DNA of 64,000 bases, taken from positions 1-64,000 of the forward strand of contig JAGCLA010000048.1 of the NCBI GenBank assembly GCA_017647225.1, written 5' to 3'. Position numbers and translations under genes: made by a program. Position 1 is the first letter of the stretch. Each line of letters starts with the position of its first letter. Origin of the DNA: Bacteroidaceae bacterium (lineage in GTDB: Bacteria; Bacteroidota; Bacteroidia; Bacteroidales; Bacteroidaceae). The notes beneath the pieces were generated by a model. It saw only the letters and a program-made list of their open reading frames with translations. It made no database searches and was not told the origin of the DNA. Shown in pieces: positions 1 through 64,000 of this stretch.

Positions 1-23
1 ACGACATATGATCGGTCCCTTAT

Positions 24-136
24 TAAGGCGATTGATAGCGTTGGGGATCCACCTCTTCCCATCCCGAACAGAGAAGTTAAGCCCAACAGCGCCGATGGTA
101 CTGCAAAGATTTGTGGGAGAGTAGGTCATCGCCACT
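24..136 (+). rRNA. 5S ribosomal RNA
   Basis: The core CCACCTCTTCCCAT and CCGAACAGAGAAGTTAAGCC (about 49-84) is the classic 5S helix II/III region, followed by GATGGTACTGC and GTGGGAGAGTAGGTC. The ends close helix I: GGCGAT at 27-32 pairs with ATCGCC at 128-133. The length of about 110 nt fits Bacteroidales 5S. The gene is the last of an rRNA operon whose 23S lies upstream of the window. A strong terminator follows. Exact ends are uncertain by a few bases. Confidence 0.95.
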
Positions 137-144
137 TTTTTTCG

Positions 145-181
145 AGAAGCTCTGAACGAAAGTTCGGGGCTTCTTTTTTTT
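145..181 (+). terminator. rRNA operon terminator after 5S
   Basis: A 13-bp stem (AGAAGCTCTGAAC with GTTCGGGGCTTCT, two G-U pairs) closes a GAAA loop and is followed by seven or more T. It lies 9 nt after the 5S 3' end. Confidence 0.9.
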
Positions 182-207
182 GCTGTTAATCCCCATTGTC
201 AACATTG

Positions 208-258
208 GGCCGATGGTACTGCAAATGTTATGAAAAAGTAGGTTATCGCCACTTTTTA
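208..258 (+). pseudogene. Decayed 5S rRNA 3' fragment (second copy)
   Basis: GCCGATGGTACTGCAAA and, after a diverged middle, AGTAGGTTATCGCCACTTTTT repeat the 3' half of the intact 5S about 118 bp upstream, including the bases just past its 3' end. The 5' half is missing and the GTGGGAGAG segment is altered, so no 5S fold is possible. Like the true gene it is followed by its own terminator, which suggests a duplicated and eroded 5S-terminator unit. Confidence 0.8.
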
Positions 259-262
259 TGAA

Positions 263-298
263 ACGAGCTTTAGTTGATACTAAGGCTCGTTTTTTTTT
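263..298 (+). terminator. Terminator after the 5S fragment
   Basis: A 12-bp stem (ACGAGCTTTAGT with ACTAAGGCTCGT, one G-U) with a TGAT loop is followed by a run of T. It is a backup terminator for the rRNA operon or the relic of a duplicated one. Confidence 0.85.
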
Positions 299-540
299 AT
301 ATATAAGTGTCAATGCCCTCCTCTCCTGGCGATGGCGTCTATTTGGCGACCCGCCCGGCACGAACTTTGTCCGTGCTACGTGCGACCTATAGCTGCCGCC
401 ATCAACGAACATGCTTTTAATTATTTAACAATCCCTGCTATTCGCGCCCCACGCGGTGTGACTATGCCACACTTCGCGTGACTATCCGCTGCAGGGCTTG
501 TCGAACCTGTTATCAGGTTTGTGGGAGAGTAGGTCATATA
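299..540 (+). other. GC-rich non-coding block ending in a third 5S fragment
   Basis: No credible gene lies in the 299-684 gap. The part at 315-505 is clearly richer in GC than its surroundings and can fold: GATGGCG (331-337) pairs with CGCCATC (397-403) around an inner GCACG/CGTGC stem (358-362/372-376), and CACGCGGTGTG (450-460) pairs with CACAC-TT-CGCGTG (468-480). It ends at 518-537 with TTTGTGGGAGAGTAGGTCAT, an exact 20-nt copy of the 5S 3' region. It may be rRNA-operon debris or an unrecognised structured RNA. From 541 to 684 the sequence is AT-rich with nothing recognisable beyond the leader of the next gene. Confidence 0.5.
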
Positions 541-684
541 TTATTACCTTTTTTATTTGTTATTATTTATTGTAATTTATATATTTGAAACAGCGTATCT
601 ATGACCATTCTTTGAATGTCAAGCTATTTATTTAATGTTTAACCATATATCTATCTATTTATTGGATATTAAATTGGGGGTACT

Positions 685-1404
685 ATGAAAACAAGAACTC
701 TTTTCTTATCACTCTTGGCCATTGTGCTTATATGTGCTTGTAAAAATGAAGCGACTGATTATCAAAAGGCTATGAAGTCTGTTGATGCTGATGTGATGCA
801 AAATTATTTATTGGATTTCCCGGATGCTCCTGCGGAACATCGTGACAGTGTTAGTGCAAGAATGATGGATATTATTTCAGATAATGCGGATTATGAATGT
901 ATTTTCATGGTTGAATCCATTATTGATAAACATAAGTATGCAAGAGAGTATTTGGAAAAACATGAAGACGGATTGCATGTAGCTGAAGTTGAGGTATTCA
1001 TAAAAAATACCATTGAGGACTACGAAATGACAATGGAGGCTATATATGAGCAAAAATATGGTGAGTACAGAGATAGACTTGAAAACTTTAAATACGACTG
1101 TGGCTATACTTGGCTCGTTTTTGAGGCTCCTGATTTTGAAGGTAAGGGTAAGGGTGTTTATTATGGCAGGAATTTCTTTGGCAGCGGTTATACTAAATTG
1201 ACTTATGAAATCAACAAGAGGGGTGAATTGATTGTAACGCCTGGTGAAACTACCAATGAGTTTTCTGGCGTTTCTGGTATATTTATTGTAACGGTGTACA
1301 ATGATTGCATATATATAGAGAAGGGTGGTGATTCGACTATGTACTATAGAGAATTGATTACTGACGGCGAATACCAGGAGTTATTAGATAAATATAATTT
1401 CTAA
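685..1404 (+). CDS. Putative lipoprotein of unknown function
   Basis: A 239-residue protein. The N-terminus is a short basic start, a hydrophobic stretch and a lipobox ending at Cys19 (LICAC), so it is probably processed by signal peptidase II and anchored in the envelope. The first mature part (about 20-130) is polar and probably helical, with many Glu/Lys. The C-terminal half (about 130-239) contains alternating aromatic and Gly-rich stretches (GKGKGVYYGRNFFGSGYTKL) that look like a small beta domain. I do not recognise the family. It stands alone between the rRNA operon and a convergent operon, with its own terminator. Confidence 0.75.
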   Translation: MKTRTLFLSLLAIVLICACKNEATDYQKAMKSVDADVMQNYLLDFPDAPAEHRDSVSARMMDIISDNADYECIFMVESIIDKHKYAREYLEKHEDGLHVAEVEVFIKNTIEDYEMTMEAIYEQKYGEYRDRLENFKYDCGYTWLVFEAPDFEGKGKGVYYGRNFFGSGYTKLTYEINKRGELIVTPGETTNEFSGVSGIFIVTVYNDCIYIEKGGDSTMYYRELITDGEYQELLDKYNF

Positions 1405-1420
1405 AAATTGCTATGATATA

Positions 1421-1456
1421 AAAAATAAGGAGTTCAATGAACTCCTTATTTTTTAC
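1421..1456. terminator. Bidirectional terminator
   Basis: AAATAAGGAGTTC and GAACTCCTTATTT form a stem flanked by A-run and T-run. It serves the lipoprotein gene on the plus strand and the asparaginase operon on the minus strand. Confidence 0.85.
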
Positions 1457-1469
1457 ATCATAACTATCG

Positions 1470-2510
1470 TTATTCTGTTATTTCTCCTGCGATGCTCTCG
1501 CTCATGCGACGGCGTATCTCTTCTACAGGGAGATTCTTGCCAAGCAGATACATCAGTTTGGTCAATGCCGCCTCTACTGTTGAATCCTTGCCACTGATAA
1601 CACCTGCTTCGAGCAGTTGTAAGCCTGTTTCGTAGCGTTCCATGTGTACGCTGCCACCGGCGCATTGGGTGATGTTTATGATAATCTTTCCTTCTGAAGT
1701 GGCTTTGGAAAGGGCTTCGATGAGCCATTTTTTCTGTGGGGCATTGCCTGCACCAAATGTGCGGAAGATGACTCCTTTAAGCTCTTTTGTAGCCAATACC
1801 TTTTCTATAACTTCTTGCTGTATGCCGGGGAAGAGTGAAAGGATTATGATGTTACTGTTGTATTCGTGGTGTGCTTTGAGCTTCAACCCGGGAACATATT
1901 TCTTTATGTTTCTTGTGTAGAACTGTATGTCTGTTCCTGCCATTGCGAGCAACGGGTAGTTGTTTGAACCGAATGCTCCAAAACTTTCTGAATTTATTTT
2001 TGTGGTGCGGTTTCCTCGCATCAACTTTTCGTGGAAGAAGACACATACTTCGGGTACGACAGGTGTGCCGTCGCTGTTCTTGGCGGCTGCTATCTCTATG
2101 GCTGTTATGAGGTTTTCCTTACCGTCGGTACGCAATGCTCCTATAGGCAACTGGCTGCCGGTGAGTATAACTGGTTTCATAAGGTCTTCGAGCATGAAGC
2201 TGAGTGCCGATGCTGTGAATGACATGGTGTCGGTGCCATGAAGTATCACGAAACCGTCGTAACGTTCGTAGTTCTCTTCGATATTGGTTACAATTCTGCT
2301 CCATAACTCGGGCTCCATGTCCGATGAGTCTATGGGCGGGTCGAAGGTTATGGCATCGATATTTATGTTCAGGCTTTTCAACTCCGGCACATGCTTGAGC
2401 AGGTGATCGAAATTGAAACTCTCCAATGCTCCGGTATCGACATTCTGTATCATGCCTATTGTACCGCCTGTGTAGATGATAAGTATTGATGCTTGTCCGT
2501 TACTACTCAT
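1470..2510 (-). CDS. ansA: Type I L-asparaginase (cytosolic)
   Basis: Hydrolyses L-asparagine to aspartate and ammonia. The N-terminal YTGGTIGM (about 13-20) carries the first catalytic Thr, and HGTDTM (about 89-94) carries the second Thr-Asp pair. There is no signal peptide, and 346 residues fits the cytosolic type I family. It is the last gene of a three-gene minus-strand operon (tdk, HAD phosphatase, ansA) with gaps of 9 and 11 bp, and it ends at a bidirectional terminator. Grouping with nucleotide-salvage genes gives no obvious functional link. Confidence 0.95.
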   Translation of the reverse strand: MSSNGQASILIIYTGGTIGMIQNVDTGALESFNFDHLLKHVPELKSLNINIDAITFDPPIDSSDMEPELWSRIVTNIEENYERYDGFVILHGTDTMSFTASALSFMLEDLMKPVILTGSQLPIGALRTDGKENLITAIEIAAAKNSDGTPVVPEVCVFFHEKLMRGNRTTKINSESFGAFGSNNYPLLAMAGTDIQFYTRNIKKYVPGLKLKAHHEYNSNIIILSLFPGIQQEVIEKVLATKELKGVIFRTFGAGNAPQKKWLIEALSKATSEGKIIINITQCAGGSVHMERYETGLQLLEAGVISGKDSTVEAALTKLMYLLGKNLPVEEIRRRMSESIAGEITE

Positions 2511-2521
2511 AATGTTATGCT

Positions 2522-3217
2522 TTATAGTATTTCTTTTATCTGCAACAAATCGGTTACCATGTATGTTGGGGCGAAGGTGCAGTCGTCCCTTTTCTTGGGA
2601 TTGAAGTATATCTGTTCCATTCCTATGTTGGCTGCGCCTACGATGTCTGTCTCGAACATGTCGCCAATCATGATGCTTTCCCTTACATCCGATGTGCTTT
2701 TATGTAGTGCGTATTCATACAGCTTGCGGTTGGGCTTGTTCACTCCTATCTCTTCGGACAGTATGAGTGCATCGAAATACTTGTCGATTCCTGTTGTACG
2801 CATCTTGTGCGACTGTAGTTCGGTAAAGCCGTTTGAGAGGATATACATTCTGTATTTCGGACGCAGGTATTCGAGCAACTCTATAGCCCCGTCTATAAGC
2901 TTGTTCTTTGTGGGAATGCGGCCGAGTGCCTCGCGACAGAACCTGTCGGCAAGTTCCTGGTCGTTGATGCCTACGACTTCGAGCGGGTGGCTGTAACGTC
3001 TTCTGTTAAGTTCGGCTTTGGTTATTTTACCTTCGCCGTATATGCGCCACAGTTCAAGATTGTATGGCTCGTAAATTGACAGGTAATGGTCGAAGGAGTC
3101 GAAAAAACGTTCGTAGTGCAACAAATCGTATGTTTCCATAAACGATTCGCGCGATGCGCCTGAAAAATCGTACAGGGTATCGTCAAGGTCTATGAAAAGA
3201 TTCTTGTACTGTTGCAT
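2522..3217 (-). CDS. HAD-family hydrolase, YjjG-like pyrimidine nucleotidase
   Basis: A 231-residue haloacid dehalogenase phosphatase. Motif I is FIDLDDTLYDF (about 8-18, nucleophile DxD), motif II is the Ser in LSNGF, motif III is the Lys in VNKPNRK, and motif IV is MIGDMFETD. A helical cap sits between motifs I and II. The arrangement matches YjjG/YfnB-type enzymes that dephosphorylate noncanonical pyrimidine nucleotides. Placement directly after thymidine kinase supports a nucleotide-pool role, but substrate is inferred. Gap to tdk is 9 bp. Confidence 0.88.
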   Translation of the reverse strand: MQQYKNLFIDLDDTLYDFSGASRESFMETYDLLHYERFFDSFDHYLSIYEPYNLELWRIYGEGKITKAELNRRRYSHPLEVVGINDQELADRFCREALGRIPTKNKLIDGAIELLEYLRPKYRMYILSNGFTELQSHKMRTTGIDKYFDALILSEEIGVNKPNRKLYEYALHKSTSDVRESIMIGDMFETDIVGAANIGMEQIYFNPKKRDDCTFAPTYMVTDLLQIKEIL

Positions 3218-3226
3218 ACTTCTGTT

Positions 3227-3829
3227 TTATTCGTTGTTTTCTTCTCTTTCCTTCAGTGCTTTCAAGTAGCACTCGCGACACAATGGCTCGTACTCGGCTT
3301 TTTCGCCAAGCAATACCTGCTTGTCGCCTTCGACCAAACGGTGTGAAACGTAAGCGAGGTTGCCGCATCTTACACAAATGGCATGTACTTTTGTCACTTC
3401 GTCGGCTATTGCCATGAGAGCCGGCATAGGGCCGAAGGGCTGACACTTGAAGTCCATGTCAAGTCCGGCAATTATGACTCTTATTCCACGACGTGCCAAC
3501 TCCTCGCAAACATAGACAAGGTCGGCATCGAAGAACTGTGCTTCGTCGATACCTACAACATCAACGTCCGATGTAAGCAATAACATGCTTGTCGATGATT
3601 CTATAGGGGTGGAAATGATGTGGTTGCTGTCGTGCGACACTACTTCTACATCGGAATAACGTGTGTCGAGTGCCGGCTTGAAAATCTCAACTTTCTGTCG
3701 TGCAAATTTTGCTCTCTTGAGGCGACGTATAAGTTCTTCGGTCTTGCCGGAGAACATTGAGCCACACACTACCTCAATGCGGCCACGACGTGTTGTTTCC
3801 ATCTGGTTGAATTCTGAGAAACGGTTCAT
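3227..3829 (-). CDS. tdk: Thymidine kinase
   Basis: Phosphorylates thymidine to dTMP with ATP. The P-loop GSMFSGKT is at 23-30, the Walker B-like DEAQFF follows at about 95, and the lasso domain has Cys pairs CVRCG and CRECY for zinc. The 200-residue length is normal for the type II (tetrameric) family. First gene of the operon with the HAD nucleotidase and asparaginase. A -7 element lies about 33 bp upstream of the ATG. Confidence 0.95.
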
Positions 3830-3861
3830 TTGTATATTTGTGTTTGTTTTTTCGATTAATA

Positions 3862-3869
3862 CAAATATA
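3862..3869 (-). promoter_or_regulatory. -7 element for the tdk operon
   Basis: On the minus strand this reads TATATTTG, a perfect match to the Bacteroidetes TAnnTTTG box, 33 bp before the tdk ATG. No convincing -33 TTTG is seen at the right spacing. Confidence 0.55.
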
Positions 3870-4166
3870 GCAACAAATCTGCGAGTAAGCGAGTAAAATC
3901 ATATTTATTTGATTATACTGTGAGCAAAATCGGATTCTGTGAAGAGAAAGGAACGAAAGACTTTCGCGGTGAGTGGCGGAAATGCCAGAACTGTATCTCA
4001 AATTTGTAGCTGCGATAAAAATATTGAACTTTCTGACGGTTTTTCTTTTATTTATATTTAATTTGCATTGATTTATGCAAGGTGCATAATTAAGGTAATG
4101 GTTTTGATGTTGTCAAAGTATAATTGGGCTTCAAATACCTCTGGTACTGATATTGAATAGGTAATT
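3870..4166. other. AT-rich divergent intergenic region between tdk and rsmI
   Basis: About 300 bp without a credible gene. It must hold the rsmI promoter, but I find no strong TAnnTTTG box (TATAATTG near 4120 is the closest). No repeat or RNA fold stands out. Confidence 0.4.
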
Positions 4167-4865
4167 ATGGGAATGTTATATGTTGTTCCTACTCCGGTAG
4201 GAAATCTCGAAGATATCACAATGCGTGCGGTACGTCTGCTTAAAGAGGCTGACTTTGTGTTGGCTGAGGATACACGTACGTCATCGAAACTGTTGAAGCA
4301 TCTTGAAATTCAGGTGCCTATGTATTCGCATCATAAGTTCAATGAGCATAAGACTTCGGCATCGCTTGTCGAGAGAATAAGGGATTGCGAGCATCATGTT
4401 GCACTTATATCTGATGCCGGAACTCCTGCAATCTCTGACCCTGGTTTTATGCTTGTGCGCGAGTGTGTAAAGAACGGTGTCGAGGTGCAGTGTCTGCCCG
4501 GTGCAACAGCTTTTGTACCTGCATTGGTATCGTCTGCTTTGCCTTGTGACAAGTTTGTCTTTGAAGGCTTCTTGCCACAAAAGAAAGGCCGTCAGACACG
4601 CCTTAATTTCTTGAAACAGGAGCAACGTACGATAATTTTCTATGAATCGCCTTACAGGGTGCTCAAGACGCTGACTCAGCTTGCCGAAGTGTTCGGCCCC
4701 GAGCGTCAGGCTGCTGCGGTACGAGAGATTTCCAAGTTGCACGAGGAGTGTGTGCGCGGAACACTTGCAGAGCTTGTGGCGCATTTTACGAAAAACGAGC
4801 CTCGCGGTGAATTTGTTCTCCTTGTGGGCGGAGCGGATGAGGGTCGCAATAACAATGAGGAATAA
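4167..4865 (+). CDS. rsmI: 16S rRNA 2'-O-ribose methyltransferase RsmI
   Basis: Methylates the 2'-OH of 16S rRNA C1402 using SAM. The family signature LYVVPTPVGNLEDITMRA is at the N-terminus, followed by LAEDTRTSSKLL and LISDAGTPAISDPGF, all typical of the tetrapyrrole-methylase fold. At 232 residues it lacks the C-terminal extension of the roughly 286-residue E. coli protein, which is common in Bacteroidetes. The AI-2E-type permease gene starts 26 bp downstream on the same strand. Confidence 0.95.
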   Translation: MGMLYVVPTPVGNLEDITMRAVRLLKEADFVLAEDTRTSSKLLKHLEIQVPMYSHHKFNEHKTSASLVERIRDCEHHVALISDAGTPAISDPGFMLVRECVKNGVEVQCLPGATAFVPALVSSALPCDKFVFEGFLPQKKGRQTRLNFLKQEQRTIIFYESPYRVLKTLTQLAEVFGPERQAAAVREISKLHEECVRGTLAELVAHFTKNEPRGEFVLLVGGADEGRNNNEE

Positions 4866-4891
4866 TTGTTAATACTTTGAACCAATACGAT

Positions 4892-6034
4892 ATGAAACAG
4901 AATGAGGTGACATTGGGACGCTTTTTGCGTATATTGCTGATAATAGCAACGGTGACAATAGGTTACTTTGTCATAAACAGTTTGAGCGGTATTCTGTTGC
5001 CTTTTGCCGTTGCGTGGCTCTTGGCTTATTTCATAAACCCTCTGGTAAATTTCATACAAGTAAAATTACGTTTCAAATTCCGTCTGCTTTCTACTGCAAC
5101 TGCGCTGTTGCTGATTGCTGCGGTACTGTATGGCGTTTTTATGCTTGTCGTGCCGTCAATAACCAAGGAATTCGAGACGTTGAAGAATTTCATTATTGTA
5201 TTCTTGAATGAGAATCTTATGAATGCGACCATTCCCGAAAATGTTGTCGTTTTCATAAAGAATATATTCAACGAACAGGGATTGGCCGACTTTATACAGG
5301 GTAAGAATGACATCATTTCTTCATTGACAGAACATTTTCAGGGAGTGGTATCGGGTACTCTCAATGCTGTTAAACAGCTGTTTGCAGCGAGTGTCACTTT
5401 GTTGTATCTCTTCTTTATTCTGCTCGATTTCGAGCGTCTGTCAAGAGGGTGGAAACCTTATGTTCCAAAGAAATGGCGTGGCATAGTAGGTAAGTTGTGG
5501 GGCGACCTTGTAGGTGGCATGAACCAATACTTCCGTGGTCAGGCATTGGTGGCTTTATGTGTAGGTGTGTTGTATGCAACAGGTTTCTGTATCATTGATT
5601 TCCCTGCGGCAATAGCATTTGGCCTCTTCATTGGTGTGTTGAACCTTGTACCTTATCTGCAATTGGTTTCGGTTGTGCCAATGGTGTTGCTTGCAGTGCT
5701 TAAGGCTGCAAGTACAGGAGAGGATTTCTGGATGATTACTTTGTCGGCATGTATTGTGCTTGCCATTGTGCAGCTCATTCAGGATCTTCTGCTCGTTCCT
5801 TATATAATGGGTAAGAGAATGAATTTGCACCCTGCCGTGATATTGCTTTCTCTTTCAATATGGGGTAATCTGCTTGGCCTGCTTGGTATGATTGTGGCTC
5901 TGCCTTTGACAACAATTATACTTGCATATCTCAAGCGCTATCACGAGATAGCCGAATTCTCAAAATCGGACGAGGAACAGATATTGAAAAAGGCAATAAA
6001 CAGTGCCAACGTAACTCCCGACAAGAAAGAATAA
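4892..6034 (+). CDS. AI-2E family transporter (PF01594-type permease)
   Basis: A polytopic inner-membrane protein of 380 residues. An N-terminal helix pair (ILLIIATVTIGYFVINSLSGILLPFAVAWLLAYFINPLV) is followed by a soluble segment, then helices, the PxLQLVSVVP turn and the C-terminal GxxIALPLTTIILAY. This is the layout of the AI-2E exporter-like superfamily, whose members move very different substrates, so the substrate is unknown. A TTG at 4877 would add five residues, but the ATG at 4892 is the likelier start. Probably cotranscribed with rsmI. Confidence 0.85.
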   Translation: MKQNEVTLGRFLRILLIIATVTIGYFVINSLSGILLPFAVAWLLAYFINPLVNFIQVKLRFKFRLLSTATALLLIAAVLYGVFMLVVPSITKEFETLKNFIIVFLNENLMNATIPENVVVFIKNIFNEQGLADFIQGKNDIISSLTEHFQGVVSGTLNAVKQLFAASVTLLYLFFILLDFERLSRGWKPYVPKKWRGIVGKLWGDLVGGMNQYFRGQALVALCVGVLYATGFCIIDFPAAIAFGLFIGVLNLVPYLQLVSVVPMVLLAVLKAASTGEDFWMITLSACIVLAIVQLIQDLLLVPYIMGKRMNLHPAVILLSLSIWGNLLGLLGMIVALPLTTIILAYLKRYHEIAEFSKSDEEQILKKAINSANVTPDKKE

Positions 6035-6130
6035 ACCTTGTTTTTGCAACAAAAAACAGCGGCTTGAAGCCTTGTTAATTCTTTTTTGATGTAAAAAGAG
6101 GGTGTAAAACAATAAAAAAACGGCAAATTG

Positions 6131-6161
6131 TTTGTCAGTATAGATTTTATTCATATCTTTG
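6131..6161 (+). promoter_or_regulatory. Promoter of tRNA-Lys
   Basis: TTTG (6131-6134), 19 nt, TATCTTTG (6154-6161): a full consensus Bacteroidetes primary promoter about 25 nt before the mature tRNA. Confidence 0.85.
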
Positions 6162-6185
6162 CATTCGCTTAACGGCACGTAGGTC

Positions 6186-6258
6186 GATTCGCTAGCTCAG
6201 CAGGTAGAGCACATCCCTTTTAAGGATGGGGTCCTGGGTTCGAGCCCCAGGCGAATCA
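6186..6258 (+). tRNA. tRNA-Lys (anticodon TTT)
   Basis: 73 nt. The acceptor GATTCGC (6186-6192) pairs with GCGAATC (6251-6257), with discriminator A. D-arm GCTAGCTCAGCAGGTAGAGC, anticodon stem CATCC/GGATG around loop CTTTTAA, and T-arm CTGGGTTCGAGCCCAG are all present. No CCA is encoded. A terminator follows directly, so it is a single-gene unit. Confidence 0.97.
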
Positions 6259-6260
6259 CT

Positions 6261-6300
6261 CAAGAAAGAGAATCTCAAATGAGATTCTCTTTCTTGTTTT
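6261..6300 (+). terminator. Terminator after tRNA-Lys
   Basis: Perfect 16-bp stem CAAGAAAGAGAATCTC / GAGATTCTCTTTCTTG with an AAAT loop, followed by TTTT. Confidence 0.92.
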
Positions 6301-6575
6301 ATTATTACTTGTTTTTAAGTATATTACATAATACTAACACTCGTTTTGAAAAATATTCAAACTTGGTGTTTTTTACACGCTTATTTTGATATTTGAGGTA
6401 AACCTCGAATATACTTTCGCTTGTCGATAAAAATATTGAATCAAGCTTCATATTTTTCGCTTGTTTGTAACATATACTTGCAATATGTCCAACTCGGGTA
6501 GGGGTGGATGAATATAGGTAAATTTTAAAAACTATTTTGCAATGTCTGGTTACCCACAATGATTACACATGTAGC
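6301..6575. other. AT-rich gap without a supported gene
   Basis: A minus-strand frame of 84 codons (6305-6559) is open here, but its product is basic with no recognisable fold or motif and lacks a promoter-like upstream sequence. I see no other structure, apart from being the likely leader of the small acidic protein gene. Confidence 0.35.
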
Positions 6576-6761
6576 ATGTATGACTTCTATATGCTTACCG
6601 GTGAAGGAGCTGAATATTTTGAAGATATTACCGAAGAAGATTACTGTCAAGAAGAATGCCAGGAAGAACTATATTTTGAAACCTTTAACGATTGGCTGGA
6701 TTATAATATCGAACGTCTGGAAGCGGAAATAGCAGAGAAGAAACGCATCATTGCGGAATAA
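6576..6761 (+). CDS. Small acidic protein, unknown function
   Basis: 61 residues from the ATG at 6576 (MYDFYMLTGEGAEYFEDITE...); a TTG at 6537 could add 13 but gives an unlikely Cys-containing leader. The protein is very acidic (EDITEEDYCQEECQEEL), then has an aromatic patch and a C-terminal amphipathic helix rich in Glu/Lys (NIERLEAEIAEKKRIIAE). It has two Cys four residues apart, no signal peptide and no membrane segment. A tight terminator hairpin directly after the stop argues that it is expressed. Family not recognised. Confidence 0.6.
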   Translation: MYDFYMLTGEGAEYFEDITEEDYCQEECQEELYFETFNDWLDYNIERLEAEIAEKKRIIAE

Positions 6762-6764
6762 AAT

Positions 6765-6795
6765 GCCGAGTCAAAATAATTTGACTCGGCTTCAT
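6765..6795 (+). terminator. Terminator of the small acidic protein gene
   Basis: Perfect 11-bp stem GCCGAGTCAAA / TTTGACTCGGC, four bases after the stop codon, though followed by only a weak T-run. Confidence 0.75.
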
Positions 6796-6887
6796 TGTGC
6801 TTAATAATAGCGATTCGCGATATGTTGGAATGGCGATATCTAAATCGGACATTTTCCACCTTGTCATTCCATCTTCTGGTGAATTAA

Positions 6888-6923
6888 ACAATCAAGGAGA
6901 AGCATTTGCTTCTCCTTGATTGT
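6888..6923 (-). terminator. Terminator of the WGNLW peptide / secreted protein operon
   Basis: A perfect 16-bp inverted repeat (ACAATCAAGGAGAAGC / GCTTCTCCTTGATTGT) abuts the stop codon of the small peptide. There is no long T-run, so it may act as an RNA-stabilising end. Confidence 0.75.
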
Positions 6924-7085
6924 TTAATTCTTCCAGAGGTTGCCCCACTCACCACGGTTGTTTCTTTGGCTCCAAGCCTGGTCTGGGGTTAGTTCTTCAT
7001 CTCCTTTACCAATAGATGATGCAAGCATCTCGTTTGCTTCAACATTTACCTCAAATGCATGAGGTGCTATATATCTCTTTTTCAT
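6924..7085 (-). CDS. Small WGNLW-tailed peptide (MKKxYxxP family), copy 1
   Basis: 53 residues from the ATG at 7083-7085 (MKKRYIAPHAFEV...); the longer open frame adds an unlikely leader. The N-terminus MKK-R-YIAP and the central EMLASS resemble a group of very short Bacteroidales proteins that begin MKKxYxxP and have an M/I-L-A-x-S stretch near residue 20. The tail is EWGNLWKN. A second gene at 26537-26701 shares both ends (MKKIYVSP...AWGNLWQ) but little of the middle. It lies 51 bp after the stop of a large tail-bearing secreted protein and probably shares its transcript. Function unknown; a secreted or processed peptide is only a guess. Confidence 0.75.
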   Translation of the reverse strand: MKKRYIAPHAFEVNVEANEMLASSIGKGDEELTPDQAWSQRNNRGEWGNLWKN

Positions 7086-7136
7086 ATATTGTTTTTTCGC
7101 GTTATATATCAATAACAATTTGGCTTCTTATAATGA

Positions 7137-9503
7137 TTACTTTACTGTAACCTTTTTCCCGTTAATGATGTAGATACCGGGCTTTGCTATCTCACTTATC
7201 CTACGGCCTGTGAGGTCATATATTGCTGTATCTTCGTTCTCCTCTTCGATATTCTCTATGGATGTTGTTCCGAATAGGCGAAGGTTTACAGAATTCTGTA
7301 TAGCATCGATGGCAATATATGCCTTGTTCATTGCAAGGTGTTGTTTGCTTGCATCGTTTGCATCAGCAACAGCTCTGTAAAAACCAGCCTGGCCATTCTT
7401 CGATGACAGAATATAGCCGGTGGTGAATTCCAAATCGGCACCTGCCGAGTGTGACAAAAGGTTGTTGCTTATAGTTTCAGGTGTTTCGCCTGCAGCAGGA
7501 ACCATTGTCACGTTTCCAGCCTCTTCGCCAACAAGAATAACACCTGTATTTGCCGGTATTGTTCTCGATTCGAATGGCTTGATGCTAACGTAATCGCCCT
7601 TGTCTTCTGTTGCATAGTATGCTGTTACGCCATCAGGTAAAACTGTTGGGAATGGTGCACTGAATGTTGCCATAACTTTGTTGTGCAAGTCTGAAGTCAA
7701 CAGCGGGCTTGTACCTACAGCGTTGAGCTTTGGTGTGTTGGCGTATTCGGCATCTTCGATGACTATTGACGAAGAGAAACTTCCATTGTTGTTGTGGTTC
7801 TGTTTGTAGAATGGGGCGTTAGCCTGGTCAAAAATAGGATTTCCGTTGTTCCATTTAATGACGTAGTAATTTAATGCGTTGGGTCCAGAACCGCTTTCGC
7901 GTCGTCCTTGCATGAGCATATATCTCGTAAGAGTCATGTCTGTACCTTCATCATAATTGTTGCCTGTAGTCATTTTGGTAATTATCAGATCGCTCCATTT
8001 ATCTTCTGAAGTGTCGTAATTATCCCTTACGCCTCCATTTCCGGTGCCTCTCCAGCGAAGATATTTGCCGGCGTTGTTTACAAAAGCATAATTTCCGTTT
8101 TCTAATTCACGGCATATGAATACTGTGGCTTCTTCCTCTACTGTTGTAAGGACTATATTTGTGCCATCGTATTTGAACCAGCAAGTCGAGTGGTTTGCAT
8201 CAGCCTGTACATTCTTGAATGTATAGGCTTTTCCACTTACAGGCATGTTTACTTCAAGTGTCTCTGTAAGATCCTCTATTTCTGTAATCTTTTCTTCAAT
8301 TTCTTCGATTGTGGCATTTTCGCTTTCATTACTATAGAAGAGCATAATATCCCACAAATCGTATGAGAAATCCTCATTTGTTGAAGAGAGTTGTCCTACT
8401 GCGGGTCCTATTATATGTAATGTTTGATCCCAGGCAATGATCTGTTCGATTTTACGTTGCAGTTCATTTCTAGCCTCTTCTTTCAAATCTTTGTAATATA
8501 CATAGAATTCTGTTATCAGTACTCCTTTATTCTGATCGGTAATTGTAAATTCTGTGGCATCTGTGTCGAGATCTGATACAGCAATTTCCTTTGTCGTTGT
8601 GTCAACAGTATTGTTTGTTCCGTTGATGCTAACTGTTGCACTATAGTCTAACGACGGTTGTCTTTTTGTGTACTTAAAGGTATAGCCGGTTATCTTGTAA
8701 CCTTCAGAAATGCTAATTTTGTATATTGTCGTATTGCCGCTTCCGTCTCCACCCCTGAAATCAAAATCGGTGTCGCTGACTTTTTGAATGTTGTTCTTGT
8801 AATTATTTTTTGCAATAATTGTTATTAGTGGAGTGTTTGCAGCTTTTGCAGCTTTTGTCTGCCACTTGCTACACCAGCTGGTGTTGTTTATAGTGCCGGC
8901 ATTAGTTGCATTTGCATCTCTGTAGAGGTCACCAGTGATAAGGCTTATCTGCTGCTGTTTCAAAGGAAAGACTTTCAGGGCCTCTGTGGGGTTGAACTCT
9001 CCGGCTACTGTAATAACAAGTTTATTGCCGTCGTCGGTTTCGTCAAAGTTTGCGTTTACGCCTGCGACAGCATTTTGAGGCATGGCCAGGTTCAGCTTGT
9101 TTATGCCGTTCATCTTAATGACAAAGTAATTGTCAAGTTTCTCTATTGTAACATAGCTATCTGGCATGTTAGAAAACTGTATGTAGCCGTTGCTTGCTCT
9201 TACTGCGAATTTTTTCTCGCTTACACTATATAAGTAGTAGGTTTTATTGTGTTGTATCAATGCAAACTGCTGTGTTGGATTGTTGGGGTCTTTTGCGACA
9301 TCCCGATTAGGATAATTACCGTATGTACCACCACTGGTTGACAACCATTCAGCATTTGCTGCTGCATAGAAAACGCCACGAGCACCGTCTATTGAGCTGA
9401 TTTGATAACATTTGTCGTTACTCAATTCGCTGACATCTGCTATCTGTGCCATTGCACTCATTGTCAGGAGCAACGATACAATTATTAAAGTAAATTTTCT
9501 CAT
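7137..9503 (-). CDS. Large secreted lectin-like protein with C-terminal sorting tail
   Basis: 788 residues from the ATG at 9501-9503, where a clean signal peptide starts (MRKFTLIIVSLLLTMSAMAQ); the longer frame is leader. Rough layout: 20-190 beta-rich module with RICIN-like Trp/Tyr pattern; 190-338 a beta-sandwich-like module (LYRDA...SW..W... ending KGVLITEFYVYYK) that also occurs twice in the giant sialidase; 340-420 helical Glu-rich linker; 430-590 second RICIN-like part (YAFVNNAGKYLRWRG); about 700-760 a beta region; last 30 residues are the IYDLTGRRI...GIYIINGKKV tail. No catalytic motif is seen. Probably exported and attached to the cell surface to bind glycans. Transcribed from a promoter with a (TA)9 spacer. 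Confidence 0.8.
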   Translation of the reverse strand: MRKFTLIIVSLLLTMSAMAQIADVSELSNDKCYQISSIDGARGVFYAAANAEWLSTSGGTYGNYPNRDVAKDPNNPTQQFALIQHNKTYYLYSVSEKKFAVRASNGYIQFSNMPDSYVTIEKLDNYFVIKMNGINKLNLAMPQNAVAGVNANFDETDDGNKLVITVAGEFNPTEALKVFPLKQQQISLITGDLYRDANATNAGTINNTSWCSKWQTKAAKAANTPLITIIAKNNYKNNIQKVSDTDFDFRGGDGSGNTTIYKISISEGYKITGYTFKYTKRQPSLDYSATVSINGTNNTVDTTTKEIAVSDLDTDATEFTITDQNKGVLITEFYVYYKDLKEEARNELQRKIEQIIAWDQTLHIIGPAVGQLSSTNEDFSYDLWDIMLFYSNESENATIEEIEEKITEIEDLTETLEVNMPVSGKAYTFKNVQADANHSTCWFKYDGTNIVLTTVEEEATVFICRELENGNYAFVNNAGKYLRWRGTGNGGVRDNYDTSEDKWSDLIITKMTTGNNYDEGTDMTLTRYMLMQGRRESGSGPNALNYYVIKWNNGNPIFDQANAPFYKQNHNNNGSFSSSIVIEDAEYANTPKLNAVGTSPLLTSDLHNKVMATFSAPFPTVLPDGVTAYYATEDKGDYVSIKPFESRTIPANTGVILVGEEAGNVTMVPAAGETPETISNNLLSHSAGADLEFTTGYILSSKNGQAGFYRAVADANDASKQHLAMNKAYIAIDAIQNSVNLRLFGTTSIENIEEENEDTAIYDLTGRRISEIAKPGIYIINGKKVTVK

Positions 9504-9596
9504 TCTTGAAATGTTTATTCGTTTGTTAATCATTTTGTTATAGGTTGTCTGCATTATAGGCGGTTGCCCAAAATGGCATAATGTACCCATTTTGTG

Positions 9597-9625
9597 CAAA
9601 ATTATATATATATATATATAACAAA
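9597..9625 (-). promoter_or_regulatory. Promoter with (TA)9 spacer for the secreted protein
   Basis: On the minus strand: TTTG (9622-9625), 17 nt made almost entirely of TA repeats (9603-9620), then TAATTTTG (9597-9604), a perfect TAnnTTTG. The 17-nt spacing is slightly short of the usual 19-20, so gain of one TA unit would move it to 19. Confidence 0.65.
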
Positions 9626-9673
9626 TATTTTTTGCTGTTTTTTGTTAAAAAGTGCATCCTTTTATGTTAACGG

Positions 9674-9704
9674 TTGCTTGTTTTGAATGAAAATGATATT
9701 TTTG
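9674..9704 (+). promoter_or_regulatory. Promoter of the radical SAM gene
   Basis: TTG (9674-9676), 20 nt, TATTTTTG (9697-9704). It is divergent from the (TA)9 promoter and 33 nt before the ATG. Confidence 0.7.
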
Positions 9705-9736
9705 TGTAAAAATAGGAACTATATAACGCGTGCTGA

Positions 9737-10591
9737 ATGATAACACGTTGCTATCTCGAAATTACAAACATCTGTAACCTTGACTGTCTGTTCTGTCCCA
9801 AAACGGACAGGGCCAAACGTAAATTGTCGTTGGAGGAGTTCGACTTGCTTACGAATCGTCTGCAAGGAAAAATAAAGTTTCTCTATTTTCATCTGATGGG
9901 TGAGCCTTTGCTTCACCCGAATCTGCCACAGTTCATCACAATGGCTCGCGACAAGGGTTTTATCCCTGTAATCACAACTAACGGAACATTGTTGTCGCGT
10001 GCGCATAACATCATTGCTTCTTTGCCTCACAAGGTGCAGATATCGCTCCATTCGCACGAGGGTAACGGAAAGGAGAATCCCGAGCAGTATATAAAGGAAG
10101 TTATGGAATTCACGCAACGTGCTGCAGAAGCCGGTATAGTGGTGGTGCTGCGCTTGTGGAATCAGGGTGGATATGAAAGCCAGAACGACCATTTGCACGA
10201 ATTGATTGCGGAGTATTTTCCGCGTCCTTGGAGCGAACGTTACTATGGCTGGTGTGTAACAAAGAATGTATATCTGGAGTATGCACGCATTTTTGAATGG
10301 CCGGATGGTGAACGTGAGGAGAATGACGAAAAGGAGGCTTTCTGCTATGCTCTGCGTAATCAGATAGGTGTGCTTGTCGATGGCAGTGTTGTTCCTTGCT
10401 GTCTTGACCATAATGGAACAATCACTCTCGGCAATCTGTTTGAACAACCTTTGGATGAAATCCTATCTTCTCCACGCGCGCGTGCCATATATGACGGCTT
10501 TACGCGCCATGAGGCTGTTGAGCCTTTGTGCAAGCGTTGTGGATATGCTGCTGTCATAAAGAAATTTCTTGGCAGAGGAAATTCTCGCTAA
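9737..10591 (+). CDS. Radical SAM/SPASM domain protein
   Basis: 284 residues. ICNLDCLFC holds the CxxxCxxC [4Fe-4S] cluster motif (Cys13, Cys17, Cys20). HLMGEPLLHP and TTNGTLLS follow the usual radical SAM core order. The C-terminal part has CCLDHNGTITLGNL and CKRCGY, a SPASM-type auxiliary cluster domain. The substrate is unknown. SPASM enzymes often modify peptides or proteins, and the gene is divergent from the operon carrying a small peptide, but many Bacteroidetes keep such a gene alone, so a link is speculative. Confidence 0.85.
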   Translation: MITRCYLEITNICNLDCLFCPKTDRAKRKLSLEEFDLLTNRLQGKIKFLYFHLMGEPLLHPNLPQFITMARDKGFIPVITTNGTLLSRAHNIIASLPHKVQISLHSHEGNGKENPEQYIKEVMEFTQRAAEAGIVVVLRLWNQGGYESQNDHLHELIAEYFPRPWSERYYGWCVTKNVYLEYARIFEWPDGEREENDEKEAFCYALRNQIGVLVDGSVVPCCLDHNGTITLGNLFEQPLDEILSSPRARAIYDGFTRHEAVEPLCKRCGYAAVIKKFLGRGNSR

Positions 10592-10605
10592 TTTGCTCCA
10601 TACTA

Positions 10606-10636
10606 TTGTTGTTTGATGAAATTTTTGTTACGTTTG
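10606..10636 (+). promoter_or_regulatory. Promoter of the acyl-CoA ligase gene
   Basis: TTG (10606-10608), 20 nt, TACGTTTG (10629-10636). Confidence 0.6.
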
Positions 10637-10671
10637 TAAAAATATAACAGTTAATAAGAATTTTATATACA

Positions 10672-12357
10672 ATGAATCAGGTTTACAAACGTATGCAAAA
10701 AATGCGCGAGAAGTATATTGATACTATCGCAAAACTATATGACTACGCTACAACAGTCTATTCAAAAAAGACTTACACACAATGGTACGATACAAAAGAG
10801 GGCAGTTATACCTACGCTTCGTTCAAGAGCGAGTGTGATGCACTTTCAAAGAAACTGACACAGTACGGTATTGGCACCGGTGATAAAGTTGCTATTTTTT
10901 CTCAAAGTATGCCTAACTGGTCAGTTGCTTTCTTTTCTACTGTTGCATTCAGCAGAATCTCTATTCCTATTTTGCCTGACAGCTCAGAGAATGAGGTAAC
11001 TAATATCATAAACCATTCTGAGAGCAAGGTTATTTTTGTTTCTAAAAGGCTTGCAGGAAAAATTGCTCCTGAGGTCATGGAGAAAATGACTCTTGTTATA
11101 GAACTTGATACATTCGAGGTCATCAAGTCGGACGATGAAAAGTTTACATGTGACGGTCGTACGTCCAACCCGACACCTGACGATATTGCGACAATCATAT
11201 ACACATCGGGTACGACTGGCAGTGCCAAAGGTGTGGTGCTAAGCCATCGTAATCTTACCTCAAACGTCATCACATGCTATCACTCATGTAAAAGAACTGA
11301 AAAGGACCGCTGGCTTTCTATCCTGCCTATGGCTCATACTCTTGAGATGACTCTCGGCATGCTCTATCCTATGTATACCGGTTCTACTGTATATTATCTG
11401 CCTAAACCGCCTGTGGCATCGTTGCTACTCAAGGCTATGCAGGTCGTGAAGCCTACAACAATGCTTACAGTGCCGATGATTATTGAAAAGGTTTATAAGG
11501 GAAGCGTGTTGCCGACTATTGCAAAGAGCCGTACATTGAAGTGGATGAATGTGCATATGAACAAACTTATGTGCAAGATAATAGGAATGAAGCTCAAGAA
11601 GACTTTCGGCGGACGTATCACGTTCTATGGTATCGGTGGTGCCAAGCTCGATCCTGAGGTCGAGAGCTTCTTGCTTAAAGCCGGTTTCCCTTATGCTATC
11701 GGTTATGGCTTGACAGAAACTTCTCCGCTGCTCGGTTATGCGATGAAAGGTTGGAGAGCTGTAGGCTCTTTGGGCTATCCTGTATATAATGTAAAGCTTA
11801 AGCTGCATAACGTTAATCCTGAAACGGGAGAGGGAGAGATTGTGGCTAAAGGTCCGAATATAATGTTGGGTTACTATAAAGATCCTCAAAGAACGAAGAG
11901 TGTATTTACCGAGGATGGTTGGTTCCGTACCAGCGATATTGCCGTTCAGGACGAAAAGGGACGTTTTTATATAAAAGGACGAAACAGCAATATGATTCTT
12001 GGACCATCGGGAGAGAATATATATCCCGAAGAGATTGAGAATGTCTTGAACAATGTTGAGGGTGTAAGTGAGTCTATTGTCGTTGAACGTAACGGTCGTC
12101 TTGTTGCTCTTGTTGCTCCTATAGAGAATTTTATTCAGTGGGACAATGAAAGCGAGGATAAAATTTATGAAAGCATTGACAAGTGGAAAGCTAAAATCCT
12201 GAACATAACAAACAAGAATGTGAACAAATCTTCTCAGGTCAGCTCGGTTGAGGTTATGAAGGAACCGTTTGAAAAGACTGCAACGCAGAAAATCAGACGC
12301 TTCAAGTACAAGGAATCGGCTCCGACAGTTGAGGAAGAGAAGAAAAACAAGAAATGA
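10672..12357 (+). CDS. Long-chain fatty acid-CoA ligase (AMP-binding)
   Basis: 561 residues of the ANL superfamily. The P-loop IIYTSGTTGSAKGVVLSHRN is at about 177-196, YGLTETSP (A5) and GWFRTSDI (A7) follow, and a C-terminal IKGRNSNMILGPSGENIYPEEIE carries the hinge region. It activates fatty acids with ATP and CoA at the membrane. A late catalytic Lys is likely in the KTATQKIRR end. Monocistronic between its own promoter and terminator. Confidence 0.9.
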   Translation: MNQVYKRMQKMREKYIDTIAKLYDYATTVYSKKTYTQWYDTKEGSYTYASFKSECDALSKKLTQYGIGTGDKVAIFSQSMPNWSVAFFSTVAFSRISIPILPDSSENEVTNIINHSESKVIFVSKRLAGKIAPEVMEKMTLVIELDTFEVIKSDDEKFTCDGRTSNPTPDDIATIIYTSGTTGSAKGVVLSHRNLTSNVITCYHSCKRTEKDRWLSILPMAHTLEMTLGMLYPMYTGSTVYYLPKPPVASLLLKAMQVVKPTTMLTVPMIIEKVYKGSVLPTIAKSRTLKWMNVHMNKLMCKIIGMKLKKTFGGRITFYGIGGAKLDPEVESFLLKAGFPYAIGYGLTETSPLLGYAMKGWRAVGSLGYPVYNVKLKLHNVNPETGEGEIVAKGPNIMLGYYKDPQRTKSVFTEDGWFRTSDIAVQDEKGRFYIKGRNSNMILGPSGENIYPEEIENVLNNVEGVSESIVVERNGRLVALVAPIENFIQWDNESEDKIYESIDKWKAKILNITNKNVNKSSQVSSVEVMKEPFEKTATQKIRRFKYKESAPTVEEEKKNKK

Positions 12358-12363
12358 TATCCA

Positions 12364-12402
12364 TAAAAAAGGTTCCCAAAACTGGGAACCTTTTTTATTT
12401 GA
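12364..12402. terminator. Bidirectional terminator
   Basis: AAAAAAGGTTCCCA and TGGGAACCTTTTTT form the stem around an AAAC loop. It ends the ligase gene and the sulfatase gene from the other side. Confidence 0.88.
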
Positions 12403-12410
12403 ATGTCATG

Positions 12411-13940
12411 TTATTTTGGAAGGGTGATATTGTTGAACTGGTCAATGTTGCTTGCTGTGTGCTCGCGTTTGATAATCTCCTTCATCTCATTGACAATCTC
12501 GGGATATTGCGAAGCGAGGTCTTTGTCCTCGTGGCTGTCGGTAACAAGGTCGTAAAGGAAACAATTTCCATTCTGTACTACCAGTTTCCAGTTGCCCATG
12601 CGGAGTGCCATCATGTTTGTTTCGTGGAACTCCCAATAGAGGAAATCATGCTTCTCCTGCTCGCCTTCGCCCAACAATGTTGGAGCGAATGAAATTCCGT
12701 CGAAGTAATCAACCTCAAGGTTCTTGTTGGTGTAACGTTCTACATAGTTCTCAATGCCTGCAACATCGCAGAATGTAGGCATAAGGTCATAGAATGCGAG
12801 TTGGTGGTCATTGATGACACCGGCTTCAACTTCGCCCGGCCACCATGCGATGAACGGTACTCTGATACCGCCTTCTGTTGTTGAACGCTTTGTTCCGCGT
12901 AGCAATTTTTCTGTGTTGAAATAATCAGGGTCGGCACCGCCTTCGGTGTGAGGGCCGTTGTCGCTCGTAAATATAACCAATGTGTTCTTGTCAAAGCCTT
13001 TCTCTTTCAGCTTGGCAAGCACTTCGCCTACATAAGCATCAAGACGTGTAACCATTGCGGCGAACTGCTGGTGTGCGATGTTTGTCGGGTTGTAGCGTGA
13101 GCCTTGATCACCGCCATAGCTCTTTTCCTGACAGAATGCACCTTGGTATGCCTGCAGGATAGAGTCGTTGGGCTGTATGAGCTCTGCGTGAGGCAATGTG
13201 TATGTGAACACACCAAAGAATGGGGTGTCTGCGCTTTGCTCGTCAATCCATTTCATGGCTCTCTGGTGAATGAGGTCGGCCGAATAGTCCTTGCGGTTCT
13301 TGTAATCATCGCCATACAATTGATGGTTGATGTTGTTGTAGAGTGTATCGCGTTTTACCTCTGTATCACCGGCCTTGCGACTGTATGAGTTTAGGAAGTT
13401 GGGGTAGTAGAGGTGTGCCTGGAACTGACAGATATACCCGTAGTATTCATCGATACCGCGTTTGTCGGGTGTCGATACTGAACCTTCGTAACCTCCTGCC
13501 CACTTGCCGAACATACCAGTGTTATAGCCGTTGTCTTTCATAATCTCCGGCAGAATGATATGATTAGGGTCATAAGGCTCCTGACCGACAAGGCTGTAAT
13601 CGGTTGTTACACCATATTGCTGGTTCAATACGTGATTTCCCCAGTACTCCTTGTTACCGCGTACTTTGGTGTGGCCTGTGTGCTGTCCTGTCATGAAGCA
13701 GGCGCGTGATGGAGCACTTACAGGGCTTCCTGCATATGCCTGTGTAAAGAGCATGCCTTCTGCAGCCATACGGTCGAGGTTGGGAGTGCTTATATACTGC
13801 TGGCCATAACAACCAACATCGGCATAACCAAGGTCATCACACATTATATAAATGATATTTGGTTTCGCAGCCTCTTGTGCCTGTACCGTTGCCGAAGCGA
13901 GTAGTCCGCAACCGAAAATCAATAATTTGTTCTTGTCCAT
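12411..13940 (-). CDS. Secreted sulfatase, Ser-type
   Basis: 509 residues with signal peptide (cut after about TVQAQ22). IMCDDLGYADVGCYG binds calcium. The active-site signature is S75-A-P-S-R79, the Ser-type sulfatase motif in which Ser is oxidised to formylglycine by an anaerobic maturase. FTSDNGPHTEGG is the second metal-binding region. It resembles family S1 arylsulfatases acting on sulfated glycans. It is the second gene of an operon with the 784-residue lectin-like protein (12-bp gap). The anSME gene needed for activation lies at 42725. Confidence 0.92.
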   Translation of the reverse strand: MDKNKLLIFGCGLLASATVQAQEAAKPNIIYIMCDDLGYADVGCYGQQYISTPNLDRMAAEGMLFTQAYAGSPVSAPSRACFMTGQHTGHTKVRGNKEYWGNHVLNQQYGVTTDYSLVGQEPYDPNHIILPEIMKDNGYNTGMFGKWAGGYEGSVSTPDKRGIDEYYGYICQFQAHLYYPNFLNSYSRKAGDTEVKRDTLYNNINHQLYGDDYKNRKDYSADLIHQRAMKWIDEQSADTPFFGVFTYTLPHAELIQPNDSILQAYQGAFCQEKSYGGDQGSRYNPTNIAHQQFAAMVTRLDAYVGEVLAKLKEKGFDKNTLVIFTSDNGPHTEGGADPDYFNTEKLLRGTKRSTTEGGIRVPFIAWWPGEVEAGVINDHQLAFYDLMPTFCDVAGIENYVERYTNKNLEVDYFDGISFAPTLLGEGEQEKHDFLYWEFHETNMMALRMGNWKLVVQNGNCFLYDLVTDSHEDKDLASQYPEIVNEMKEIIKREHTASNIDQFNNITLPK

Positions 13941-13952
13941 ATCTCTATATTT

Positions 13953-16307
13953 TTATTTTCTCAAGTAAATTTTGCTGTTCTTATAACCGTTCTCTGTCTT
14001 TGCACACACAATATATACTCCTTCGCAGAGTTCGGCAGTGTCAATTGTGTTTCCTGTATTTCTTGCTACAATAGCGGCATCAATGGTGTATAATGTCATG
14101 CTTGTAATGTCGCAATTGCCAATAGCTGTTATTTTGTTGTTCTGTAATGTGAATACAATATCTTCATCAGCAACAACGCTCTTTACGCCTGTTGTTCCTG
14201 TTGTGTTTGGAGTAAAATATGCTACCAATTTTACGTTGTGGTCAACAGTGAATGTATATTCAGCATTGGTTGAAACAACAACACCTTCTTCGCGCCAGCA
14301 AACGAATTGTGCATTACCGGTCGGAACAGCCTTGGCTGTGAGTGTTGTGCCGTATGCGTAATTTTCGGCAACCTCTGACAGAGTGGCACTACCTCTGTCG
14401 TCTGCATTGACTGCGACGGTAGCTGTACGGTTCTCTTCTGCTTTAACTACCTTTATATGGAAATCATAGATAAAACCATAGACGTCGTCTTCGGCAAGGT
14501 CAAGGCCGTTGCTGTTTATACGCAGACGCATGCGTGTCTGTGTCTCTTCGGCCCACTCGGGAACAGTCGCTTCGGCATTGCCTTTTGTTCCGTTCAATGT
14601 AAGCGGTACGGCTGTTTCAAAAACACCGTCGCTGTTCCAGTCGAAATGAGCAATGGCTGTCAAAGCGTTTGTTGCGTTTTCTGAAAGGGTTACATCGATG
14701 TTGAATTTCTCGCCTTTTATAACTTCGCCCTTATCCATGGCATACATTATATGCCAATTGCCCGGTTTTGAATTGCTTTCGTAAATGATATTGTCAACAG
14801 CACCTTCGCCACGGATTTCGGCTCTCTTTGCGTAAATGTTGCCTGTTGCGCCGCATGGGTTGTTGTAAATCTTCAATGTGCGTGAGTATGCACTGCGTAC
14901 GCGGGTAAAACGGAACAGACTGTCGCTATCAACCTTAAGCGTTGTGTTGTTGCTTGTAAAGTAATAGTATCCGTTGATTTCGCCTTTTTTTACCTTCCAT
15001 TTTGTTTCGAGGTTTTCACCTGCTATGATGTTGCCGTCATTTATTCCAATTACAGTTGCCGGCTCGCTTGCCGATGCTATCTGAAAACCTTTTCCATCGT
15101 TTGTGCCTACAAAATACCACTCCTGGTTCTCGTCAAAGCTGTCGGGGGTTGCCATAGACGGCTTGTTGTCGGCAAAAGTAAGGTTTTTACCGCTTGGTGT
15201 CTGTACATTGTAGCTTGCACCAATGTTGCCGATAGCATTACTTATTGCAAATGGGCGCAATTCATATAAATCTTCAGTTTCAACGAGTGTCCAATATGAA
15301 CCGACCTTATCGGTTCCTGCATTCCAGGTAATTACATAATTTGATGCACCATCTTTGTTCAATGCACGCGGATTACTGCTCTCGTTACTGTAATTATCGC
15401 AGTCGGTAGAACTGAAATACCAACAATTGGCATTTTCGCCACTTGTGGCAGCTGTCTTTGCCATGTAGTATTCTACAGGCTGAATGCTTGTCTGAACTTT
15501 AGAATCAGATGACGGTGTCAGGTTGCAACTGCCCAAATAGTTCCCTGTAGCTGTGTTCTTTATATAGAAACAATTCTCATTTTCTGTAGGGATAAACATC
15601 CAGAACTGTTGTTTTGTAACATCCTTTCCTTGAACAGTCATTCTGCCATCAGGCTCCTCTGTGATATAGTTAGCTCCGGTATTCTTCCAGGATATAAGAT
15701 ATACCTTACCTTCGCCCTCTACAGGCTCTGAGGCCGGTTTTACTTCGTAGGCATAATGTATTGTCCAACCGCCTGTTCCTGTATTATACAATGGAGTGCC
15801 GGAATCACCGTTCTGTACATTAACCCAAGTGTTGTCGTCTTTGACAAAACGTACAAGGTTTGAGTCATCGCTTCCGTTGATGTATGACTGAGAGTCACCA
15901 TCGCCATTGAAATTACTTGCTCCGCTGCCTTTTGATGTAGGGTTTGTTGTTGTGAATACAGCGGCATTGTCTATAGTTCCAAAATCCTTTGGCGAACTTT
16001 TCTGCATGTATGTACCATTTAACTTCTTGAGATGATATGCTCCGGCAACACCTTTTTGAACAGGTGTCCAAACAAATACTGCCTCGTTTGCGAAGGCTTG
16101 TTTGCTGTAAGGTGTAGCACCTGTATTTCCATAAAACCAATAGTTGTTGGTGCGTGACAGGTTCTTTAATGCAATAAGAGTCTCTGTTGTCATTGCATTG
16201 AGTTCTGCCGACGTGTATTTCTTTGTCGTAGGTGCATAAGTTACTTCCTGAGCAACTGCTATACTCATAAAGAGCATGCATGTAATGGAGAGTATAAGTC
16301 TTTTCAT
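13953..16307 (-). CDS. Secreted multi-module lectin-like protein with sorting tail
   Basis: 784 residues. Signal peptide MKRLILSITCMLFMSIAVAQ. About 30-500 are several RICIN/beta-trefoil-like modules (repeated patterns such as YLGSCNLTPSS, ENCFYIKNTATGNYLG). About 535-617 matches the GEVED-type domain (AHFDWNSDGVFE...RMRLRINS). About 629-699 looks like an InlB B-type repeat (GTTLTAKAVP...FVCWREEG...YTFTVDHNVKLVAYF). The last 55 residues are a type IX-like tail (GVYIVCAKTENGYKNSKIYLRK). No catalytic motif found. It probably holds the downstream sulfatase's glycan substrate at the surface. Confidence 0.8.
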   Translation of the reverse strand: MKRLILSITCMLFMSIAVAQEVTYAPTTKKYTSAELNAMTTETLIALKNLSRTNNYWFYGNTGATPYSKQAFANEAVFVWTPVQKGVAGAYHLKKLNGTYMQKSSPKDFGTIDNAAVFTTTNPTSKGSGASNFNGDGDSQSYINGSDDSNLVRFVKDDNTWVNVQNGDSGTPLYNTGTGGWTIHYAYEVKPASEPVEGEGKVYLISWKNTGANYITEEPDGRMTVQGKDVTKQQFWMFIPTENENCFYIKNTATGNYLGSCNLTPSSDSKVQTSIQPVEYYMAKTAATSGENANCWYFSSTDCDNYSNESSNPRALNKDGASNYVITWNAGTDKVGSYWTLVETEDLYELRPFAISNAIGNIGASYNVQTPSGKNLTFADNKPSMATPDSFDENQEWYFVGTNDGKGFQIASASEPATVIGINDGNIIAGENLETKWKVKKGEINGYYYFTSNNTTLKVDSDSLFRFTRVRSAYSRTLKIYNNPCGATGNIYAKRAEIRGEGAVDNIIYESNSKPGNWHIMYAMDKGEVIKGEKFNIDVTLSENATNALTAIAHFDWNSDGVFETAVPLTLNGTKGNAEATVPEWAEETQTRMRLRINSNGLDLAEDDVYGFIYDFHIKVVKAEENRTATVAVNADDRGSATLSEVAENYAYGTTLTAKAVPTGNAQFVCWREEGVVVSTNAEYTFTVDHNVKLVAYFTPNTTGTTGVKSVVADEDIVFTLQNNKITAIGNCDITSMTLYTIDAAIVARNTGNTIDTAELCEGVYIVCAKTENGYKNSKIYLRK

Positions 16308-16327
16308 ATAAATTAGGATTTATGTTC

Positions 16328-16357
16328 CAAAAATAACTTATTTAATCTAAAATTCAA
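16328..16357 (-). promoter_or_regulatory. Promoter of the lectin/sulfatase operon
   Basis: Minus strand: TTG (16355-16357), 19 nt, TATTTTTG (16328-16335), just 20 nt before the ATG. Confidence 0.75.
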
Positions 16358-16420
16358 TAGGTATAACGTATTTTATTATGCCCCTTTGCTGTATTCGGGC
16401 TTCCTCATTCCTGTGTATAA

Positions 16421-16451
16421 AATATGGCAGCCATTTTGTGACTGCCATATT
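16421..16451 (-). terminator. Hairpin after the SemiSWEET gene
   Basis: AATATGGCAG and CTGCCATATT form a perfect 10-bp stem with an 11-nt loop, just past the stop codon of the SemiSWEET gene. Confidence 0.65.
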
Positions 16452-16469
16452 CGATATATTATTGCCATA

Positions 16470-16757
16470 TTATTTCTTTTTGAAATAGTCGTTGTGTATT
16501 TTTATTCCGAATATAATACAACTGCAAAAACATGTAACAGCATTGGTAACGAACATTGACCATATAATATTAGGACGGTGCAACAATCCTTGCAGCATAA
16601 ATGCAAAAGCTCCAATGGCCATCATCAGGAATGTCGGCAGTGCTATACCGTCGGTGTTGCGGGTACGTATGGTTGCAATAGCTTGTGGTAGAAAACCCAG
16701 AATAAGACCGATACTTGCGATATAACCGCAAATTGTATAAAAAAGACTTTGTTCCAT
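16470..16757 (-). CDS. SemiSWEET-type sugar transporter
   Basis: 95 residues with three membrane helices, one triple-helix bundle. The PQ-loop signature GFLPQAIATIRTRNTDGIALP is in helix 1/2. Such proteins dimerise to move sugars across the inner membrane by facilitated diffusion. Substrate cannot be read from sequence. Monocistronic, between prmA and the lectin/sulfatase operon. Confidence 0.88.
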   Translation of the reverse strand: MEQSLFYTICGYIASIGLILGFLPQAIATIRTRNTDGIALPTFLMMAIGAFAFMLQGLLHRPNIIWSMFVTNAVTCFCSCIIFGIKIHNDYFKKK

Positions 16758-16817
16758 AATCTTTTAATTGCTAATTGATTATGGAACAAAGTGTGTGCGT
16801 GATATGTTCTGTTGTCG

Positions 16818-17666
16818 TTACTCTTTTACAAAACGCATCATTGCCCATCGGTTATCCTCGGCATAATCGATGTAACGCAATCCATTGCGTGCTGCCTCCT
16901 CTTTTAGAACATCCATATCATCGGTGTAAAATCCACTGATGAAAATCTGTGAGCCGGAGTGCATGCAACGTACATAGTTCATCATGTCGGCAAGCAGAAT
17001 GTTACGATTGATGTTTGCAATGACAAAATCAAAGCTGTCGTTCTCTTTGATAGCTTCTGCACCACCCAAACGTACCTCAATATCGGCAGTGTTGTTGAGG
17101 ATGACATTTTCTTTTGCGTTTTCGTATGCAAATTCATCGATGTCAATTGCCACAACGTCTGTTGCCCCGTGCTTGCGTGCAAGAATAGCGAGCAGGGCGG
17201 TGCCACATCCCATGTCAAGAACACTCTTTCCTTCCATGTCGCTTGCAAGAATGGCGCGCAACATGTGGCATGTTGTCTGGTGATAGCCTGTGCCGAAGGC
17301 CATTTTAGGGTCGATGAGAATGTCGTAACGTGCCTTTGGAACATCTGTGTGGAATGTGCTGTGTATAACACAATCTTCACCCAAGACAATAGGCTGGAAA
17401 TAGTTCTTCTCCCATTCGGCATTCCAGTCCTCTCCTTCGATGAATTCACTTTCGTATGCTATGTTGTATCCTTCCAAAGGAAAGTTCTCGACAACTGTTG
17501 CTATTGCGGTGTCATCGTATATGTTATGTGGAACGTATGCTTCCATACCGTTTTCATCGGGTACAAAACTTTCAAAACCAATTTCGGCAAGCAATGCTGC
17601 AAGTACATCAGTAGCAACCTCTTCATTAGGTGTTACTGTGAATTGTATTTTTGTGTAATCGTTCAT
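16818..17666 (-). CDS. prmA: Ribosomal protein L11 methyltransferase
   Basis: 282 residues. The N-terminal substrate-recognition domain (about 1-100) precedes a SAM-binding Rossmann fold with VLDMGCGTALLAILA (motif I) and VVAIDIDEFA (motif II), plus the FVIANINRN (NxNR) signature of PrmA. It trimethylates Lys/N-terminus of L11. Its ATG overlaps the TGA of the upstream MATE gene (17663-17666), so they are translationally coupled. Confidence 0.95.
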   Translation of the reverse strand: MNDYTKIQFTVTPNEEVATDVLAALLAEIGFESFVPDENGMEAYVPHNIYDDTAIATVVENFPLEGYNIAYESEFIEGEDWNAEWEKNYFQPIVLGEDCVIHSTFHTDVPKARYDILIDPKMAFGTGYHQTTCHMLRAILASDMEGKSVLDMGCGTALLAILARKHGATDVVAIDIDEFAYENAKENVILNNTADIEVRLGGAEAIKENDSFDFVIANINRNILLADMMNYVRCMHSGSQIFISGFYTDDMDVLKEEAARNGLRYIDYAEDNRWAMMRFVKE

Positions 17667-19006
17667 TGTATGTAAGTATTTTTATTTTTTGTTTTCGACA
17701 TAAATCGTATAAAGAACAGTATTCCGGCTATTGTCAGTCCGAATGGGAAAGAAAGCCAGATGCCGGTCAGTCCCAAATTGAATACAAAGGCAAAGAGATA
17801 ACCTAAAGGTAACAGAATGATAATATATGAAATGAATGCATATTTCATTACCGGCTTGACATCGGCAATGCCACGTAGGGCATTGGAGTAGTTGCATTGC
17901 AATCCGTCGCCAAACTGGTATAGCATAAAGGGCAGTATCAGATTGGTTACAAGCATAGCCACTTCGCTGTTGTCGGTGAATATATGTCCAATGTGGTTGC
18001 GTAACATATATACCGTCAGCGAAGCGAATACAGCCATCACAAGTATTATATTAAACCCAGCCTTTGCTGAACGGCGTATGTCGTCGCTGTTTCCTGCACC
18101 GTTGTAGTTGCTTACTTTAACGGCTACGGCAGCTGCCATACCGTAATAGATCATGAACCCGAGCTGTCCTACTGTGCACATGATCTGGTGTGCGGCAAGT
18201 GCGGCTGTTCCCAACCAGCCTACCATAATGGTTGCAAGGCTGAACGATGCCGTTTCCATTCCCATCTGTAGAGCTACGGGTAATCCGAGCCTGTTCAGTT
18301 TTTTGACCTCGATAGCTGTTATTTTTCCACCGAAGAATCCTTGCATGTATATCCTGTATCGTCTGCTTCTCAGGAATACTGTCAAGGCTAAGGCGAGCAT
18401 CGCCATACGTGACAGCACTGTCGCAATACCGGCTCCCAAGAGTCCAAGCTCCGGGAAACCGCACTTTCCAAAAATAAGAATATAGTTTCCTATAATGTTT
18501 ATTATATTTCCGGAAAGCATAATCCACATAGCGGTCTTTGTATCTGTTATGCCGTCGATAAACTGTTTGAATGCATTGAAAAGCATTGCAAAAGGCAACG
18601 ATAACAGCAATACCAGAAAATAGGGCTTTATCAGGTGCAGTAGCTCTGCGGGTTGTCCCAAACGCTCTACGTTCATATAGAGTATTCCCATTGCAATGAT
18701 GACAAAGAATGACATTACTCCATTTGTGAGCAGGGCATTTTTCAGCACTGTGCCGGCTTCCTTAAGTTTTCCCTTGCCGAAGAGCTTGCCTATAACAGGG
18801 GTCAATCCATAAGAAAAACCTGTGGCGAATATGATTGCAAGGTTGAAAATGTTGTTCACGAAACTTGCTGCACCAAGGTCTTCTGTTCCATGCCAACCCA
18901 CCATAAATGTGTCGGCAAAGGACACGAATATCACACCCAATTGTCCTACGACAATCGGTAGTCCGAGTTTCAATAGCTCCTTGTAATGTTCGCGGTAGGA
19001 CTTCAT
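17663..19006 (-). CDS. MATE family efflux transporter
   Basis: 447 residues with about 12 membrane helices in two similar halves. N-terminal GLPIVVGQLGVIFVSFADTFMVGW and second-half GLPVALQMGMETASFSLATIMVGWLG show the internal duplication typical of MATE. Exports cationic compounds with Na+ or H+. The ATG at 19006 follows a repeat array. Overlaps prmA by four bases. Confidence 0.93.
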   Translation of the reverse strand: MKSYREHYKELLKLGLPIVVGQLGVIFVSFADTFMVGWHGTEDLGAASFVNNIFNLAIIFATGFSYGLTPVIGKLFGKGKLKEAGTVLKNALLTNGVMSFFVIIAMGILYMNVERLGQPAELLHLIKPYFLVLLLSLPFAMLFNAFKQFIDGITDTKTAMWIMLSGNIINIIGNYILIFGKCGFPELGLLGAGIATVLSRMAMLALALTVFLRSRRYRIYMQGFFGGKITAIEVKKLNRLGLPVALQMGMETASFSLATIMVGWLGTAALAAHQIMCTVGQLGFMIYYGMAAAVAVKVSNYNGAGNSDDIRRSAKAGFNIILVMAVFASLTVYMLRNHIGHIFTDNSEVAMLVTNLILPFMLYQFGDGLQCNYSNALRGIADVKPVMKYAFISYIIILLPLGYLFAFVFNLGLTGIWLSFPFGLTIAGILFFIRFMSKTKNKNTYIQ

Positions 19007-19032
19007 TAACTGAAAACTTAAAACTGATAACT

Positions 19033-19195
19033 GAAAACTGAAAGCTTGTGCAAGCGAGTGTGTGAAAATTCATTTTCACACGCAACGAGCGTAGCCAAGG
19101 TTGCACGAAGTGAAAACTGAAAGCTTGTGCAAACGAGTGAGTGAAAATTAATTTTCACACGCAACGAGTGTAGCCAAGTTTGTACGATGTAAAAT
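19033..19195 (+). repeat. Tandem 79-bp repeat array A with nested palindromes
   Basis: Two units (starts at 19033 and 19112). Each has GAAAACTGAAAGC, the palindrome GCTTGTGCAAGC, then arms GTGTGAAAAT and ATTTTCACAC around TC, then CAACGAGCGTAGCCAAGGTTGCAC. The second unit is degraded (GTGAGTG, TTTGTACGA). The outer GTGCAA and TTGCAC can pair so the whole unit folds. The same unit occurs at 30570-30767. It sits between the FKBP gene and the MATE gene. Confidence 0.9.
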
Positions 19196-19212
19196 CTTGT
19201 GAAACGGCTGTT

Positions 19213-19623
19213 TTACATTATCGAAACAAGTTTCATCTCAAAAACCAATGTCGAATATGCCGGAATGGGGCCGTTTGCACGTGTACCGTAACCGACCTCG
19301 TAAGGGATATATACTATCCAATGGTCGCCGACGTGCATCTGCGTCAATGCTATCTGCCAGCCGACAATGAGGTCGTTAAGACGGAATGCTTCGGGGTATC
19401 CGCGTTCCCAGCTGTTGTCAAAGACCTTTCCGCTGATGAGGCTTCCCTTGTAATGCACCGTTACAACGTTATTGGCACGTGGACAACGGTCGCCGTCACC
19501 GCTTTCAATTATCTTTACAAGAACTCCTTTTGAAATCTCCAGGAGTTCTTCCTCTCCGTCGCGTAAGGCTTGCATGAAAGCCTCGTTCTTGAGCTTGTAT
19601 TCGTTGTTCTTGAACTTTGCCAT
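19213..19623 (-). CDS. FKBP-type peptidyl-prolyl cis-trans isomerase
   Basis: 136 residues without a signal peptide. VTVHYKGSLISGKVFDNSW, GWQIALTQMHVGDHWIVYIP, and YSTLVFEMKLVSI are the conserved FKBP strands. A short N-terminal basic helix precedes the single domain. It assists folding by proline isomerisation in the cytoplasm. Second-to-last gene of the run TRIC, GH20, TSCPD, FKBP; 6 bp after the TSCPD gene. Confidence 0.92.
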   Translation of the reverse strand: MAKFKNNEYKLKNEAFMQALRDGEEELLEISKGVLVKIIESGDGDRCPRANNVVTVHYKGSLISGKVFDNSWERGYPEAFRLNDLIVGWQIALTQMHVGDHWIVYIPYEVGYGTRANGPIPAYSTLVFEMKLVSIM

Positions 19624-19629
19624 ATCCTG

Positions 19630-19884
19630 TTATTCTTCACTCATCAATTGCTCTATGGCACGGCATAATTGGTCGGGGCATGATGTAGGCTTGCCGTTGC
19701 AGCTGATACCTTTTAGGCATGCAATGACATCTTCATATTTCATACCCTTGACAAGTTTGCTTATGCCTTGAAGGTTGCCGTCGCAACCGCCATAGAATTT
19801 TACATCGGTAACGGTTCCGTTATCTCCTGTCAATTCTATAAATCGTGAGCATGTACCTTGTGTACGGTAAGTTATTGTCTTCAT
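19630..19884 (-). CDS. TSCPD domain protein (TIGR03905-type)
   Basis: 84 residues. C11 in GTCSRF, C33 in YGGCDGN, and the closing NGKPTSCPDQL give the TSCPD motif, which resembles the C-terminal segment of vitamin B12-dependent ribonucleotide reductase. Function unproven; a metal-binding role is likely. Between GH20 (7 bp) and FKBP (6 bp). Confidence 0.88.
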   Translation of the reverse strand: MKTITYRTQGTCSRFIELTGDNGTVTDVKFYGGCDGNLQGISKLVKGMKYEDVIACLKGISCNGKPTSCPDQLCRAIEQLMSEE

Positions 19885-19891
19885 CTGTTTC

Positions 19892-22800
19892 TTATTTAAT
19901 CAATATCTTCTTGCCACCTTTGATATATACACCTTTCTTGGGTGCGATGACTTTACGGCCCTGCAAGTCGTAAATATCATTGTTGACGGTGCTTTCTGTA
20001 ATATCCTTTATTTCTGTAGGGATAGTGGTGTATGTATATGTCAGTTCTATATTCTTGGCAACATTAGCAACCTCATCATAAACGGCATCACTCTTTGAGA
20101 AGGTATAGCCATCGAATACAGGTGTGAGCATGCTGTAAGCATCGCCACCCTTTACATAGCGTGAGCCACTTGCCAATTCATTGCCATTCTCATCGACGCA
20201 CTTGTACGAAACGATGAAATATGGGTGAGGCTTATATCTGTAAATGATGAATGGGTGACCGTCATCCCAACCGGTGAAGGTATTATTGGCATTACCGTTC
20301 CAGTAGTAGTTGTTGCTTGTGCCCTTGACACTCCATGTATTGTCGTTGCTGTTGAGTGTAAAGGTAAATTGTTCTGCCGTTTCGCTTCCTGTCACAAGCG
20401 AACCTTTCGACAGTGCCGGAATAGCTATTCCGTAGTTATTCCTTACGGTAAATTTATTGCCGTCGCCCTCGAAGTTCCATACGAATGAGGGGTTAGACTC
20501 GCTTATGCCGTTTGTCGTAGTGATGCCGGCTCCCACTGCGTTTGCGCTGAGGAACCCGCTACGTGCAGTCTCATTATGAGCATTGTATATTACATACGAA
20601 GCTCCAGCCTCAAGCTCTGTTACAGGCTCGCCTACTGATGCAACACCTGTTAGTCCTTCTGTTTCGTAGTAAGCTTCGATGACAGTATCTTCAGTTGGTG
20701 TTATTGTCTTTTGCTCTTCTTCAGTACCAACCAATTTGTAGAACTCCACTTCAGGACATGCTATGGTATGGCTTTCGCCAATGATGCATGGAGTGGTGTA
20801 GTCGGCAATATGATTGCCGTCCATACTGTAGCAACGGTATGTGACACTGTTCGATACTCGCTTGTATGTTATATTTACGGTTTTGTTTTCGTTTATTTTT
20901 TCAAAGACAGGAGCTTCGGCGCTGTTTGTTTCGTCATACTTTACAATCTCGTAATTTTCAATTTGTGGCGCAATGGCGGTAACGTCGCTTTCAAAGGCTA
21001 CCGACTGAGCAACCTTTTCAATGGTGTTGCCGTTTTCGTCTTTACATACATAATTGATTATGCACGCTTTTTCAAATACCCAACCGGTACCCTGTGGGTA
21101 TATACCGCCTGTGCTCAATGTGTTAGGATTGTTTGTAGCACGTTCCGGAAGCGGATAGATAGCCGCATCTGCAATATTGATGCTGAAATCTCCGCTCTTG
21201 GTGTTATATACGTTGATGAGGGTAATGCCTTCCTCACCCAATGCAAGCGGTGCGGTTGTGCTGCTTATGTAACGTCCTGTTGTTACATTCTGCAACTTGT
21301 ATGTCTGGCCGTTATCGGTTATTGTTGATTCTGCTATCGTCCATACATCGGCACCGTATGTCTGCATTGTTGCAGTCACTTTGCCGTCGTTGTTGTCATA
21401 CAATGTCCAGCCATTGAAACGTTCTGTGTTGTTTACAATGCGATAGGTTGTGCCTTCGGCAGGGTAGTCAATGACAATATCTTCACCTTGTGCAACCAAA
21501 GGACGGAACTCCCATATACCGCCGTTGCCGTCGGCAGGGTCGCTCCATAGGTTGATGGAGTGATTCTGTCCCGGACCTGCGTAGTTGAGGCACATGTTTG
21601 CATTTGAAACCTTCTGGCTACGTATGCTGTAGTTGTAGTTATTGCCGTTCTGTGCATATACCTTGTCGCCTAAAATGAAGTCATAGTGGCGGTTGTTGTC
21701 GTCATAATCCCAGCGTCCTGTATTGTTTTCTGCTGTAGGGGTACCCTTTACAGAACCATTCGGTTTTGCCTTGTTTACCATTGCCCAACGTTCGGGATTG
21801 TTTGGGTCCTGCATGAACGCCCATAGCTGATAGTCGTAGCCATCATTGTTCTCGTCTTCGATTATCTCGCTGTTCCAAAGACGGTTAGCCGGAGCTGTAC
21901 CAGTCTTGTCAGCAACGTTTAATCCCTCGCGCAACAACTGTATGCATCGTCCTGCACGTGTATCGGTGGCATTTGTAACAATGCGATACCATGTCTTGTT
22001 CTCGTCGGTCGATGGGGTAGGCATTACCTTGGTGTCGTCGTTGTTGTCTTTGAGGATATAATGACGGCCATACTCATATTTATTGTAGTTGAGCAAGAGT
22101 GTGTCCTGTGTTATACGTTGCTGGAAATCTTTGAAATTCTTCTTTGCTTCAGGTGTCCAGCCTGTTTCTGCTAAGGCAATCAAACGTGGAAGAGCAAGGT
22201 ATTCGAGCAGGTAGTTGCTCTGTACGTGTTCTGTCCAGAATGTTCCCTGCACACCAATGTAGTATTTATGTAAATCGGCAGATACACTTGCCGGAATGGG
22301 CTTGTAATTATATACAACCTCTACATTATCGGTTCCGCCGCCTGCTACAGGTGGCTCGTTGGCATCGGTGCTTTGACGACGGTTAATGTAATAGGGCACC
22401 TGTGTGGTAATAATCGATTCCATGCCATTTTGCGCTGCTTTCAATGCGCATGGCTGTGCATTGCCAATCTCCCAGCACATCATTGTACCGCCTGTACCTA
22501 TGATAAGATCCTCATCAGTGCCACCAGCGGTAAGGCTCTCGTTCCACATTATAACGGTACGTTTCTTGTCACCCTCTTTCGATGTCACGTGGTCCGAAAT
22601 CTGACGTACAAAATATGACTGCAACTGACGTATATTGCTGAAGCCCATCTTTTCCATAAGTGCCTTGCATTCATCATTGTTCTGCCAAGCATTTGTTGGT
22701 GTTTCGTCACCACCTATATGTATCTGGTTATATGGGAAAACCTCTATGACCTCATCAAGAACATCCTTTGCAAATTGCAGAACCAAAGGACTCGCAACAT

Positions 22801-23716
22801 TGAGGACATCGCTGTAAATACCGCCGTTCACCTGTACGCTGTGTCCGCCGTTGGGGTTGCAACTCAACTCGGGATATGCGGCATTTACAGCGCATGAGTG
22901 GCCGGGGAACTCAATCTCGGGTACAACCTCTATATGACGTTCCGCTGCGTATGCGACAATGTCGCGACACTCGTCCTGTGTGTAAAAATATGGTCCGTAA
23001 GGTTCGTTGTCGTAATATCCGCCATATACAGGGTCGGTACTCCAAGAATTGTTACGTGTAGCACCTACAGTTGTGAGGCGTGGGTATTTCTTTACCTCAA
23101 AACGCCAGCCCTGGTCGTCGGTCAAGTGCCAATGGAAGCGGTTCATCTTGTAGTACGACATTACATCAATCATGCGCTTGATCTGGTCAGTAGTGAAGTA
23201 ATGACGGCTTACATCGAGCATAAAACCACGATATTCAAAGCGTGGAGCATCAACAATGCTTACAATCGGCAATGAATATTCTGTAATGCTCTCATCTTTT
23301 ACCTCTGCCATTACATTGGCCGGGAGCATTTTCTTAATACTCTGGAATGCATAGTAGAAACCGTTAGCATTGTTGGCTGCGATAGTGATGCCGCTTGTGG
23401 TGATGTCGAGTGTGTAACCCTCATTGCCAAGCTGCTCACCACCATTGTATTGCTGCATTTTGATGAGAGCATTGTCGTCGTTTGCAACAGTTACCGTATA
23501 ACCGCTGACCTCGCTGAACAAGGCAGAGAATCTCTCGGCTTCAGTTTTCGCATCTTTTATGCCATTGGTTGCTATCGCAAAATTCTCAGGCAAGGTGAGT
23601 TTGCCATTGCCAACGGTCATTTTCATTGGAACCGGTGTAAGGTTTATGCCATTTTCAGCCATTAGGGCTATAGGCAAACCAATAATCATAATCAGTAATA
23701 ATGTGATTTTTCTCAT
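19892..23716 (-). CDS. Large secreted GH20 beta-N-acetylhexosaminidase
   Basis: 1274 residues, signal peptide MRKITLLLIMIIGLPIALMA. Residues about 22-160 are the GH20b-type domain; about 165-530 is the catalytic barrel with HWHLTDDQGWR and the acid/base pair in HIGGDETP (about 335-342). Then beta-rich, RICIN-like modules (about 560-860). Three MucBP-like repeats follow: YVCKDENGNTI (about 890), YRCYSMDGNHI (about 960), YKCVDENGNEL (about 1170). The IYDLQGRKV...GVYIKGGKKILIK tail ends it. Removes terminal GlcNAc/GalNAc; the appended repeats suggest mucin binding. Twelve bp after the TRIC gene. Confidence 0.93.
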   Translation of the reverse strand: MRKITLLLIMIIGLPIALMAENGINLTPVPMKMTVGNGKLTLPENFAIATNGIKDAKTEAERFSALFSEVSGYTVTVANDDNALIKMQQYNGGEQLGNEGYTLDITTSGITIAANNANGFYYAFQSIKKMLPANVMAEVKDESITEYSLPIVSIVDAPRFEYRGFMLDVSRHYFTTDQIKRMIDVMSYYKMNRFHWHLTDDQGWRFEVKKYPRLTTVGATRNNSWSTDPVYGGYYDNEPYGPYFYTQDECRDIVAYAAERHIEVVPEIEFPGHSCAVNAAYPELSCNPNGGHSVQVNGGIYSDVLNVASPLVLQFAKDVLDEVIEVFPYNQIHIGGDETPTNAWQNNDECKALMEKMGFSNIRQLQSYFVRQISDHVTSKEGDKKRTVIMWNESLTAGGTDEDLIIGTGGTMMCWEIGNAQPCALKAAQNGMESIITTQVPYYINRRQSTDANEPPVAGGGTDNVEVVYNYKPIPASVSADLHKYYIGVQGTFWTEHVQSNYLLEYLALPRLIALAETGWTPEAKKNFKDFQQRITQDTLLLNYNKYEYGRHYILKDNNDDTKVMPTPSTDENKTWYRIVTNATDTRAGRCIQLLREGLNVADKTGTAPANRLWNSEIIEDENNDGYDYQLWAFMQDPNNPERWAMVNKAKPNGSVKGTPTAENNTGRWDYDDNNRHYDFILGDKVYAQNGNNYNYSIRSQKVSNANMCLNYAGPGQNHSINLWSDPADGNGGIWEFRPLVAQGEDIVIDYPAEGTTYRIVNNTERFNGWTLYDNNDGKVTATMQTYGADVWTIAESTITDNGQTYKLQNVTTGRYISSTTAPLALGEEGITLINVYNTKSGDFSINIADAAIYPLPERATNNPNTLSTGGIYPQGTGWVFEKACIINYVCKDENGNTIEKVAQSVAFESDVTAIAPQIENYEIVKYDETNSAEAPVFEKINENKTVNITYKRVSNSVTYRCYSMDGNHIADYTTPCIIGESHTIACPEVEFYKLVGTEEEQKTITPTEDTVIEAYYETEGLTGVASVGEPVTELEAGASYVIYNAHNETARSGFLSANAVGAGITTTNGISESNPSFVWNFEGDGNKFTVRNNYGIAIPALSKGSLVTGSETAEQFTFTLNSNDNTWSVKGTSNNYYWNGNANNTFTGWDDGHPFIIYRYKPHPYFIVSYKCVDENGNELASGSRYVKGGDAYSMLTPVFDGYTFSKSDAVYDEVANVAKNIELTYTYTTIPTEIKDITESTVNNDIYDLQGRKVIAPKKGVYIKGGKKILIK

Positions 23717-23728
23717 TGCTATATATTT

Positions 23729-24397
23729 TTAATTATTATCGTTACAATCATCATCTTCGGGACGCAATGTCGGCAGGCATATCTGGTATTTTACAGCCAG
23801 CACACGTGTCAGGAACACTGCGGCACCACATGCAAGGTTTGTTATCATGGTAGGCATATCAAGCAGGTAGCAAAGACCGAATGCCAATCCACCGACAACG
23901 CATGCCATTGCATAAATCTCTTTACGGAATATAAGAGGAACATCATTGATGAGAACGTCGCGGATAATACCTCCGGCCACACCGGTCATTGTTCCCATAA
24001 CAATACCCACCCAAATTGGTAGTCCGCAGTCAATTGTCTTTTGAATACCGACTACAGTGAATAGTGCAAGTCCAATAGCATCGAAAATGAAAAAGGTGTT
24101 ATGCATGTTGATCATGTACTTGCGGAACAGAATAACCCATAAAAGAGCTATACCGGTACAGGTAAGGTAAACACCATCATGCATCCAAAATACAGGGACA
24201 TCAAGCATGAGGTCGCGCAATGTACCGCCGCCAATGGCAGTCGCAGCTCCTACAACGTATGCTCCGAACCAATCGAAACGCTTGGCCGATGCCAATCGGA
24301 TACCACTGATAGCAAAGGCAAACGTTCCTATAAAGTCGATTATCTGCAGGAAAGTGATGCCTCTGAACCATTCAATAAAGATATTTATGACATTCAT
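23729..24397 (-). CDS. TRIC/UPF0126 family cation channel
   Basis: 222 residues, about seven membrane helices in two repeats, each with a glycine-rich G-GT-RD motif: AIGGGTLRDLML and VAGGIIRDVL. This is the YadS/UPF0126 signature; bacterial homologues form trimeric potassium channels. First gene of the run TRIC, GH20, TSCPD, FKBP. Its upstream neighbour is divergent. Confidence 0.88.
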   Translation of the reverse strand: MNVINIFIEWFRGITFLQIIDFIGTFAFAISGIRLASAKRFDWFGAYVVGAATAIGGGTLRDLMLDVPVFWMHDGVYLTCTGIALLWVILFRKYMINMHNTFFIFDAIGLALFTVVGIQKTIDCGLPIWVGIVMGTMTGVAGGIIRDVLINDVPLIFRKEIYAMACVVGGLAFGLCYLLDMPTMITNLACGAAVFLTRVLAVKYQICLPTLRPEDDDCNDNN

Positions 24398-24489
24398 AAT
24401 TTGTGCATTTGTGAAAAATCATGCTAATATAACCATAAAATAGGATATTTCTCAGAAATATGTGCAAAATAAAATTTAACGATAAAAAA

Positions 24490-24520
24490 TTGTGTATAAT
24501 AGCCGGTTGTACTATTTTTG
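24490..24520 (+). promoter_or_regulatory. Promoter of the membrane protein/PAP2 pair
   Basis: TTG (24490-24492), 20 nt, TATTTTTG (24513-24520), 63 nt before the ATG. Confidence 0.7.
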
Positions 24521-24583
24521 TAGAACAAAGATTGAGTAGTTCTTCTGTTCTGAAATTAATGTAGAACTCGTAAAATTTTTTAT

Positions 24584-24895
24584 ATGGAATTTTATATTGT
24601 AGCATCAGTTCTTATTCTATTGGCTATTGTCGTAGCAACCGGTAAAATCGATTCTTTATATTGCAAGAAATACGGTCCTGGATTTAAGGACGGTAAATTT
24701 ACCTGGTGGAAACTCAACCGCTACAATCCAAAGCGTATGCGCCCTCTGCTTGTGGTGTTACTTGTAATAATAGGGTGCATGTTGCTTGCCATACCGGTGT
24801 TCGGTTTTCCTGAACATGTAATGGGAATAGTTATTATAGTTTTTGCAGTTGTCTTTTCGGTAATAGCTCTTCTTTGGGCTGTAGAAAAGGATTGA
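24584..24895 (+). CDS. Small membrane protein of unknown function
   Basis: 103 residues. An N-terminal helix (YIVASVLILLAIVVATG), a soluble loop with Cys and KYGPGFKDGKFTWWKLNRYNPKRMRP, and two C-terminal helices give three membrane segments. I do not recognise the family with certainty. The PAP2 gene begins 8 bp downstream, so they are one operon. Confidence 0.7.
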   Translation: MEFYIVASVLILLAIVVATGKIDSLYCKKYGPGFKDGKFTWWKLNRYNPKRMRPLLVVLLVIIGCMLLAIPVFGFPEHVMGIVIIVFAVVFSVIALLWAVEKD

Positions 24896-24903
24896 TACAG
24901 AAA

Positions 24904-25449
24904 ATGAGGAAGGTATTATTGTTTTTCCTTGTTATAGGTCTTTTCTCTGCTCCATCCGATGCTCAGACCCGTAAAACCATCGATTTTTCTACCGATGTGG
25001 CGATGTTCGTACCGGCGGCTCTTGGTGCCGGTGCCGCAATTTGTAAGGGTGATTATGAAGGTTTGTTCGAACTTGGAAAGACTGTAGCTGTATCAACAGC
25101 AGTAACATATATACTGAAATACAGTGTCAAGAAAAGTCGTCCCGACGGTAGTGGCTTTGACGCGTTTCCCTCCAATCATAATAACTTTTCCTTTGCCGGC
25201 GCAACATTCCTTATGAAGCGTTATGGGTGGAAGTGGGGTGTACCTGCTTATCTTGTCAGTGGATATGTGGCATGGGGGAGAATATATGCTAAAAAACATG
25301 ATATATGGGACGTGCTTGCCGGTGCGGCCATAGGTGTTGGCAGTGGCTTGCTTTTCACGACACCGTTTGCAAAGGAACACGATGTTACTTTGGCACCGAC
25401 TTTTAATAGCGAAGGTGGTTGCGGTATATATTTTTCAATGTCGTTGTAA
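24904..25449 (+). CDS. PAP2-like phosphatase (altered PSxH motif)
   Basis: 181 residues from the ATG at 24904; the longer frame overlaps the previous gene. Signal-like start MRKVLLFFLVIGLFSAPSDA. The three PAP2 motifs are present in order: KYSVKKSRPDGS, FPSNHNNFSF and WGRIYAKKHDIWD. In motif 2 the common PSGH is PSNH, and in motif 3 the usual SR is GR. His residues are kept. A lipid or polyprenyl-phosphate phosphatase is likely. Confidence 0.82.
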   Translation: MRKVLLFFLVIGLFSAPSDAQTRKTIDFSTDVAMFVPAALGAGAAICKGDYEGLFELGKTVAVSTAVTYILKYSVKKSRPDGSGFDAFPSNHNNFSFAGATFLMKRYGWKWGVPAYLVSGYVAWGRIYAKKHDIWDVLAGAAIGVGSGLLFTTPFAKEHDVTLAPTFNSEGGCGIYFSMSL

Positions 25450-25480
25450 TGTTATAAAAGGTTATATATGCTTATACCCT

Positions 25481-25510
25481 TTTGACATGCAGAAATTTTT
25501 CGTATATTCG
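25481..25510 (+). promoter_or_regulatory. Promoter of nadA
   Basis: TTTG (25481-25484), 18 nt, TATATTCG (25503-25510, one mismatch), 20 nt before the ATG. Confidence 0.65.
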
Positions 25511-25529
25511 CACATAAATAATTGCAATC

Positions 25530-26507
25530 ATGATAAAACAGGAGTGGATAAATAAGGGATACATCGATGAGGTCGTTCCCGAAGGTCTTGATCTTAAAGC
25601 AGAAATAAGACGTCTTTGTGAGGAAAAGAATGCTGTTGTGCTTGCTCACTACTATACCGACGGTTCAATTCAGGACGTTGCCGATTTTGTCGGTGATAGT
25701 CTGGCTCTGGCTCAGATTGCCGAGAAAACAACCGCCGATATTCTTGTGATGTGTGGAGTGCATTTCATGGCTGAAACAAATAAAATTCTCAGCCCTGAAA
25801 AGAAAGTGCTTATTCCCGACCTTAATGCCGGTTGCTCGCTTGCCGAAAGTTGTCCTGCAGAGGAGCTTGCACGTTTCAAGGCCATACACCCCGACCACAA
25901 GGTGGTTGCTTATGTGAACACTTCTGCAGCTGTGAAAGCCTTGACCGATATCGTTGTGACATCAACAAATGCACGTGCTGTCGTAGAGAGCTTCCCAAAA
26001 GATGAAAAAATCATCTTTGCTCCCGACAAGAATCTTGGTGGCTATCTCAATGCTGTTACCAACCGTAATATGCTATTATGGAACGGCGGTTGTCATGTTC
26101 ACGAACAGTTCTCGATAGAGAAAATCGTAGAACTTAAAGGTGCAAATCCCGAAGCTAAAGTTCTTGCGCATCCTGAATGTAAGAGCGGAGTGCTTGCTCT
26201 TGCCGACTTCATAGGCTCAACAGCAGCAATACTCTCTTATGCTGAAAAGAGTGATGCCAAACAATTTATTGTAGCGACAGAAAGCGGTATATTGCACGAA
26301 ATGCAGAAGCGTTGTCCCGACAAGGAGTTTATTCCTGTACCTCCAATGACAGGCCCATGCGCATGCAATGAATGTGGTTTTATGCGTCTTAATACTCTTG
26401 AAAAGTTGTATAACACACTCAAATATGAGTGGCCGACAGTAGAACTTGACGAGAAACTTCGCGAGGATGCAAAAAAACCGATAGTGAGAATGTTGGAGTT
26501 ATCATAA
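25530..26507 (+). CDS. nadA: Quinolinate synthase
   Basis: 325 residues. Condenses iminoaspartate and dihydroxyacetone phosphate to quinolinate in de novo NAD synthesis. Family landmarks: VVLAHYYTDGSIQDVADFVGDSLALAQ at the N-terminus, the cluster Cys in VMCGVHFMAET, NGGCHVHEQ, and the last Cys group in GPCACNECGFMRLNT. The usual partners nadB and nadC are not in the window. Own promoter and terminator. Confidence 0.97.
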   Translation: MIKQEWINKGYIDEVVPEGLDLKAEIRRLCEEKNAVVLAHYYTDGSIQDVADFVGDSLALAQIAEKTTADILVMCGVHFMAETNKILSPEKKVLIPDLNAGCSLAESCPAEELARFKAIHPDHKVVAYVNTSAAVKALTDIVVTSTNARAVVESFPKDEKIIFAPDKNLGGYLNAVTNRNMLLWNGGCHVHEQFSIEKIVELKGANPEAKVLAHPECKSGVLALADFIGSTAAILSYAEKSDAKQFIVATESGILHEMQKRCPDKEFIPVPPMTGPCACNECGFMRLNTLEKLYNTLKYEWPTVELDEKLREDAKKPIVRMLELS

Positions 26508-26508
26508 C

Positions 26509-26538
26509 AATAAAGGACGACCTTGGTCGTCCTTATTT
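26509..26538. terminator. Bidirectional terminator shared by nadA and the peptide gene
   Basis: AAGGACGACC and GGTCGTCCTT form a perfect 10-bp stem (26513-26534) with A/T flanks. The flank covers the stop codon of the minus-strand peptide. Confidence 0.85.
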
Positions 26539-26701
26539 ATTGCCATAAGTTTCCCCATGCGCGTGTCGGGGTTTTTGTATTCTTTTCTTCGGAAAAGGAT
26601 CGCACTCCCGGGCTGTTCTGTGGCGTACTCCCTGCGAGTATCGATGTCTTTAGCTCGTAACGGCTCAATTCGCATTTTGGCGAAACATAAATTTTCTTCA
26701 T
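26537..26701 (-). CDS. Small WGNLW-tailed peptide (MKKxYxxP family), copy 2
   Basis: 54 residues, start ATG 26699-26701, stop TAA 26537-26539. The product begins MKKIYVSPKCELSRYELK, has SILAGS near 20-25, and ends AWGNLWQ. It therefore repeats the MKKxYxxP start, the (M/I)LAxS core and the WGNLW end of the gene at 6924-7085, while the middle differs in sequence and charge. It has one Cys (residue 10). It stands alone between two terminators, so it must have its own promoter. No function known. Confidence 0.7.
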   Translation of the reverse strand: MKKIYVSPKCELSRYELKTSILAGSTPQNSPGVRSFSEEKNTKTPTRAWGNLWQ

Positions 26702-26790
26702 TTCAAATCGTTTTTATTAAACAAATGCCTGCTGTTGTTATCAGAAGGATTGTTTAATAAACATATGAAAAGAGAAAATGTTTGTAGATA

Positions 26791-26827
26791 CATAAAAAAG
26801 AACCTCTAATGAGGCTCTTTTTTTATG
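26791..26827 (-). terminator. Terminator of the TDH-type gene
   Basis: CATAAAAAAGAACCTC and GAGGCTCTTTTTTTATG form a stem with one mismatch around TAAT, just past the stop of the dehydrogenase gene. Confidence 0.8.
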
Positions 26828-26840
26828 TAGTTGTTATTGC

Positions 26841-27797
26841 TTACTTATTGAATCTCTCGCGGAGAGTCTTTATCATATCCTGTGTCATTGAGTCGAGATC
26901 GTAGCTTGGTTTCCAATCCCACTCTTCGCGTGCGCAGGAATCATCCATCTTATTAGGCCATGAATCGGCAATAGCCTGACGGACAGGGTCAAACTCATAA
27001 TGCATCTTGAAGTCAGGTATATATTTCTGGATTGATGCCTTTATGATTTCAGGGTCAAAGCTCATTGATGCGACGTTGAACGCATTACGGTGAATAAGAC
27101 GTGAAGGGTCGGCATTCATGATATCAACAGCAGCCTTCAGTGCATCGGGCATATACATCATGTCCATAAATGTACCGGCCTGTATAGGGCATGCAAAATC
27201 TTCGCCCTTGACTGCTGCATAATAAATCTCCACAGCATAGTCGGTTGTACCGCCACCGGGTAATGTTACATTTGAAATAAGTCCGGGGAAACGTACGGCA
27301 CGTGTATCAACACCATATTTTGTGAAATAGTAGTCGCTCAAAAGCTCTGTAGCCACCTTTGTTACGCCATACATGGTGCGTGGGCGCTGTATTGTGTCCT
27401 GCGGTGTGTTGTCGCGTGGTGTGTTGGGACCGAATGAGCCGATAGAACTTGGGGTAAATACCGCACATTTCTTTTCGCGTGCAATCTCAAGGATATTTAT
27501 CAGACCGTTCATCTGAATATCCCAAGCGAGCAGAGGCTTTGACTCTGCAACAGCAGAGAGTAGTGCAGCAAGGTTGTATATGGTGTCTATCTTATATTTT
27601 TCAACAATATCGGCAAGTTGCTGGGCATTCTTTACATTTGCCTCTTCTGCCGGGCCGCTTTCAAGGAGTATGCCTTTGGGCTCAGCACCGGGAATGTAGC
27701 CTGCAACGATGTTTCCGTCAGGAATCATGTTGCGCAACTTCATGGTAAGTTCTGAACCTATCTGGCCGGTAGAGCCTATAACTAGTACATTCTTCAT
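26841..27797 (-). CDS. L-threonine 3-dehydrogenase, SDR/epimerase type
   Basis: 318 residues. The Rossmann start VLVIGSTGQIGSELT and the YGVTK catalytic Tyr/Lys are those of extended SDR enzymes. Overall sequence matches GalE-like threonine dehydrogenases common in Bacteroidetes. It oxidises threonine to 2-amino-3-ketobutyrate, the substrate of Kbl encoded 1.6 kb away. The two genes are separated by a divergent permease gene. Confidence 0.88.
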   Translation of the reverse strand: MKNVLVIGSTGQIGSELTMKLRNMIPDGNIVAGYIPGAEPKGILLESGPAEEANVKNAQQLADIVEKYKIDTIYNLAALLSAVAESKPLLAWDIQMNGLINILEIAREKKCAVFTPSSIGSFGPNTPRDNTPQDTIQRPRTMYGVTKVATELLSDYYFTKYGVDTRAVRFPGLISNVTLPGGGTTDYAVEIYYAAVKGEDFACPIQAGTFMDMMYMPDALKAAVDIMNADPSRLIHRNAFNVASMSFDPEIIKASIQKYIPDFKMHYEFDPVRQAIADSWPNKMDDSCAREEWDWKPSYDLDSMTQDMIKTLRERFNK

Positions 27798-27837
27798 AAT
27801 TCTATATGATTTTTCTTATATCAATTCAATTATTCTT

Positions 27838-27892
27838 CAAAGTTACTGCTAAAATTGCTATAGCTCAAATTTTTTATAATAAAATTGCTATA
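27838..27892 (-). promoter_or_regulatory. TDH promoter with direct repeats
   Basis: Minus strand: TTTG (27866-27869), 20 nt, TAACTTTG (27838-27845), a full consensus promoter. The 12-mer AAAATTGCTATA occurs at 27851-27862, inside the spacer, and again at 27881-27892, exactly 30 bp apart (three helical turns). This placement would suit an operator. Confidence 0.7.
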
Positions 27893-27938
27893 AGATATTG
27901 AACTTGGTATGAGAACCTGAACGAATACCTGTTGATAC

Positions 27939-29108
27939 TTATATTATTCCAAATAAACTGAACATCAAAAAACCTATATAGTTTCCTATGGCATAACCGG
28001 CAAGTCCGTTTGTGATACCTGTAACAATGACATCTTTGTTCTTCATGGTTGCAGCAATCATTGGAACGCAGATAGGCGAATTTATGAGTGTATTTGACGT
28101 TATTACCGCCGTGTCGGAATCAATATGGAACAATTTTGCAAAAACAATGGTAAGAAGCAATGAACCGAATATTATCACGGCTTGAAATAGTAGAATATAA
28201 AGGCTCTGGTTCCAGTTTATGCTGCTCAAATCGGCCATGGTAGCCATTACAAAGCAGAAGACATATATAAGATACATTCCGGCATCGTAGCTCTTATCCC
28301 ATGAACGTACCTCTTTCCATGTTGTCAATAGCAGCGACAGGGTTGTTATGGAGAGAATCAAGGCTATCATGGAAATGCCATCTTCTCCTCCGACAACAGA
28401 GCCTATATAAACAGAAATACCCATTACTACAATTGAAGCAACCAGAACTTTTACAAGCTGTATAATGCTCTTTTTCTTTCCGAAGTGCTTGTATGGGTTC
28501 TCATCGGTGTACTCTTCGATATCAACATTCTGTTCTTTCTCGTTTTGTCTGCCAACGAATTTACGTGCCATTTTCACCCCTCCTCCCATAAGGAACATTA
28601 GGTAGAAGAATGAAACAATAAGGTTGCAGGTCGATAGTATGACAAAGTTTTCAGTGCTGAGTCCGAGCATCTGTTTGATTGCTGCAAGATTTGCAGCTCC
28701 GCCAAGATATTGTCCGGTGAGTGCGGCGCCCATCATACTTCCTTCTTCGCCAAGATTATCTTTGAATATAAGATATCCGACAAATACAAAAATCACCACA
28801 GACGCAACCCCGGCTCCTAACGCTCCCAAGGATTTGCCCAAAGAGAATTTCTTGAAGTTGCACCCGAACAGCATCATTGGCAGAGCGAGTGGAACAAGAA
28901 CTTCTGAAATGGTATTCTGGAATTTTATCAAATTGTCATGTGTGATGGCTTCTGAAGGAAGGAGTCCTGCATTTGTGACAAATACTCCCAATAGATAAAG
29001 AGTAAGTACGGGGCCTATCTTCTTGAAAACTTTTGTCTTGCGACATATAAACAGCACCAATGCCGGAACTGTTAAGTAAAAAATCAATAAAAGTGCTTTT
29101 AATAGCAT
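27939..29108 (-). CDS. DUF819 family membrane protein
   Basis: 389 residues with about ten membrane helices and a long cytoplasmic, charged loop (FVGRQNEKEQNVDIEEYTDENPYKHFGKKK). The C-terminal SNTLINSPICVPMIAATMKNKD segment and the N-terminal LLPSEAITHDNLIKF fit the YjcL/DUF819 family of probable transporters. Substrate unknown; position between TDH and kbl hints at amino acid traffic but it is on the opposite strand from kbl. Confidence 0.82.
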   Translation of the reverse strand: MLLKALLLIFYLTVPALVLFICRKTKVFKKIGPVLTLYLLGVFVTNAGLLPSEAITHDNLIKFQNTISEVLVPLALPMMLFGCNFKKFSLGKSLGALGAGVASVVIFVFVGYLIFKDNLGEEGSMMGAALTGQYLGGAANLAAIKQMLGLSTENFVILSTCNLIVSFFYLMFLMGGGVKMARKFVGRQNEKEQNVDIEEYTDENPYKHFGKKKSIIQLVKVLVASIVVMGISVYIGSVVGGEDGISMIALILSITTLSLLLTTWKEVRSWDKSYDAGMYLIYVFCFVMATMADLSSINWNQSLYILLFQAVIIFGSLLLTIVFAKLFHIDSDTAVITSNTLINSPICVPMIAATMKNKDVIVTGITNGLAGYAIGNYIGFLMFSLFGII

Positions 29109-29161
29109 AAGTTGTTCATTTTGTGTTCTGCGTTGTGTATAAATGGACTTAAATGCCGGGT

Positions 29162-29169
29162 CAAAGGTA
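29162..29169 (-). promoter_or_regulatory. -7 element of the DUF819 gene
   Basis: Minus strand TACCTTTG, a perfect TAnnTTTG, 53 nt before the ATG; the -33 half is not clear. Confidence 0.5.
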
Positions 29170-29216
29170 CAACTTTTTTTATTAAAATATCACAATTTAA
29201 CAAAATCTTCAAATTA

Positions 29217-29232
29217 TTTATACCGGTATAAA
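29217..29232. promoter_or_regulatory. 16-bp perfect palindrome in the DUF819/kbl divergent region
   Basis: TTTATACCGGTATAAA is a perfect inverted repeat between the two divergent promoters, about 70 bp upstream of the kbl -33 box. A dimeric repressor or activator could bind here; this is an inference from symmetry and position. Confidence 0.5.
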
Positions 29233-29302
29233 GCAAATGCTTATGTAAATTGTCTCTTTCAGGGTCATTTTATCAATAAAAAAACTTTTAGTTGCTCTTC
29301 TT

Positions 29303-29334
29303 TTTGTCTTATTAATCAAAAAAAGGTACTTTTG
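29303..29334 (+). promoter_or_regulatory. Promoter of kbl
   Basis: TTTG (29303-29306), 20 nt, TACTTTTG (29327-29334). The transcript would start near 29341, which favours the ATG at 29362 over that at 29350. Confidence 0.8.
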
Positions 29335-29361
29335 TATAGCAAAACTTAAATGAATATAAAG

Positions 29362-30552
29362 ATGTACGGTAAATTTCAACAACATTTACAGAATGAGCTG
29401 GCTAATATCGAAGAGGCCGGTCTTTACAAGAAAGAACGCAATATAGCATCGCAGCAGTTTGCCGAAATAACCCTTGAGGACGGTTCAAAGGCACTTAACT
29501 TCTGTGCCAACAACTATCTTGGCCTTTCAAACAATCCACGCCTTATGAAAGCGGCTCAAGAGGCTATGGAAGCACGTGGCTTCGGTATGTCATCGGTTCG
29601 TTTCATCTGTGGAACACAGGACTATCACAAGACTCTTGAAAAGGCTGTTGCAGACTATTTCAAGACAGAAGATACAATACTTTATGCAGCATGTTTCGAC
29701 GCAAACGGCGGTTTGTTCGAGCCTCTGTTTACTGCCGAGGACGCTATTATATCAGACTCGCTCAATCATGCATCAATCATTGACGGTGTACGTCTTTGCA
29801 AGGCACAGCGTTATCGTTATGCCAATGCTGACATGGCCGACTTGGAGCGTTGTCTGCAGGAGGCACAGGCACAACGCTATCGTATCATTGTTACCGATGG
29901 TGTTTTCTCTATGGACGGAAATGTTGCCCCAATGGATAAAATCTGTGACCTTGCCGAAAAGTACGATGCGCTCGTAATGGTCGATGAGAGCCATTCTGCC
30001 GGTGTTGTAGGTGCAACAGGTCATGGCGTGGCTGAACAGTTCGACTGTTATGGCCGTATTGATATATTTACAGGTACATTCGGTAAGGCCTTCGGTGGTG
30101 CTGTCGGTGGTTTTACAACCGGTCGTAAGGAGATTATCGACATGCTTCGTCAGCGTTCACGTCCTTATCTCTTTTCAAATTCATTGCCACCCTCAGTGGT
30201 CGGTGCATCAATAGAGGTGTTCAAGATGCTTGCCGAGAGCGATGAGTTGCATACCAAGTTGCAGAACAATGTCAATTATTTCCGCGATAAGATGCTTGCT
30301 GCAGGCTTTGATATCAAACCTACACAGTCAGCAATTTGTGCAGTAATGCTTTACGATGCTCCGCTATCACAGGTGTTTGCACAGAAGATGGCTCAGGAAG
30401 GTATCTTTGTTACAGGTTTCTATTATCCTGTTGTTCCAAAGGGTGAGGCTCGTATCCGTGTGCAGCTTTCTGCAGCTCACGAACAGGAGCACCTCGACAA
30501 GGCAATCAATGCCTTTATAAAGGTGGGCAAAGAGCTTGGAGTTATAAAGTGA
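29362..30552 (+). CDS. kbl: 2-amino-3-ketobutyrate CoA ligase (glycine C-acetyltransferase)
   Basis: 396 residues from MYGKFQQHL, close to the 398 of E. coli Kbl. PLP enzyme: catalytic Lys lies in TGTFGKAFGGAVGG (about residue 240), with VDESHSAGVVG upstream and NFCANNYLGLSNNP near the N-terminus. Cleaves 2-amino-3-ketobutyrate with CoA to glycine and acetyl-CoA. Works with the dehydrogenase at 26841. A second ATG at 29350 is possible. The repeat array B follows the stop. Confidence 0.95.
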   Translation: MYGKFQQHLQNELANIEEAGLYKKERNIASQQFAEITLEDGSKALNFCANNYLGLSNNPRLMKAAQEAMEARGFGMSSVRFICGTQDYHKTLEKAVADYFKTEDTILYAACFDANGGLFEPLFTAEDAIISDSLNHASIIDGVRLCKAQRYRYANADMADLERCLQEAQAQRYRIIVTDGVFSMDGNVAPMDKICDLAEKYDALVMVDESHSAGVVGATGHGVAEQFDCYGRIDIFTGTFGKAFGGAVGGFTTGRKEIIDMLRQRSRPYLFSNSLPPSVVGASIEVFKMLAESDELHTKLQNNVNYFRDKMLAAGFDIKPTQSAICAVMLYDAPLSQVFAQKMAQEGIFVTGFYYPVVPKGEARIRVQLSAAHEQEHLDKAINAFIKVGKELGVIK

Positions 30553-30569
30553 TTGGAAAACTGAGAACT

Positions 30570-30767
30570 GAGAACTGAAAGCTTGTGCAAGCGAGTGTGT
30601 GAAAATTCATTTTCACACGCAACGAGCGTAGCCAAGGTTGCACGAAGTGAAAGCTGAAAACTGAAAGCTTGTGCAAGCGAGTGTGTGAAAATTCATTTTC
30701 ACACGCAACGAGCGTAGCCAAGGTTGCACGAAATGAAAACTGAGAACTGCAAGCTTGTGCAAGCTAT
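30570..30767 (+). repeat. Tandem 86-bp repeat array B with nested palindromes
   Basis: Two nearly identical full units (30581 and 30667 for the GCTTGTGCAAGC part) and the start of a third at 30753. Contents are as in array A at 19033: AACTGAAA spacers, GCTTGTGCAAGC, arms GTGTGAAAAT/ATTTTCACAC, and CAACGAGCGTAGCCAAGGTTGCAC. Units here are longer by 7 bp through extra AACTGA repeats. Located in the 3' region of kbl before the bidirectional terminator. Confidence 0.9.
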
Positions 30768-30771
30768 AATT

Positions 30772-30814
30772 ACAAATTAAGAGGTGAAGGCTAATCCTTC
30801 ACCTCTTAATTTGT
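30772..30814. terminator. Bidirectional terminator kbl / sialate esterase
   Basis: A perfect 19-bp stem (ACAAATTAAGAGGTGAAGG with its complement) around CTAAT. Confidence 0.92.
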
Positions 30815-30829
30815 ATAAAAGTGTTTCTA

Positions 30830-32911
30830 TTATTCAGTTTCTACCTCAAGCTCGAATGTACTTGCCGGGAGCCCTGTTTCGTTTACAAGGTTTGCACCGG
30901 TGTAAGGTTTCCATGCGTAACGCACGCGGTCGGCCGATGCTTCTTTAATGATTATGCAGTTCCCCTCGAATTTTATCTGTTCATTTGCAACAGTCTTGAA
31001 CGAGCCGACCTTTCCGCCAATCTCCAATCCGCGCAAAGCGTTGCCGTCGCTTGTCTTAAGTTCCTTCGCATTGCAGAACTCAATAATGATTTTTCCTTTG
31101 ACAGCCTTTGCTCTGACAGGTGTAGGGCCATGCTGCACGACGTGGCACATGTCGTAGGTCTGGTTCAGTGCAAGGCGTGCGAGTCGTTCTCCCACAGGTG
31201 CTTTCTCTTTGGGGTGAACATCTGTCGGGTGGCCTTTGTCGCTCGACACTGCAAAATCGCAGTTCGGTATCTCATTTGCCATGCGGCGTTGCGAGTCGCG
31301 GAAGTGTGGCCATGACGGACGGTTTATGCTTGACAGCTGAACAAAGTAGAACGGCATCTCGGCATCATTCCATGTCTTGCGCCAGCTGTCGATAAGAGTC
31401 GGGAAAATAATCTCATGCAACTCAACGTTATGCGCGTTCGATTCACCCTGATACCATATAGCACCCTTTATCGGGTAACTTGCAATAGGCATAATTCCTG
31501 TTTCGTAAAGAAAACAAGGTTCGTATGGGTGGCGTTGCAGGTTGTTTGTGCTTTTGGCAATGTTCTTGCTTGCACGTCCTCGGCACCAATCCTGTATCAT
31601 GTCGTTACCTCTCCAATTATATAATATATCGACAAGTACGGGGTGAAATTCAAGTGTCTTGCGGTCAATGTATGCTTCGGCAGGCGCACCGCCTACAGCA
31701 TTGCATATAAGTCCTACAGGAACACCGAGCGAGTCGGCAAGCATCGCGCCAAAGTGGTAGGCGACAGCGGAGAAATCGCTTACATTCTGCTTGTCCTGCA
31801 ACTGCCAGCTTGTGGGCAGGTAGTAGTCGTGTCTGTTCAACTTTACAAGGTCAAGCGAATCCCATTCGATATTGTTTGTTATCACTCTCGGTTTCATGTC
31901 GTAAAGGCGGATATCCTTGCCTTGTATATTGGCAAGGCTTTGTTCAATGTGTGAACTCTCCTTGACCATAAATGCCATGTTCGACTGTCCCGAACACAAC
32001 CAAACCTCACCGACAGCAATGTTGCTGTATGTGATTTTCTCTTTGCCACATTCGACTGTCATTGTATGGCTCTTGCCGTCGGCCTTCATTGGTGCAAAGG
32101 CAACCTCCCATTCTCCTTGATTGTTGGCTACGGCTTTAATTTTATTCCTGTCTAATTTTACAGTAACCTCACTGCCTGAGTTTGCTGTTCCTTTGACAAT
32201 GAACGGCTTGCCGCGTTGAATCACCATGTTGTCGCTGTATATCGCAGGCAATGAAAGCCCGCCGAAATCATCGGTTATAGCCGAATAGACCTGTCTTGCA
32301 ATGATACCGGCACCCTCTGCGTCGGGGTGTAAAGCGTCGGGCATAAGGTCGGGACGGTTATAGAGGTAACGGCTGAGGTTAATGATTTCGAAATTGTCCC
32401 ATTCGGCAATAGCAGGGATAAGTTCCTGTATCTGCCAGTACCAATCGCGTGTTCCGCTTTTGAAACGGCGGTGCCAATGGAATATAGGTGTCATTTGGCA
32501 AACATAAACCTCGACATCGGGGTTTGCTTCGCGTAATGCCTTTATTATGTTTATATAGTCATCATAGAACTCATCGCGATAGTTGGGCCAGTTGCGTGGG
32601 TCGGTGTCGTTGAGTCCCAAATGAATTACGGCAATGTCAGGAGCAAATTCAAGAGCAGCCTTGTATTCGTTAAGGTTTATGTATGGGCGATGTCCTTTGC
32701 TCAGGAGTGTCGCACCTGAATAACCGAAATTCCTTACATCGTATTTCTCGCCCAACATCTGTTGCAGTTGGGTGGGGTAAGATGTTACTTTTGGTTCTTT
32801 GTGTCCATATCCGTATGTTACACTATTGCCTATGCATGCAACTTTTGTCTTCTCCTGTGCAAAACCCAATAGAGGCAATGCGAGTAAAATTGTTAAGAGT
32901 ATCTTTCTCAT
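30830..32911 (-). CDS. Two-domain sialate O-acetylesterase
   Basis: 693 residues from the ATG at 32909-32911, where the signal peptide MRKILLTILLALPLLGFAQ begins. The first SGNH domain (about 22-215) has GNSVTYGYG, HLGLNDTDPRN and DALHPDAEGA. The second (about 230-690) has the sialate O-acetylesterase core WLCSGQSNMAFMV, IWYQGESNAHN and a late SSDKGHPTDVHP. It would remove O-acetyl groups from sialic acids so the sialidase can act. Lies 108 bp downstream of the sialidase fusion gene, from which a hairpin separates it. Confidence 0.9.
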   Translation of the reverse strand: MRKILLTILLALPLLGFAQEKTKVACIGNSVTYGYGHKEPKVTSYPTQLQQMLGEKYDVRNFGYSGATLLSKGHRPYINLNEYKAALEFAPDIAVIHLGLNDTDPRNWPNYRDEFYDDYINIIKALREANPDVEVYVCQMTPIFHWHRRFKSGTRDWYWQIQELIPAIAEWDNFEIINLSRYLYNRPDLMPDALHPDAEGAGIIARQVYSAITDDFGGLSLPAIYSDNMVIQRGKPFIVKGTANSGSEVTVKLDRNKIKAVANNQGEWEVAFAPMKADGKSHTMTVECGKEKITYSNIAVGEVWLCSGQSNMAFMVKESSHIEQSLANIQGKDIRLYDMKPRVITNNIEWDSLDLVKLNRHDYYLPTSWQLQDKQNVSDFSAVAYHFGAMLADSLGVPVGLICNAVGGAPAEAYIDRKTLEFHPVLVDILYNWRGNDMIQDWCRGRASKNIAKSTNNLQRHPYEPCFLYETGIMPIASYPIKGAIWYQGESNAHNVELHEIIFPTLIDSWRKTWNDAEMPFYFVQLSSINRPSWPHFRDSQRRMANEIPNCDFAVSSDKGHPTDVHPKEKAPVGERLARLALNQTYDMCHVVQHGPTPVRAKAVKGKIIIEFCNAKELKTSDGNALRGLEIGGKVGSFKTVANEQIKFEGNCIIIKEASADRVRYAWKPYTGANLVNETGLPASTFELEVETE

Positions 32912-32971
32912 TGTTCTGTCGTTATCTCTATTTATCCGCGAATATAGCTCATAAAATCCGAAAAAACAAAA

Positions 32972-32996
32972 GAGGAACAGCTCAGAGCTGTTCCTC
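32972..32996 (-). terminator. Hairpin after the sialidase gene
   Basis: GAGGAACAGCTC and GAGCTGTTCCTC form a 12-bp inverted repeat, followed on the minus strand by TTTTGTTTTTT. Confidence 0.8.
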
Positions 32997-33019
32997 ATGG
33001 ATATGTATGTGTTTGTCTT

Positions 33020-36000
33020 TTACTTGACAAGCACCTTCTTGCCGTTGATGATGTAAAGTCCCTTTGTCGGGTTCTCTACTTTACGGCCTTGCAGGTCGTA
33101 AATAGTTTTCACCTCTCCGTTTTCCGTTTTTACCTCTTCAATCGCAGTCGGGTTTGTCGATTTGATGGGGTAGAATGGTGCCTCTTTGGTGAACTTGTAT
33201 GCTCCGTTACTTGCCCAATCGAGTGAGAAACGTACAAAACGCATAGTGAAGCCACCGAATACACCGTTCTCCTCGTAGTAGACACCAAGTGTTCCATCAG
33301 GCAGTACAACTGCTGCACTATATGCAGAACCAATAGGACAAATTGTCTTTGGTGTACCGAATGTCGCACCTTCGTCGGTTGACAATGCGATACTTACATT
33401 CTGACGGCTACCGCTGTTAGGTAATGTCTGGAATGCGATATTCCATGGGTTACCCTCAACAGTTGAACACCATACCATGTATTCACCGTCGCACGCGTTG
33501 CCCGAAATTCCGGTTGTGAAACGTGTCTGTGATGGCATGTGCCATGTTTCACCGTCATTTGATGTATAGTTGTAGTAGTTGTAGCCGCTTGAACGTACGC
33601 TGATGGCGAGGTCGCCGTTGTTACGTTCCAATGTCTTTGGCTCGTCGGCTCCGCTTGTTCCGCTTGTTCCGCTTACATACCAGCTCTTGCCACCGTCCTT
33701 ACTCATGAAGAAATAGAAGTGTTGGCTGTCGTCGGCCTGGCGGTTCACGAAACTTGAAACAAGTGTACCGTCACGTTTCTGAAGCGCTGCACCAGAACCA
33801 GAGAAACCACTCTTCCATGTCTGGGTGTATGGGTTAGAACAATTTGCACCAAAGAGGTCGTTGGTGTGGTCAACAGGTGTCTCCCATGTCAAACCGCCAT
33901 CGCGGCTGGTGATTGTCTTCCAACGTGGAGGTTCTGCGGCTGTTCCGGCAAAGAAACCGTGTCCGTATGTGCCGGCACTTGTCATGATACCTACAATCTC
34001 GCCGTTGTCGCGGTTGGTTACGATTGACGCGTCGCCATGGCCGTAGTCGCCACCTGTCTCTGCTGTTCCTGCCACAGTAATAGGGTCACTCCATGTCTTA
34101 CCATTATCTTCGGAATATTGTGCTACAAGGTAACAATGTGAAGGAAGGTCGCTGTTGTGGCCTTTGCGGTCGTCGGTTAGTGTGACAAGGCGTTTGCCGT
34201 CCTTGGTTACTGTAATTGAAGGTATGCGGTAGTATAGTGAACCCTTGTCCATAGGCATGAGTACTGCACCCTCTGAAAGGAATATTGTCACGCTGTGTGC
34301 AGGGTTGCCGTTCTCCTCGGCAATCTCCTCACCGTCGATGGTGTATGCGGTGATGCTTGCATCTACAGTGTTGCCTTCTTTTGCAGTTTCTGCAATGTCG
34401 TATGTAATCCACAAATAGTTGTCACCAGGAAGCAATGTTTTTTTGCCGGTGATTGTAAATGTGCCGTCAGCTGCAAGTGTAACGGTCTCGCCGAACTGCT
34501 CGCCGTTCTCCTCGCGCCATGTCATCTTCTTGTCAGGGTCAACAAATAGTTCGCGTGAGTTGGTTGCAAAGTAAGCCTTTACGTTTGTGATGTCGTTCTT
34601 GTCTGTTCCAGCGAACGCACCCTTTACGCCTTGGAATTCTACATTGCCATCGAGTCCTCCAATACGTAAAGTAGAGCGTACTATTGGCTGGTCTGTATTG
34701 CCGATACCGGTACTTACCTTGCCCTGAACAACTCTTGATGATGCAAACTCTGCCATGGCATTGCTTGTGTCAACTTCTTCGAACTTCCACAATGATGCTC
34801 CGTTAGCTTCTGCACCCCAACGCACGATGACCTTATTATCATCTTGTGCGTGCAATTCAGTGCCGGAATCCTTGATGATAAAGAAATCATGTGCACTTTG
34901 TATGTTGTATATGTAATTGGCTGTGCTGACAGTTCCGAATGCAGTTCCGTTTCCAGTTCCGGCAGCTGGTGTTCCAAAGTATTCACCATTGTAGTTCTTG
35001 ATGGCAAGTTTGCCGTCTTTCTCCCAGAAACTCCAGATACGGTCTCCGCTGAATGTCTTGTCGCCAAAGCGGAGTTTTTCCATATCGTTGTCGTTGTAGA
35101 TAACCTTACCGGCACAGTATGCCTTTGATGACGCATTGACAATATAGTACCAATGTACATTGTCTTCAGTACTGATAGATGGTGCTTCAACCTTGTCCTC
35201 TTTGACCTTTACGGTAAAGTTTGTGAGTACAACACCCTTACCGTTTTCTCCGGCAAGAGTAAATGAAACGGAACTTGCCTTAATGTCGCTTGCACTGATA
35301 GTCTGTGGCGTTGCAGATGTTGTGTACTCCTTGCCGTTGTCCATAGTGAGTGCGAGGCCTGTACTATGTCCGTTGTTGGCAAATGTAAAACTGTAGTCTG
35401 CAATAACGTAACCTGCGGGTGCTGTGATGGCATATGTTGCACTGCCGGCTGTTCCTGTCATCATTTGCACGTTGTTGTTAGCCCAGTTCATGTTGTTGAT
35501 AGTTCCGCAACCGAACTGCAATTCCGGGGTGGCATTGCTCTTCCAAACATTGTTCCATGATTGGTTTGCCGCTGTGCCTTTGTAAAGGTTTCCGTTTGTC
35601 TTGTCAATGGTATATGTTGTGCCATTTTCATTATTCGCTCTGTATCTGATTACCAGTTTGGTGATCAGAATACCTTTCTCGCCATCAAGAGTATTACCTA
35701 CAGTCAGGGTTATTTTATTTGTCTTTAGGTTATTTACTGTTACTGTTTTCTCTGCATCAGTTTGCTCTTCACTTGTAGCTGTTCCTGTAGCAGTGTTGTA
35801 TGTGAATGTACCGGTAAATTCCCATACTCTCTTTGTGGTTAATTCATATCCCAGAATTTCGTAATTTTCGGGCAAGGTAAGGTTGTATGTGTAACCAGTT
35901 TTAAGCCATGGCTGATTGTTTGACCAACCGATATTGTTGGCTGCTGCATCGGTGCTTTCTGCTGTGAGAGCAGGAACTGTACCTGTAACGAATTTACCAT

Positions 36001-38125
36001 ACCATCCACCACTTGTTGTGTTGCCGTGGTATGTCCATGTCGAAGGGTCTTTTTTGAATTGTGCCGGTGTCAATGTCAGAGTTCCCTGTGAAAGGTCTAC
36101 AATCTCACCTGCTTCGAAAATCAACAATTGACAACCTGCGTCGTTGCGGTCGTTTCCCTTATTGGCATTATTGCTCCAGTTGAAAACAGCATTGTTCTGG
36201 TCTGTCTGGTTCAACTGTACTTCGCCTGATGAAACAATATAGTAGCCGGGGGTGTTTGAATAACTGATAGTCCAGCCGTTGCTTGGGCGGGTTGTGGTGG
36301 TGTTAATCTGTGCGTTGTAATTGGCTACAGGACTCAAATATGATTCGTATTCGCGGTTTACGATGTCGAATGTATTGTCGCCACGGTCAACAAACTTCCA
36401 CATTGAGGTTGCTAAACCTGCAGTGTTGCTCTCGCCCTTAACACCGTTAGCTGCGCCTTTGGCTGTAATATAAAGATTGCTGCTGCGCAACGATGTCATC
36501 TGATACCAGTACTCGTTTTCTGCGGTGCTTGCCTTTGGCATGGAAAGAGCCTGTGCCATGACAGTTGTGAGTTTTGCACTCATTTCGTTAACCTCTGCTT
36601 CAGTGATGCTTTCTTTTGCAAGCAGAGTGTATGCACTCTCTACCTCGGTGTCGAATGCCTTCATCTTTTCCGCGTCGTAGCATCCCAACTTATCGCCACG
36701 TTCTGCGGTGAGGCCACGTGCAATTACCTGTGTCAAGGTGTTGCGCAGCGTAGCCTGTGCATAGCGTGCCTCAGCATCAGCTTCGCTTATGACATTATAT
36801 GTGTCTTCGGGAAAATCCTTTTTCAAGGCATCCTTCATGGCATTTGCCATTACAACATATCCCAAACCGCCAAGGTAGTTGCTCGGGTAGAAATACTTTG
36901 TGTTTGCAACATCGCCGTTGAGCAGTGGTGTGTATGTGTCAACATAGCGTATGTTGTCTGTCGCAAGGCTCTGCATGTAGCTGTTCAACTCAGCTATGCG
37001 TGATGTATTTGTTGTGGCATTGTTTGTTGGGCAAAGTGCCATCAGATAAATCTTTGAATCAGGAGATTTCTGTGCTACTTTTTCTACAAGAGCCTTATAG
37101 TTTGCCTTAATAGTCTCTATTGCTGTGTTTCCGTTGCAGTCGCCTGTACCGGTGTAGATGAAGATTGCCTTTGCATTTGTTTTCTCAACACCATCGATGC
37201 TTGCATATGTGGCATCGACGATTTTGCTTGTTGTTGCGATGTCACCGCCATATCCCCAACCTGTACCGCGGTTCTTTACGTTGCGGTTGCCGAGAAGTTC
37301 TTGCCACTCGCCGTTCTTGATGAACTCGTCACCGAATACAAGAACATCATCGTTGCTTATAGGCATCATGCTGAAATATGTCGCGCGCATACCGTGTGCG
37401 CTGCCCAAACCGCCATTCTGCTGCAATAATGATGTGTTGCTTGGGTAAACAGTCTTTACTGTGTATTCCTCGTCTTCGGCAAGGTATTGGCATATTGTCT
37501 CGCACCATACTTGGTAGGCAGCTGCTGTGAGGTGTAGATTGTCGTAGCTCCACACGCCACCTTGTGCAATGCCTGTAAGTTTGTCATAAAGGTCAATGTA
37601 TGTAACCTTCTCGGTTGCATCAGCATAAGCCTTTACAATCTCGTTTGTCTTGAGCCATGTAGCCTCGACACGGTTTGATGTGTTGTTCTTGAGAATGCTG
37701 TAAAGGTAAACCTTTGTCTGTGGTGAGCGTGCATGGATGCGTGCAACAATGCTCTTTACATAGCTGAGCACCTGCTCGGGGCTGAAGTTGAGACCGCCTG
37801 ATGTAGCAATATCGTTGGTACCAATCATCATGAACACCTTTTTAGGCTTGCCTTTCAAATACGATTCGAGGTTATTGCTCTGTTCGGTCGAATATGTACC
37901 CGAGTTTCCGCGGTTGACAATAGGCAGGTAATCTCCGTTTGAGGTTACAAAAGCCTCCGGCCAGCAGTGCATATCTGTAATACTGTTACCAATGAATACA
38001 ATACTCTCGTTGTTCGTCTCAAGTACTTTGAACGAGTCGTATCTGTGATTGCGGAACGGTTCGTCTGCAAATATCGTTGCAGTCGAAAGCAATGCACATA
38101 CGAATAAGGTTAAAAGTTTTTTCAT
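33020..38125 (-). CDS. Giant secreted esterase-sialidase fusion (SGNH, dead SGNH, modules, GH33)
   Basis: 1701 residues. Signal peptide about 1-20. About 40-215: SGNH esterase with Ser48 in FIGNSIT, MMIGTND and DNLHL, all catalytic residues kept. About 255-430: a second SGNH fold with Ser replaced (FGDEF), GTGDC for GTND, and no DxxH. About 440-530 helical linker; 535-670 RICIN-like; 678-828 and 835-973 two copies of a beta module ending GILIT/GVVLTxFxV; about 1160-1290 sialidase N-terminal domain. GH33 barrel from about 1295: YRIP, and Asp boxes SEDNGKTW, SRDGGLTW, SKDGGKSW, SNDGETW, STDEGATF. Ends in IYDLQGRKV...GLYIINGKKVLVK. Releases sialic acid from mucins. Confidence 0.93.
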   Translation of the reverse strand: MKKLLTLFVCALLSTATIFADEPFRNHRYDSFKVLETNNESIVFIGNSITDMHCWPEAFVTSNGDYLPIVNRGNSGTYSTEQSNNLESYLKGKPKKVFMMIGTNDIATSGGLNFSPEQVLSYVKSIVARIHARSPQTKVYLYSILKNNTSNRVEATWLKTNEIVKAYADATEKVTYIDLYDKLTGIAQGGVWSYDNLHLTAAAYQVWCETICQYLAEDEEYTVKTVYPSNTSLLQQNGGLGSAHGMRATYFSMMPISNDDVLVFGDEFIKNGEWQELLGNRNVKNRGTGWGYGGDIATTSKIVDATYASIDGVEKTNAKAIFIYTGTGDCNGNTAIETIKANYKALVEKVAQKSPDSKIYLMALCPTNNATTNTSRIAELNSYMQSLATDNIRYVDTYTPLLNGDVANTKYFYPSNYLGGLGYVVMANAMKDALKKDFPEDTYNVISEADAEARYAQATLRNTLTQVIARGLTAERGDKLGCYDAEKMKAFDTEVESAYTLLAKESITEAEVNEMSAKLTTVMAQALSMPKASTAENEYWYQMTSLRSSNLYITAKGAANGVKGESNTAGLATSMWKFVDRGDNTFDIVNREYESYLSPVANYNAQINTTTTRPSNGWTISYSNTPGYYIVSSGEVQLNQTDQNNAVFNWSNNANKGNDRNDAGCQLLIFEAGEIVDLSQGTLTLTPAQFKKDPSTWTYHGNTTSGGWYGKFVTGTVPALTAESTDAAANNIGWSNNQPWLKTGYTYNLTLPENYEILGYELTTKRVWEFTGTFTYNTATGTATSEEQTDAEKTVTVNNLKTNKITLTVGNTLDGEKGILITKLVIRYRANNENGTTYTIDKTNGNLYKGTAANQSWNNVWKSNATPELQFGCGTINNMNWANNNVQMMTGTAGSATYAITAPAGYVIADYSFTFANNGHSTGLALTMDNGKEYTTSATPQTISASDIKASSVSFTLAGENGKGVVLTNFTVKVKEDKVEAPSISTEDNVHWYYIVNASSKAYCAGKVIYNDNDMEKLRFGDKTFSGDRIWSFWEKDGKLAIKNYNGEYFGTPAAGTGNGTAFGTVSTANYIYNIQSAHDFFIIKDSGTELHAQDDNKVIVRWGAEANGASLWKFEEVDTSNAMAEFASSRVVQGKVSTGIGNTDQPIVRSTLRIGGLDGNVEFQGVKGAFAGTDKNDITNVKAYFATNSRELFVDPDKKMTWREENGEQFGETVTLAADGTFTITGKKTLLPGDNYLWITYDIAETAKEGNTVDASITAYTIDGEEIAEENGNPAHSVTIFLSEGAVLMPMDKGSLYYRIPSITVTKDGKRLVTLTDDRKGHNSDLPSHCYLVAQYSEDNGKTWSDPITVAGTAETGGDYGHGDASIVTNRDNGEIVGIMTSAGTYGHGFFAGTAAEPPRWKTITSRDGGLTWETPVDHTNDLFGANCSNPYTQTWKSGFSGSGAALQKRDGTLVSSFVNRQADDSQHFYFFMSKDGGKSWYVSGTSGTSGADEPKTLERNNGDLAISVRSSGYNYYNYTSNDGETWHMPSQTRFTTGISGNACDGEYMVWCSTVEGNPWNIAFQTLPNSGSRQNVSIALSTDEGATFGTPKTICPIGSAYSAAVVLPDGTLGVYYEENGVFGGFTMRFVRFSLDWASNGAYKFTKEAPFYPIKSTNPTAIEEVKTENGEVKTIYDLQGRKVENPTKGLYIINGKKVLVK

Positions 38126-38170
38126 AATTCTATTATAGTTAGTTTATTAATATTACCTAATTGGTACCTG

Positions 38171-38205
38171 CAAATATAACAATAGGGGAGAAGACCTCCC
38201 CTATT
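38171..38205 (-). promoter_or_regulatory. Sialidase -7 box next to the GH20 terminator
   Basis: Minus strand TATATTTG (38171-38178) lies right after a perfect 10-bp hairpin AATAGGGGAG/CTCCCCTATT (38181-38205) that ends the upstream GH20 gene. The hairpin occupies the spacer and -33 region, so termination and initiation are packed together. Confidence 0.6.
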
Positions 38206-38233
38206 GCTGTGTTAAAAATTATTAAACAGGTTA

Positions 38234-39883
38234 TTACCAACCTATTTGAACGCCGTCTTCGTAGAAATGTCTTCCGAAGTTCCAGCCGAATGCGCAGTAG
38301 TAGCGTGAAAGTTCTTTAGCGCGTCCGATGAATCCTTCAATATCCTTTTCCTCCGGGCTTGGGTTGCACCAGCCTATTTCTGCAATGGCGCTGAGTCGTG
38401 GTAACAGCATGTATTCCAATTGCATAGGAGTTGATATGTATTCTGTCCAGAGGTTGGCCTGAACACCCATTATGTATTTCTGCTCATCTTTGGAAAGTTT
38501 GTCATATGGATCGAGCGAGTAGGCCTTGCGCAGAGGTGTATAGCCACCGATGCAAAGCAACTCGTCAGGACGGTCTGTTGTCTGGTAGAAGTTCAGGTAA
38601 CAGTGGCTGTCGGGAGACATGATTGCATAGTTGCTCTTCTTTGCTGCAGCGATGCCACCGTCGGCTCCTCGCCATGACATGATTGTTGCGCTCTGGCTTA
38701 CGCCGCCTTCGAGAATCTCGTCCCAACCGATAAGCTTGCGACCACGGTCGTTGAGGAATTTTTCGATACGGTTGTTTACGTATGACTGCAGTTCTGCTTC
38801 GTTGTTCAAACCGTTCTCCTTGATGCGTTTCTGGCAGTCAGGGCAACTCTTCCACATGTCGCGTGGAGCTTCGTCTCCGCCAATATGAATGTATTCGCTC
38901 GGGAACAGTCTGATTACTTCACCAAGCACATCTTCCCAGAATTTGAATGTACTCTCTCTGCCGGCACAGGCAATCTGGTTCGAAACGCCCCAATTCGGCC
39001 ATGTCTTGTAGTTACCGGCTGTGCCTTCGCAGCCCAACCAAGGGTATGCGCTTAATGCTCCAAGAGAGTGTCCCGGTATCTCTATTTCTGGGATAATCGT
39101 AATGAAGCGTTCCTGTGCATATCTTACAATCTCCTTGATGTCGCTCTGTGAGTAGTAGCCTCCGTAAGGAATACCGTCCATACCCTCATTACGTCCTGTT
39201 GTTGTCTGTTCGCGCTTGCTGCCGATTTTTGTGAGCAATGGGTATTTCTTGATTTCGATACGCCAGCCCTGGTCCTCGGTCAAATGCCAATGGAAGCGGT
39301 TCATCTTGTGCATAGCAAGAATATCAAGCACCTTCTTTATGGTCTTGACATCCCAAAAATGGCGTGAACAGTCGAGCATGAATCCACGGTAAGCGAAATG
39401 TGGATTGTCCGAAATTTTCATTGTCGGGAAGGTGAGTTTCTTAAGGTCGATGGGCGTCTCGTATGCCTGAACAGGGATAATCTGCTTTAATGTCTGTACC
39501 GCATAGAATGCTCCTGCACCTGTTTTAGAACTGATAAGTATGTTCTCTGGTGTAAATTCAAGAATATATCCTTCGTCAGCGAGTGAAGAATTATACTTGA
39601 AAATGACGTTGTTTGCACCATGAGCCTTGGTGTTTTTTTTCATCTTCTTGCCGAAAATTTCAACAGCGATGCGGTCAAGTTCTTTTACCGCCGGAGTCAA
39701 ATCCTTCTTGTTCCAATCATATACGATGTTTGTTTCGGCATTCAGCTCGAAAGAACTGTTTGCATTGCCCATTACAATTTTGTCGGGTCTGGGCAAGAGG
39801 TTGTCGATGTTGCAATTCTGTGCCAACACTGTTGACAAGCCTGCAAAAAACAAAATAATCAATGAAACGGTTTTCTTAAGCAT
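38234..39883 (-). CDS. GH20 beta-N-acetylhexosaminidase
   Basis: 549 residues with signal peptide MLKKTVSLIILFFAGLSTVLAQ. GH20b domain about 30-150, catalytic barrel with HWHLTEDQGWR and HIGGDEAPRDMW (catalytic Asp-Glu at about 334). Compact form with no added modules or sorting tail, unlike the 1274-residue paralogue at 19892, so it may be periplasmic. Cleaves terminal beta-GlcNAc/GalNAc. It is followed by the sialidase gene on the same strand. Confidence 0.94.
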   Translation of the reverse strand: MLKKTVSLIILFFAGLSTVLAQNCNIDNLLPRPDKIVMGNANSSFELNAETNIVYDWNKKDLTPAVKELDRIAVEIFGKKMKKNTKAHGANNVIFKYNSSLADEGYILEFTPENILISSKTGAGAFYAVQTLKQIIPVQAYETPIDLKKLTFPTMKISDNPHFAYRGFMLDCSRHFWDVKTIKKVLDILAMHKMNRFHWHLTEDQGWRIEIKKYPLLTKIGSKREQTTTGRNEGMDGIPYGGYYSQSDIKEIVRYAQERFITIIPEIEIPGHSLGALSAYPWLGCEGTAGNYKTWPNWGVSNQIACAGRESTFKFWEDVLGEVIRLFPSEYIHIGGDEAPRDMWKSCPDCQKRIKENGLNNEAELQSYVNNRIEKFLNDRGRKLIGWDEILEGGVSQSATIMSWRGADGGIAAAKKSNYAIMSPDSHCYLNFYQTTDRPDELLCIGGYTPLRKAYSLDPYDKLSKDEQKYIMGVQANLWTEYISTPMQLEYMLLPRLSAIAEIGWCNPSPEEKDIEGFIGRAKELSRYYCAFGWNFGRHFYEDGVQIGW

Positions 39884-39986
39884 ATAATTATTCTTTAGAT
39901 ATTAATTTCCGATGCGAAAATATGTAAACTCTTCCAAAGAAAAAAATAAAAAAATGTAATTTATGACAGAACTGATTTTTTTTGTT

Positions 39987-39994
39987 TATATTCG
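39987..39994 (+). promoter_or_regulatory. -7 element of the ROK kinase gene
   Basis: TATATTCG (one mismatch to TAnnTTTG), 47 nt before the ATG. Confidence 0.45.
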
Positions 39995-40040
39995 CAAGGT
40001 TTAATGCAAACAGAACGAACAACAATAAATTATAACTACC

Positions 40041-41000
40041 ATGAATGAGAAGTATGTAATAGGAATTGACCTTGGCGGAACAAATACCGTAATAGGTCTT
40101 GTAGATGTAAAAGGTCACATCCTTGCAAAAGATGATTCTATCAAAACTCAGGCGCATCCCGACATCGAGGAATACACCGATTCTATTGCCGCTGTAATAA
40201 ACAAATTGGCTGTTGAGAACGGTTGCGAAGGCAAGCTCGAGGGTGTCGGTATCGGTGCTCCAATGGCCAACTACTATACAGGCGAAATTGTCAATGCTGC
40301 CAATCTGCCTTGGAAGGGTATTGTTCCGCTTGGTTGGTTGATAGAGAAAAAAACAGGTTTGCCTACAAAGGTTACAAATGACGCGAACGCTGCAGCTATC
40401 GGTGAAATGAAGTACGGTGTTGCTCAGGGTATGAAGGATTTTGTGTATATCACACTTGGTACAGGTGTCGGTAGCGGTATCGTAGCCAATGGTCAGCTCA
40501 TATATGGTCACGACGGTTTCGCAGGTGAGCTCGGACACGTTACAGCACCGGTTCTCGAAGGCCGTCCTTGCGGTTGTGGTCGTACTGACTGTCTTGAGAC
40601 ATACGCTTCGGCAACAGGTATCGTGCGTACAGCTAAGAAATGGCTTGTAGAACGTGACGAGCCAAGTCTTTTGCGCGATGTTTGCATCAACGAACTCACA
40701 TCGAAGATGCTTTTCGATGCTGCAATTAAAGGCGACAAGCTTGCGAACGAAATTTTTGAGTTTACAGGTAAGGTGCTTGGCGACGCTTTCTGTAACTTTA
40801 TTGCATTCTCGGCTCCTGAAGCTATAGTCCTTTTCGGTGGTTTGGCGAATGCCGGTGAGTTGTTGCTTGAACCTATACGTAAGCAGATGAACGAGAATGT
40901 GGTATTCTTGTGGAAGGATAAAGTCAAAGTGTTGAAGTCTTCTCTTCCCGGTGCTGATGCCGCAGTTCTTGGTGCTTCGGCTCTCGGTTGGAAAGATTAA
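40041..41000 (+). CDS. ROK family sugar kinase (glucokinase-like)
   Basis: 319 residues. N-terminal phosphate-binding GIDLGGTNTVIGLVD; VTNDANAAAIGE and ITLGTGVGSGIV follow; GELGHVT leads into the ROK zinc motif CGCGRTDCLETYAS. Phosphorylates a hexose with ATP. Glucose is the default guess, but N-acetylglucosamine or N-acetylmannosamine fit the neighbourhood of hexosaminidase and sialidase. Monocistronic with terminator. Confidence 0.9.
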   Translation: MNEKYVIGIDLGGTNTVIGLVDVKGHILAKDDSIKTQAHPDIEEYTDSIAAVINKLAVENGCEGKLEGVGIGAPMANYYTGEIVNAANLPWKGIVPLGWLIEKKTGLPTKVTNDANAAAIGEMKYGVAQGMKDFVYITLGTGVGSGIVANGQLIYGHDGFAGELGHVTAPVLEGRPCGCGRTDCLETYASATGIVRTAKKWLVERDEPSLLRDVCINELTSKMLFDAAIKGDKLANEIFEFTGKVLGDAFCNFIAFSAPEAIVLFGGLANAGELLLEPIRKQMNENVVFLWKDKVKVLKSSLPGADAAVLGASALGWKD

Positions 41001-41022
41001 TGACCTTTTTGAAATAATCATG

Positions 41023-41054
41023 AAAAGTGCAGGCCGCAGCCTGCACTTTTTTGT
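41023..41054 (+). terminator. Terminator of the ROK gene
   Basis: Perfect 12-bp stem AAAAGTGCAGGC / GCCTGCACTTTT around CCGCA-type loop, then T-run. Confidence 0.9.
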
Positions 41055-41113
41055 TAATAAATGTAGCCTATCATAAAAAAGTTTAATAATAGATATTATT
41101 AACGAAAAATTAT

Positions 41114-41121
41114 TATCTTCG
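41114..41121 (+). promoter_or_regulatory. -7 element of the sulfatase operon
   Basis: TATCTTCG, one mismatch to consensus, only 12 nt before the ATG; the second ATG at 41145 is therefore an alternative start. Confidence 0.5.
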
Positions 41122-41132
41122 CATAATGACAT

Positions 41133-42716
41133 ATGCAAAATAATATGGAGAACATTTTTGACAAAACAAAGAAATACTTGGGAGCTGCCATGGCTGGTGC
41201 TGCTGTGTTGCCGATGGTTACATCTTGCGGTGTGGCTGAACCCGAAAAACCGATGAATGTCCTTTTTATAATGTGCGACGACCATTCGTATCAGACAATC
41301 AGTGCTTACGATTCCACATTTATAAAAACACCCAATATCGACCGCATAGCTGCCGACGGTGTAAAGTTCACAAACAGTTTTGTGGCAAACTCGATAAGTG
41401 GCCCTTCGCGTGCATGTATGCTCACAGGTAAACATAGCCTTGCCAATGGCTTTACCGACAACAGCTCTTCGTTTGACGGTTCACAACAGACATTCCCCAA
41501 GTTGTTGCAGCAGCAGGGATACGAAACTGCAGTCATAGGCAAGTGGCACCTTACATCGGAGCCTACAGGTTTCAATCATTGGGATGTGCTTATAGGACAG
41601 GGCGATTATTACAATCCTACATTTATCTGCAATGGCGAAAAGGTGCAACGTGAGGGGTATGCGACAAACGTGACAACTGACCTTGCGCTTGAATGGCTCG
41701 AGAACGGCCGTAACACGGACAAGCCTTTCTGTCTGCTGTTGCATCATAAGGCGCCTCACCGCACATGGATGCCCGACACCTGCGACCTGGAACTGTTTGC
41801 AAACAGTGATTTCCCGTTGCCCGAAACATTCTACGACAACTACGATACTCGTGAGGCAGCAAAGGGACAGCGCATGTCAATAAGCAAGGACATGGATATC
41901 GTCTATGACCTCAAAATGGCAGATAAGGATAGCGCGGTACACAGTCGTCCCGATTTGGAAGAGTGGGGACGTCGCATATATAACAATATGAATCCCGACC
42001 AGAAACGTGCTTGGGACGCTCACTACGATGTAGTGATTGACAAGTTCAAGAAGGCCGGTCTTTCGGGCAAGAAACTCGACGCATGGAAATATCAGCAATA
42101 TATGCGTGACTATCTGCGCGTGATAACATCGGTTGACCGCAATGTAGGTCGTGTGCTTGATTATCTTGAGGCAGAGGGCTTGATGGATAATACTCTTATC
42201 GTCTATACATCGGATCAGGGATTCTATATGGGCGAGCATGGCTGGTTCGACAAACGCTGGATGTACGAAGAGTCGTTCCGCACTCCGCTGATTGTGCGTT
42301 TGCCGGGAAGCGATGTGAAGGGCGAACTGAAGGAAATGGTGCAGAATATCGATTATGCTCCTACATTCCTTGAACTCGCCGGTGTTGAAATACCTTCTGA
42401 CATTCATGGATGTTCTTTCTTGCCTTTGCTGAAAGGTGAGGAGTGGAAACCTAACCGCGACGGTGTCTATTATCACTATTATGAATATCCTGACGAACAT
42501 GCCGTCAAACGTCATCTTGGTGTTCGTACCGAAACACACAAACTAATTCATTTCTATGATGACAATGTCTGGGATTTGTTCGACTTGCGTACCGACAAGT
42601 ACGAATTGAACAACATATACGGCAAACCCGGAACAGAAGAGATAACGGCTCTCTTGAAGGAGAAACTTGTGAATCTGCAAAAACAGTATAACGAAGAGCA
42701 ATTCATTGCGCAATAA
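41133..42716 (+). CDS. Sulfatase, Ser-type, probable lipoprotein
   Basis: 527 residues. Leader with lipobox-like VTSC32, so likely anchored in the envelope. FIMCDDHSYQTISAYD binds the metal. The active-site signature is S89-G-P-S-R93, again Ser-type. TSDQGFYMGEHGWFDKRWMYEES is a downstream landmark of S1 sulfatases acting on glycans such as GlcNAc-6-sulfate-type substrates (inferred). First gene of an operon with the anSME maturase 8 bp downstream. Confidence 0.92.
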   Translation: MQNNMENIFDKTKKYLGAAMAGAAVLPMVTSCGVAEPEKPMNVLFIMCDDHSYQTISAYDSTFIKTPNIDRIAADGVKFTNSFVANSISGPSRACMLTGKHSLANGFTDNSSSFDGSQQTFPKLLQQQGYETAVIGKWHLTSEPTGFNHWDVLIGQGDYYNPTFICNGEKVQREGYATNVTTDLALEWLENGRNTDKPFCLLLHHKAPHRTWMPDTCDLELFANSDFPLPETFYDNYDTREAAKGQRMSISKDMDIVYDLKMADKDSAVHSRPDLEEWGRRIYNNMNPDQKRAWDAHYDVVIDKFKKAGLSGKKLDAWKYQQYMRDYLRVITSVDRNVGRVLDYLEAEGLMDNTLIVYTSDQGFYMGEHGWFDKRWMYEESFRTPLIVRLPGSDVKGELKEMVQNIDYAPTFLELAGVEIPSDIHGCSFLPLLKGEEWKPNRDGVYYHYYEYPDEHAVKRHLGVRTETHKLIHFYDDNVWDLFDLRTDKYELNNIYGKPGTEEITALLKEKLVNLQKQYNEEQFIAQ

Positions 42717-42724
42717 ACAGTGGC

Positions 42725-43969
42725 ATGAAAAGTAACAAAAGAAACAGTCTGCACCTTACTGACGTTGCAAAGATGCAACGTGCACCGGCTTTCGGAACAA
42801 TGGTAAAGCCTATCGGTTCGGCATGCAATCTCGATTGTCATTATTGTTACTACCGCGACAAGAGCGAAATATACAATGACAGAATGCCTCGCATGAGTGA
42901 GGAACTGCTTGAAAAATATATCAATCAGTATATCAACGGTGCTTCGCAGGAGAATATAAGTTTCTGCTGGCATGGCGGTGAGCCGCTTATGGCAGGTCTG
43001 CCTTTCTTTGAAAAGGCAATGGAACTGCAACGTAAATATGCCGGAGGTAAGGTTATTGAGAATACCTTGCAGACAAACGGAATTCTTGTAAATGATGATT
43101 GGTGCCGTTTCTTCAAAGACAACAACTTCCTTATAGGTCTGTCGCTCGATGGCCCTGAAGATATACACGATGCTTTCCGTCGCGATTGTGGCGGAGCACC
43201 CACATTCGCAAGAGTGATGAGGGCTGTTGAACTGATGACAAAGCATGGTGTTGAATTCAATATACTTTCAACCGTCAATGCCCGTAGTGAGGGACGCGGA
43301 GCAGAGGTGTATAAGTTCCTCAGTTCCATAAATCCTTACCTTCAGTTCCTGCCTGTTGTGGAATATGTAAGAGAACGCCTGGGGAAACGTCCGCTGATAG
43401 TCTCTCCCGACGAAGAGGACGCCGTTCCTGCGCCTTGGTCGGTGTCGGCAAAGGGGTACGGACAGTTTATGTGCGATGTCTTTGACGAATGGATGAAATT
43501 CGATGTGGGAAGGAAATTTGTTCAGTTGTTCGATATAACTTTAGGCAACTGGTGCGGAGTTCCGCCGACTCTGTGTGCTTTCGGTGAGGTGTGTGGTGAT
43601 GGTCTTGTGGTAGAGCATAATGGCGATGTCTATTCGTGCGACCACTTCGTTTATCCCGAATACCGCCTTGGAAACATTGCCGACAATGAGCTTGTGGCAA
43701 TGTATCGCAGTAGCGAGCAACAGGCTTTCGGACGCGACAAGCGCGATGCCTTGCCTTTGGAATGTAAGCGTTGCAATTACTATTTCCTTTGTCGTGGCGA
43801 GTGTCCGAAACATCGTTTTGAGTATGCAAAGAATGGCGAACCATATATGAATGTGCTTTGTGAGGGATATAAGATGTTTTTCCGTCATACCGACCCGTAT
43901 ATGCGTTATATGAAAACATTGATAGAAAAAGGAGAACCTGCATCGAAGGTAATGCAGTGGAAAAAATAA
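42725..43969 (+). CDS. Anaerobic sulfatase-maturating enzyme (radical SAM)
   Basis: 414 residues. Cluster motif C34-NLD-C38-HY-C41, preceded by GTMVKPIGSA. SPASM-type Cys groups near the C-terminus include CKRCNYYFLCRGECPKHR. The overall sequence is of the anSME type, which oxidises Cys or Ser to formylglycine in sulfatases. Directly behind a Ser-type sulfatase, so the partner is clear; it should also serve the one at 12411. Confidence 0.95.
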   Translation: MKSNKRNSLHLTDVAKMQRAPAFGTMVKPIGSACNLDCHYCYYRDKSEIYNDRMPRMSEELLEKYINQYINGASQENISFCWHGGEPLMAGLPFFEKAMELQRKYAGGKVIENTLQTNGILVNDDWCRFFKDNNFLIGLSLDGPEDIHDAFRRDCGGAPTFARVMRAVELMTKHGVEFNILSTVNARSEGRGAEVYKFLSSINPYLQFLPVVEYVRERLGKRPLIVSPDEEDAVPAPWSVSAKGYGQFMCDVFDEWMKFDVGRKFVQLFDITLGNWCGVPPTLCAFGEVCGDGLVVEHNGDVYSCDHFVYPEYRLGNIADNELVAMYRSSEQQAFGRDKRDALPLECKRCNYYFLCRGECPKHRFEYAKNGEPYMNVLCEGYKMFFRHTDPYMRYMKTLIEKGEPASKVMQWKK

Positions 43970-44007
43970 AGAGTACTAATAAATAAAAACTAAACAAACC
44001 GATAACT

Positions 44008-44814
44008 ATGAATCCAAAATTTGTTTTACCAAAAATCGGCGAACTGCCGATAACGACTTCAATAGAGAGTATATGTAAGTTCGAGAAAGTACCGACAAAG
44101 ATATGCCCAACAGAAAAACAGGGCGTTGTCGTTGCTGCCGACTATGTAGTAAATGCCATAAAATCGCATAAGGGCGAAAAGCCTTTTGTGCTTGGCTTGT
44201 CAACAGGCCGCACACCGCTTGGCCTTTATACCGAACTCGTAAACCGCCATAAGGCTGGTGAAGTGAGCTTCGCGAATGTTGTGGTGTATAGTCTTGACGA
44301 GTTCTATCCGATGTCGCCCGACTCTCCACAGAGCCGTAACCACCGTGTGAATGAAGACTTCTTGAAATACATTGATATCAATCCTGCCAACGTGCATTTC
44401 CCCGATGGCACAGTTGCTCATGACAAGGTCAACGAATACTGTAAGCAGTATGAAAAGCTTGTTAACGGTTGTGTCGATTTGATGATTATGGGTGTCGGTG
44501 AGCTTGGCCAGGTTGGTTTCAACGAGCCTGGTAGCTATTCACACTCGACAACACGTCTTGTTCAGTTGAGCTATAATACCCGCAAGAATCAGGATAAGTT
44601 CTTCTCAAACCCTAACGAGGTACCCAAGACAGCAATTACAATGGGTATGGAAACTATCATGAGTGCAAAGAAGATTGTGCTTATGATGTGGGGCGAAGAC
44701 AAGGCTAAGGTTGCGTACGACCTTATTGAAGGCGGTATCACCGAGGAATATCCGGCAACAGCTCTGCAGGATCACGAAAACATACAGGTGGTGATTGATG
44801 AGGCTGCAGCATAG
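44008..44814 (+). CDS. nagB: NagB-like domain with altered active site (5' part of a split NagB/PIG-L gene)
   Basis: 268 residues up to a TAG at 44812-44814. The fold follows glucosamine-6-phosphate deaminase: LSTGRTPLGLY phosphate loop, YSLDEF with Asp97. The catalytic stretch is GVGELGQVGFNEPGS, where canonical enzymes have GxGxDGHIAFNEPGS, so the Asp and His are Leu166 and Gln168; Glu173 is kept. In related Bacteroidetes, as I recall, this domain is fused in one ~660-residue chain to a PIG-L domain. Here the frame continues unbroken after the TAG into that domain. Deaminase activity is doubtful. Confidence 0.8.
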   Translation: MNPKFVLPKIGELPITTSIESICKFEKVPTKICPTEKQGVVVAADYVVNAIKSHKGEKPFVLGLSTGRTPLGLYTELVNRHKAGEVSFANVVVYSLDEFYPMSPDSPQSRNHRVNEDFLKYIDINPANVHFPDGTVAHDKVNEYCKQYEKLVNGCVDLMIMGVGELGQVGFNEPGSYSHSTTRLVQLSYNTRKNQDKFFSNPNEVPKTAITMGMETIMSAKKIVLMMWGEDKAKVAYDLIEGGITEEYPATALQDHENIQVVIDEAAA

Positions 44815-44817
44815 GAA

Positions 44818-45930
44818 TTGACACGCGTGAAAGAGCCTTGGCGTGTGGCACCTCCACAGGAGTGGAGCGACAAGCTTATTCGTAAGGCTGTTATATGGCT
44901 TTGCCAGACAGTGAATAAGCCTATCCTCAAGCTTACACATCAGGATTATATCAAGAACTCGCTTTCTGACCTCTTGGAACGTGTAGATACTTATGACCAG
45001 ATAAATATCCGTGTATTCAATGAGATACAGCATATAATCTCGGGTTGGCCGGGCGGTAAGCCTAATGCAGACGATTCAACACGTCCTGTTTCATCAACTC
45101 CTTATCCTAAGCGAGTGATTATATTCTCTCCACACCCTGATGATGACGTTATCTCAATGGGTGGTACATTCAACCGTCTTATAGAGCAAGGCCACGATGT
45201 GCATGTAGCATATCAGACCTCGGGTAATGTTGCTGTGTATGACGATGTGGTGCTGCAGAATATCGATACTGCAAAGGAGATGGGCTTTGGTGATGCTTTT
45301 GAAGAAATTCGTGAAATCATTGCCAATAAGAAGGTCGGTGAGCCCGAGCCACGTAAATTGCTTGATCTTAAAGGTGCAATTCGTCGTGCCGAGGCACGTG
45401 CAGCATGCCGTTCTATCGGTTTGAACGACCGTACCAACGCACACTTCCTTAACTTGCCGTTCTATGAGACAGGCGGTATAAAGAAAGGACAGTTGAGCGA
45501 CGATGATATTGAGATTGTAAAGAAACTCATGCGCGAGGTGCAGCCGCATCAGATATATGCTGCCGGTGACTTGACCGACCCTCATGGTACACACCGTGTA
45601 TGTATCGAGGCTGTCTTGCGTGCTTTTGAAGAGGTTAAGGACGAGCCTTGGGCTAAGGAGTGTCATATATGGCTCTATCGCGGTGCATGGCAGGAGTGGG
45701 ATTTGGCTGTAGCCGATATGGCTGTACCTTTGAGCCCCGAAGAGATGATACGCAAACGCCATGCTATTTTCCGTCACTTGTCGCAGAAGGATATCGTTCC
45801 ATTCCCCGGTGAGGACGCACGTGAGTTCTGGCAACGTGCCGAAGACCGTACACAGGGTACTGCCGAACTTTTCAACAAGATAGGCTTGCCCGAATATCAG
45901 GCAATAGAGTTGTTTGCGAAATTGCTATAA
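44818..45930 (+). CDS. PIG-L/LmbE-type deacetylase domain (3' part of a split NagB/PIG-L gene)
   Basis: 370 residues if read from the TTG at 44818, in the same frame as the NagB-like part and separated from it by a single TAG plus one GAA codon. N-terminal linker about 1-95 (VKEPWRVAPPQEWSDKLIRKAV), then the metal site SPHPDDDVISMGG at about 103-115 and DLTDPHGTHR near 260. It should be a zinc-dependent N-deacetylase of an amino sugar. The coding sequence shows no decay. Without a good start codon it may depend on readthrough or reinitiation. Confidence 0.82.
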   Translation: MTRVKEPWRVAPPQEWSDKLIRKAVIWLCQTVNKPILKLTHQDYIKNSLSDLLERVDTYDQINIRVFNEIQHIISGWPGGKPNADDSTRPVSSTPYPKRVIIFSPHPDDDVISMGGTFNRLIEQGHDVHVAYQTSGNVAVYDDVVLQNIDTAKEMGFGDAFEEIREIIANKKVGEPEPRKLLDLKGAIRRAEARAACRSIGLNDRTNAHFLNLPFYETGGIKKGQLSDDDIEIVKKLMREVQPHQIYAAGDLTDPHGTHRVCIEAVLRAFEEVKDEPWAKECHIWLYRGAWQEWDLAVADMAVPLSPEEMIRKRHAIFRHLSQKDIVPFPGEDAREFWQRAEDRTQGTAELFNKIGLPEYQAIELFAKLL

Positions 45931-45946
45931 GATAAAATCTTGATAA

Positions 45947-45981
45947 TTAAAAAATCAGCCTCTAAGAGGCTGATTTTTTAA
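45947..45981. terminator. Bidirectional terminator
   Basis: Perfect 16-bp stem TTAAAAAATCAGCCTC / GAGGCTGATTTTTTAA with a TAA loop. Confidence 0.92.
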
Positions 45982-46305
45982 TTATTCTTCATCGTCTATT
46001 ATTCCGTTATAGGCTAATTCACCTTCAACAATGAAGTACAAATCCTCGGGATCGAAATCTCCTATCTTGTTCTTCTTTGCCTCTTTGGCAATGAACTCTG
46101 CAATTTCGTTGATGTCTATATCGACATATTCGTTGTCGCTGTCGAGGATTCCGCTCTTGTCGTAGTAGTCGTAGATTGTGTCAAGGAAATAGTAAAACTC
46201 GTCGTCGCTGAATTTTTCCTTCAAATCCTGTGGCAATCGTTCTTTAATATATGCAATGGTCTTCTCGTCATCGAGATCTTCCATGCTGAATTCGTCGTTG
46301 TTCAT
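45982..46305 (-). CDS. Conserved acidic protein of unknown function
   Basis: 107 residues with strong negative charge (MNNDEFSMEDLDDEK, ILDSDNEYVDIDINEIAE). Predicted mostly helical, no Cys, no signal peptide. Six bp after thioredoxin, so it belongs to the dnaE-trx transcript. Family not recognised. Confidence 0.75.
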   Translation of the reverse strand: MNNDEFSMEDLDDEKTIAYIKERLPQDLKEKFSDDEFYYFLDTIYDYYDKSGILDSDNEYVDIDINEIAEFIAKEAKKNKIGDFDPEDLYFIVEGELAYNGIIDDEE

Positions 46306-46311
46306 GGTATA

Positions 46312-46626
46312 TTAAAGAAGTGCTTCGAATTTAGCCTGTACGTCGCCCTTAGACTTTGAACCTACAAATTTGTCAACAATCTGACCGTTCTTGATGAAAA
46401 TCACTGTAGGAACATTGCGTATGCCGTATTCAGCTGTGAGGTCGTCTGCCTCCTCGATATCGCACTTACCAACGGCAATGCGTCCTTCGTATTCCTTTGA
46501 AAGTTCGTCGATGATTGGGGCAAGCTGCTTGCAAGGGCCACACCATGTTGCGCTGAAATCCAATACGATTGGCAATTCTGTTGCCATGAATTCTTTTGCG
46601 TTGTCGTTTGTTACATTTACTGCCAT
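46312..46626 (-). CDS. trxA: Thioredoxin
   Basis: 104 residues. Classical active site WCGPCK (about 28-33), DFSATWCGPCKQLAPIIDEL and the cis-Pro NVPTVIFIKNG. Cytosolic dithiol-disulfide reductant. 19 bp behind dnaE. Confidence 0.95.
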   Translation of the reverse strand: MAVNVTNDNAKEFMATELPIVLDFSATWCGPCKQLAPIIDELSKEYEGRIAVGKCDIEEADDLTAEYGIRNVPTVIFIKNGQIVDKFVGSKSKGDVQAKFEALL

Positions 46627-46645
46627 AATTCTAAATTTTAATTGG

Positions 46646-49600
46646 TTAGTTTAATTTGTAGTCAATATTTTCTAAACTCTTTATATAATCGATAAATTCT
46701 TGTTTTATTTCAATGTCGTGGCTTTTTGATGCCAATTCAAGTGTAAACTCCTGTTCATAGTCCTTTATCTTGAATATAAGTTTGCTGCGGCCCGGGTGGT
46801 TTTCGACATAGTCGATAATGGTGCTGTACATATCATCGGTAAGTGACATTACGTCGAATGAAAGTGTAAGGCTTTTTGCAAAGTCGTCTTTTATTTCGGT
46901 CATGAGCTCAATTGAGTTCACTGAAAAATCAAACTTTGTGGGGTCCCAACGGCGTGGCTGGCAACTACCTTTTATATATAGGAAGTTTCCGGGGATAAAG
47001 TAATTCTGCCATTTCATCCATTCATCGCCAATGAAGAACAATTCAGCCGTTCCCGAAAAATCCTCTATTCTTGCAACTCCATAAGGGCTTCCTTTCTTTG
47101 TAAAACCGGTGCGCGGTGGGTCGCTGACTACACCGCCGAAGGTGATTTTACGTCCTACGAGCTTCTGCATATCCTCTATTTCTGAGGCTTTTGTATTGCA
47201 GAACTCGTTGAGTATAAGTGAATAGTCGTCGAGCGGGTGTGCCGAAAGGTATATACCCACCAATTCGCGTTCGCGATTAAGTCTTTCGAGGGTACTCCAA
47301 TTGCCTCCGGCCGGTATCTCGGGCTTCGGAATTTCTGCCATTTCGGTGTCGCCGAACAATGAGTTTGTTGCGGTTGCTTTGTCTGTCTGGTAAAGGTTGC
47401 CGTATCGTACAAGTGCTTCGAGGAATGGCTCTCCCTTGCTGTTTGCGTTTGCGTACTGTTCGCGAGATATTCCACCCGGTAACTCGTCAAATGCTCCTGA
47501 AAAGGCAAGACATTCAAGGTTCTTGCGATTACATGCTGTCAGGTTTACGCGTTCAACAAAGTCGAATATGCTCTTGAATGGGCCGTTGGCTTCGCGCTCG
47601 TCGATAATGCATTGTACGGCATTCTCTCCTACACCCTTTACGGCGCAAAGACCGAAACGTACATCACCGTTCTTGTTGACACTAAACTTGCGGTGTGATT
47701 CGTTCACGTCGGGGCCGAGAACATTTATACCCATGCTCTTGCACTCTTGCATCAGCTTGGTGATTTCGGTAATCTTGTCAAGGTTTCGGCTCATGGCACC
47801 CGCCATGTATTGTGGCGGGTAGTTCGCTTTAAGATATGCGGTCTGGTAGGCAACCCACGAATAACATGTGGCATGCGACTTGTTGAAGGCATACGATGCG
47901 AACTTTTCCCAGTCGGCCCAAATCTTCTCAAGGACTTTCTCATCATGGCCGTTCTTCTTTCCGCCGTTGATGAATTTTGGCTTGAGCTCATCAAGCTTTG
48001 CCTTCAACTTCTTACCCATGGCTTTACGCAAGGTGTCACTTTCACCTCTTGTAAAGTCGGCAAGCAGACGTGAAAGCAACATCACCTGCTCCTGATATAC
48101 AGTAATACCGTATGTATCCTTGAGGTATTTTTCCATACAAGGAATATCGTACTGTACCAGTGACGGGTTATGCTTTCGCTGGATAAAATCGGGGATATAA
48201 TCCATTGGGCCGGGGCGGTAGAGGGCATTCATGGCAATGAGGTCCTCGAAAGTACTTGGTTGCAACTCGCGCAAATACTTCTGCATACCTGCCGACTCGA
48301 ACTGGAATGTACCGATGGTGTTTCCGTTGCAATACAGTTCGTATGTCTTAGGGTCGTCAATGGGGATTTTGTCAATATCTACATCAACTTTGAGGCTTTG
48401 GCGTATATTCTCGATAGCCTCTTTTATGATTGAAAGGGTCTTCAGACCCAAAAAGTCCATTTTGATAAGGCCTGTTTCCTCAATTACGCTTCCTTCGTAT
48501 TGTGTTACAAGCAACTTTTCGCCAGTTTCTTTATCCTCGGCAATGCTTATGGGCACGTGGTCGGTTATGTCATCGCGGCATATGATTGTACCGCAGGCAT
48601 GTACGCCTGTGTTGCGCACATTTCCCTCGAGCATCTTTGCATACTTGATTGTGTCGCGTAGAATAGGGTCGGGCGATGCTTCGGCCTCGCGTAGTTCGGG
48701 AACAGCCGAAATTGCATTGGGCAGGTTCATCTTCATGCCGTCGGGCAAGCGGTCAGGAATGGCTTTACAAAGTTTGTTCGAAATGTCGAGTGGCACTTTC
48801 TGCACACGTGCAACGTCTTTTATGGCAAGTTTTGTTGCCATAGTACCGTATGTGATGATATGTGCTACCTTTTCCTGTCCGTATTTCTCTGTAACCCAGT
48901 TTAGAACTCGTCCACGTCCGTCATCGTCGAAATCGACATCAATATCAGGCAATGATATACGGTCGGGGTTGAGGAAACGCTCGAACAGCAAGTCATATTT
49001 TATAGGGTCAACACGTGTGATTCCTAATGCGTATGCAACAACACTTCCGGCTGCCGAACCACGTCCGGGGCCGACAGAAACACCCAATTCTTCACGTGCA
49101 GCACGTATAAAGTCTTGTACGATAAGGAAGTAACCGGGGAAACCCATAGTTTTCATTATGTGTAACTCGAAATCTATGCGGTCTGTCAGTTCCTGTGAGA
49201 ATGGCTCTTCGTAGCATTTCTTTGCTCCGTCGTATGTAATTTTGCGTAAGTAGTCGCCTTCGAGCTTGATGCGGTAGAGTTTGTCGTATCCGCCGAGCTT
49301 CTTTATTTTATTTTCTCCCTCCTCACGCGACATCACCACGTTGCCTTTTTCGTCTTGAGTAAACTCATTGAAAAGGTCTTCGTGTGTTATTCTCTGGCGA
49401 TATTCCTCTTCTGTACCGAACTCTTCGGGAATGGCGAAGTTGGGCATGATAGGTGCGTTGTCGATAGAGTAGTGCTCGACCTTGTCGCAAATTTCAACGG
49501 TGTTTGCCATTGCTTCAGGAACGTCACTGAACATCTCCCACATCTCAGCCTTGGTCTTCATCCACTCCTGCTTTGAATAGAGCATACGGTTGGGGTCGTC

Positions 49601-50341
49601 GAGGTCGCGTCCTGTGCTTAGGCATATAAGACGGTCGTGAGCTTCGGCATTCTCTTCATCGACAAAGTGTACGTCGTTTGAACATATCAGTTTTACACCG
49701 CACTTCTTCGACAATTCGATGATGTGGCTGTTTACTTCTACCTGCAACGGATATACTTCGTGGTTGGCTCTTTCTACTGTGGCTTTGTGCAACTGCAGTT
49801 CAAGGTAGTAGTCTTCGCCGAACAGGTTTTTGAACCACATTACGCTCTCTTCGGCTTTTTCGAGGTCGCCGTTCTTTATCAATTGTGGTATCTCGCCACC
49901 AAGGCATGCCGAACAGCATACAAGTCCTTCGTGATATTTTTCAATCTCAGCTTTGTCGGTACGCGGGTTGTAGTAATATCCCTCGCTCCATGCCTTTGAA
50001 ACTATCTTTACAAGGTTGTGATATCCCTGCTTGTTCTTTGCGAGAAGTATTAGGTGATGACCACGCATGTCCTCTTTTGTCTCCTTGTTGTAAAGGCGAC
50101 GTTCTGCAACATAGACCTCGCAACCGATGATAGGCTTGAACTTTTCGTCATCCTTTTTGTTTTTGTTTTTCGTCTTCACATAGTTGTAGAACTCCTTGAC
50201 ACCCATCATGTTGCCATGGTCGGTGAGCGCAATGCCTTTCATGCCGTCGGCAATTGCTTTGTCAACGAGTTTCTCGATGGCTGCCTGGCCGTCAAGAATG
50301 GAGTATTGTGAGTGTACGTGCAGATGGACAAAATCTTGCAT
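46646..50341 (-). CDS. dnaE: DNA polymerase III subunit alpha
   Basis: 1231 residues. N-terminal PHP domain HLHVHSQYSILDG (7-19); catalytic core with GRGSAAGSVVAYALGI and PDIDVDF (about 465); C-terminal OB-fold (VGRKITFGGVVSDP). Replicative polymerase. It leads a minus-strand operon with trxA and an acidic protein, and is divergent from psd. Confidence 0.97.
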   Translation of the reverse strand: MQDFVHLHVHSQYSILDGQAAIEKLVDKAIADGMKGIALTDHGNMMGVKEFYNYVKTKNKNKKDDEKFKPIIGCEVYVAERRLYNKETKEDMRGHHLILLAKNKQGYHNLVKIVSKAWSEGYYYNPRTDKAEIEKYHEGLVCCSACLGGEIPQLIKNGDLEKAEESVMWFKNLFGEDYYLELQLHKATVERANHEVYPLQVEVNSHIIELSKKCGVKLICSNDVHFVDEENAEAHDRLICLSTGRDLDDPNRMLYSKQEWMKTKAEMWEMFSDVPEAMANTVEICDKVEHYSIDNAPIMPNFAIPEEFGTEEEYRQRITHEDLFNEFTQDEKGNVVMSREEGENKIKKLGGYDKLYRIKLEGDYLRKITYDGAKKCYEEPFSQELTDRIDFELHIMKTMGFPGYFLIVQDFIRAAREELGVSVGPGRGSAAGSVVAYALGITRVDPIKYDLLFERFLNPDRISLPDIDVDFDDDGRGRVLNWVTEKYGQEKVAHIITYGTMATKLAIKDVARVQKVPLDISNKLCKAIPDRLPDGMKMNLPNAISAVPELREAEASPDPILRDTIKYAKMLEGNVRNTGVHACGTIICRDDITDHVPISIAEDKETGEKLLVTQYEGSVIEETGLIKMDFLGLKTLSIIKEAIENIRQSLKVDVDIDKIPIDDPKTYELYCNGNTIGTFQFESAGMQKYLRELQPSTFEDLIAMNALYRPGPMDYIPDFIQRKHNPSLVQYDIPCMEKYLKDTYGITVYQEQVMLLSRLLADFTRGESDTLRKAMGKKLKAKLDELKPKFINGGKKNGHDEKVLEKIWADWEKFASYAFNKSHATCYSWVAYQTAYLKANYPPQYMAGAMSRNLDKITEITKLMQECKSMGINVLGPDVNESHRKFSVNKNGDVRFGLCAVKGVGENAVQCIIDEREANGPFKSIFDFVERVNLTACNRKNLECLAFSGAFDELPGGISREQYANANSKGEPFLEALVRYGNLYQTDKATATNSLFGDTEMAEIPKPEIPAGGNWSTLERLNRERELVGIYLSAHPLDDYSLILNEFCNTKASEIEDMQKLVGRKITFGGVVSDPPRTGFTKKGSPYGVARIEDFSGTAELFFIGDEWMKWQNYFIPGNFLYIKGSCQPRRWDPTKFDFSVNSIELMTEIKDDFAKSLTLSFDVMSLTDDMYSTIIDYVENHPGRSKLIFKIKDYEQEFTLELASKSHDIEIKQEFIDYIKSLENIDYKLN

Positions 50342-50519
50342 GGTGTGTTATTCTTATTTTGCTGTTAAAGATACTGCTTTTTGCCTATTAAATATAGGTT
50401 TTTATGCTAAAAGTTATTAACATTAACTTTCTTGTGCTCTATTTTTGCTTTATCCATGTGTGGAATGTGTACAGAATCGGTCCTTATTTGACGCTGTTCG
50501 TATTTTTTCATCTTTTTTA

Positions 50520-50549
50520 TTGTTGTTTAATAAATTATAGCTATTTTTG
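50520..50549 (+). promoter_or_regulatory. Promoter of psd
   Basis: TTG (50520-50522), 19 nt, TATTTTTG (50542-50549), 26 nt before the ATG chosen here. It rules against the longer upstream frame. Confidence 0.75.
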
Positions 50550-50574
50550 TGAAAATAATAGAATCTGGTTATCA

Positions 50575-51270
50575 ATGAAGAAGTTTAAAAGAATTAGAAA
50601 ATTGAAGGATTACAGAATCCATCGTGAAGGAACAGAAATCCTTATTGTATCGTTTTTGATATTTGCTCTCATAAACGTGCCGTTATGGTATTTCTGCCCT
50701 GATATGTTGGTTCTTAACACCATTGTCGGTGTGTCATCTTTGGTTCTTTATCTGCTGATGGTAAATTTCTTCAGGAGTCCAAAGAGAATCTTCCCGGGCG
50801 ATGTTGACGGTGTCGTTGTTGCACCTGCCGATGGAAAGGTTGTCGTTATTGAAAAGGTTTTTGAACCCGATTACTTCAAGGACGAAAGAATACAGATATC
50901 TATTTTTATGAGCCCTACCAATGTGCATGCGAACTGGTATCCTGTTGATGGTGTAGTTACTTGCTCAAGACATCAGAAAGGTAAGTTCCACAGAGCCTGG
51001 TTGCCAAAGGCAAGTACAGAGAATGAACGTTCTCTTGTTGCTATAAAAATGGACGATGGACGTGAAATTCTTGTACGTCAGGTAGCCGGTGCAATGGCTC
51101 GTCGTATTGTTACATATGCAACCGAAGGTGAGGAGTGCTTCATTGACCAGCACCTTGGTTTTATAAAATTTGGTTCACGTGTCGATCTTTATCTCCCACT
51201 TGATGTTGAAGTAAAGGTGGAATTGGATCAAAAGACCGTAGGTAACGAAACTATAATTGCAAAAATTTAA
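50575..51270 (+). CDS. psd: Phosphatidylserine decarboxylase (short type)
   Basis: 231 residues from [11 protein letters not shown]; the upstream frame contains the promoter. Two N-terminal membrane helices (about 25-65), then [15 protein letters not shown] and [10 protein letters not shown]. The self-cleavage Gly-Ser is in [11 protein letters not shown] (Gly200-Ser201) and yields the pyruvoyl group. Makes phosphatidylethanolamine. Four bp before pssA. Confidence 0.94.
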
Positions 51271-51274
51271 GACT

Positions 51275-51982
51275 ATGTCAATAAAAAGGCATATACCAAA
51301 CGCGATAACATGCTGTAATCTGTTTTCAGGTTGTGTGGCTTGTGTAATGGCCTTCAAAGGTGCTTTTGACTTGGCTATGCTGTTTATTGTTGTTGGTGCA
51401 ACTTTTGATTTCTTTGACGGAATGGTTGCCCGCTTGTTGCATGTATCTTCACCGTTGGGTGTCCAGATGGATTCTTTGGCCGACGATGTTACATTCGGCT
51501 TGGCTCCGGCAACAATAGTCTTTTGTTATATGAATGGCATGATCTATCCGCAATATCTTGGTGTATTTTCGGAAGTGTTGCCATATGCCGCATTCCTTAT
51601 TGCCGTGTTCTCGGCATGCAGGTTGGCGAAATTCAATGTCGATAAACGTCAGACAAATACATTTATAGGTCTTCCTACTCCTGCAAATGCATTGTTCTGG
51701 TCGTCTTTGGTAACCGGTGCGGGCGATTGGATATCGGGTATGAGTGCCGGTTGGTTATTGATGTTGGGACTTATATTGTTGTTCTCGTTCTTCTTGGTTT
51801 CGGAGATACCAATGTTCTCGTTGAAATTCAAGAATCTGAGTTGGGAGAGTAATAGAATCAGATACATTTTCTTATTAGTGTCGTTGCCGATGTTTGCTCT
51901 CGGTTATTTAGCCCCGGTTGCAATTATTGCATGGTATCTGATACTTTCGATAATCCTCTTTGTACGTTCTTCAAGAGGTTGA
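51275..51982 (+). CDS. pssA: CDP-diacylglycerol-serine O-phosphatidyltransferase
   Basis: 235 residues from the ATG at 51275. The CDP-alcohol phosphotransferase motif is DG-MVAR-x8-G-VQM-D-SLA-D (about 50-75). Several membrane helices. It makes phosphatidylserine, the substrate of the Psd encoded just upstream. Confidence 0.95.
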   Translation: MSIKRHIPNAITCCNLFSGCVACVMAFKGAFDLAMLFIVVGATFDFFDGMVARLLHVSSPLGVQMDSLADDVTFGLAPATIVFCYMNGMIYPQYLGVFSEVLPYAAFLIAVFSACRLAKFNVDKRQTNTFIGLPTPANALFWSSLVTGAGDWISGMSAGWLLMLGLILLFSFFLVSEIPMFSLKFKNLSWESNRIRYIFLLVSLPMFALGYLAPVAIIAWYLILSIILFVRSSRG

Positions 51983-51985
51983 ACC

Positions 51986-52014
51986 GTTTAGGGCAAGCAC
52001 CACTTGCCCTAAAC
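51986..52014 (+). terminator. Hairpin after pssA
   Basis: Perfect 12-bp stem GTTTAGGGCAAG / CTTGCCCTAAAC with a short loop, followed by TATTTT. Confidence 0.75.
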
Positions 52015-52074
52015 TATTTTCATCGGTTTGCGTTGTAAATGCATCCGAGATTTATTTTTTATAGGTGATTTAAT

Positions 52075-52332
52075 ATGATGATGTCGTTAATAGTAATTCT
52101 GCTTGTCGGTATATTCCTTTTGCCGGTATTGTTGATAGCTGTTATTAGAGGCTTTTTATCATTCTTTGGTTTTGGTAGAAGAGGTAATAATGGCAGGAAA
52201 AATAGCTCAAGCGGTTACGGAACGAGATATGGTGACGATAATGCTGATGTCAACATGAAAAAGAACTCGAACCGTAAGAAAATTTTTGATAAGAACGAGG
52301 GTGAATATGTCGATTTTGAGGAGATTGAATAA
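52075..52332 (+). CDS. DUF4834 family small membrane protein
   Basis: 85 residues. One N-terminal helix (SLIVILLVGIFLLPVLLIAVIRGFLSFFGFGRR) followed by a polar, basic then acidic tail (KNSNRKKIFDKNEGEYVDFEEIE). This is the shape of DUF4834 in Bacteroidetes. Function unknown. Confidence 0.75.
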   Translation: MMMSLIVILLVGIFLLPVLLIAVIRGFLSFFGFGRRGNNGRKNSSSGYGTRYGDDNADVNMKKNSNRKKIFDKNEGEYVDFEEIE

Positions 52333-52380
52333 CATCGTTCCCGAATTGGTATGATATAACAAAAAACATAAACACTATTT

Positions 52381-54300
52381 ATGAAAAAATTACAATGCAT
52401 TCCATTTGCCTTTGTGGCATCATGCGTCGTTTCATTATTTTTGTTGGTGTCGTGTGTCGTTGATGACAGATACGACATGTCTAAAGAATTTGATACGACA
52501 ATTGGAGTCGGTAAGGGTTTGGCTTTTCCATTAGGCTCTACCGACAAAGTGTATCTCTCGGATTTGATAGATACAGATAGTATTGACCTTCTTGAAATGG
52601 ACCCGGTCGGCAACTATGTCCTATCCACCGGTGGAGATTTCAGCACTACAACTTTTCAGTTGGAGAATACTGATTTGCATTTTGATATAAGGGAAGATGA
52701 AAAGTATTTTAAGATTGAAATTAAGGATTTGTCAAAGTTGCAAGGTCTTCCTCTGAAGGAACAGAAAATCCCTTATGCAGTTCATGATACAGTTGAGTAT
52801 CAGTCTATTTTTGATTTGTACCATGAAGGGCTTCCAAAGGAGATTAAGCGCTTAAGAAAAATTGAATTCAAAGCACCGGTAGAATTGCAGGTTTCAGTTA
52901 AAATATCCAGCGAAGATCTTGTTGCAAAGGAGATGCTGAAGACTGCAGGCTTTTTGTATTTGCGAGGCAATGGATCTGAGTATTTCGAGGTGGAATTTCC
53001 GGAATTTGTGGTTTTGGAACAAGATAAAGATATTGAAGACCATAAGCTTAAACTTCAAGGAAAAGCCGTATATGATGAAAATGAACAGGGCTTGATTTAC
53101 AGCAAAACTGTAAAGGTTGAATGTATCGATTTCTCGGAGACTGCTGCTGGATATATTGAAATCAAAGATGGTGTAATAGATATAAAAGAGTTCATAAATG
53201 TTGTTGGTGAACTTGTTTCTGAAACTGTATATTATTCTGTTGCCGATTTGACACATTTGCAATCTGTGAAGTTTGTAAACCAATATACATTGGGTGATAT
53301 CCAGATTGATAGAGTTGAAGGTGTCTTTGAACCGGAGAGAACTGAAATTACGGAAAGTATAAATCTTGACTTTGGTGAAGATCTTGATTTCTTGAAGAAT
53401 GTTTATCTCGATTTGACCGATCCTCGTATATATTTGACATTGAATAACAATACACCTGTTCCTTATGATGCAGCTGGAGTTATTGCCGGATATGACAGCG
53501 ATAATAACGAGATAGCCGATAGTCGCATGGAACTGGATCTTAAAGCTGATGCTAATGCTCAAACTAAGGTTCTTCTTGACAGGTACGCGACTCCTGTAGA
53601 GGGCTGGACTAACTATCAGTTGGCGAATTTGAATGAACTGCTTAAGAATATACCCGATAGAATTGACTTTAATTTCAATGCCGGTGTATATACAGGTGAA
53701 AATTACGATTTGTATTCAACTGTCAAGTTCGGCGAAGATATGGTAATCAGTGGCGAATACAGAGTTGATGTCCCATTGGCATTTGACAGTCTGCGACTTG
53801 AATATACATACTCTATCGATGACGTCTTTGGAACAGCCAATGATGAACCGAATGGATATTCTGTAGAGAATGCTGGCGAAGAAACAGAAGAGGGTGAAGG
53901 TGATATTACTGAATATATCAAGGAAATTAGAGGACTCTCATTGTCTTTGAATGTACTCAATACATTGCCTCTCGGCTTTGTTCCTACAATCAAGATGTAT
54001 GACAAGGAGGGCAAGTTGCTGGATATTGACAATGTGGGAATTGAAGGTGGTATCGCTCGCGGAACAGGTGCTCAGAATGGAGTGGTAGGTAACCCTGTGA
54101 AATCTCCTCTTAAGTTCAAGATTGCTTCACTCGATGATAAACTTGAGCAGATTTACAGAATAGATATTAATCTGTTGGGTACTGGTAAGGGTGTATTGAA
54201 CTCTAACGAATATCTGCAGATAACCGATATCTCATTGAATGTTGAGGATTATATTGTCTTGGATCTTGATTTGGATCTCGACTTGGAACTTGACATATAA
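52381..54300 (+). CDS. Large lipoprotein, beta-rich, unknown function
   Basis: 639 residues with a lipobox (LLVSC25) after a hydrophobic segment. The mature part is acidic and beta-rich throughout, with paired strands such as VELQVSVKIS and LNVLNTLPLGFVPTIKMYDKEGKLLD. The C-terminus ends in an alternating Asp/Leu run (VLDLDLDLDLELDI). No catalytic motif. 30 bp before a barrel-like outer-membrane protein, so the two probably act together in the envelope. Confidence 0.75.
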   Translation: MKKLQCIPFAFVASCVVSLFLLVSCVVDDRYDMSKEFDTTIGVGKGLAFPLGSTDKVYLSDLIDTDSIDLLEMDPVGNYVLSTGGDFSTTTFQLENTDLHFDIREDEKYFKIEIKDLSKLQGLPLKEQKIPYAVHDTVEYQSIFDLYHEGLPKEIKRLRKIEFKAPVELQVSVKISSEDLVAKEMLKTAGFLYLRGNGSEYFEVEFPEFVVLEQDKDIEDHKLKLQGKAVYDENEQGLIYSKTVKVECIDFSETAAGYIEIKDGVIDIKEFINVVGELVSETVYYSVADLTHLQSVKFVNQYTLGDIQIDRVEGVFEPERTEITESINLDFGEDLDFLKNVYLDLTDPRIYLTLNNNTPVPYDAAGVIAGYDSDNNEIADSRMELDLKADANAQTKVLLDRYATPVEGWTNYQLANLNELLKNIPDRIDFNFNAGVYTGENYDLYSTVKFGEDMVISGEYRVDVPLAFDSLRLEYTYSIDDVFGTANDEPNGYSVENAGEETEEGEGDITEYIKEIRGLSLSLNVLNTLPLGFVPTIKMYDKEGKLLDIDNVGIEGGIARGTGAQNGVVGNPVKSPLKFKIASLDDKLEQIYRIDINLLGTGKGVLNSNEYLQITDISLNVEDYIVLDLDLDLDLELDI

Positions 54301-54329
54301 TCCATTTCCAACTATAAAAGTATATTATT

Positions 54330-55709
54330 ATGATTCGCAATTATATAAAAAAGTTTAGCGTAGTTCTTGTACTGCTCTGTATCTCATTTGCAGCACAGGC
54401 GCAAGTTTCCCGTACAGGTTACTTCCTTAAAGGATATTCATACCGTCATAGAATGAATCCGGCATTCATGGTTGACCGTGGATATTTCTCATTCCCAATG
54501 CTCGGTAATACCAATTTGGGTATTTCTACCAACTTGGGTATTTCTGATTTTATTTATCCGATGGGTGACAAACTGACAACATTCATGCACCCTGATATTA
54601 CTGCTGACGAGTTCCTTGGCTCGCTCAATGAGAATAATAACATCAACATGGATATGGACATGACTATCTTCTCATTGGGATTCTATGCTTTTGGTGGATA
54701 CAACACTCTTGATATAGGACTTCATTCACGCGTTGGTATGAACATACCGAAGGATCTCTTCCGTTTTATGAAGGTTATGGGTGGATACGATTATGAACTT
54801 ACCAACATGAACCTCTATACAAGAAATTATGCCGATATATCTCTTGCCCACTCTCATCAGGTAACAGATGATTTGACAATTGGTGTACGTCTGAAGTTCT
54901 TGGCCGGTCTTGCATATGCCGAAGCACTCATGGAGAAAATGGAACTCTCTGTTTATGGCGATCAGTGGAAGGTGAATGCAAAAGGAAACGCTGCGGTATC
55001 TATGATGGGTATGAGACCTATTTATGACGAGGAAGGCCTTGTAAGCGGATTTACAGAGTTGAATCCGGGAATGAGCGGTATGGGTGTCGGTGCAGACTTC
55101 GGTATCGTATATGATTTCAGTAATGTGTTGGCTAAAGGTTTGATTTTGTCTGCTTCTGTCAGCGATATCAATTATATAAAATGGAATAATGTTTCGCGTG
55201 CCGGCATATCTCCTGATGAACCATATATTTTCAAGGGTTTTGAGAATCTGCCTTTAACAGAAGCTGAGGATGCTATTGAAGACCAGCTTGGTGAAATAAC
55301 AGAGGATCTTACTGACCTGTTCGTTGTAAAGGATATGGGTACCGGTTCCTATAATGACGTATTCGGTGCGACTTTGAATGTGGGTCTTGAATATAAGATG
55401 CCTTTCTATGAGAGATTGAGTATAGGTGCTCTTTACACACAGCGCTTCGACAAGGTTTATTCATACTCTGCGGGTTCGTTTATGCTGAACCTCTCTCCTG
55501 TAAATTTCTTCGACTTGGCTGCAAGTGCAACAGTGTCAACAATGGGATTCGATTGGGGTGCGATGTTCAATATACATTGTCCTGGATTCAATCTTTTTGC
55601 AGCGACAGATTTCTATGCCGGCAAGGTGAGCAAGGAGGGTATTCCTCTTGAGAATATCAGCGCGAACATAATGTTCGGTATAAACTTCCCATTTGGTAAA
55701 AGACGATAA
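54330..55709 (+). CDS. DUF5723-like outer-membrane beta-barrel protein
   Basis: 459 residues with signal peptide (MIRNYIKKFSVVLVLLCISFAAQAQ). Alternating aromatic/hydrophobic strands, RMNPAFMVDRGYFSFPMLGNTN near the start, and a final FGINFPFGKRR typical of a barrel end. It resembles the PorV/FadL-like DUF5723 group. Operon partner of the lipoprotein upstream. Function unknown. Confidence 0.75.
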   Translation: MIRNYIKKFSVVLVLLCISFAAQAQVSRTGYFLKGYSYRHRMNPAFMVDRGYFSFPMLGNTNLGISTNLGISDFIYPMGDKLTTFMHPDITADEFLGSLNENNNINMDMDMTIFSLGFYAFGGYNTLDIGLHSRVGMNIPKDLFRFMKVMGGYDYELTNMNLYTRNYADISLAHSHQVTDDLTIGVRLKFLAGLAYAEALMEKMELSVYGDQWKVNAKGNAAVSMMGMRPIYDEEGLVSGFTELNPGMSGMGVGADFGIVYDFSNVLAKGLILSASVSDINYIKWNNVSRAGISPDEPYIFKGFENLPLTEAEDAIEDQLGEITEDLTDLFVVKDMGTGSYNDVFGATLNVGLEYKMPFYERLSIGALYTQRFDKVYSYSAGSFMLNLSPVNFFDLAASATVSTMGFDWGAMFNIHCPGFNLFAATDFYAGKVSKEGIPLENISANIMFGINFPFGKRR

Positions 55710-55722
55710 ATAGTTATACGAT

Positions 55723-55753
55723 ACACAAAAAGCCTCGTCGAGGCTTTTTGTGT
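55723..55753. terminator. Bidirectional terminator
   Basis: Perfect 14-bp stem ACACAAAAAGCCTC / GAGGCTTTTTGTGT with a GTC loop; serves the barrel gene and tadA. Confidence 0.92.
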
Positions 55754-55754
55754 G

Positions 55755-56186
55755 TTATCTTTTGTTGTTGAAGAATCTTTTCATCAATTCTGCAGCATCT
55801 TCAGCGCAGACTCCTTGAATGACCTCAGTCTTGGGGTGCAGGACATCGGGGGAATACCTCCTGTAACCGCGCTTTTCGTCAGTTGCTCCATATACCAATC
55901 TGCCTAACTGTGACCATGCTATGGCTCCTGCACACATGGGGCATGGCTCGACAGTGACATAAAGGGTACATTCGTTCAGGTATTTACCACCGATAGTTGT
56001 CGCGGCTGCCGTTATGGCCTGCATCTCAGCGTGTGCAGTGACATCGTTGAGCATCTCAGTGAGGTTGTGTGCCCGTGCGATAATGCGTCCTTTGCAAACA
56101 ACAATGGCTCCAATAGGTATTTCGTCTTCGTCGTATGCTTTCTGCGCTTCTATAAGCGCCTGTTTCATGTATTCGATGTCTGTCAT
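55755..56186 (-). CDS. tadA: tRNA-specific adenosine deaminase
   Basis: 143 residues from MTDIEYMKQAL; the longer frame runs into the upstream gene. HAEMQAI and PCPMCAGAI supply the zinc ligands and catalytic Glu. Converts A34 of tRNA-Arg to inosine. Follows a small basic protein gene by two bases. Confidence 0.93.
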   Translation of the reverse strand: MTDIEYMKQALIEAQKAYDEDEIPIGAIVVCKGRIIARAHNLTEMLNDVTAHAEMQAITAAATTIGGKYLNECTLYVTVEPCPMCAGAIAWSQLGRLVYGATDEKRGYRRYSPDVLHPKTEVIQGVCAEDAAELMKRFFNNKR

Positions 56187-56188
56187 GG

Positions 56189-56428
56189 TCAACGGCGCAT
56201 GTCGTGTTCGCCAAAGAGTGTGGGGTAGTCTTCGTCGAGGTTCTTGTAAATGAACGATAACAATGTCTCGCGCATCCAATTACTCTTGTTCGTGATGCGG
56301 TACTTTTTCAAGTAATCGTCAATGATTTTCATCTCCTCATCGCTAACAAGGCATACGACGCGTGAATGACGAACAGGCTGTGTTCGTGTAGTTGTTGCCT
56401 TGGGCTTCTTGGTCTTTTTTACGCTCAT
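56189..56428 (-). CDS. Small basic ribbon-helix-helix-like protein
   Basis: 79 residues from the ATG at 56428. A Lys/Thr-rich tail (MSVKKTKKPKATTTRTQ) precedes VVCLVSDEEMKIIDDYLKKY and NKSNWMRETLLSFIYKNL, a strand-helix-helix layout like Arc/MetJ-type DNA-binding proteins in mobile elements. Whether it regulates tadA or anything else is unknown. Confidence 0.65.
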   Translation of the reverse strand: MSVKKTKKPKATTTRTQPVRHSRVVCLVSDEEMKIIDDYLKKYRITNKSNWMRETLLSFIYKNLDEDYPTLFGEHDMRR

Positions 56429-56559
56429 GGGAGTTCGTGTTGTGTTGCTTTGCGCTGTTTTACTGCGCAAAAATAACTCTTCTCTAAAGGAATTGCAAGT
56501 TTTCGTTTGCTTTTCCTTGTCCTAAGTGCTATCTTCGCCAATACATTGTAATAAATTCT

Positions 56560-56922
56560 ATGGCAGAACATAACCTACTTGGCAACAAAGGAGAAATGCT
56601 TGCATCGCGTTATCTTATGGATAAAGGATTTGCTGTGCTGCGCTATAACTGGAAGTCGGGGCACAAGGAGATTGACCTTATTGCATGTGAACGCGATACG
56701 TTGGTCTTTGTTGAGGTAAAAAGCCGTAGTGACGAAGAGTTCGGCAATGCATATGATGCTGTCACACCACAAAAGATACGTAATCTGATTTCTGCAGCCG
56801 AGGCTTATGTGATGAAGTATAAAATAGATACTCCCTATCGTTTTGATATTGTTACGGTTGTCGGGAAATGCGAACCGTACAGGATTGAACATATAAGGGA
56901 CGCTTTTCATGCAACATGGTAG
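56560..56922 (+). CDS. YraN/UPF0102 family endonuclease-like protein
   Basis: 120 residues. GNKGEMLASRYLMDKGF, EIDLIACERDTLVFVEVKSR is the PD-(D/E)XK-like core of UPF0102. Role unproven. Ends in TAG; the MmcQ-type gene follows immediately. Confidence 0.92.
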   Translation: MAEHNLLGNKGEMLASRYLMDKGFAVLRYNWKSGHKEIDLIACERDTLVFVEVKSRSDEEFGNAYDAVTPQKIRNLISAAEAYVMKYKIDTPYRFDIVTVVGKCEPYRIEHIRDAFHATW

Positions 56923-56923
56923 T

Positions 56924-57271
56924 ATGAATATAGAAGACGCACGCTTGTATTGCCTCTCGAAAAGGAATGCTACAGAGGATTTTCCTTTTGATGAAACAAC
57001 TCTTGCTTTCAGGGTCGAGAATAGAATTTTTGCTATTGTCGATTTGGATAATGTAAGCTGGTTCTGTGTCAAATGTGATGCAGACTACGCTATTGAACTG
57101 CGTGACAGGTATTCTCATATTGTTCCTGCGTGGCATATGAATAAGAAGTATTGGAATCAACTTGACATTGCGGCTCTTGATGATGAACTTTTCAGTTCGC
57201 TTGTTGACCATTCCTATAACGAGGTGTTGAAGAAATTGCCAAAGAAAATCCGTGTTAAGTATGGCCTTTGA
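56924..57271 (+). CDS. MmcQ/YjbR family protein
   Basis: 115 residues from the ATG at 56924; a start at 56909 would overlap yraN. N-terminal CLSKRNATEDFPFDE and VPAWHMNKKYWNQLDI are family landmarks of this CyaY-like fold. Function unknown. Its stop overlaps the birA start. Confidence 0.85.
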   Translation: MNIEDARLYCLSKRNATEDFPFDETTLAFRVENRIFAIVDLDNVSWFCVKCDADYAIELRDRYSHIVPAWHMNKKYWNQLDIAALDDELFSSLVDHSYNEVLKKLPKKIRVKYGL

Positions 57272-58019
57272 TAAAGAAAATATAATTCGTCTTGCAACAG
57301 TCGATTCGACAAACCGATATTTGCGTGATGAGGCTTCCCTGCTATGGAACAAGTGCGGGCATCGGGGTATGGTCGTTGTTACAGCCGGATATCAGACGGC
57401 CGGTCGTGGGCAGAGGGGGAATACATGGAACTCCAATGTCGGCGAGAACCTGCTCTTTTCCATTCTTGTGCGTCCCGGTAAGGTATTGAAGGTAGCAGAA
57501 CAGTTCATCCTCTCACAAGCCGTTTCTCTGGCTCTGCATGCGGCCATGAGAGCCTATGGCATTGAAACAAAACTGAAATGGCCTAACGATATTTATGTCG
57601 GCGAGAGAAAGCTCGCAGGAATTCTTGTTGAACTTGATTGCTGTGGCGAATTTGTGGAGCAGGCTGTGATTGGTATCGGTGTGAATGTAAATCAGGAACT
57701 CTTTCCTATAATGGATAGAATTCCTGTTTCAATGAAAATGTTGCAAGGTCGTGATTTTGTCATTGACGATGTGCTTGCAACTGTACTCGAAAAATTTGAG
57801 TACTATTATGAAAAGTTGTGTAAAGGTGATAGGGATTCTATCGCGGCAGAATATACTAATCTGCTACTTGGACTGAATGAGGTACGCTCTTTTGTCGATT
57901 CGACAGGCTGTTTCACTGCGATACTGAAAGGGGTGGAGCCTGACGGTTGTCTGCTCCTGCAACGTAACGACGGCAGTCTGTCGCGCTATTTCTTCAAAGA
58001 GGTGGAATTAATTCTCTGA
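57261..58019 (+). CDS. birA: Biotin-[acetyl-CoA-carboxylase] ligase
   Basis: 252 residues from the ATG at 57261. Biotinyl-AMP loop GRGQRGNTWNS, KWPNDIYVGERKLAGILVE, and IGIGVNVNQ are the core motifs. No N-terminal helix-turn-helix, so a pure ligase without repressor function. Overlaps the upstream gene by 11 bp and the convergent downstream gene by 12 bp. Confidence 0.94.
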   Translation: MAFDKENIIRLATVDSTNRYLRDEASLLWNKCGHRGMVVVTAGYQTAGRGQRGNTWNSNVGENLLFSILVRPGKVLKVAEQFILSQAVSLALHAAMRAYGIETKLKWPNDIYVGERKLAGILVELDCCGEFVEQAVIGIGVNVNQELFPIMDRIPVSMKMLQGRDFVIDDVLATVLEKFEYYYEKLCKGDRDSIAAEYTNLLLGLNEVRSFVDSTGCFTAILKGVEPDGCLLLQRNDGSLSRYFFKEVELIL

Positions 58020-58241
58020 TTCCTTATTTTTCCTGATACCTTCTTCGCGCTCTTTTCTCAGTTTGTTACGACGGCGCAAAAGAAACCAAAGAAATGCAAG
58101 GATTACTACTGAAACTCCAACGGTAGCCCATTTCTCAAGGTTTGTCATCTCTGTGTTCTTTGGGAATAGGTATATATACATTATCGCTGTATATATGGCT
58201 AAAACTGCTATGGTTATGTTGGGGTTTTTAATAAATCTCAT
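58008..58241 (-). CDS. Small two-helix membrane protein
   Basis: 77 residues with two membrane helices (ITIAVLAIYTAIMYIYLF and WATVGVSVVILAFLWFLL) and a basic C-terminal tail (RRRNKLRKEREEGIRKNKESEN). Overlaps the end of birA in convergent direction by 12 bp. Family not recognised. Confidence 0.65.
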   Translation of the reverse strand: MRFIKNPNITIAVLAIYTAIMYIYLFPKNTEMTNLEKWATVGVSVVILAFLWFLLRRRNKLRKEREEGIRKNKESEN

Positions 58242-58390
58242 ACCTTTTGTTTTTGCATAATTCGTTGTACAAAGTTAATCATTTTCCCTGTAGTTATGAA
58301 TTTGCTTAACCTTTTGTTCCAATTTATAGTATAATTTAAGATTTTGTCATATTTTTACAGAAGAATAATGATAATCCAAACATTTACAAT

Positions 58391-59101
58391 ATGGCAAAAT
58401 TCAAACGTATTCTATTAAAGCTCAGTGGTGAGAGCCTTATGGGCGAACAAGGCTATGGTATCGATGTTAAGCGTCTTAACGAATATGCGGCTCAAATAAA
58501 GGAGGTCGCGGAGATGGGCGTACAGATTGGTATCGTCATTGGTGGCGGTAATATCTTCCGTGGACTTACAGGTGCAGGAAAAGGTTTTGATCGTGTTAAA
58601 GGCGACCAGATGGGTATGATGGCGACTGTTATAAACAGTCTGGCACTCAGCTCAGCGCTTGGTGCTGCCGGTGTTCCCAATAAGGTGCTTACAGCAATCC
58701 GCATGGAGCCTGTTGGTGAGTTTTATACAAAATGGAAGGCTATCGATGCTATGGAAAATGGTCAGGTTGTCATTATGGCAGCAGGAACAGGAAGCCCTTA
58801 TTTTACAACAGATACAGGCTCTTCACTCCGTGGTATCGAAATTGAAGCGGACGTGATGCTCAAGGGTACTCGTGTCGATGGCATTTATACAGCCGACCCG
58901 GAGAAAGATCCTACTGCAACCAAATTCCACGATATCTCATACGATGAGGTAATCAGTCGCGGACTCAAGGTTATGGATATTACGGCTACAGCCATGTGTC
59001 GCGAAAACAACTTGCCTATTTACGTCTTCAATATGGATATCGTAGGTAATCTTAAGAAGGTTATGGACGGCGAGGAGATTGGAACATTCGTTCATCCATG
59101 A
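58391..59101 (+). CDS. pyrH: UMP kinase
   Basis: 236 residues. KRILLKLSGESLMGEQGYGI, GGGNIFRGLTGAGKG and VVIMAAGTGSPYFTTDT are PyrH motifs of the amino acid kinase fold. Phosphorylates UMP to UDP. Single gene followed by a terminator. Confidence 0.97.
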   Translation: MAKFKRILLKLSGESLMGEQGYGIDVKRLNEYAAQIKEVAEMGVQIGIVIGGGNIFRGLTGAGKGFDRVKGDQMGMMATVINSLALSSALGAAGVPNKVLTAIRMEPVGEFYTKWKAIDAMENGQVVIMAAGTGSPYFTTDTGSSLRGIEIEADVMLKGTRVDGIYTADPEKDPTATKFHDISYDEVISRGLKVMDITATAMCRENNLPIYVFNMDIVGNLKKVMDGEEIGTFVHP

Positions 59102-59120
59102 TGCTCTTATAATGTACAAT

Positions 59121-59160
59121 CAATAAATAAGCCCACTCAAACGAGCGGGCTTATTTATTG
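59121..59160. terminator. Bidirectional terminator
   Basis: CAATAAATAAGCCCACTC pairs with GAGCGGGCTTATTTATTG (one mismatch) around AAAC; separates pyrH from the convergent VTC operon. Confidence 0.88.
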
Positions 59161-59167
59161 GTTGTAT

Positions 59168-60802
59168 TTATTCAATCTCTTTTATTATCAGCCAACCTCC
59201 GGTTTGGGAGATTTCGTTGGCATAAATAGCTATATCCTCTTTGCTTATTGCATGCAATGTTCCATCAAATAATGAAATCTTTGTCGCTTCGACAGCATTG
59301 TCATATGCGCAAAGTTTTACATTGCCGTTTGTTATAATAAGGTTTTTAGTATCAATAGCCACACTGTTATAATTGTTGTCGTAATTTTGAGCTGTTGTCA
59401 ATATTGTTATATCTCCACCAGTAGCTTCAATATAGTCGCAATTTATACCTTTTGCTCCTTCTCCCGAACAATCCATGGCGATAGTTCCGCCGGAGATGGT
59501 TAATTCTCCTTCGCATTTTATACCTCCGGCAGTTGTTTCGTTGTTAAGTATAGTGCCTTCGGCAAAGCCTGTGAATTTGCCCTTGCCTATTGCGATATTG
59601 CCGTCACAATTCAGTAATTTTGAGCCGTTACCTATTACTGTTCCATGTATTATACCACCGTTTAACTTGAAATTTCCAGTGGTCTTTATTCCTGAACTCT
59701 TTTCGCCGGTTGTAGTGAACTTGATATAGCCGCCGTTTATTGTTGCGTTTGGTGTTACCTGCGGGTCCGGGTTAGCCTCTTCGTATTCCACCTTTATGGC
59801 TTCTCCACCTGTTGTCAGTTCCAAAATTCCGGCATCAATGACAACCTCTCCTTCGCTGCAATCGATACCGTCATTGTTGGATTTGACAGTGATTCGCGGG
59901 CTTGCAGCTTTGGTGCGGCTTACAATGAATTTATCCTTTGTGCGAAAGCCGTCTTTGGCAGCTGAAAGAATGTTTATGTTTCCGCTGCGTATTCTAATAT
60001 AGTCGTCACTGCATATTCCATGGCCGCCAAGGCTTGTGACGTTGAGAGTGCCGGCTCCGTCAAATATGAGCTGTCCTTCGCTGAAAAGTGTTCCTTTCTG
60101 GTCTTCCTCTTCACCGTCTGTACCCACTACAGGAGCGTTGTATGTCTCGCCGTCGCAAAGGACGTTTGTTGTGTTGTCATCAATTGTGAAATATACTGTT
60201 TTGCTTGTCTGGATATTTATCGCAGGGCCATTGGGGTTTGTCAGTTCAAGCCCGGTGAGTACAAGCTGGAACTTTTTCTCGCTATATATTTTCAAAGAAC
60301 CGTTGCTGCACTTTCCCGAAACTATATATACGACTTTGCTTGATGTTGATTCAATTGTCAAATGTGTCGTCTCCTTTTTTACACCATTGACAGAAACACC
60401 GTTTTCACTGAACACAATTTCCGTTTCTGTTCCAGCATCCCAATTCTCGACGTAGTCGCCGTAATTGTCGTCTGACTCATCTGTTGGAATCACTTCCGTT
60501 TTCTCGGTGAAGTTGCTTTGGTCGTTGTTGTCAAAAACAACTGTCGGAGCAAGGCTGTATGTGAGTCTTTTGCTCTTGTCGGTCTGTGGTGATATGCTCT
60601 CGACCTTATCTGTATAAAAACAATGTTGTGCTCCGTCGCTCGTAGTCAATATGACAATTTTGTCCGATTCGTTGAATGTAATCTCTTTGGTGTTTTCCGT
60701 GTTGAGCGGGAGATATGTACCGTTATTGTTGTTTACATTCAAAACCTGTGCCTGCAAACCTATTGTGGAAAGCAAAGCTGTAGCTAAAATAATCCTTTTC
60801 AT
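59168..60802 (-). CDS. Secreted carbohydrate-binding-like beta-helix protein (Cthe_2159 type)
   Basis: 544 residues with signal peptide MKRIILATALLSTIGLQA. From about 150 to 520 short repeats of the form GxLxxxxxGxxI...GIDCSEGEVVIDAGxLELTT predict a right-handed beta-helix, as in the Cthe_2159 family that binds polysaccharide and calcium. There is no sorting tail. Last of a five-gene operon; its start overlaps the stop of the previous gene by four bases. Confidence 0.8.
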   Translation of the reverse strand: MKRIILATALLSTIGLQAQVLNVNNNNGTYLPLNTENTKEITFNESDKIVILTTSDGAQHCFYTDKVESISPQTDKSKRLTYSLAPTVVFDNNDQSNFTEKTEVIPTDESDDNYGDYVENWDAGTETEIVFSENGVSVNGVKKETTHLTIESTSSKVVYIVSGKCSNGSLKIYSEKKFQLVLTGLELTNPNGPAINIQTSKTVYFTIDDNTTNVLCDGETYNAPVVGTDGEEEDQKGTLFSEGQLIFDGAGTLNVTSLGGHGICSDDYIRIRSGNINILSAAKDGFRTKDKFIVSRTKAASPRITVKSNNDGIDCSEGEVVIDAGILELTTGGEAIKVEYEEANPDPQVTPNATINGGYIKFTTTGEKSSGIKTTGNFKLNGGIIHGTVIGNGSKLLNCDGNIAIGKGKFTGFAEGTILNNETTAGGIKCEGELTISGGTIAMDCSGEGAKGINCDYIEATGGDITILTTAQNYDNNYNSVAIDTKNLIITNGNVKLCAYDNAVEATKISLFDGTLHAISKEDIAIYANEISQTGGWLIIKEIE

Positions 60803-61257
60803 CTTTTTACAAATTTAGCGGTACGGTCATTTGCTTTTATTATATAGATGCCTTTAGGCAACTGTGCGATGCTTATGGTTGCGTTATCGGCATTCTGTCG
60901 CACACATATTATTTGTGAGCCTATAACGTCGTAAATTCTTATAATCTCACCGGCATTGCAGTTTACGGCAATCTCATCACTCGAAATGTAGTTGAAGAGG
61001 GCGGTAGTGCTGTACTCCAAATTGTCGATATTGGTGTAGTTGCTGAATGTTATACGGTCTATTTCACCCATTGTGGCCTGTGAGGTTGTGCCATTTAGCT
61101 GCTTGATGTTTACGGTTGTACCGTTGAATGTTATCTTGTCGAGATTGCTGAATTCAATGGATTCTGTATTTCCACCCTTCTCAACAAGCATCTGTTGTGC
61201 CATTGACGGTGTCATGGCAATGAACAGAAACAGTAATAATGTGTATATTTTTTTCAT
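60799..61257 (-). CDS. Small secreted protein with sorting-tail domain
   Basis: 152 residues. Signal peptide MKKIYTLLLFLFIAMTPSMAQ; two short repeats (ESIEFSNLDKITFNGTTVN, GEIDRITFSNY); then a type IX-like tail (IRIYDVIGSQIICVR...LPKGIYIIKANDRTAKFVKR) that occupies most of the chain. In effect it is a sorting domain with little cargo. Fourth gene of the VTC operon; ATGA overlap with the beta-helix gene. Confidence 0.8.
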   Translation of the reverse strand: MKKIYTLLLFLFIAMTPSMAQQMLVEKGGNTESIEFSNLDKITFNGTTVNIKQLNGTTSQATMGEIDRITFSNYTNIDNLEYSTTALFNYISSDEIAVNCNAGEIIRIYDVIGSQIICVRQNADNATISIAQLPKGIYIIKANDRTAKFVKR

Positions 61258-61269
61258 GCGTTATAACTG

Positions 61270-62136
61270 TTATAGGTCTATTGAGTATTCCAATCCTATG
61301 GCATGACCGCTTGGGTCGTTGCCACTTACGTCTTGGTAGAGATAGTACAAGGAGATAGAGTTGTCTTTGTTGATCTTGTATGATGCTCCGGCGCGGTATC
61401 GTGCCTTGTCAAAAGCCTGCCATTTGTCAAGACGTGTATAGAGTTCTGCCGAAGCAAATGGGGTAATTTTGCAATTCGGTATATCGTATTTTACGCTTAA
61501 ACGTGAACGGAGTGAAAGGTTGTTCTTTGCCTCCTTGAACTCCGGCTCACTCTCTTCATTGCAGACCCATTCGCCTTTATAGCCACCTTTTTTCTCCCAA
61601 CGGTATTTGGTTTCTTCGGTTGTTGCAGAACCTGTATGGGTGTATTGCAGACGCTCGCGTAGAGAAATCTCAAATCGACCTACCTTGTACTCTCCGGTAA
61701 GGGTGAGATAGACTCTGTTGCGGTTTGTCCAATATGCTCCGTCGATGTTATAGTCGTACTCGTTGATATCCTCATTGTAATCCTTTAAGCTCTTTTCGCT
61801 TAAATTATGGCCGTATATGAAGCAATATCCGATGTTTGTCTTAAGCTCGACTTGCGAATCGCCTCCGCCCAACTCTTTCCACTCTTTAATCTTATAGTCA
61901 AGTTTGGCACCGACAGCAATTCGTTCAATGTTGCTTACGGCTTCAATAGAACGTACTTCGGCATCAATGACGAACTTTGTCTTTTTATTGACTTTCTTTG
62001 AGAACTCAAAAGTACCCCATACACCGAACTCGTCACTTGCTTCCTGAGCCACAATGTTGCATGCAGGTGCAAAAGATATTGCAACGGCGAGCAGGGCTTT
62101 TGATAAAATGGTCTTAATCCTTGAGCTTGTATTCAT
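61270..62136 (-). CDS. DUF2490-like outer-membrane barrel
   Basis: 288 residues with signal peptide (about 1-30, ...PACNIVAQ). EFGVWGTFEFSKKVNKKTKFVIDAEVRS and regular amphipathic strands of about ten residues indicate a 12-strand barrel; the final HAIGLEYSIDL is a barrel C-terminus. Its start overlaps the DUF4956 gene by 23 bp. Confidence 0.8.
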   Translation of the reverse strand: MNTSSRIKTILSKALLAVAISFAPACNIVAQEASDEFGVWGTFEFSKKVNKKTKFVIDAEVRSIEAVSNIERIAVGAKLDYKIKEWKELGGGDSQVELKTNIGYCFIYGHNLSEKSLKDYNEDINEYDYNIDGAYWTNRNRVYLTLTGEYKVGRFEISLRERLQYTHTGSATTEETKYRWEKKGGYKGEWVCNEESEPEFKEAKNNLSLRSRLSVKYDIPNCKITPFASAELYTRLDKWQAFDKARYRAGASYKINKDNSISLYYLYQDVSGNDPSGHAIGLEYSIDL

Positions 62137-62962
62137 CTACTGGCGCTTTTAATGTTGTGTCAACTGAATTGTTTGCCTCTTTGCTGCGGTAGTACATTTT
62201 GACAATAGCCGCATCTTTCAAGAAGTCAATGCTGCCTACCTCAATTTTTTCAATCTTGAGTCCTGTACGTTTCTGAAGGTCTTCTATTAACTCTTCTCTT
62301 TTGTCGGGAGTGATAAGGTTTACGTTATCGTATTTGATGACTTTGTATGAGAAATGGCTAATAAGTAATTTGCTCTCACAAATCCAGATTGAAAGAATGA
62401 AGAGGGCGTTTATAATCAACACCTCACCATAGCTCAATTCGCTTACCGTCAGTCCGTTGATTGCGCTTAATGCAATGATTATGAACAGATATGTCATCTC
62501 GCGTATGGCAACCTGCTCTGTGCGGTAACGTATAATGCTGAATATGGCAAAAAGTCCCAGTGCTATACCTGCTTTCAACTTGACGTCACCCAATACATAT
62601 ATAAGCATGAATGTGCTTATGGCAATAAGTATGTAGGTGAAGAAAAATTCTCCTCTCTTGCATTTGGGGTAATACAATCCGCGTACAACAATCATTATGG
62701 CAATCAGGTTGATAAGAAAAGCAATAAGCAAATCCTTGACATGCGGAATGTCGATGAATTTGTTTTCACTTATTCGTTTCTCTTTAATCCCTATTGACAT
62801 TTTTGTATCCTTGTCATTGTCTTCAAAGTCAAAACTGTTGTCAAGGGTTTCGGTAATGATAAAATCTTCAACACCTGCTGTGATAGGGTATGTCTGTGCG
62901 TTTGACTGTTGACAGATACCTAAAGTCATGCAGAACAGTAGAAGTGTAATTACGTTTTTCAT
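62114..62962 (-). CDS. DUF4956 family membrane protein
   Basis: 282 residues: signal-like N-terminus, periplasmic segment (about 25-70), four membrane helices (about 75-200), and a cytoplasmic tail (about 205-282). FSIIRYRTEQVAIREMTYLF is the conserved DUF4956 patch. It is typically found beside VTC-type polymerases; a role in moving or holding the polymer is inferred. Confidence 0.85.
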   Translation of the reverse strand: MKNVITLLLFCMTLGICQQSNAQTYPITAGVEDFIITETLDNSFDFEDNDKDTKMSIGIKEKRISENKFIDIPHVKDLLIAFLINLIAIMIVVRGLYYPKCKRGEFFFTYILIAISTFMLIYVLGDVKLKAGIALGLFAIFSIIRYRTEQVAIREMTYLFIIIALSAINGLTVSELSYGEVLIINALFILSIWICESKLLISHFSYKVIKYDNVNLITPDKREELIEDLQKRTGLKIEKIEVGSIDFLKDAAIVKMYYRSKEANNSVDTTLKAPVDEYKLKD

Positions 62963-62973
62963 ATCGGTTGTGT

Positions 62974-63741
62974 TTATAGTTTATTTTCAATTTTATTAAT
63001 CATTCTCAGTCGCTCCTTGAAATTGTTACGTTTCAGATTTTTGTTGGTCAAGGCGCTACCTATGCAGTATTTGCTGAATCCTGACCGCTTGATGCGCAAA
63101 TCCCTAAGAATGTCGAGTGCCGGAGAAGGTACATTGCCATCGCGTTTCAATTCAATGATTGCGACCTTGTCAAGCTGGTCGCGTCCTTCGCTTTTAAGAT
63201 GGTGGAATTTGAGATTGAAGTCTATTGTCAGGCGTTCGGTCTTTGCGAAATTGACCAATGTAATCCTGTTGAACCAGTTCTCGATGACAGGGGTTATCTC
63301 CTCAATTTCGTACCATGCATGTTTTGCCATAAAAGGGATAACGGAATCGTGCTCCTGATGTATGGTGTCATGTCCTTGAATGGCTATACGTTTTTTCTTT
63401 GTCCGACCGTGATTGTTCTTGTTCTTTATCTCAAAAAACGTATCATTGCTGTCCATGTATGTCCTTATCCTTATCTTCTCCCTTGTAGTCCTGCCACAAT
63501 GGTGCATGTTATACATCTGGTAGTCCTCAGTATCGAAGTAGGTCGTATGGTAGCTCGCTATGCGTTTGCCGTTTATGTCCTGAATGAAATACTTACCTTG
63601 TACGGCAAGCAGAAAGGAATGCAACTGTTCTGCCGTAGCCACAAATTTTGTGTCAGTACGGTTCATCAGTTTTATTCCCGACATCTCCTGCAAAGTTATC
63701 GGGGGAAGTAATTGCGCTTTCTCTGCGATGCTGTATCCCAT
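62974..63741 (-). CDS. VTC-domain polyphosphate polymerase-like protein
   Basis: 255 residues, cytosolic. The tunnel-fold landmarks are NRTDTKFV, SYHTTYFDTEDYQMY, EKIRIRTY, FFEIKNKNNHGRTKKKRI, LTIDFNL and AIIELKRDG, rich in basic residues and paired Glu as in yeast VTC4. In yeast this domain makes polyphosphate from ATP. First gene of the operon. A -7 TATTTTTG lies at 63766-63773, 25 nt upstream. Confidence 0.88.
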   Translation of the reverse strand: MGYSIAEKAQLLPPITLQEMSGIKLMNRTDTKFVATAEQLHSFLLAVQGKYFIQDINGKRIASYHTTYFDTEDYQMYNMHHCGRTTREKIRIRTYMDSNDTFFEIKNKNNHGRTKKKRIAIQGHDTIHQEHDSVIPFMAKHAWYEIEEITPVIENWFNRITLVNFAKTERLTIDFNLKFHHLKSEGRDQLDKVAIIELKRDGNVPSPALDILRDLRIKRSGFSKYCIGSALTNKNLKRNNFKERLRMINKIENKL

Positions 63742-63765
63742 TGGATAAGTTATTTTATAACTTCA

Positions 63766-63773
63766 CAAAAATA
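63766..63773 (-). promoter_or_regulatory. -7 element of the VTC operon
   Basis: Minus strand TATTTTTG, a perfect match; no clear -33 partner. Confidence 0.5.
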
Positions 63774-63871
63774 TACAAAAGATTTAGAAATGGAATGTTT
63801 GATGTGTTATTTTTGGTTACAATAAAGTAAAATTATGAATAATTTGTAAAAAATGCGCTGTCATTGTTCTT

Positions 63872-63903
63872 TTTGTATTTGACAAAGCTTTTTTATATCT
63901 TCG
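63872..63903 (+). promoter_or_regulatory. Promoter of the gene entering the right edge
   Basis: TTTG (63872-63875), 20 nt, TATCTTCG (63896-63903). Confidence 0.7.
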
Positions 63904-63952
63904 CATTGTGTGAGTGGCAAAAAATATGTTTGTTTTTTGAAATATATTTACA

Positions 63953-64000
63953 ATGAATGTTCAGGAAATAATAGATAAGTATTACCCCTTGGAAAATGAG
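63953..64000 (+). CDS. Start of a gene cut by the window end, possibly an HD-domain phosphohydrolase
   Basis: Only 16 residues are visible (MNVQEIIDKYYPLENE). This N-terminus is like that of small HD-domain proteins in Bacteroidetes (xxxxIIxKYYPxDNEL), but the HD motif lies beyond the edge. It has its own strong promoter. Confidence 0.5.
   Translation, partial: MNVQEIIDKYYPLENE

Follow-up and report, generated by a model that had tools for sequence, protein, structure and literature searches.

A multicopy family of ~55-residue proteins in gut Bacteroidales often encoded directly behind genes for large secreted proteins with T9SS-like tails

The window analyzed here, a stretch of 64,000 nucleotides of Bacteroidaceae DNA, carries two small frames with similar ends and raises the question of what such short proteins are and what they may do. 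The frame under study, P0001 (26537..26701, minus strand; translation MKKIYVSPKCELSRYELKTSILAGSTPQNSPGVRSFSEEKNTKTPTRAWGNLWQ), has 54 residues. The second, P0002 (6924..7085, minus strand; translation MKKRYIAPHAFEVNVEANEMLASSIGKGDEELTPDQAWSQRNNRGEWGNLWKN), has 53 residues and is located 51 nt behind a gene that encodes a T9SS-like tail. A sequence-only reading had described both as genes with conserved ends and an unrelated middle and had viewed P0001 as a stand-alone unit between two terminators. When the translations were checked, both frames were found as described, on the minus strand. By use of a protein pattern close to that of the earlier reading (M[KR][KR].Y..P.{8,45}WGN[LI]W), two matches were detected in the window compared to none in 100 simulated windows.

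Membership and spread of the peptide family

Profile and pattern searches revealed six family copies in the 2.13-Mb genome, two in the window and one apiece on contigs C3, C4, C9 and C22. A DNA pattern detected four copies in the genome and 0 reversed-pattern matches. As a single query, P0002 matched three to four of the other copies (E 2e-5 to 0.004) and P0001 matched two (E 0.003 and 0.024); P0001 scored 85.7 bits against the family profile, which includes P0001 itself. Both proteins have the features of membership, i.e., a KxYxxP start, a Ser after a hydrophobic LA core and a C-terminal WGNLW. Lys2, Tyr5, Pro8 and the Ser after the LA core were invariant in a 44-row alignment, with an offset of 19 from Tyr5 to this Ser in 37 of the 44 members, and Y..P was present in 44/44, a motif contained in the profiles used to find them. 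By a crude hydropathy check, a signal-peptide-like stretch was lacking on average (best-12-residue mean of 1.1, highest 2.5, compared to 2.3 to 2.8 for five cargo starts). That P0001 and P0002 belong to a multicopy family of ~55-residue Bacteroidales proteins that lack an evident signal peptide is well supported, and P0001 is, as judged by its sequence, a divergent member.

A profile made from the six own copies matched 37 of 44 genus genomes at E 0.01, with copy numbers that were patchy and ranged from 0 to 16 per genome. With a 25-sequence profile at E 0.001, matches were found in 227 of 399 genomes of the taxonomic family (21 of 30 genera) compared to 8 in an order-wide sample of 393 genomes; thus, at this threshold the peptide family occurs commonly within one taxonomic family but only sparsely elsewhere in the order. 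Copy numbers from the search of the 399 genomes are lower bounds, as up to 16 candidates were scored per genome. An exact RGEWGNLW scan of named genomes yielded 68 loci, of which 63 had a ruminant sample named in their titles; the 68 loci were mostly from Bacteroidaceae/Bacteroidales MAGs, with three from Rikenellaceae or Alistipes. The genus genomes (G001-G043) and named loci (L103-L170) overlap in part, and their counts are kept separate. The sequence-only reading had supposed such short proteins to be common in Bacteroidales; many further members were indeed found in related genomes, and the family is large.

No match to P0001 or P0002 was detected in Pfam, NCBIfam, PHROGs, PADLOC or PDB, nor did the 44-row alignment match PDB. 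This alignment matched only lasso_cyano in NCBIfam (2 of 44 members, best E 0.17) and six families in Pfam (one member each, best E 0.06), all of which were taken as chance. A plasmid search with one member gave no match, and no paper on the peptide family or its link to T9SS cargo was recognized by titles and opening lines in the open-access library searched. The family is absent from the libraries searched, and its members are so short that annotation likely skips them. Copies at L144, L148 and L155 were noted by eye to be behind AraC-type regulator genes, and several copies in AraC-type loci have ITGxAPDSDDSEFGAP in common.

Gene order and the compact C-terminal tail

The main result lies outside the coordinates of P0001: most family members examined are located directly downstream of, and on the same strand as, a gene with a compact C-terminal tail. 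Such a gene (IYDLtGRRv...PGIYIVNGKKvlvK) was directly upstream in 40 of 54 named copies (the 69 named copies minus 15 with no upstream gene in reach), a count that is partly circular, as these loci supplied 24 of the 28 tails from which the model was built. By comparison, the tail was found in 4 of 221 other genes of the same loci (Fisher 1.5e-31) and in 4 of 47 genes downstream of the peptide (Fisher 7e-12). Of the 14 misses, four qualify by eye, namely L160 (a frame-split gene), L161 and, twice, L169 (variant tails). Other taxa weigh more, as their loci gave nothing to the tail model: in other genera 6 of 7 copies had a tail gene upstream, and in a different Bacteroidales family 15 of 19 did, with three of the four misses there being variant tails by eye. 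In a more distant taxonomic family, a tail gene was upstream in 0 of 5 copies; the peptide in this family and in one other genome is instead immediately upstream of lipoprotein-like genes. We hold the identity of these proteins as family members and their linkage to tail genes with high confidence.

Distant KxYxxP peptides at L251, L252 and L253 (G098) and at L254 (G301) were directly upstream of lipoprotein-like genes, and those of G098 had a similar leader-like first part and very different ends, which gives them the look of a leader and variable core.

At the P0002 locus, the gene directly upstream (7137..9503, minus strand) encodes a 788-residue protein with a signal-peptide-like start (MRKFTLIIVSLLLTMSAMAQ), its longest frame beginning at 9599, and a compact T9SS type-A-like C-terminal tail (IYDLTGRRISEIAKPGIYIINGKKVTVK; 7140..7235, minus strand) that was detected in the genome at E 5.9e-19 by a tail profile in which this tail is included. 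Between P0002 and the preceding gene no hairpin was found (7086-7140, fold z -0.1). The end of P0002 overlaps a 23-bp hairpin (6880..6930, minus strand; fold z -12.1), which was absent from the output of the terminator scan. Between a tRNA-Lys gene (6186-6259) and the P0002 unit lies a very acidic frame of 74 residues (6537-6761), followed by a hairpin at 6765-6790.

The tail resembles motifs B, D and E of T9SS type A signals, as these are described in an excerpt of PMC10202324, with IYDLxGR similar to B, GIYIV to D and KKvlvK to E. Profiles of the tail and of the type A signals of the same genome were found to align over motifs B and D (P 3.5e-5, probability 72%). Compared to the type A signal (TIGR04183 / PF18962), the cargo tail keeps B-, D- and E-like motifs, in a genome that also encodes SprA, but is ~11 residues shorter by deletion between B and D. 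Motifs B and D (by profile), motif E (by eye) and C-terminal lysines were present in the upstream cargos. TIGR04183 did not match the four tail genes upstream of the own copies, even at E 10, nor ten named tail genes, and was dropped as a definition of the tail since it misses the genes concerned. This model had nine matches over cut-off in the own genome and one over cut-off in 1 of 14 control genomes. Within the window, it matched a classic type A tail at 60799-61257 (31.7 bits, over the cut-off of 23) and scored 21.5 bits, below this cut-off, at 13953-16307.

Inspection by eye showed a signal-peptide-like start in 32 of 39 cargos; among the remaining 7, five extend beyond the available sequence and two (L152, L153) show no such start. 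Among ten cargos scanned, six had a Pfam domain over cut-off, of lectin, galactose-binding or hexosaminidase-C-terminal type, and a related tail is present in a solved arabinanase (4kca). In the description given in PMC10202324, what marks a protein as T9SS cargo is a C-terminal signal of its own, which is both required and enough for export; for one such signal, secretion needs no more than motifs D and E, which make up its final 22 residues. Since D and E suffice in that signal, the compact tail could, by analogy, work as well. The cargos are type-A-like by their tail, and their export by T9SS is putative.

Neither the tail nor T9SS requires the small gene. The tail profile matched 40 places in the own genome, 36 of these at E below 1e-4; when 30 of the tail loci were examined, 28 that passed the pattern were read, and only 4 of the 28 carry the small gene (for two of the 28, less than 200 nt of sequence is available past the tail). 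Likewise, SprA, the T9SS component searched, was present in 44/44 genus genomes, including 7 with no peptide match, and T9SS thus does not need the peptide. Conversely, 4 of the 6 own copies are behind tail genes, the exceptions being P0001 and L003. Two more large compact-tail genes in the window (19892-23716 and 33020-38125) have no small peptide gene behind them. Where cargo and peptide genes are adjacent, their spacing is tight in many loci, down to 2 nt, and a terminator-like site was found between them in 1 of 39, by a scan that is insensitive in that it detected a site behind the small gene in only 4 of 35. The cargo bodies differ; the tail and the gene behind it are conserved.

P0001 itself is found in the gap between nadA and a NAD-dependent epimerase gene, with no tail gene upstream. 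Its end is marked by a terminator-like hairpin (26508..26540, minus strand; RNA fold -14.7 kcal/mol, z -5.5), and immediately upstream is an imperfect hairpin (TTTATTAAACAA...TTGTTTAATAAA; 26702..26770, minus strand; fold z -3.3, with 3 of 200 shuffles as good). A third hairpin with a U-rich 3' arm (26788..26830, minus strand; fold z -7.9) is behind the epimerase gene, between it and P0001. The proposed stand-alone unit between two terminators broadly fits P0001, which has hairpins on both sides, but the terminator scan listed that at 26508-26540 and not that at 26788-26830. Neither does the stand-alone state extend to the family, in which most examined members, including the comparison gene P0002, follow a gene with a T9SS-like tail.

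The nadA-epimerase gap was compared in 20 of the 43 other genus genomes. A peptide gene was next to nadA in this gap in 4 of the 20 (L231, L232, L234 and L235; by pattern) and near the gap, with another gene intervening, in L233; none was seen in the remaining genomes of the 20. Six of the gaps were re-examined. The L232 copy is nearest to P0001, with 36% of non-synonymous compared to 92% of synonymous sites differing, and the heavily diverged copies of L231, L234 and L235 are putative orthologs by their position. P0001 looks like an old, fast-evolving gene that is present at this site in a minority of genomes. An origin of P0001 by loss of a cargo gene was unsupported: L231 has a ~7-kb insert at the same site, with no tail gene among its large frames. 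Across the genus the gap is variable (26508-26840 of the window and L231-L250), being short in many genomes, with a peptide gene in some and other insertions elsewhere.

Selection on the protein and similarity among copies

Substitution rates support the frames as coding and under selection on the protein. Among 49 sequences of profile-selected loci, for which Y..P and a Trp near the end were still required, pN/pS was 0.30 in the N-terminus, 0.48 in the middle and 0.18 in the C-terminus, with 0.39 for all outside the C-terminus. The corresponding regional rates were 0.37, 0.50 and 0.10 in loci picked mainly by exact RGEWGNLW, a choice by which the C-terminal rate of 0.10 overstates constraint. 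The median dN/dS of the named set was 0.30 over 396 non-independent pairs and, after removal of the nine C-terminal residues, 0.40 over 478 pairs with 4.8% above 1. These rates agree with the conserved ends and freer middle of the sequence-only reading, as does the near-fixed spacing of Tyr5 and Ser; a part for these ends in processing, export or receptor binding, as that reading suggested, is putative. The middle is the least constrained region, but to call it unrelated is too strong, as VDTSxGGQL is common to close members.

Copies of the small gene are more alike within than between genomes (mean DNA identity of 84% for 29 pairs compared to 69% for 712 pairs), and 30 of 44 copies have their nearest relative within the same genome. 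In one genome, four pairs have small genes 95-98% alike and cargo ends 69-76% identical. The extent of homology varies. In several pairs it forms a sharp block of ~185 bp that holds the small gene, with flanks that are unlike; it takes in the small gene and ~20 bp in front of it, and a second block is found where the cargo gene ends. In other pairs it is continuous through the gap into the cargo gene. As judged from these comparisons the copies look interchangeable, which speaks for their acting in trans on a component common to all rather than as chaperones for individual cargos.

Candidate roles of the small protein

The explanation that we favor as a whole, at somewhat less than even confidence, is a two-part small protein co-encoded with a surface protein, since the YxxP...S block is leader-like and constraint is strongest at the tryptophan end. 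The N-terminal block (KxYxxP to Ser, at near-fixed spacing) would dock in the cytoplasm on one shared recognition protein, and the C-terminal tryptophan block (RGxWGNLW) would be the working part, joined to it by a linker of free length. The peptide would be made together with the surface protein that it serves, its interchangeable copies would act in trans on a shared pathway, and stand-alone P0001 would feed this same pathway as its own transcription unit. The docking step, drawn by analogy to YxxP leaders of lasso/LPP peptides that dock on their RRE, is more tentative still than the explanation as a whole.

The leaders of lasso/LPP precursors bind RRE proteins and have a [Y/W]xxP motif, as stated in excerpts of PMC13381572 and PMC6784204. 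Similar to these precursors, the peptide family has a conserved N-terminal YxxP block, a Ser at near-fixed distance and then a variable region; this Ser is mostly at Y+19 in the family compared to Y+18 in the LPP consensus printed in an excerpt of PMC13381572. Unlike these precursors, the family is also conserved at its C-terminus and has copies scattered over the genome, and a conserved penultimate leader Thr before the core, as in lasso peptides, had no corresponding column by eye in alignments A2 and A7. A further difference is that no recurring RRE, peptidase, cyclase or exporter was found beside the family genes: for 122 neighbor proteins, among the 25 most frequent of 133 Pfam families, none had more than 5 members and Radical_SAM had 2. 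Also counted against the favored explanation are that YxxP alone is a short motif and that P0001, L003, 14 of 54 named copies and 5 of 5 distant-family copies have no tail gene upstream. A broader version, in which up to 16 dispersed loci per genome form one precursor-peptide system and most loci encode a T9SS-type surface protein together with an interchangeable leader-core peptide, is unlikely; here the YxxP block would be recognized in trans and the tryptophan end modified or exported together with the surface protein.

Since no recurring maturation gene was found in the neighborhoods, which alone were searched, an unprocessed cytoplasmic partner is nearly as likely as the two-part protein, though in itself doubtful. 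Acting as a holdase or as a targeting factor, such a small protein would bind to the cargo, or to the tail domain of the cargo, ahead of export by Sec and passage through T9SS. The tight gene order and the retention of tail and following gene behind varied cargo bodies are consistent with this role. In the own genome, moreover, tail genes whose penultimate domain is of AYL type are followed by the peptide in 4 of 8 cases, compared to 0 of 20 tail genes that lack such a domain (p 0.003), by a grouping made post hoc and by eye. PorP/SprF, the partners in type B T9SS, are large outer-membrane proteins, unlike the partner here of ~55 residues with no evident signal peptide. The likeness is one of gene order, as type B substrates are described in an excerpt of PMC10202324 to cluster with PorP/SprF, i.e., a surface-protein gene with a dedicated partner gene. 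Arguing against a partner are the homogenization of copies within a genome while cargo ends differ, the existence of stand-alone copies, the lack of a small gene behind most tail genes read, and the position upstream of lipoprotein-like genes in distant relatives.

A regulatory or signaling peptide, either released or sensed as a report on surface-protein production or serving to tune the operon mRNA as a translated 3' element, is improbable. Stand-alone copies with their own unit such as P0001 would suit this role, as would the copies at L144, L147, L148, L149 and L155 that by eye are near AraC-type or histidine-kinase-like genes or upstream of fimbrillin-like genes. The commonest site is, however, behind a secreted-protein gene, where a leader peptide could not act on the start of that gene; selection at the protein level argues against a pure RNA role, and there is no receptor candidate. 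Least probable is a hitchhiking gene, a short unit that does little by itself and was spread through duplication or gene conversion, in part with the 3' ends of tail genes, for although the sharp ~185-bp blocks (homology being continuous into the cargo in other pairs), concerted evolution and patchy presence of 0 to 16 copies would fit, the pN/pS of 0.18 at the C-terminus and 0.39 elsewhere and the persistence of the family in several taxonomic families speak against it.

The peptide family is real, has no name, and occurs in gut Bacteroidales, often directly behind a large secreted-protein gene. If a subset of T9SS cargos in these bacteria is encoded together with a conserved small protein, this would point to an unrecognized partner, processing or peptide pathway. 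The gene order provides a direct guide to experiment, and the link to tail genes makes the function of the peptide testable.
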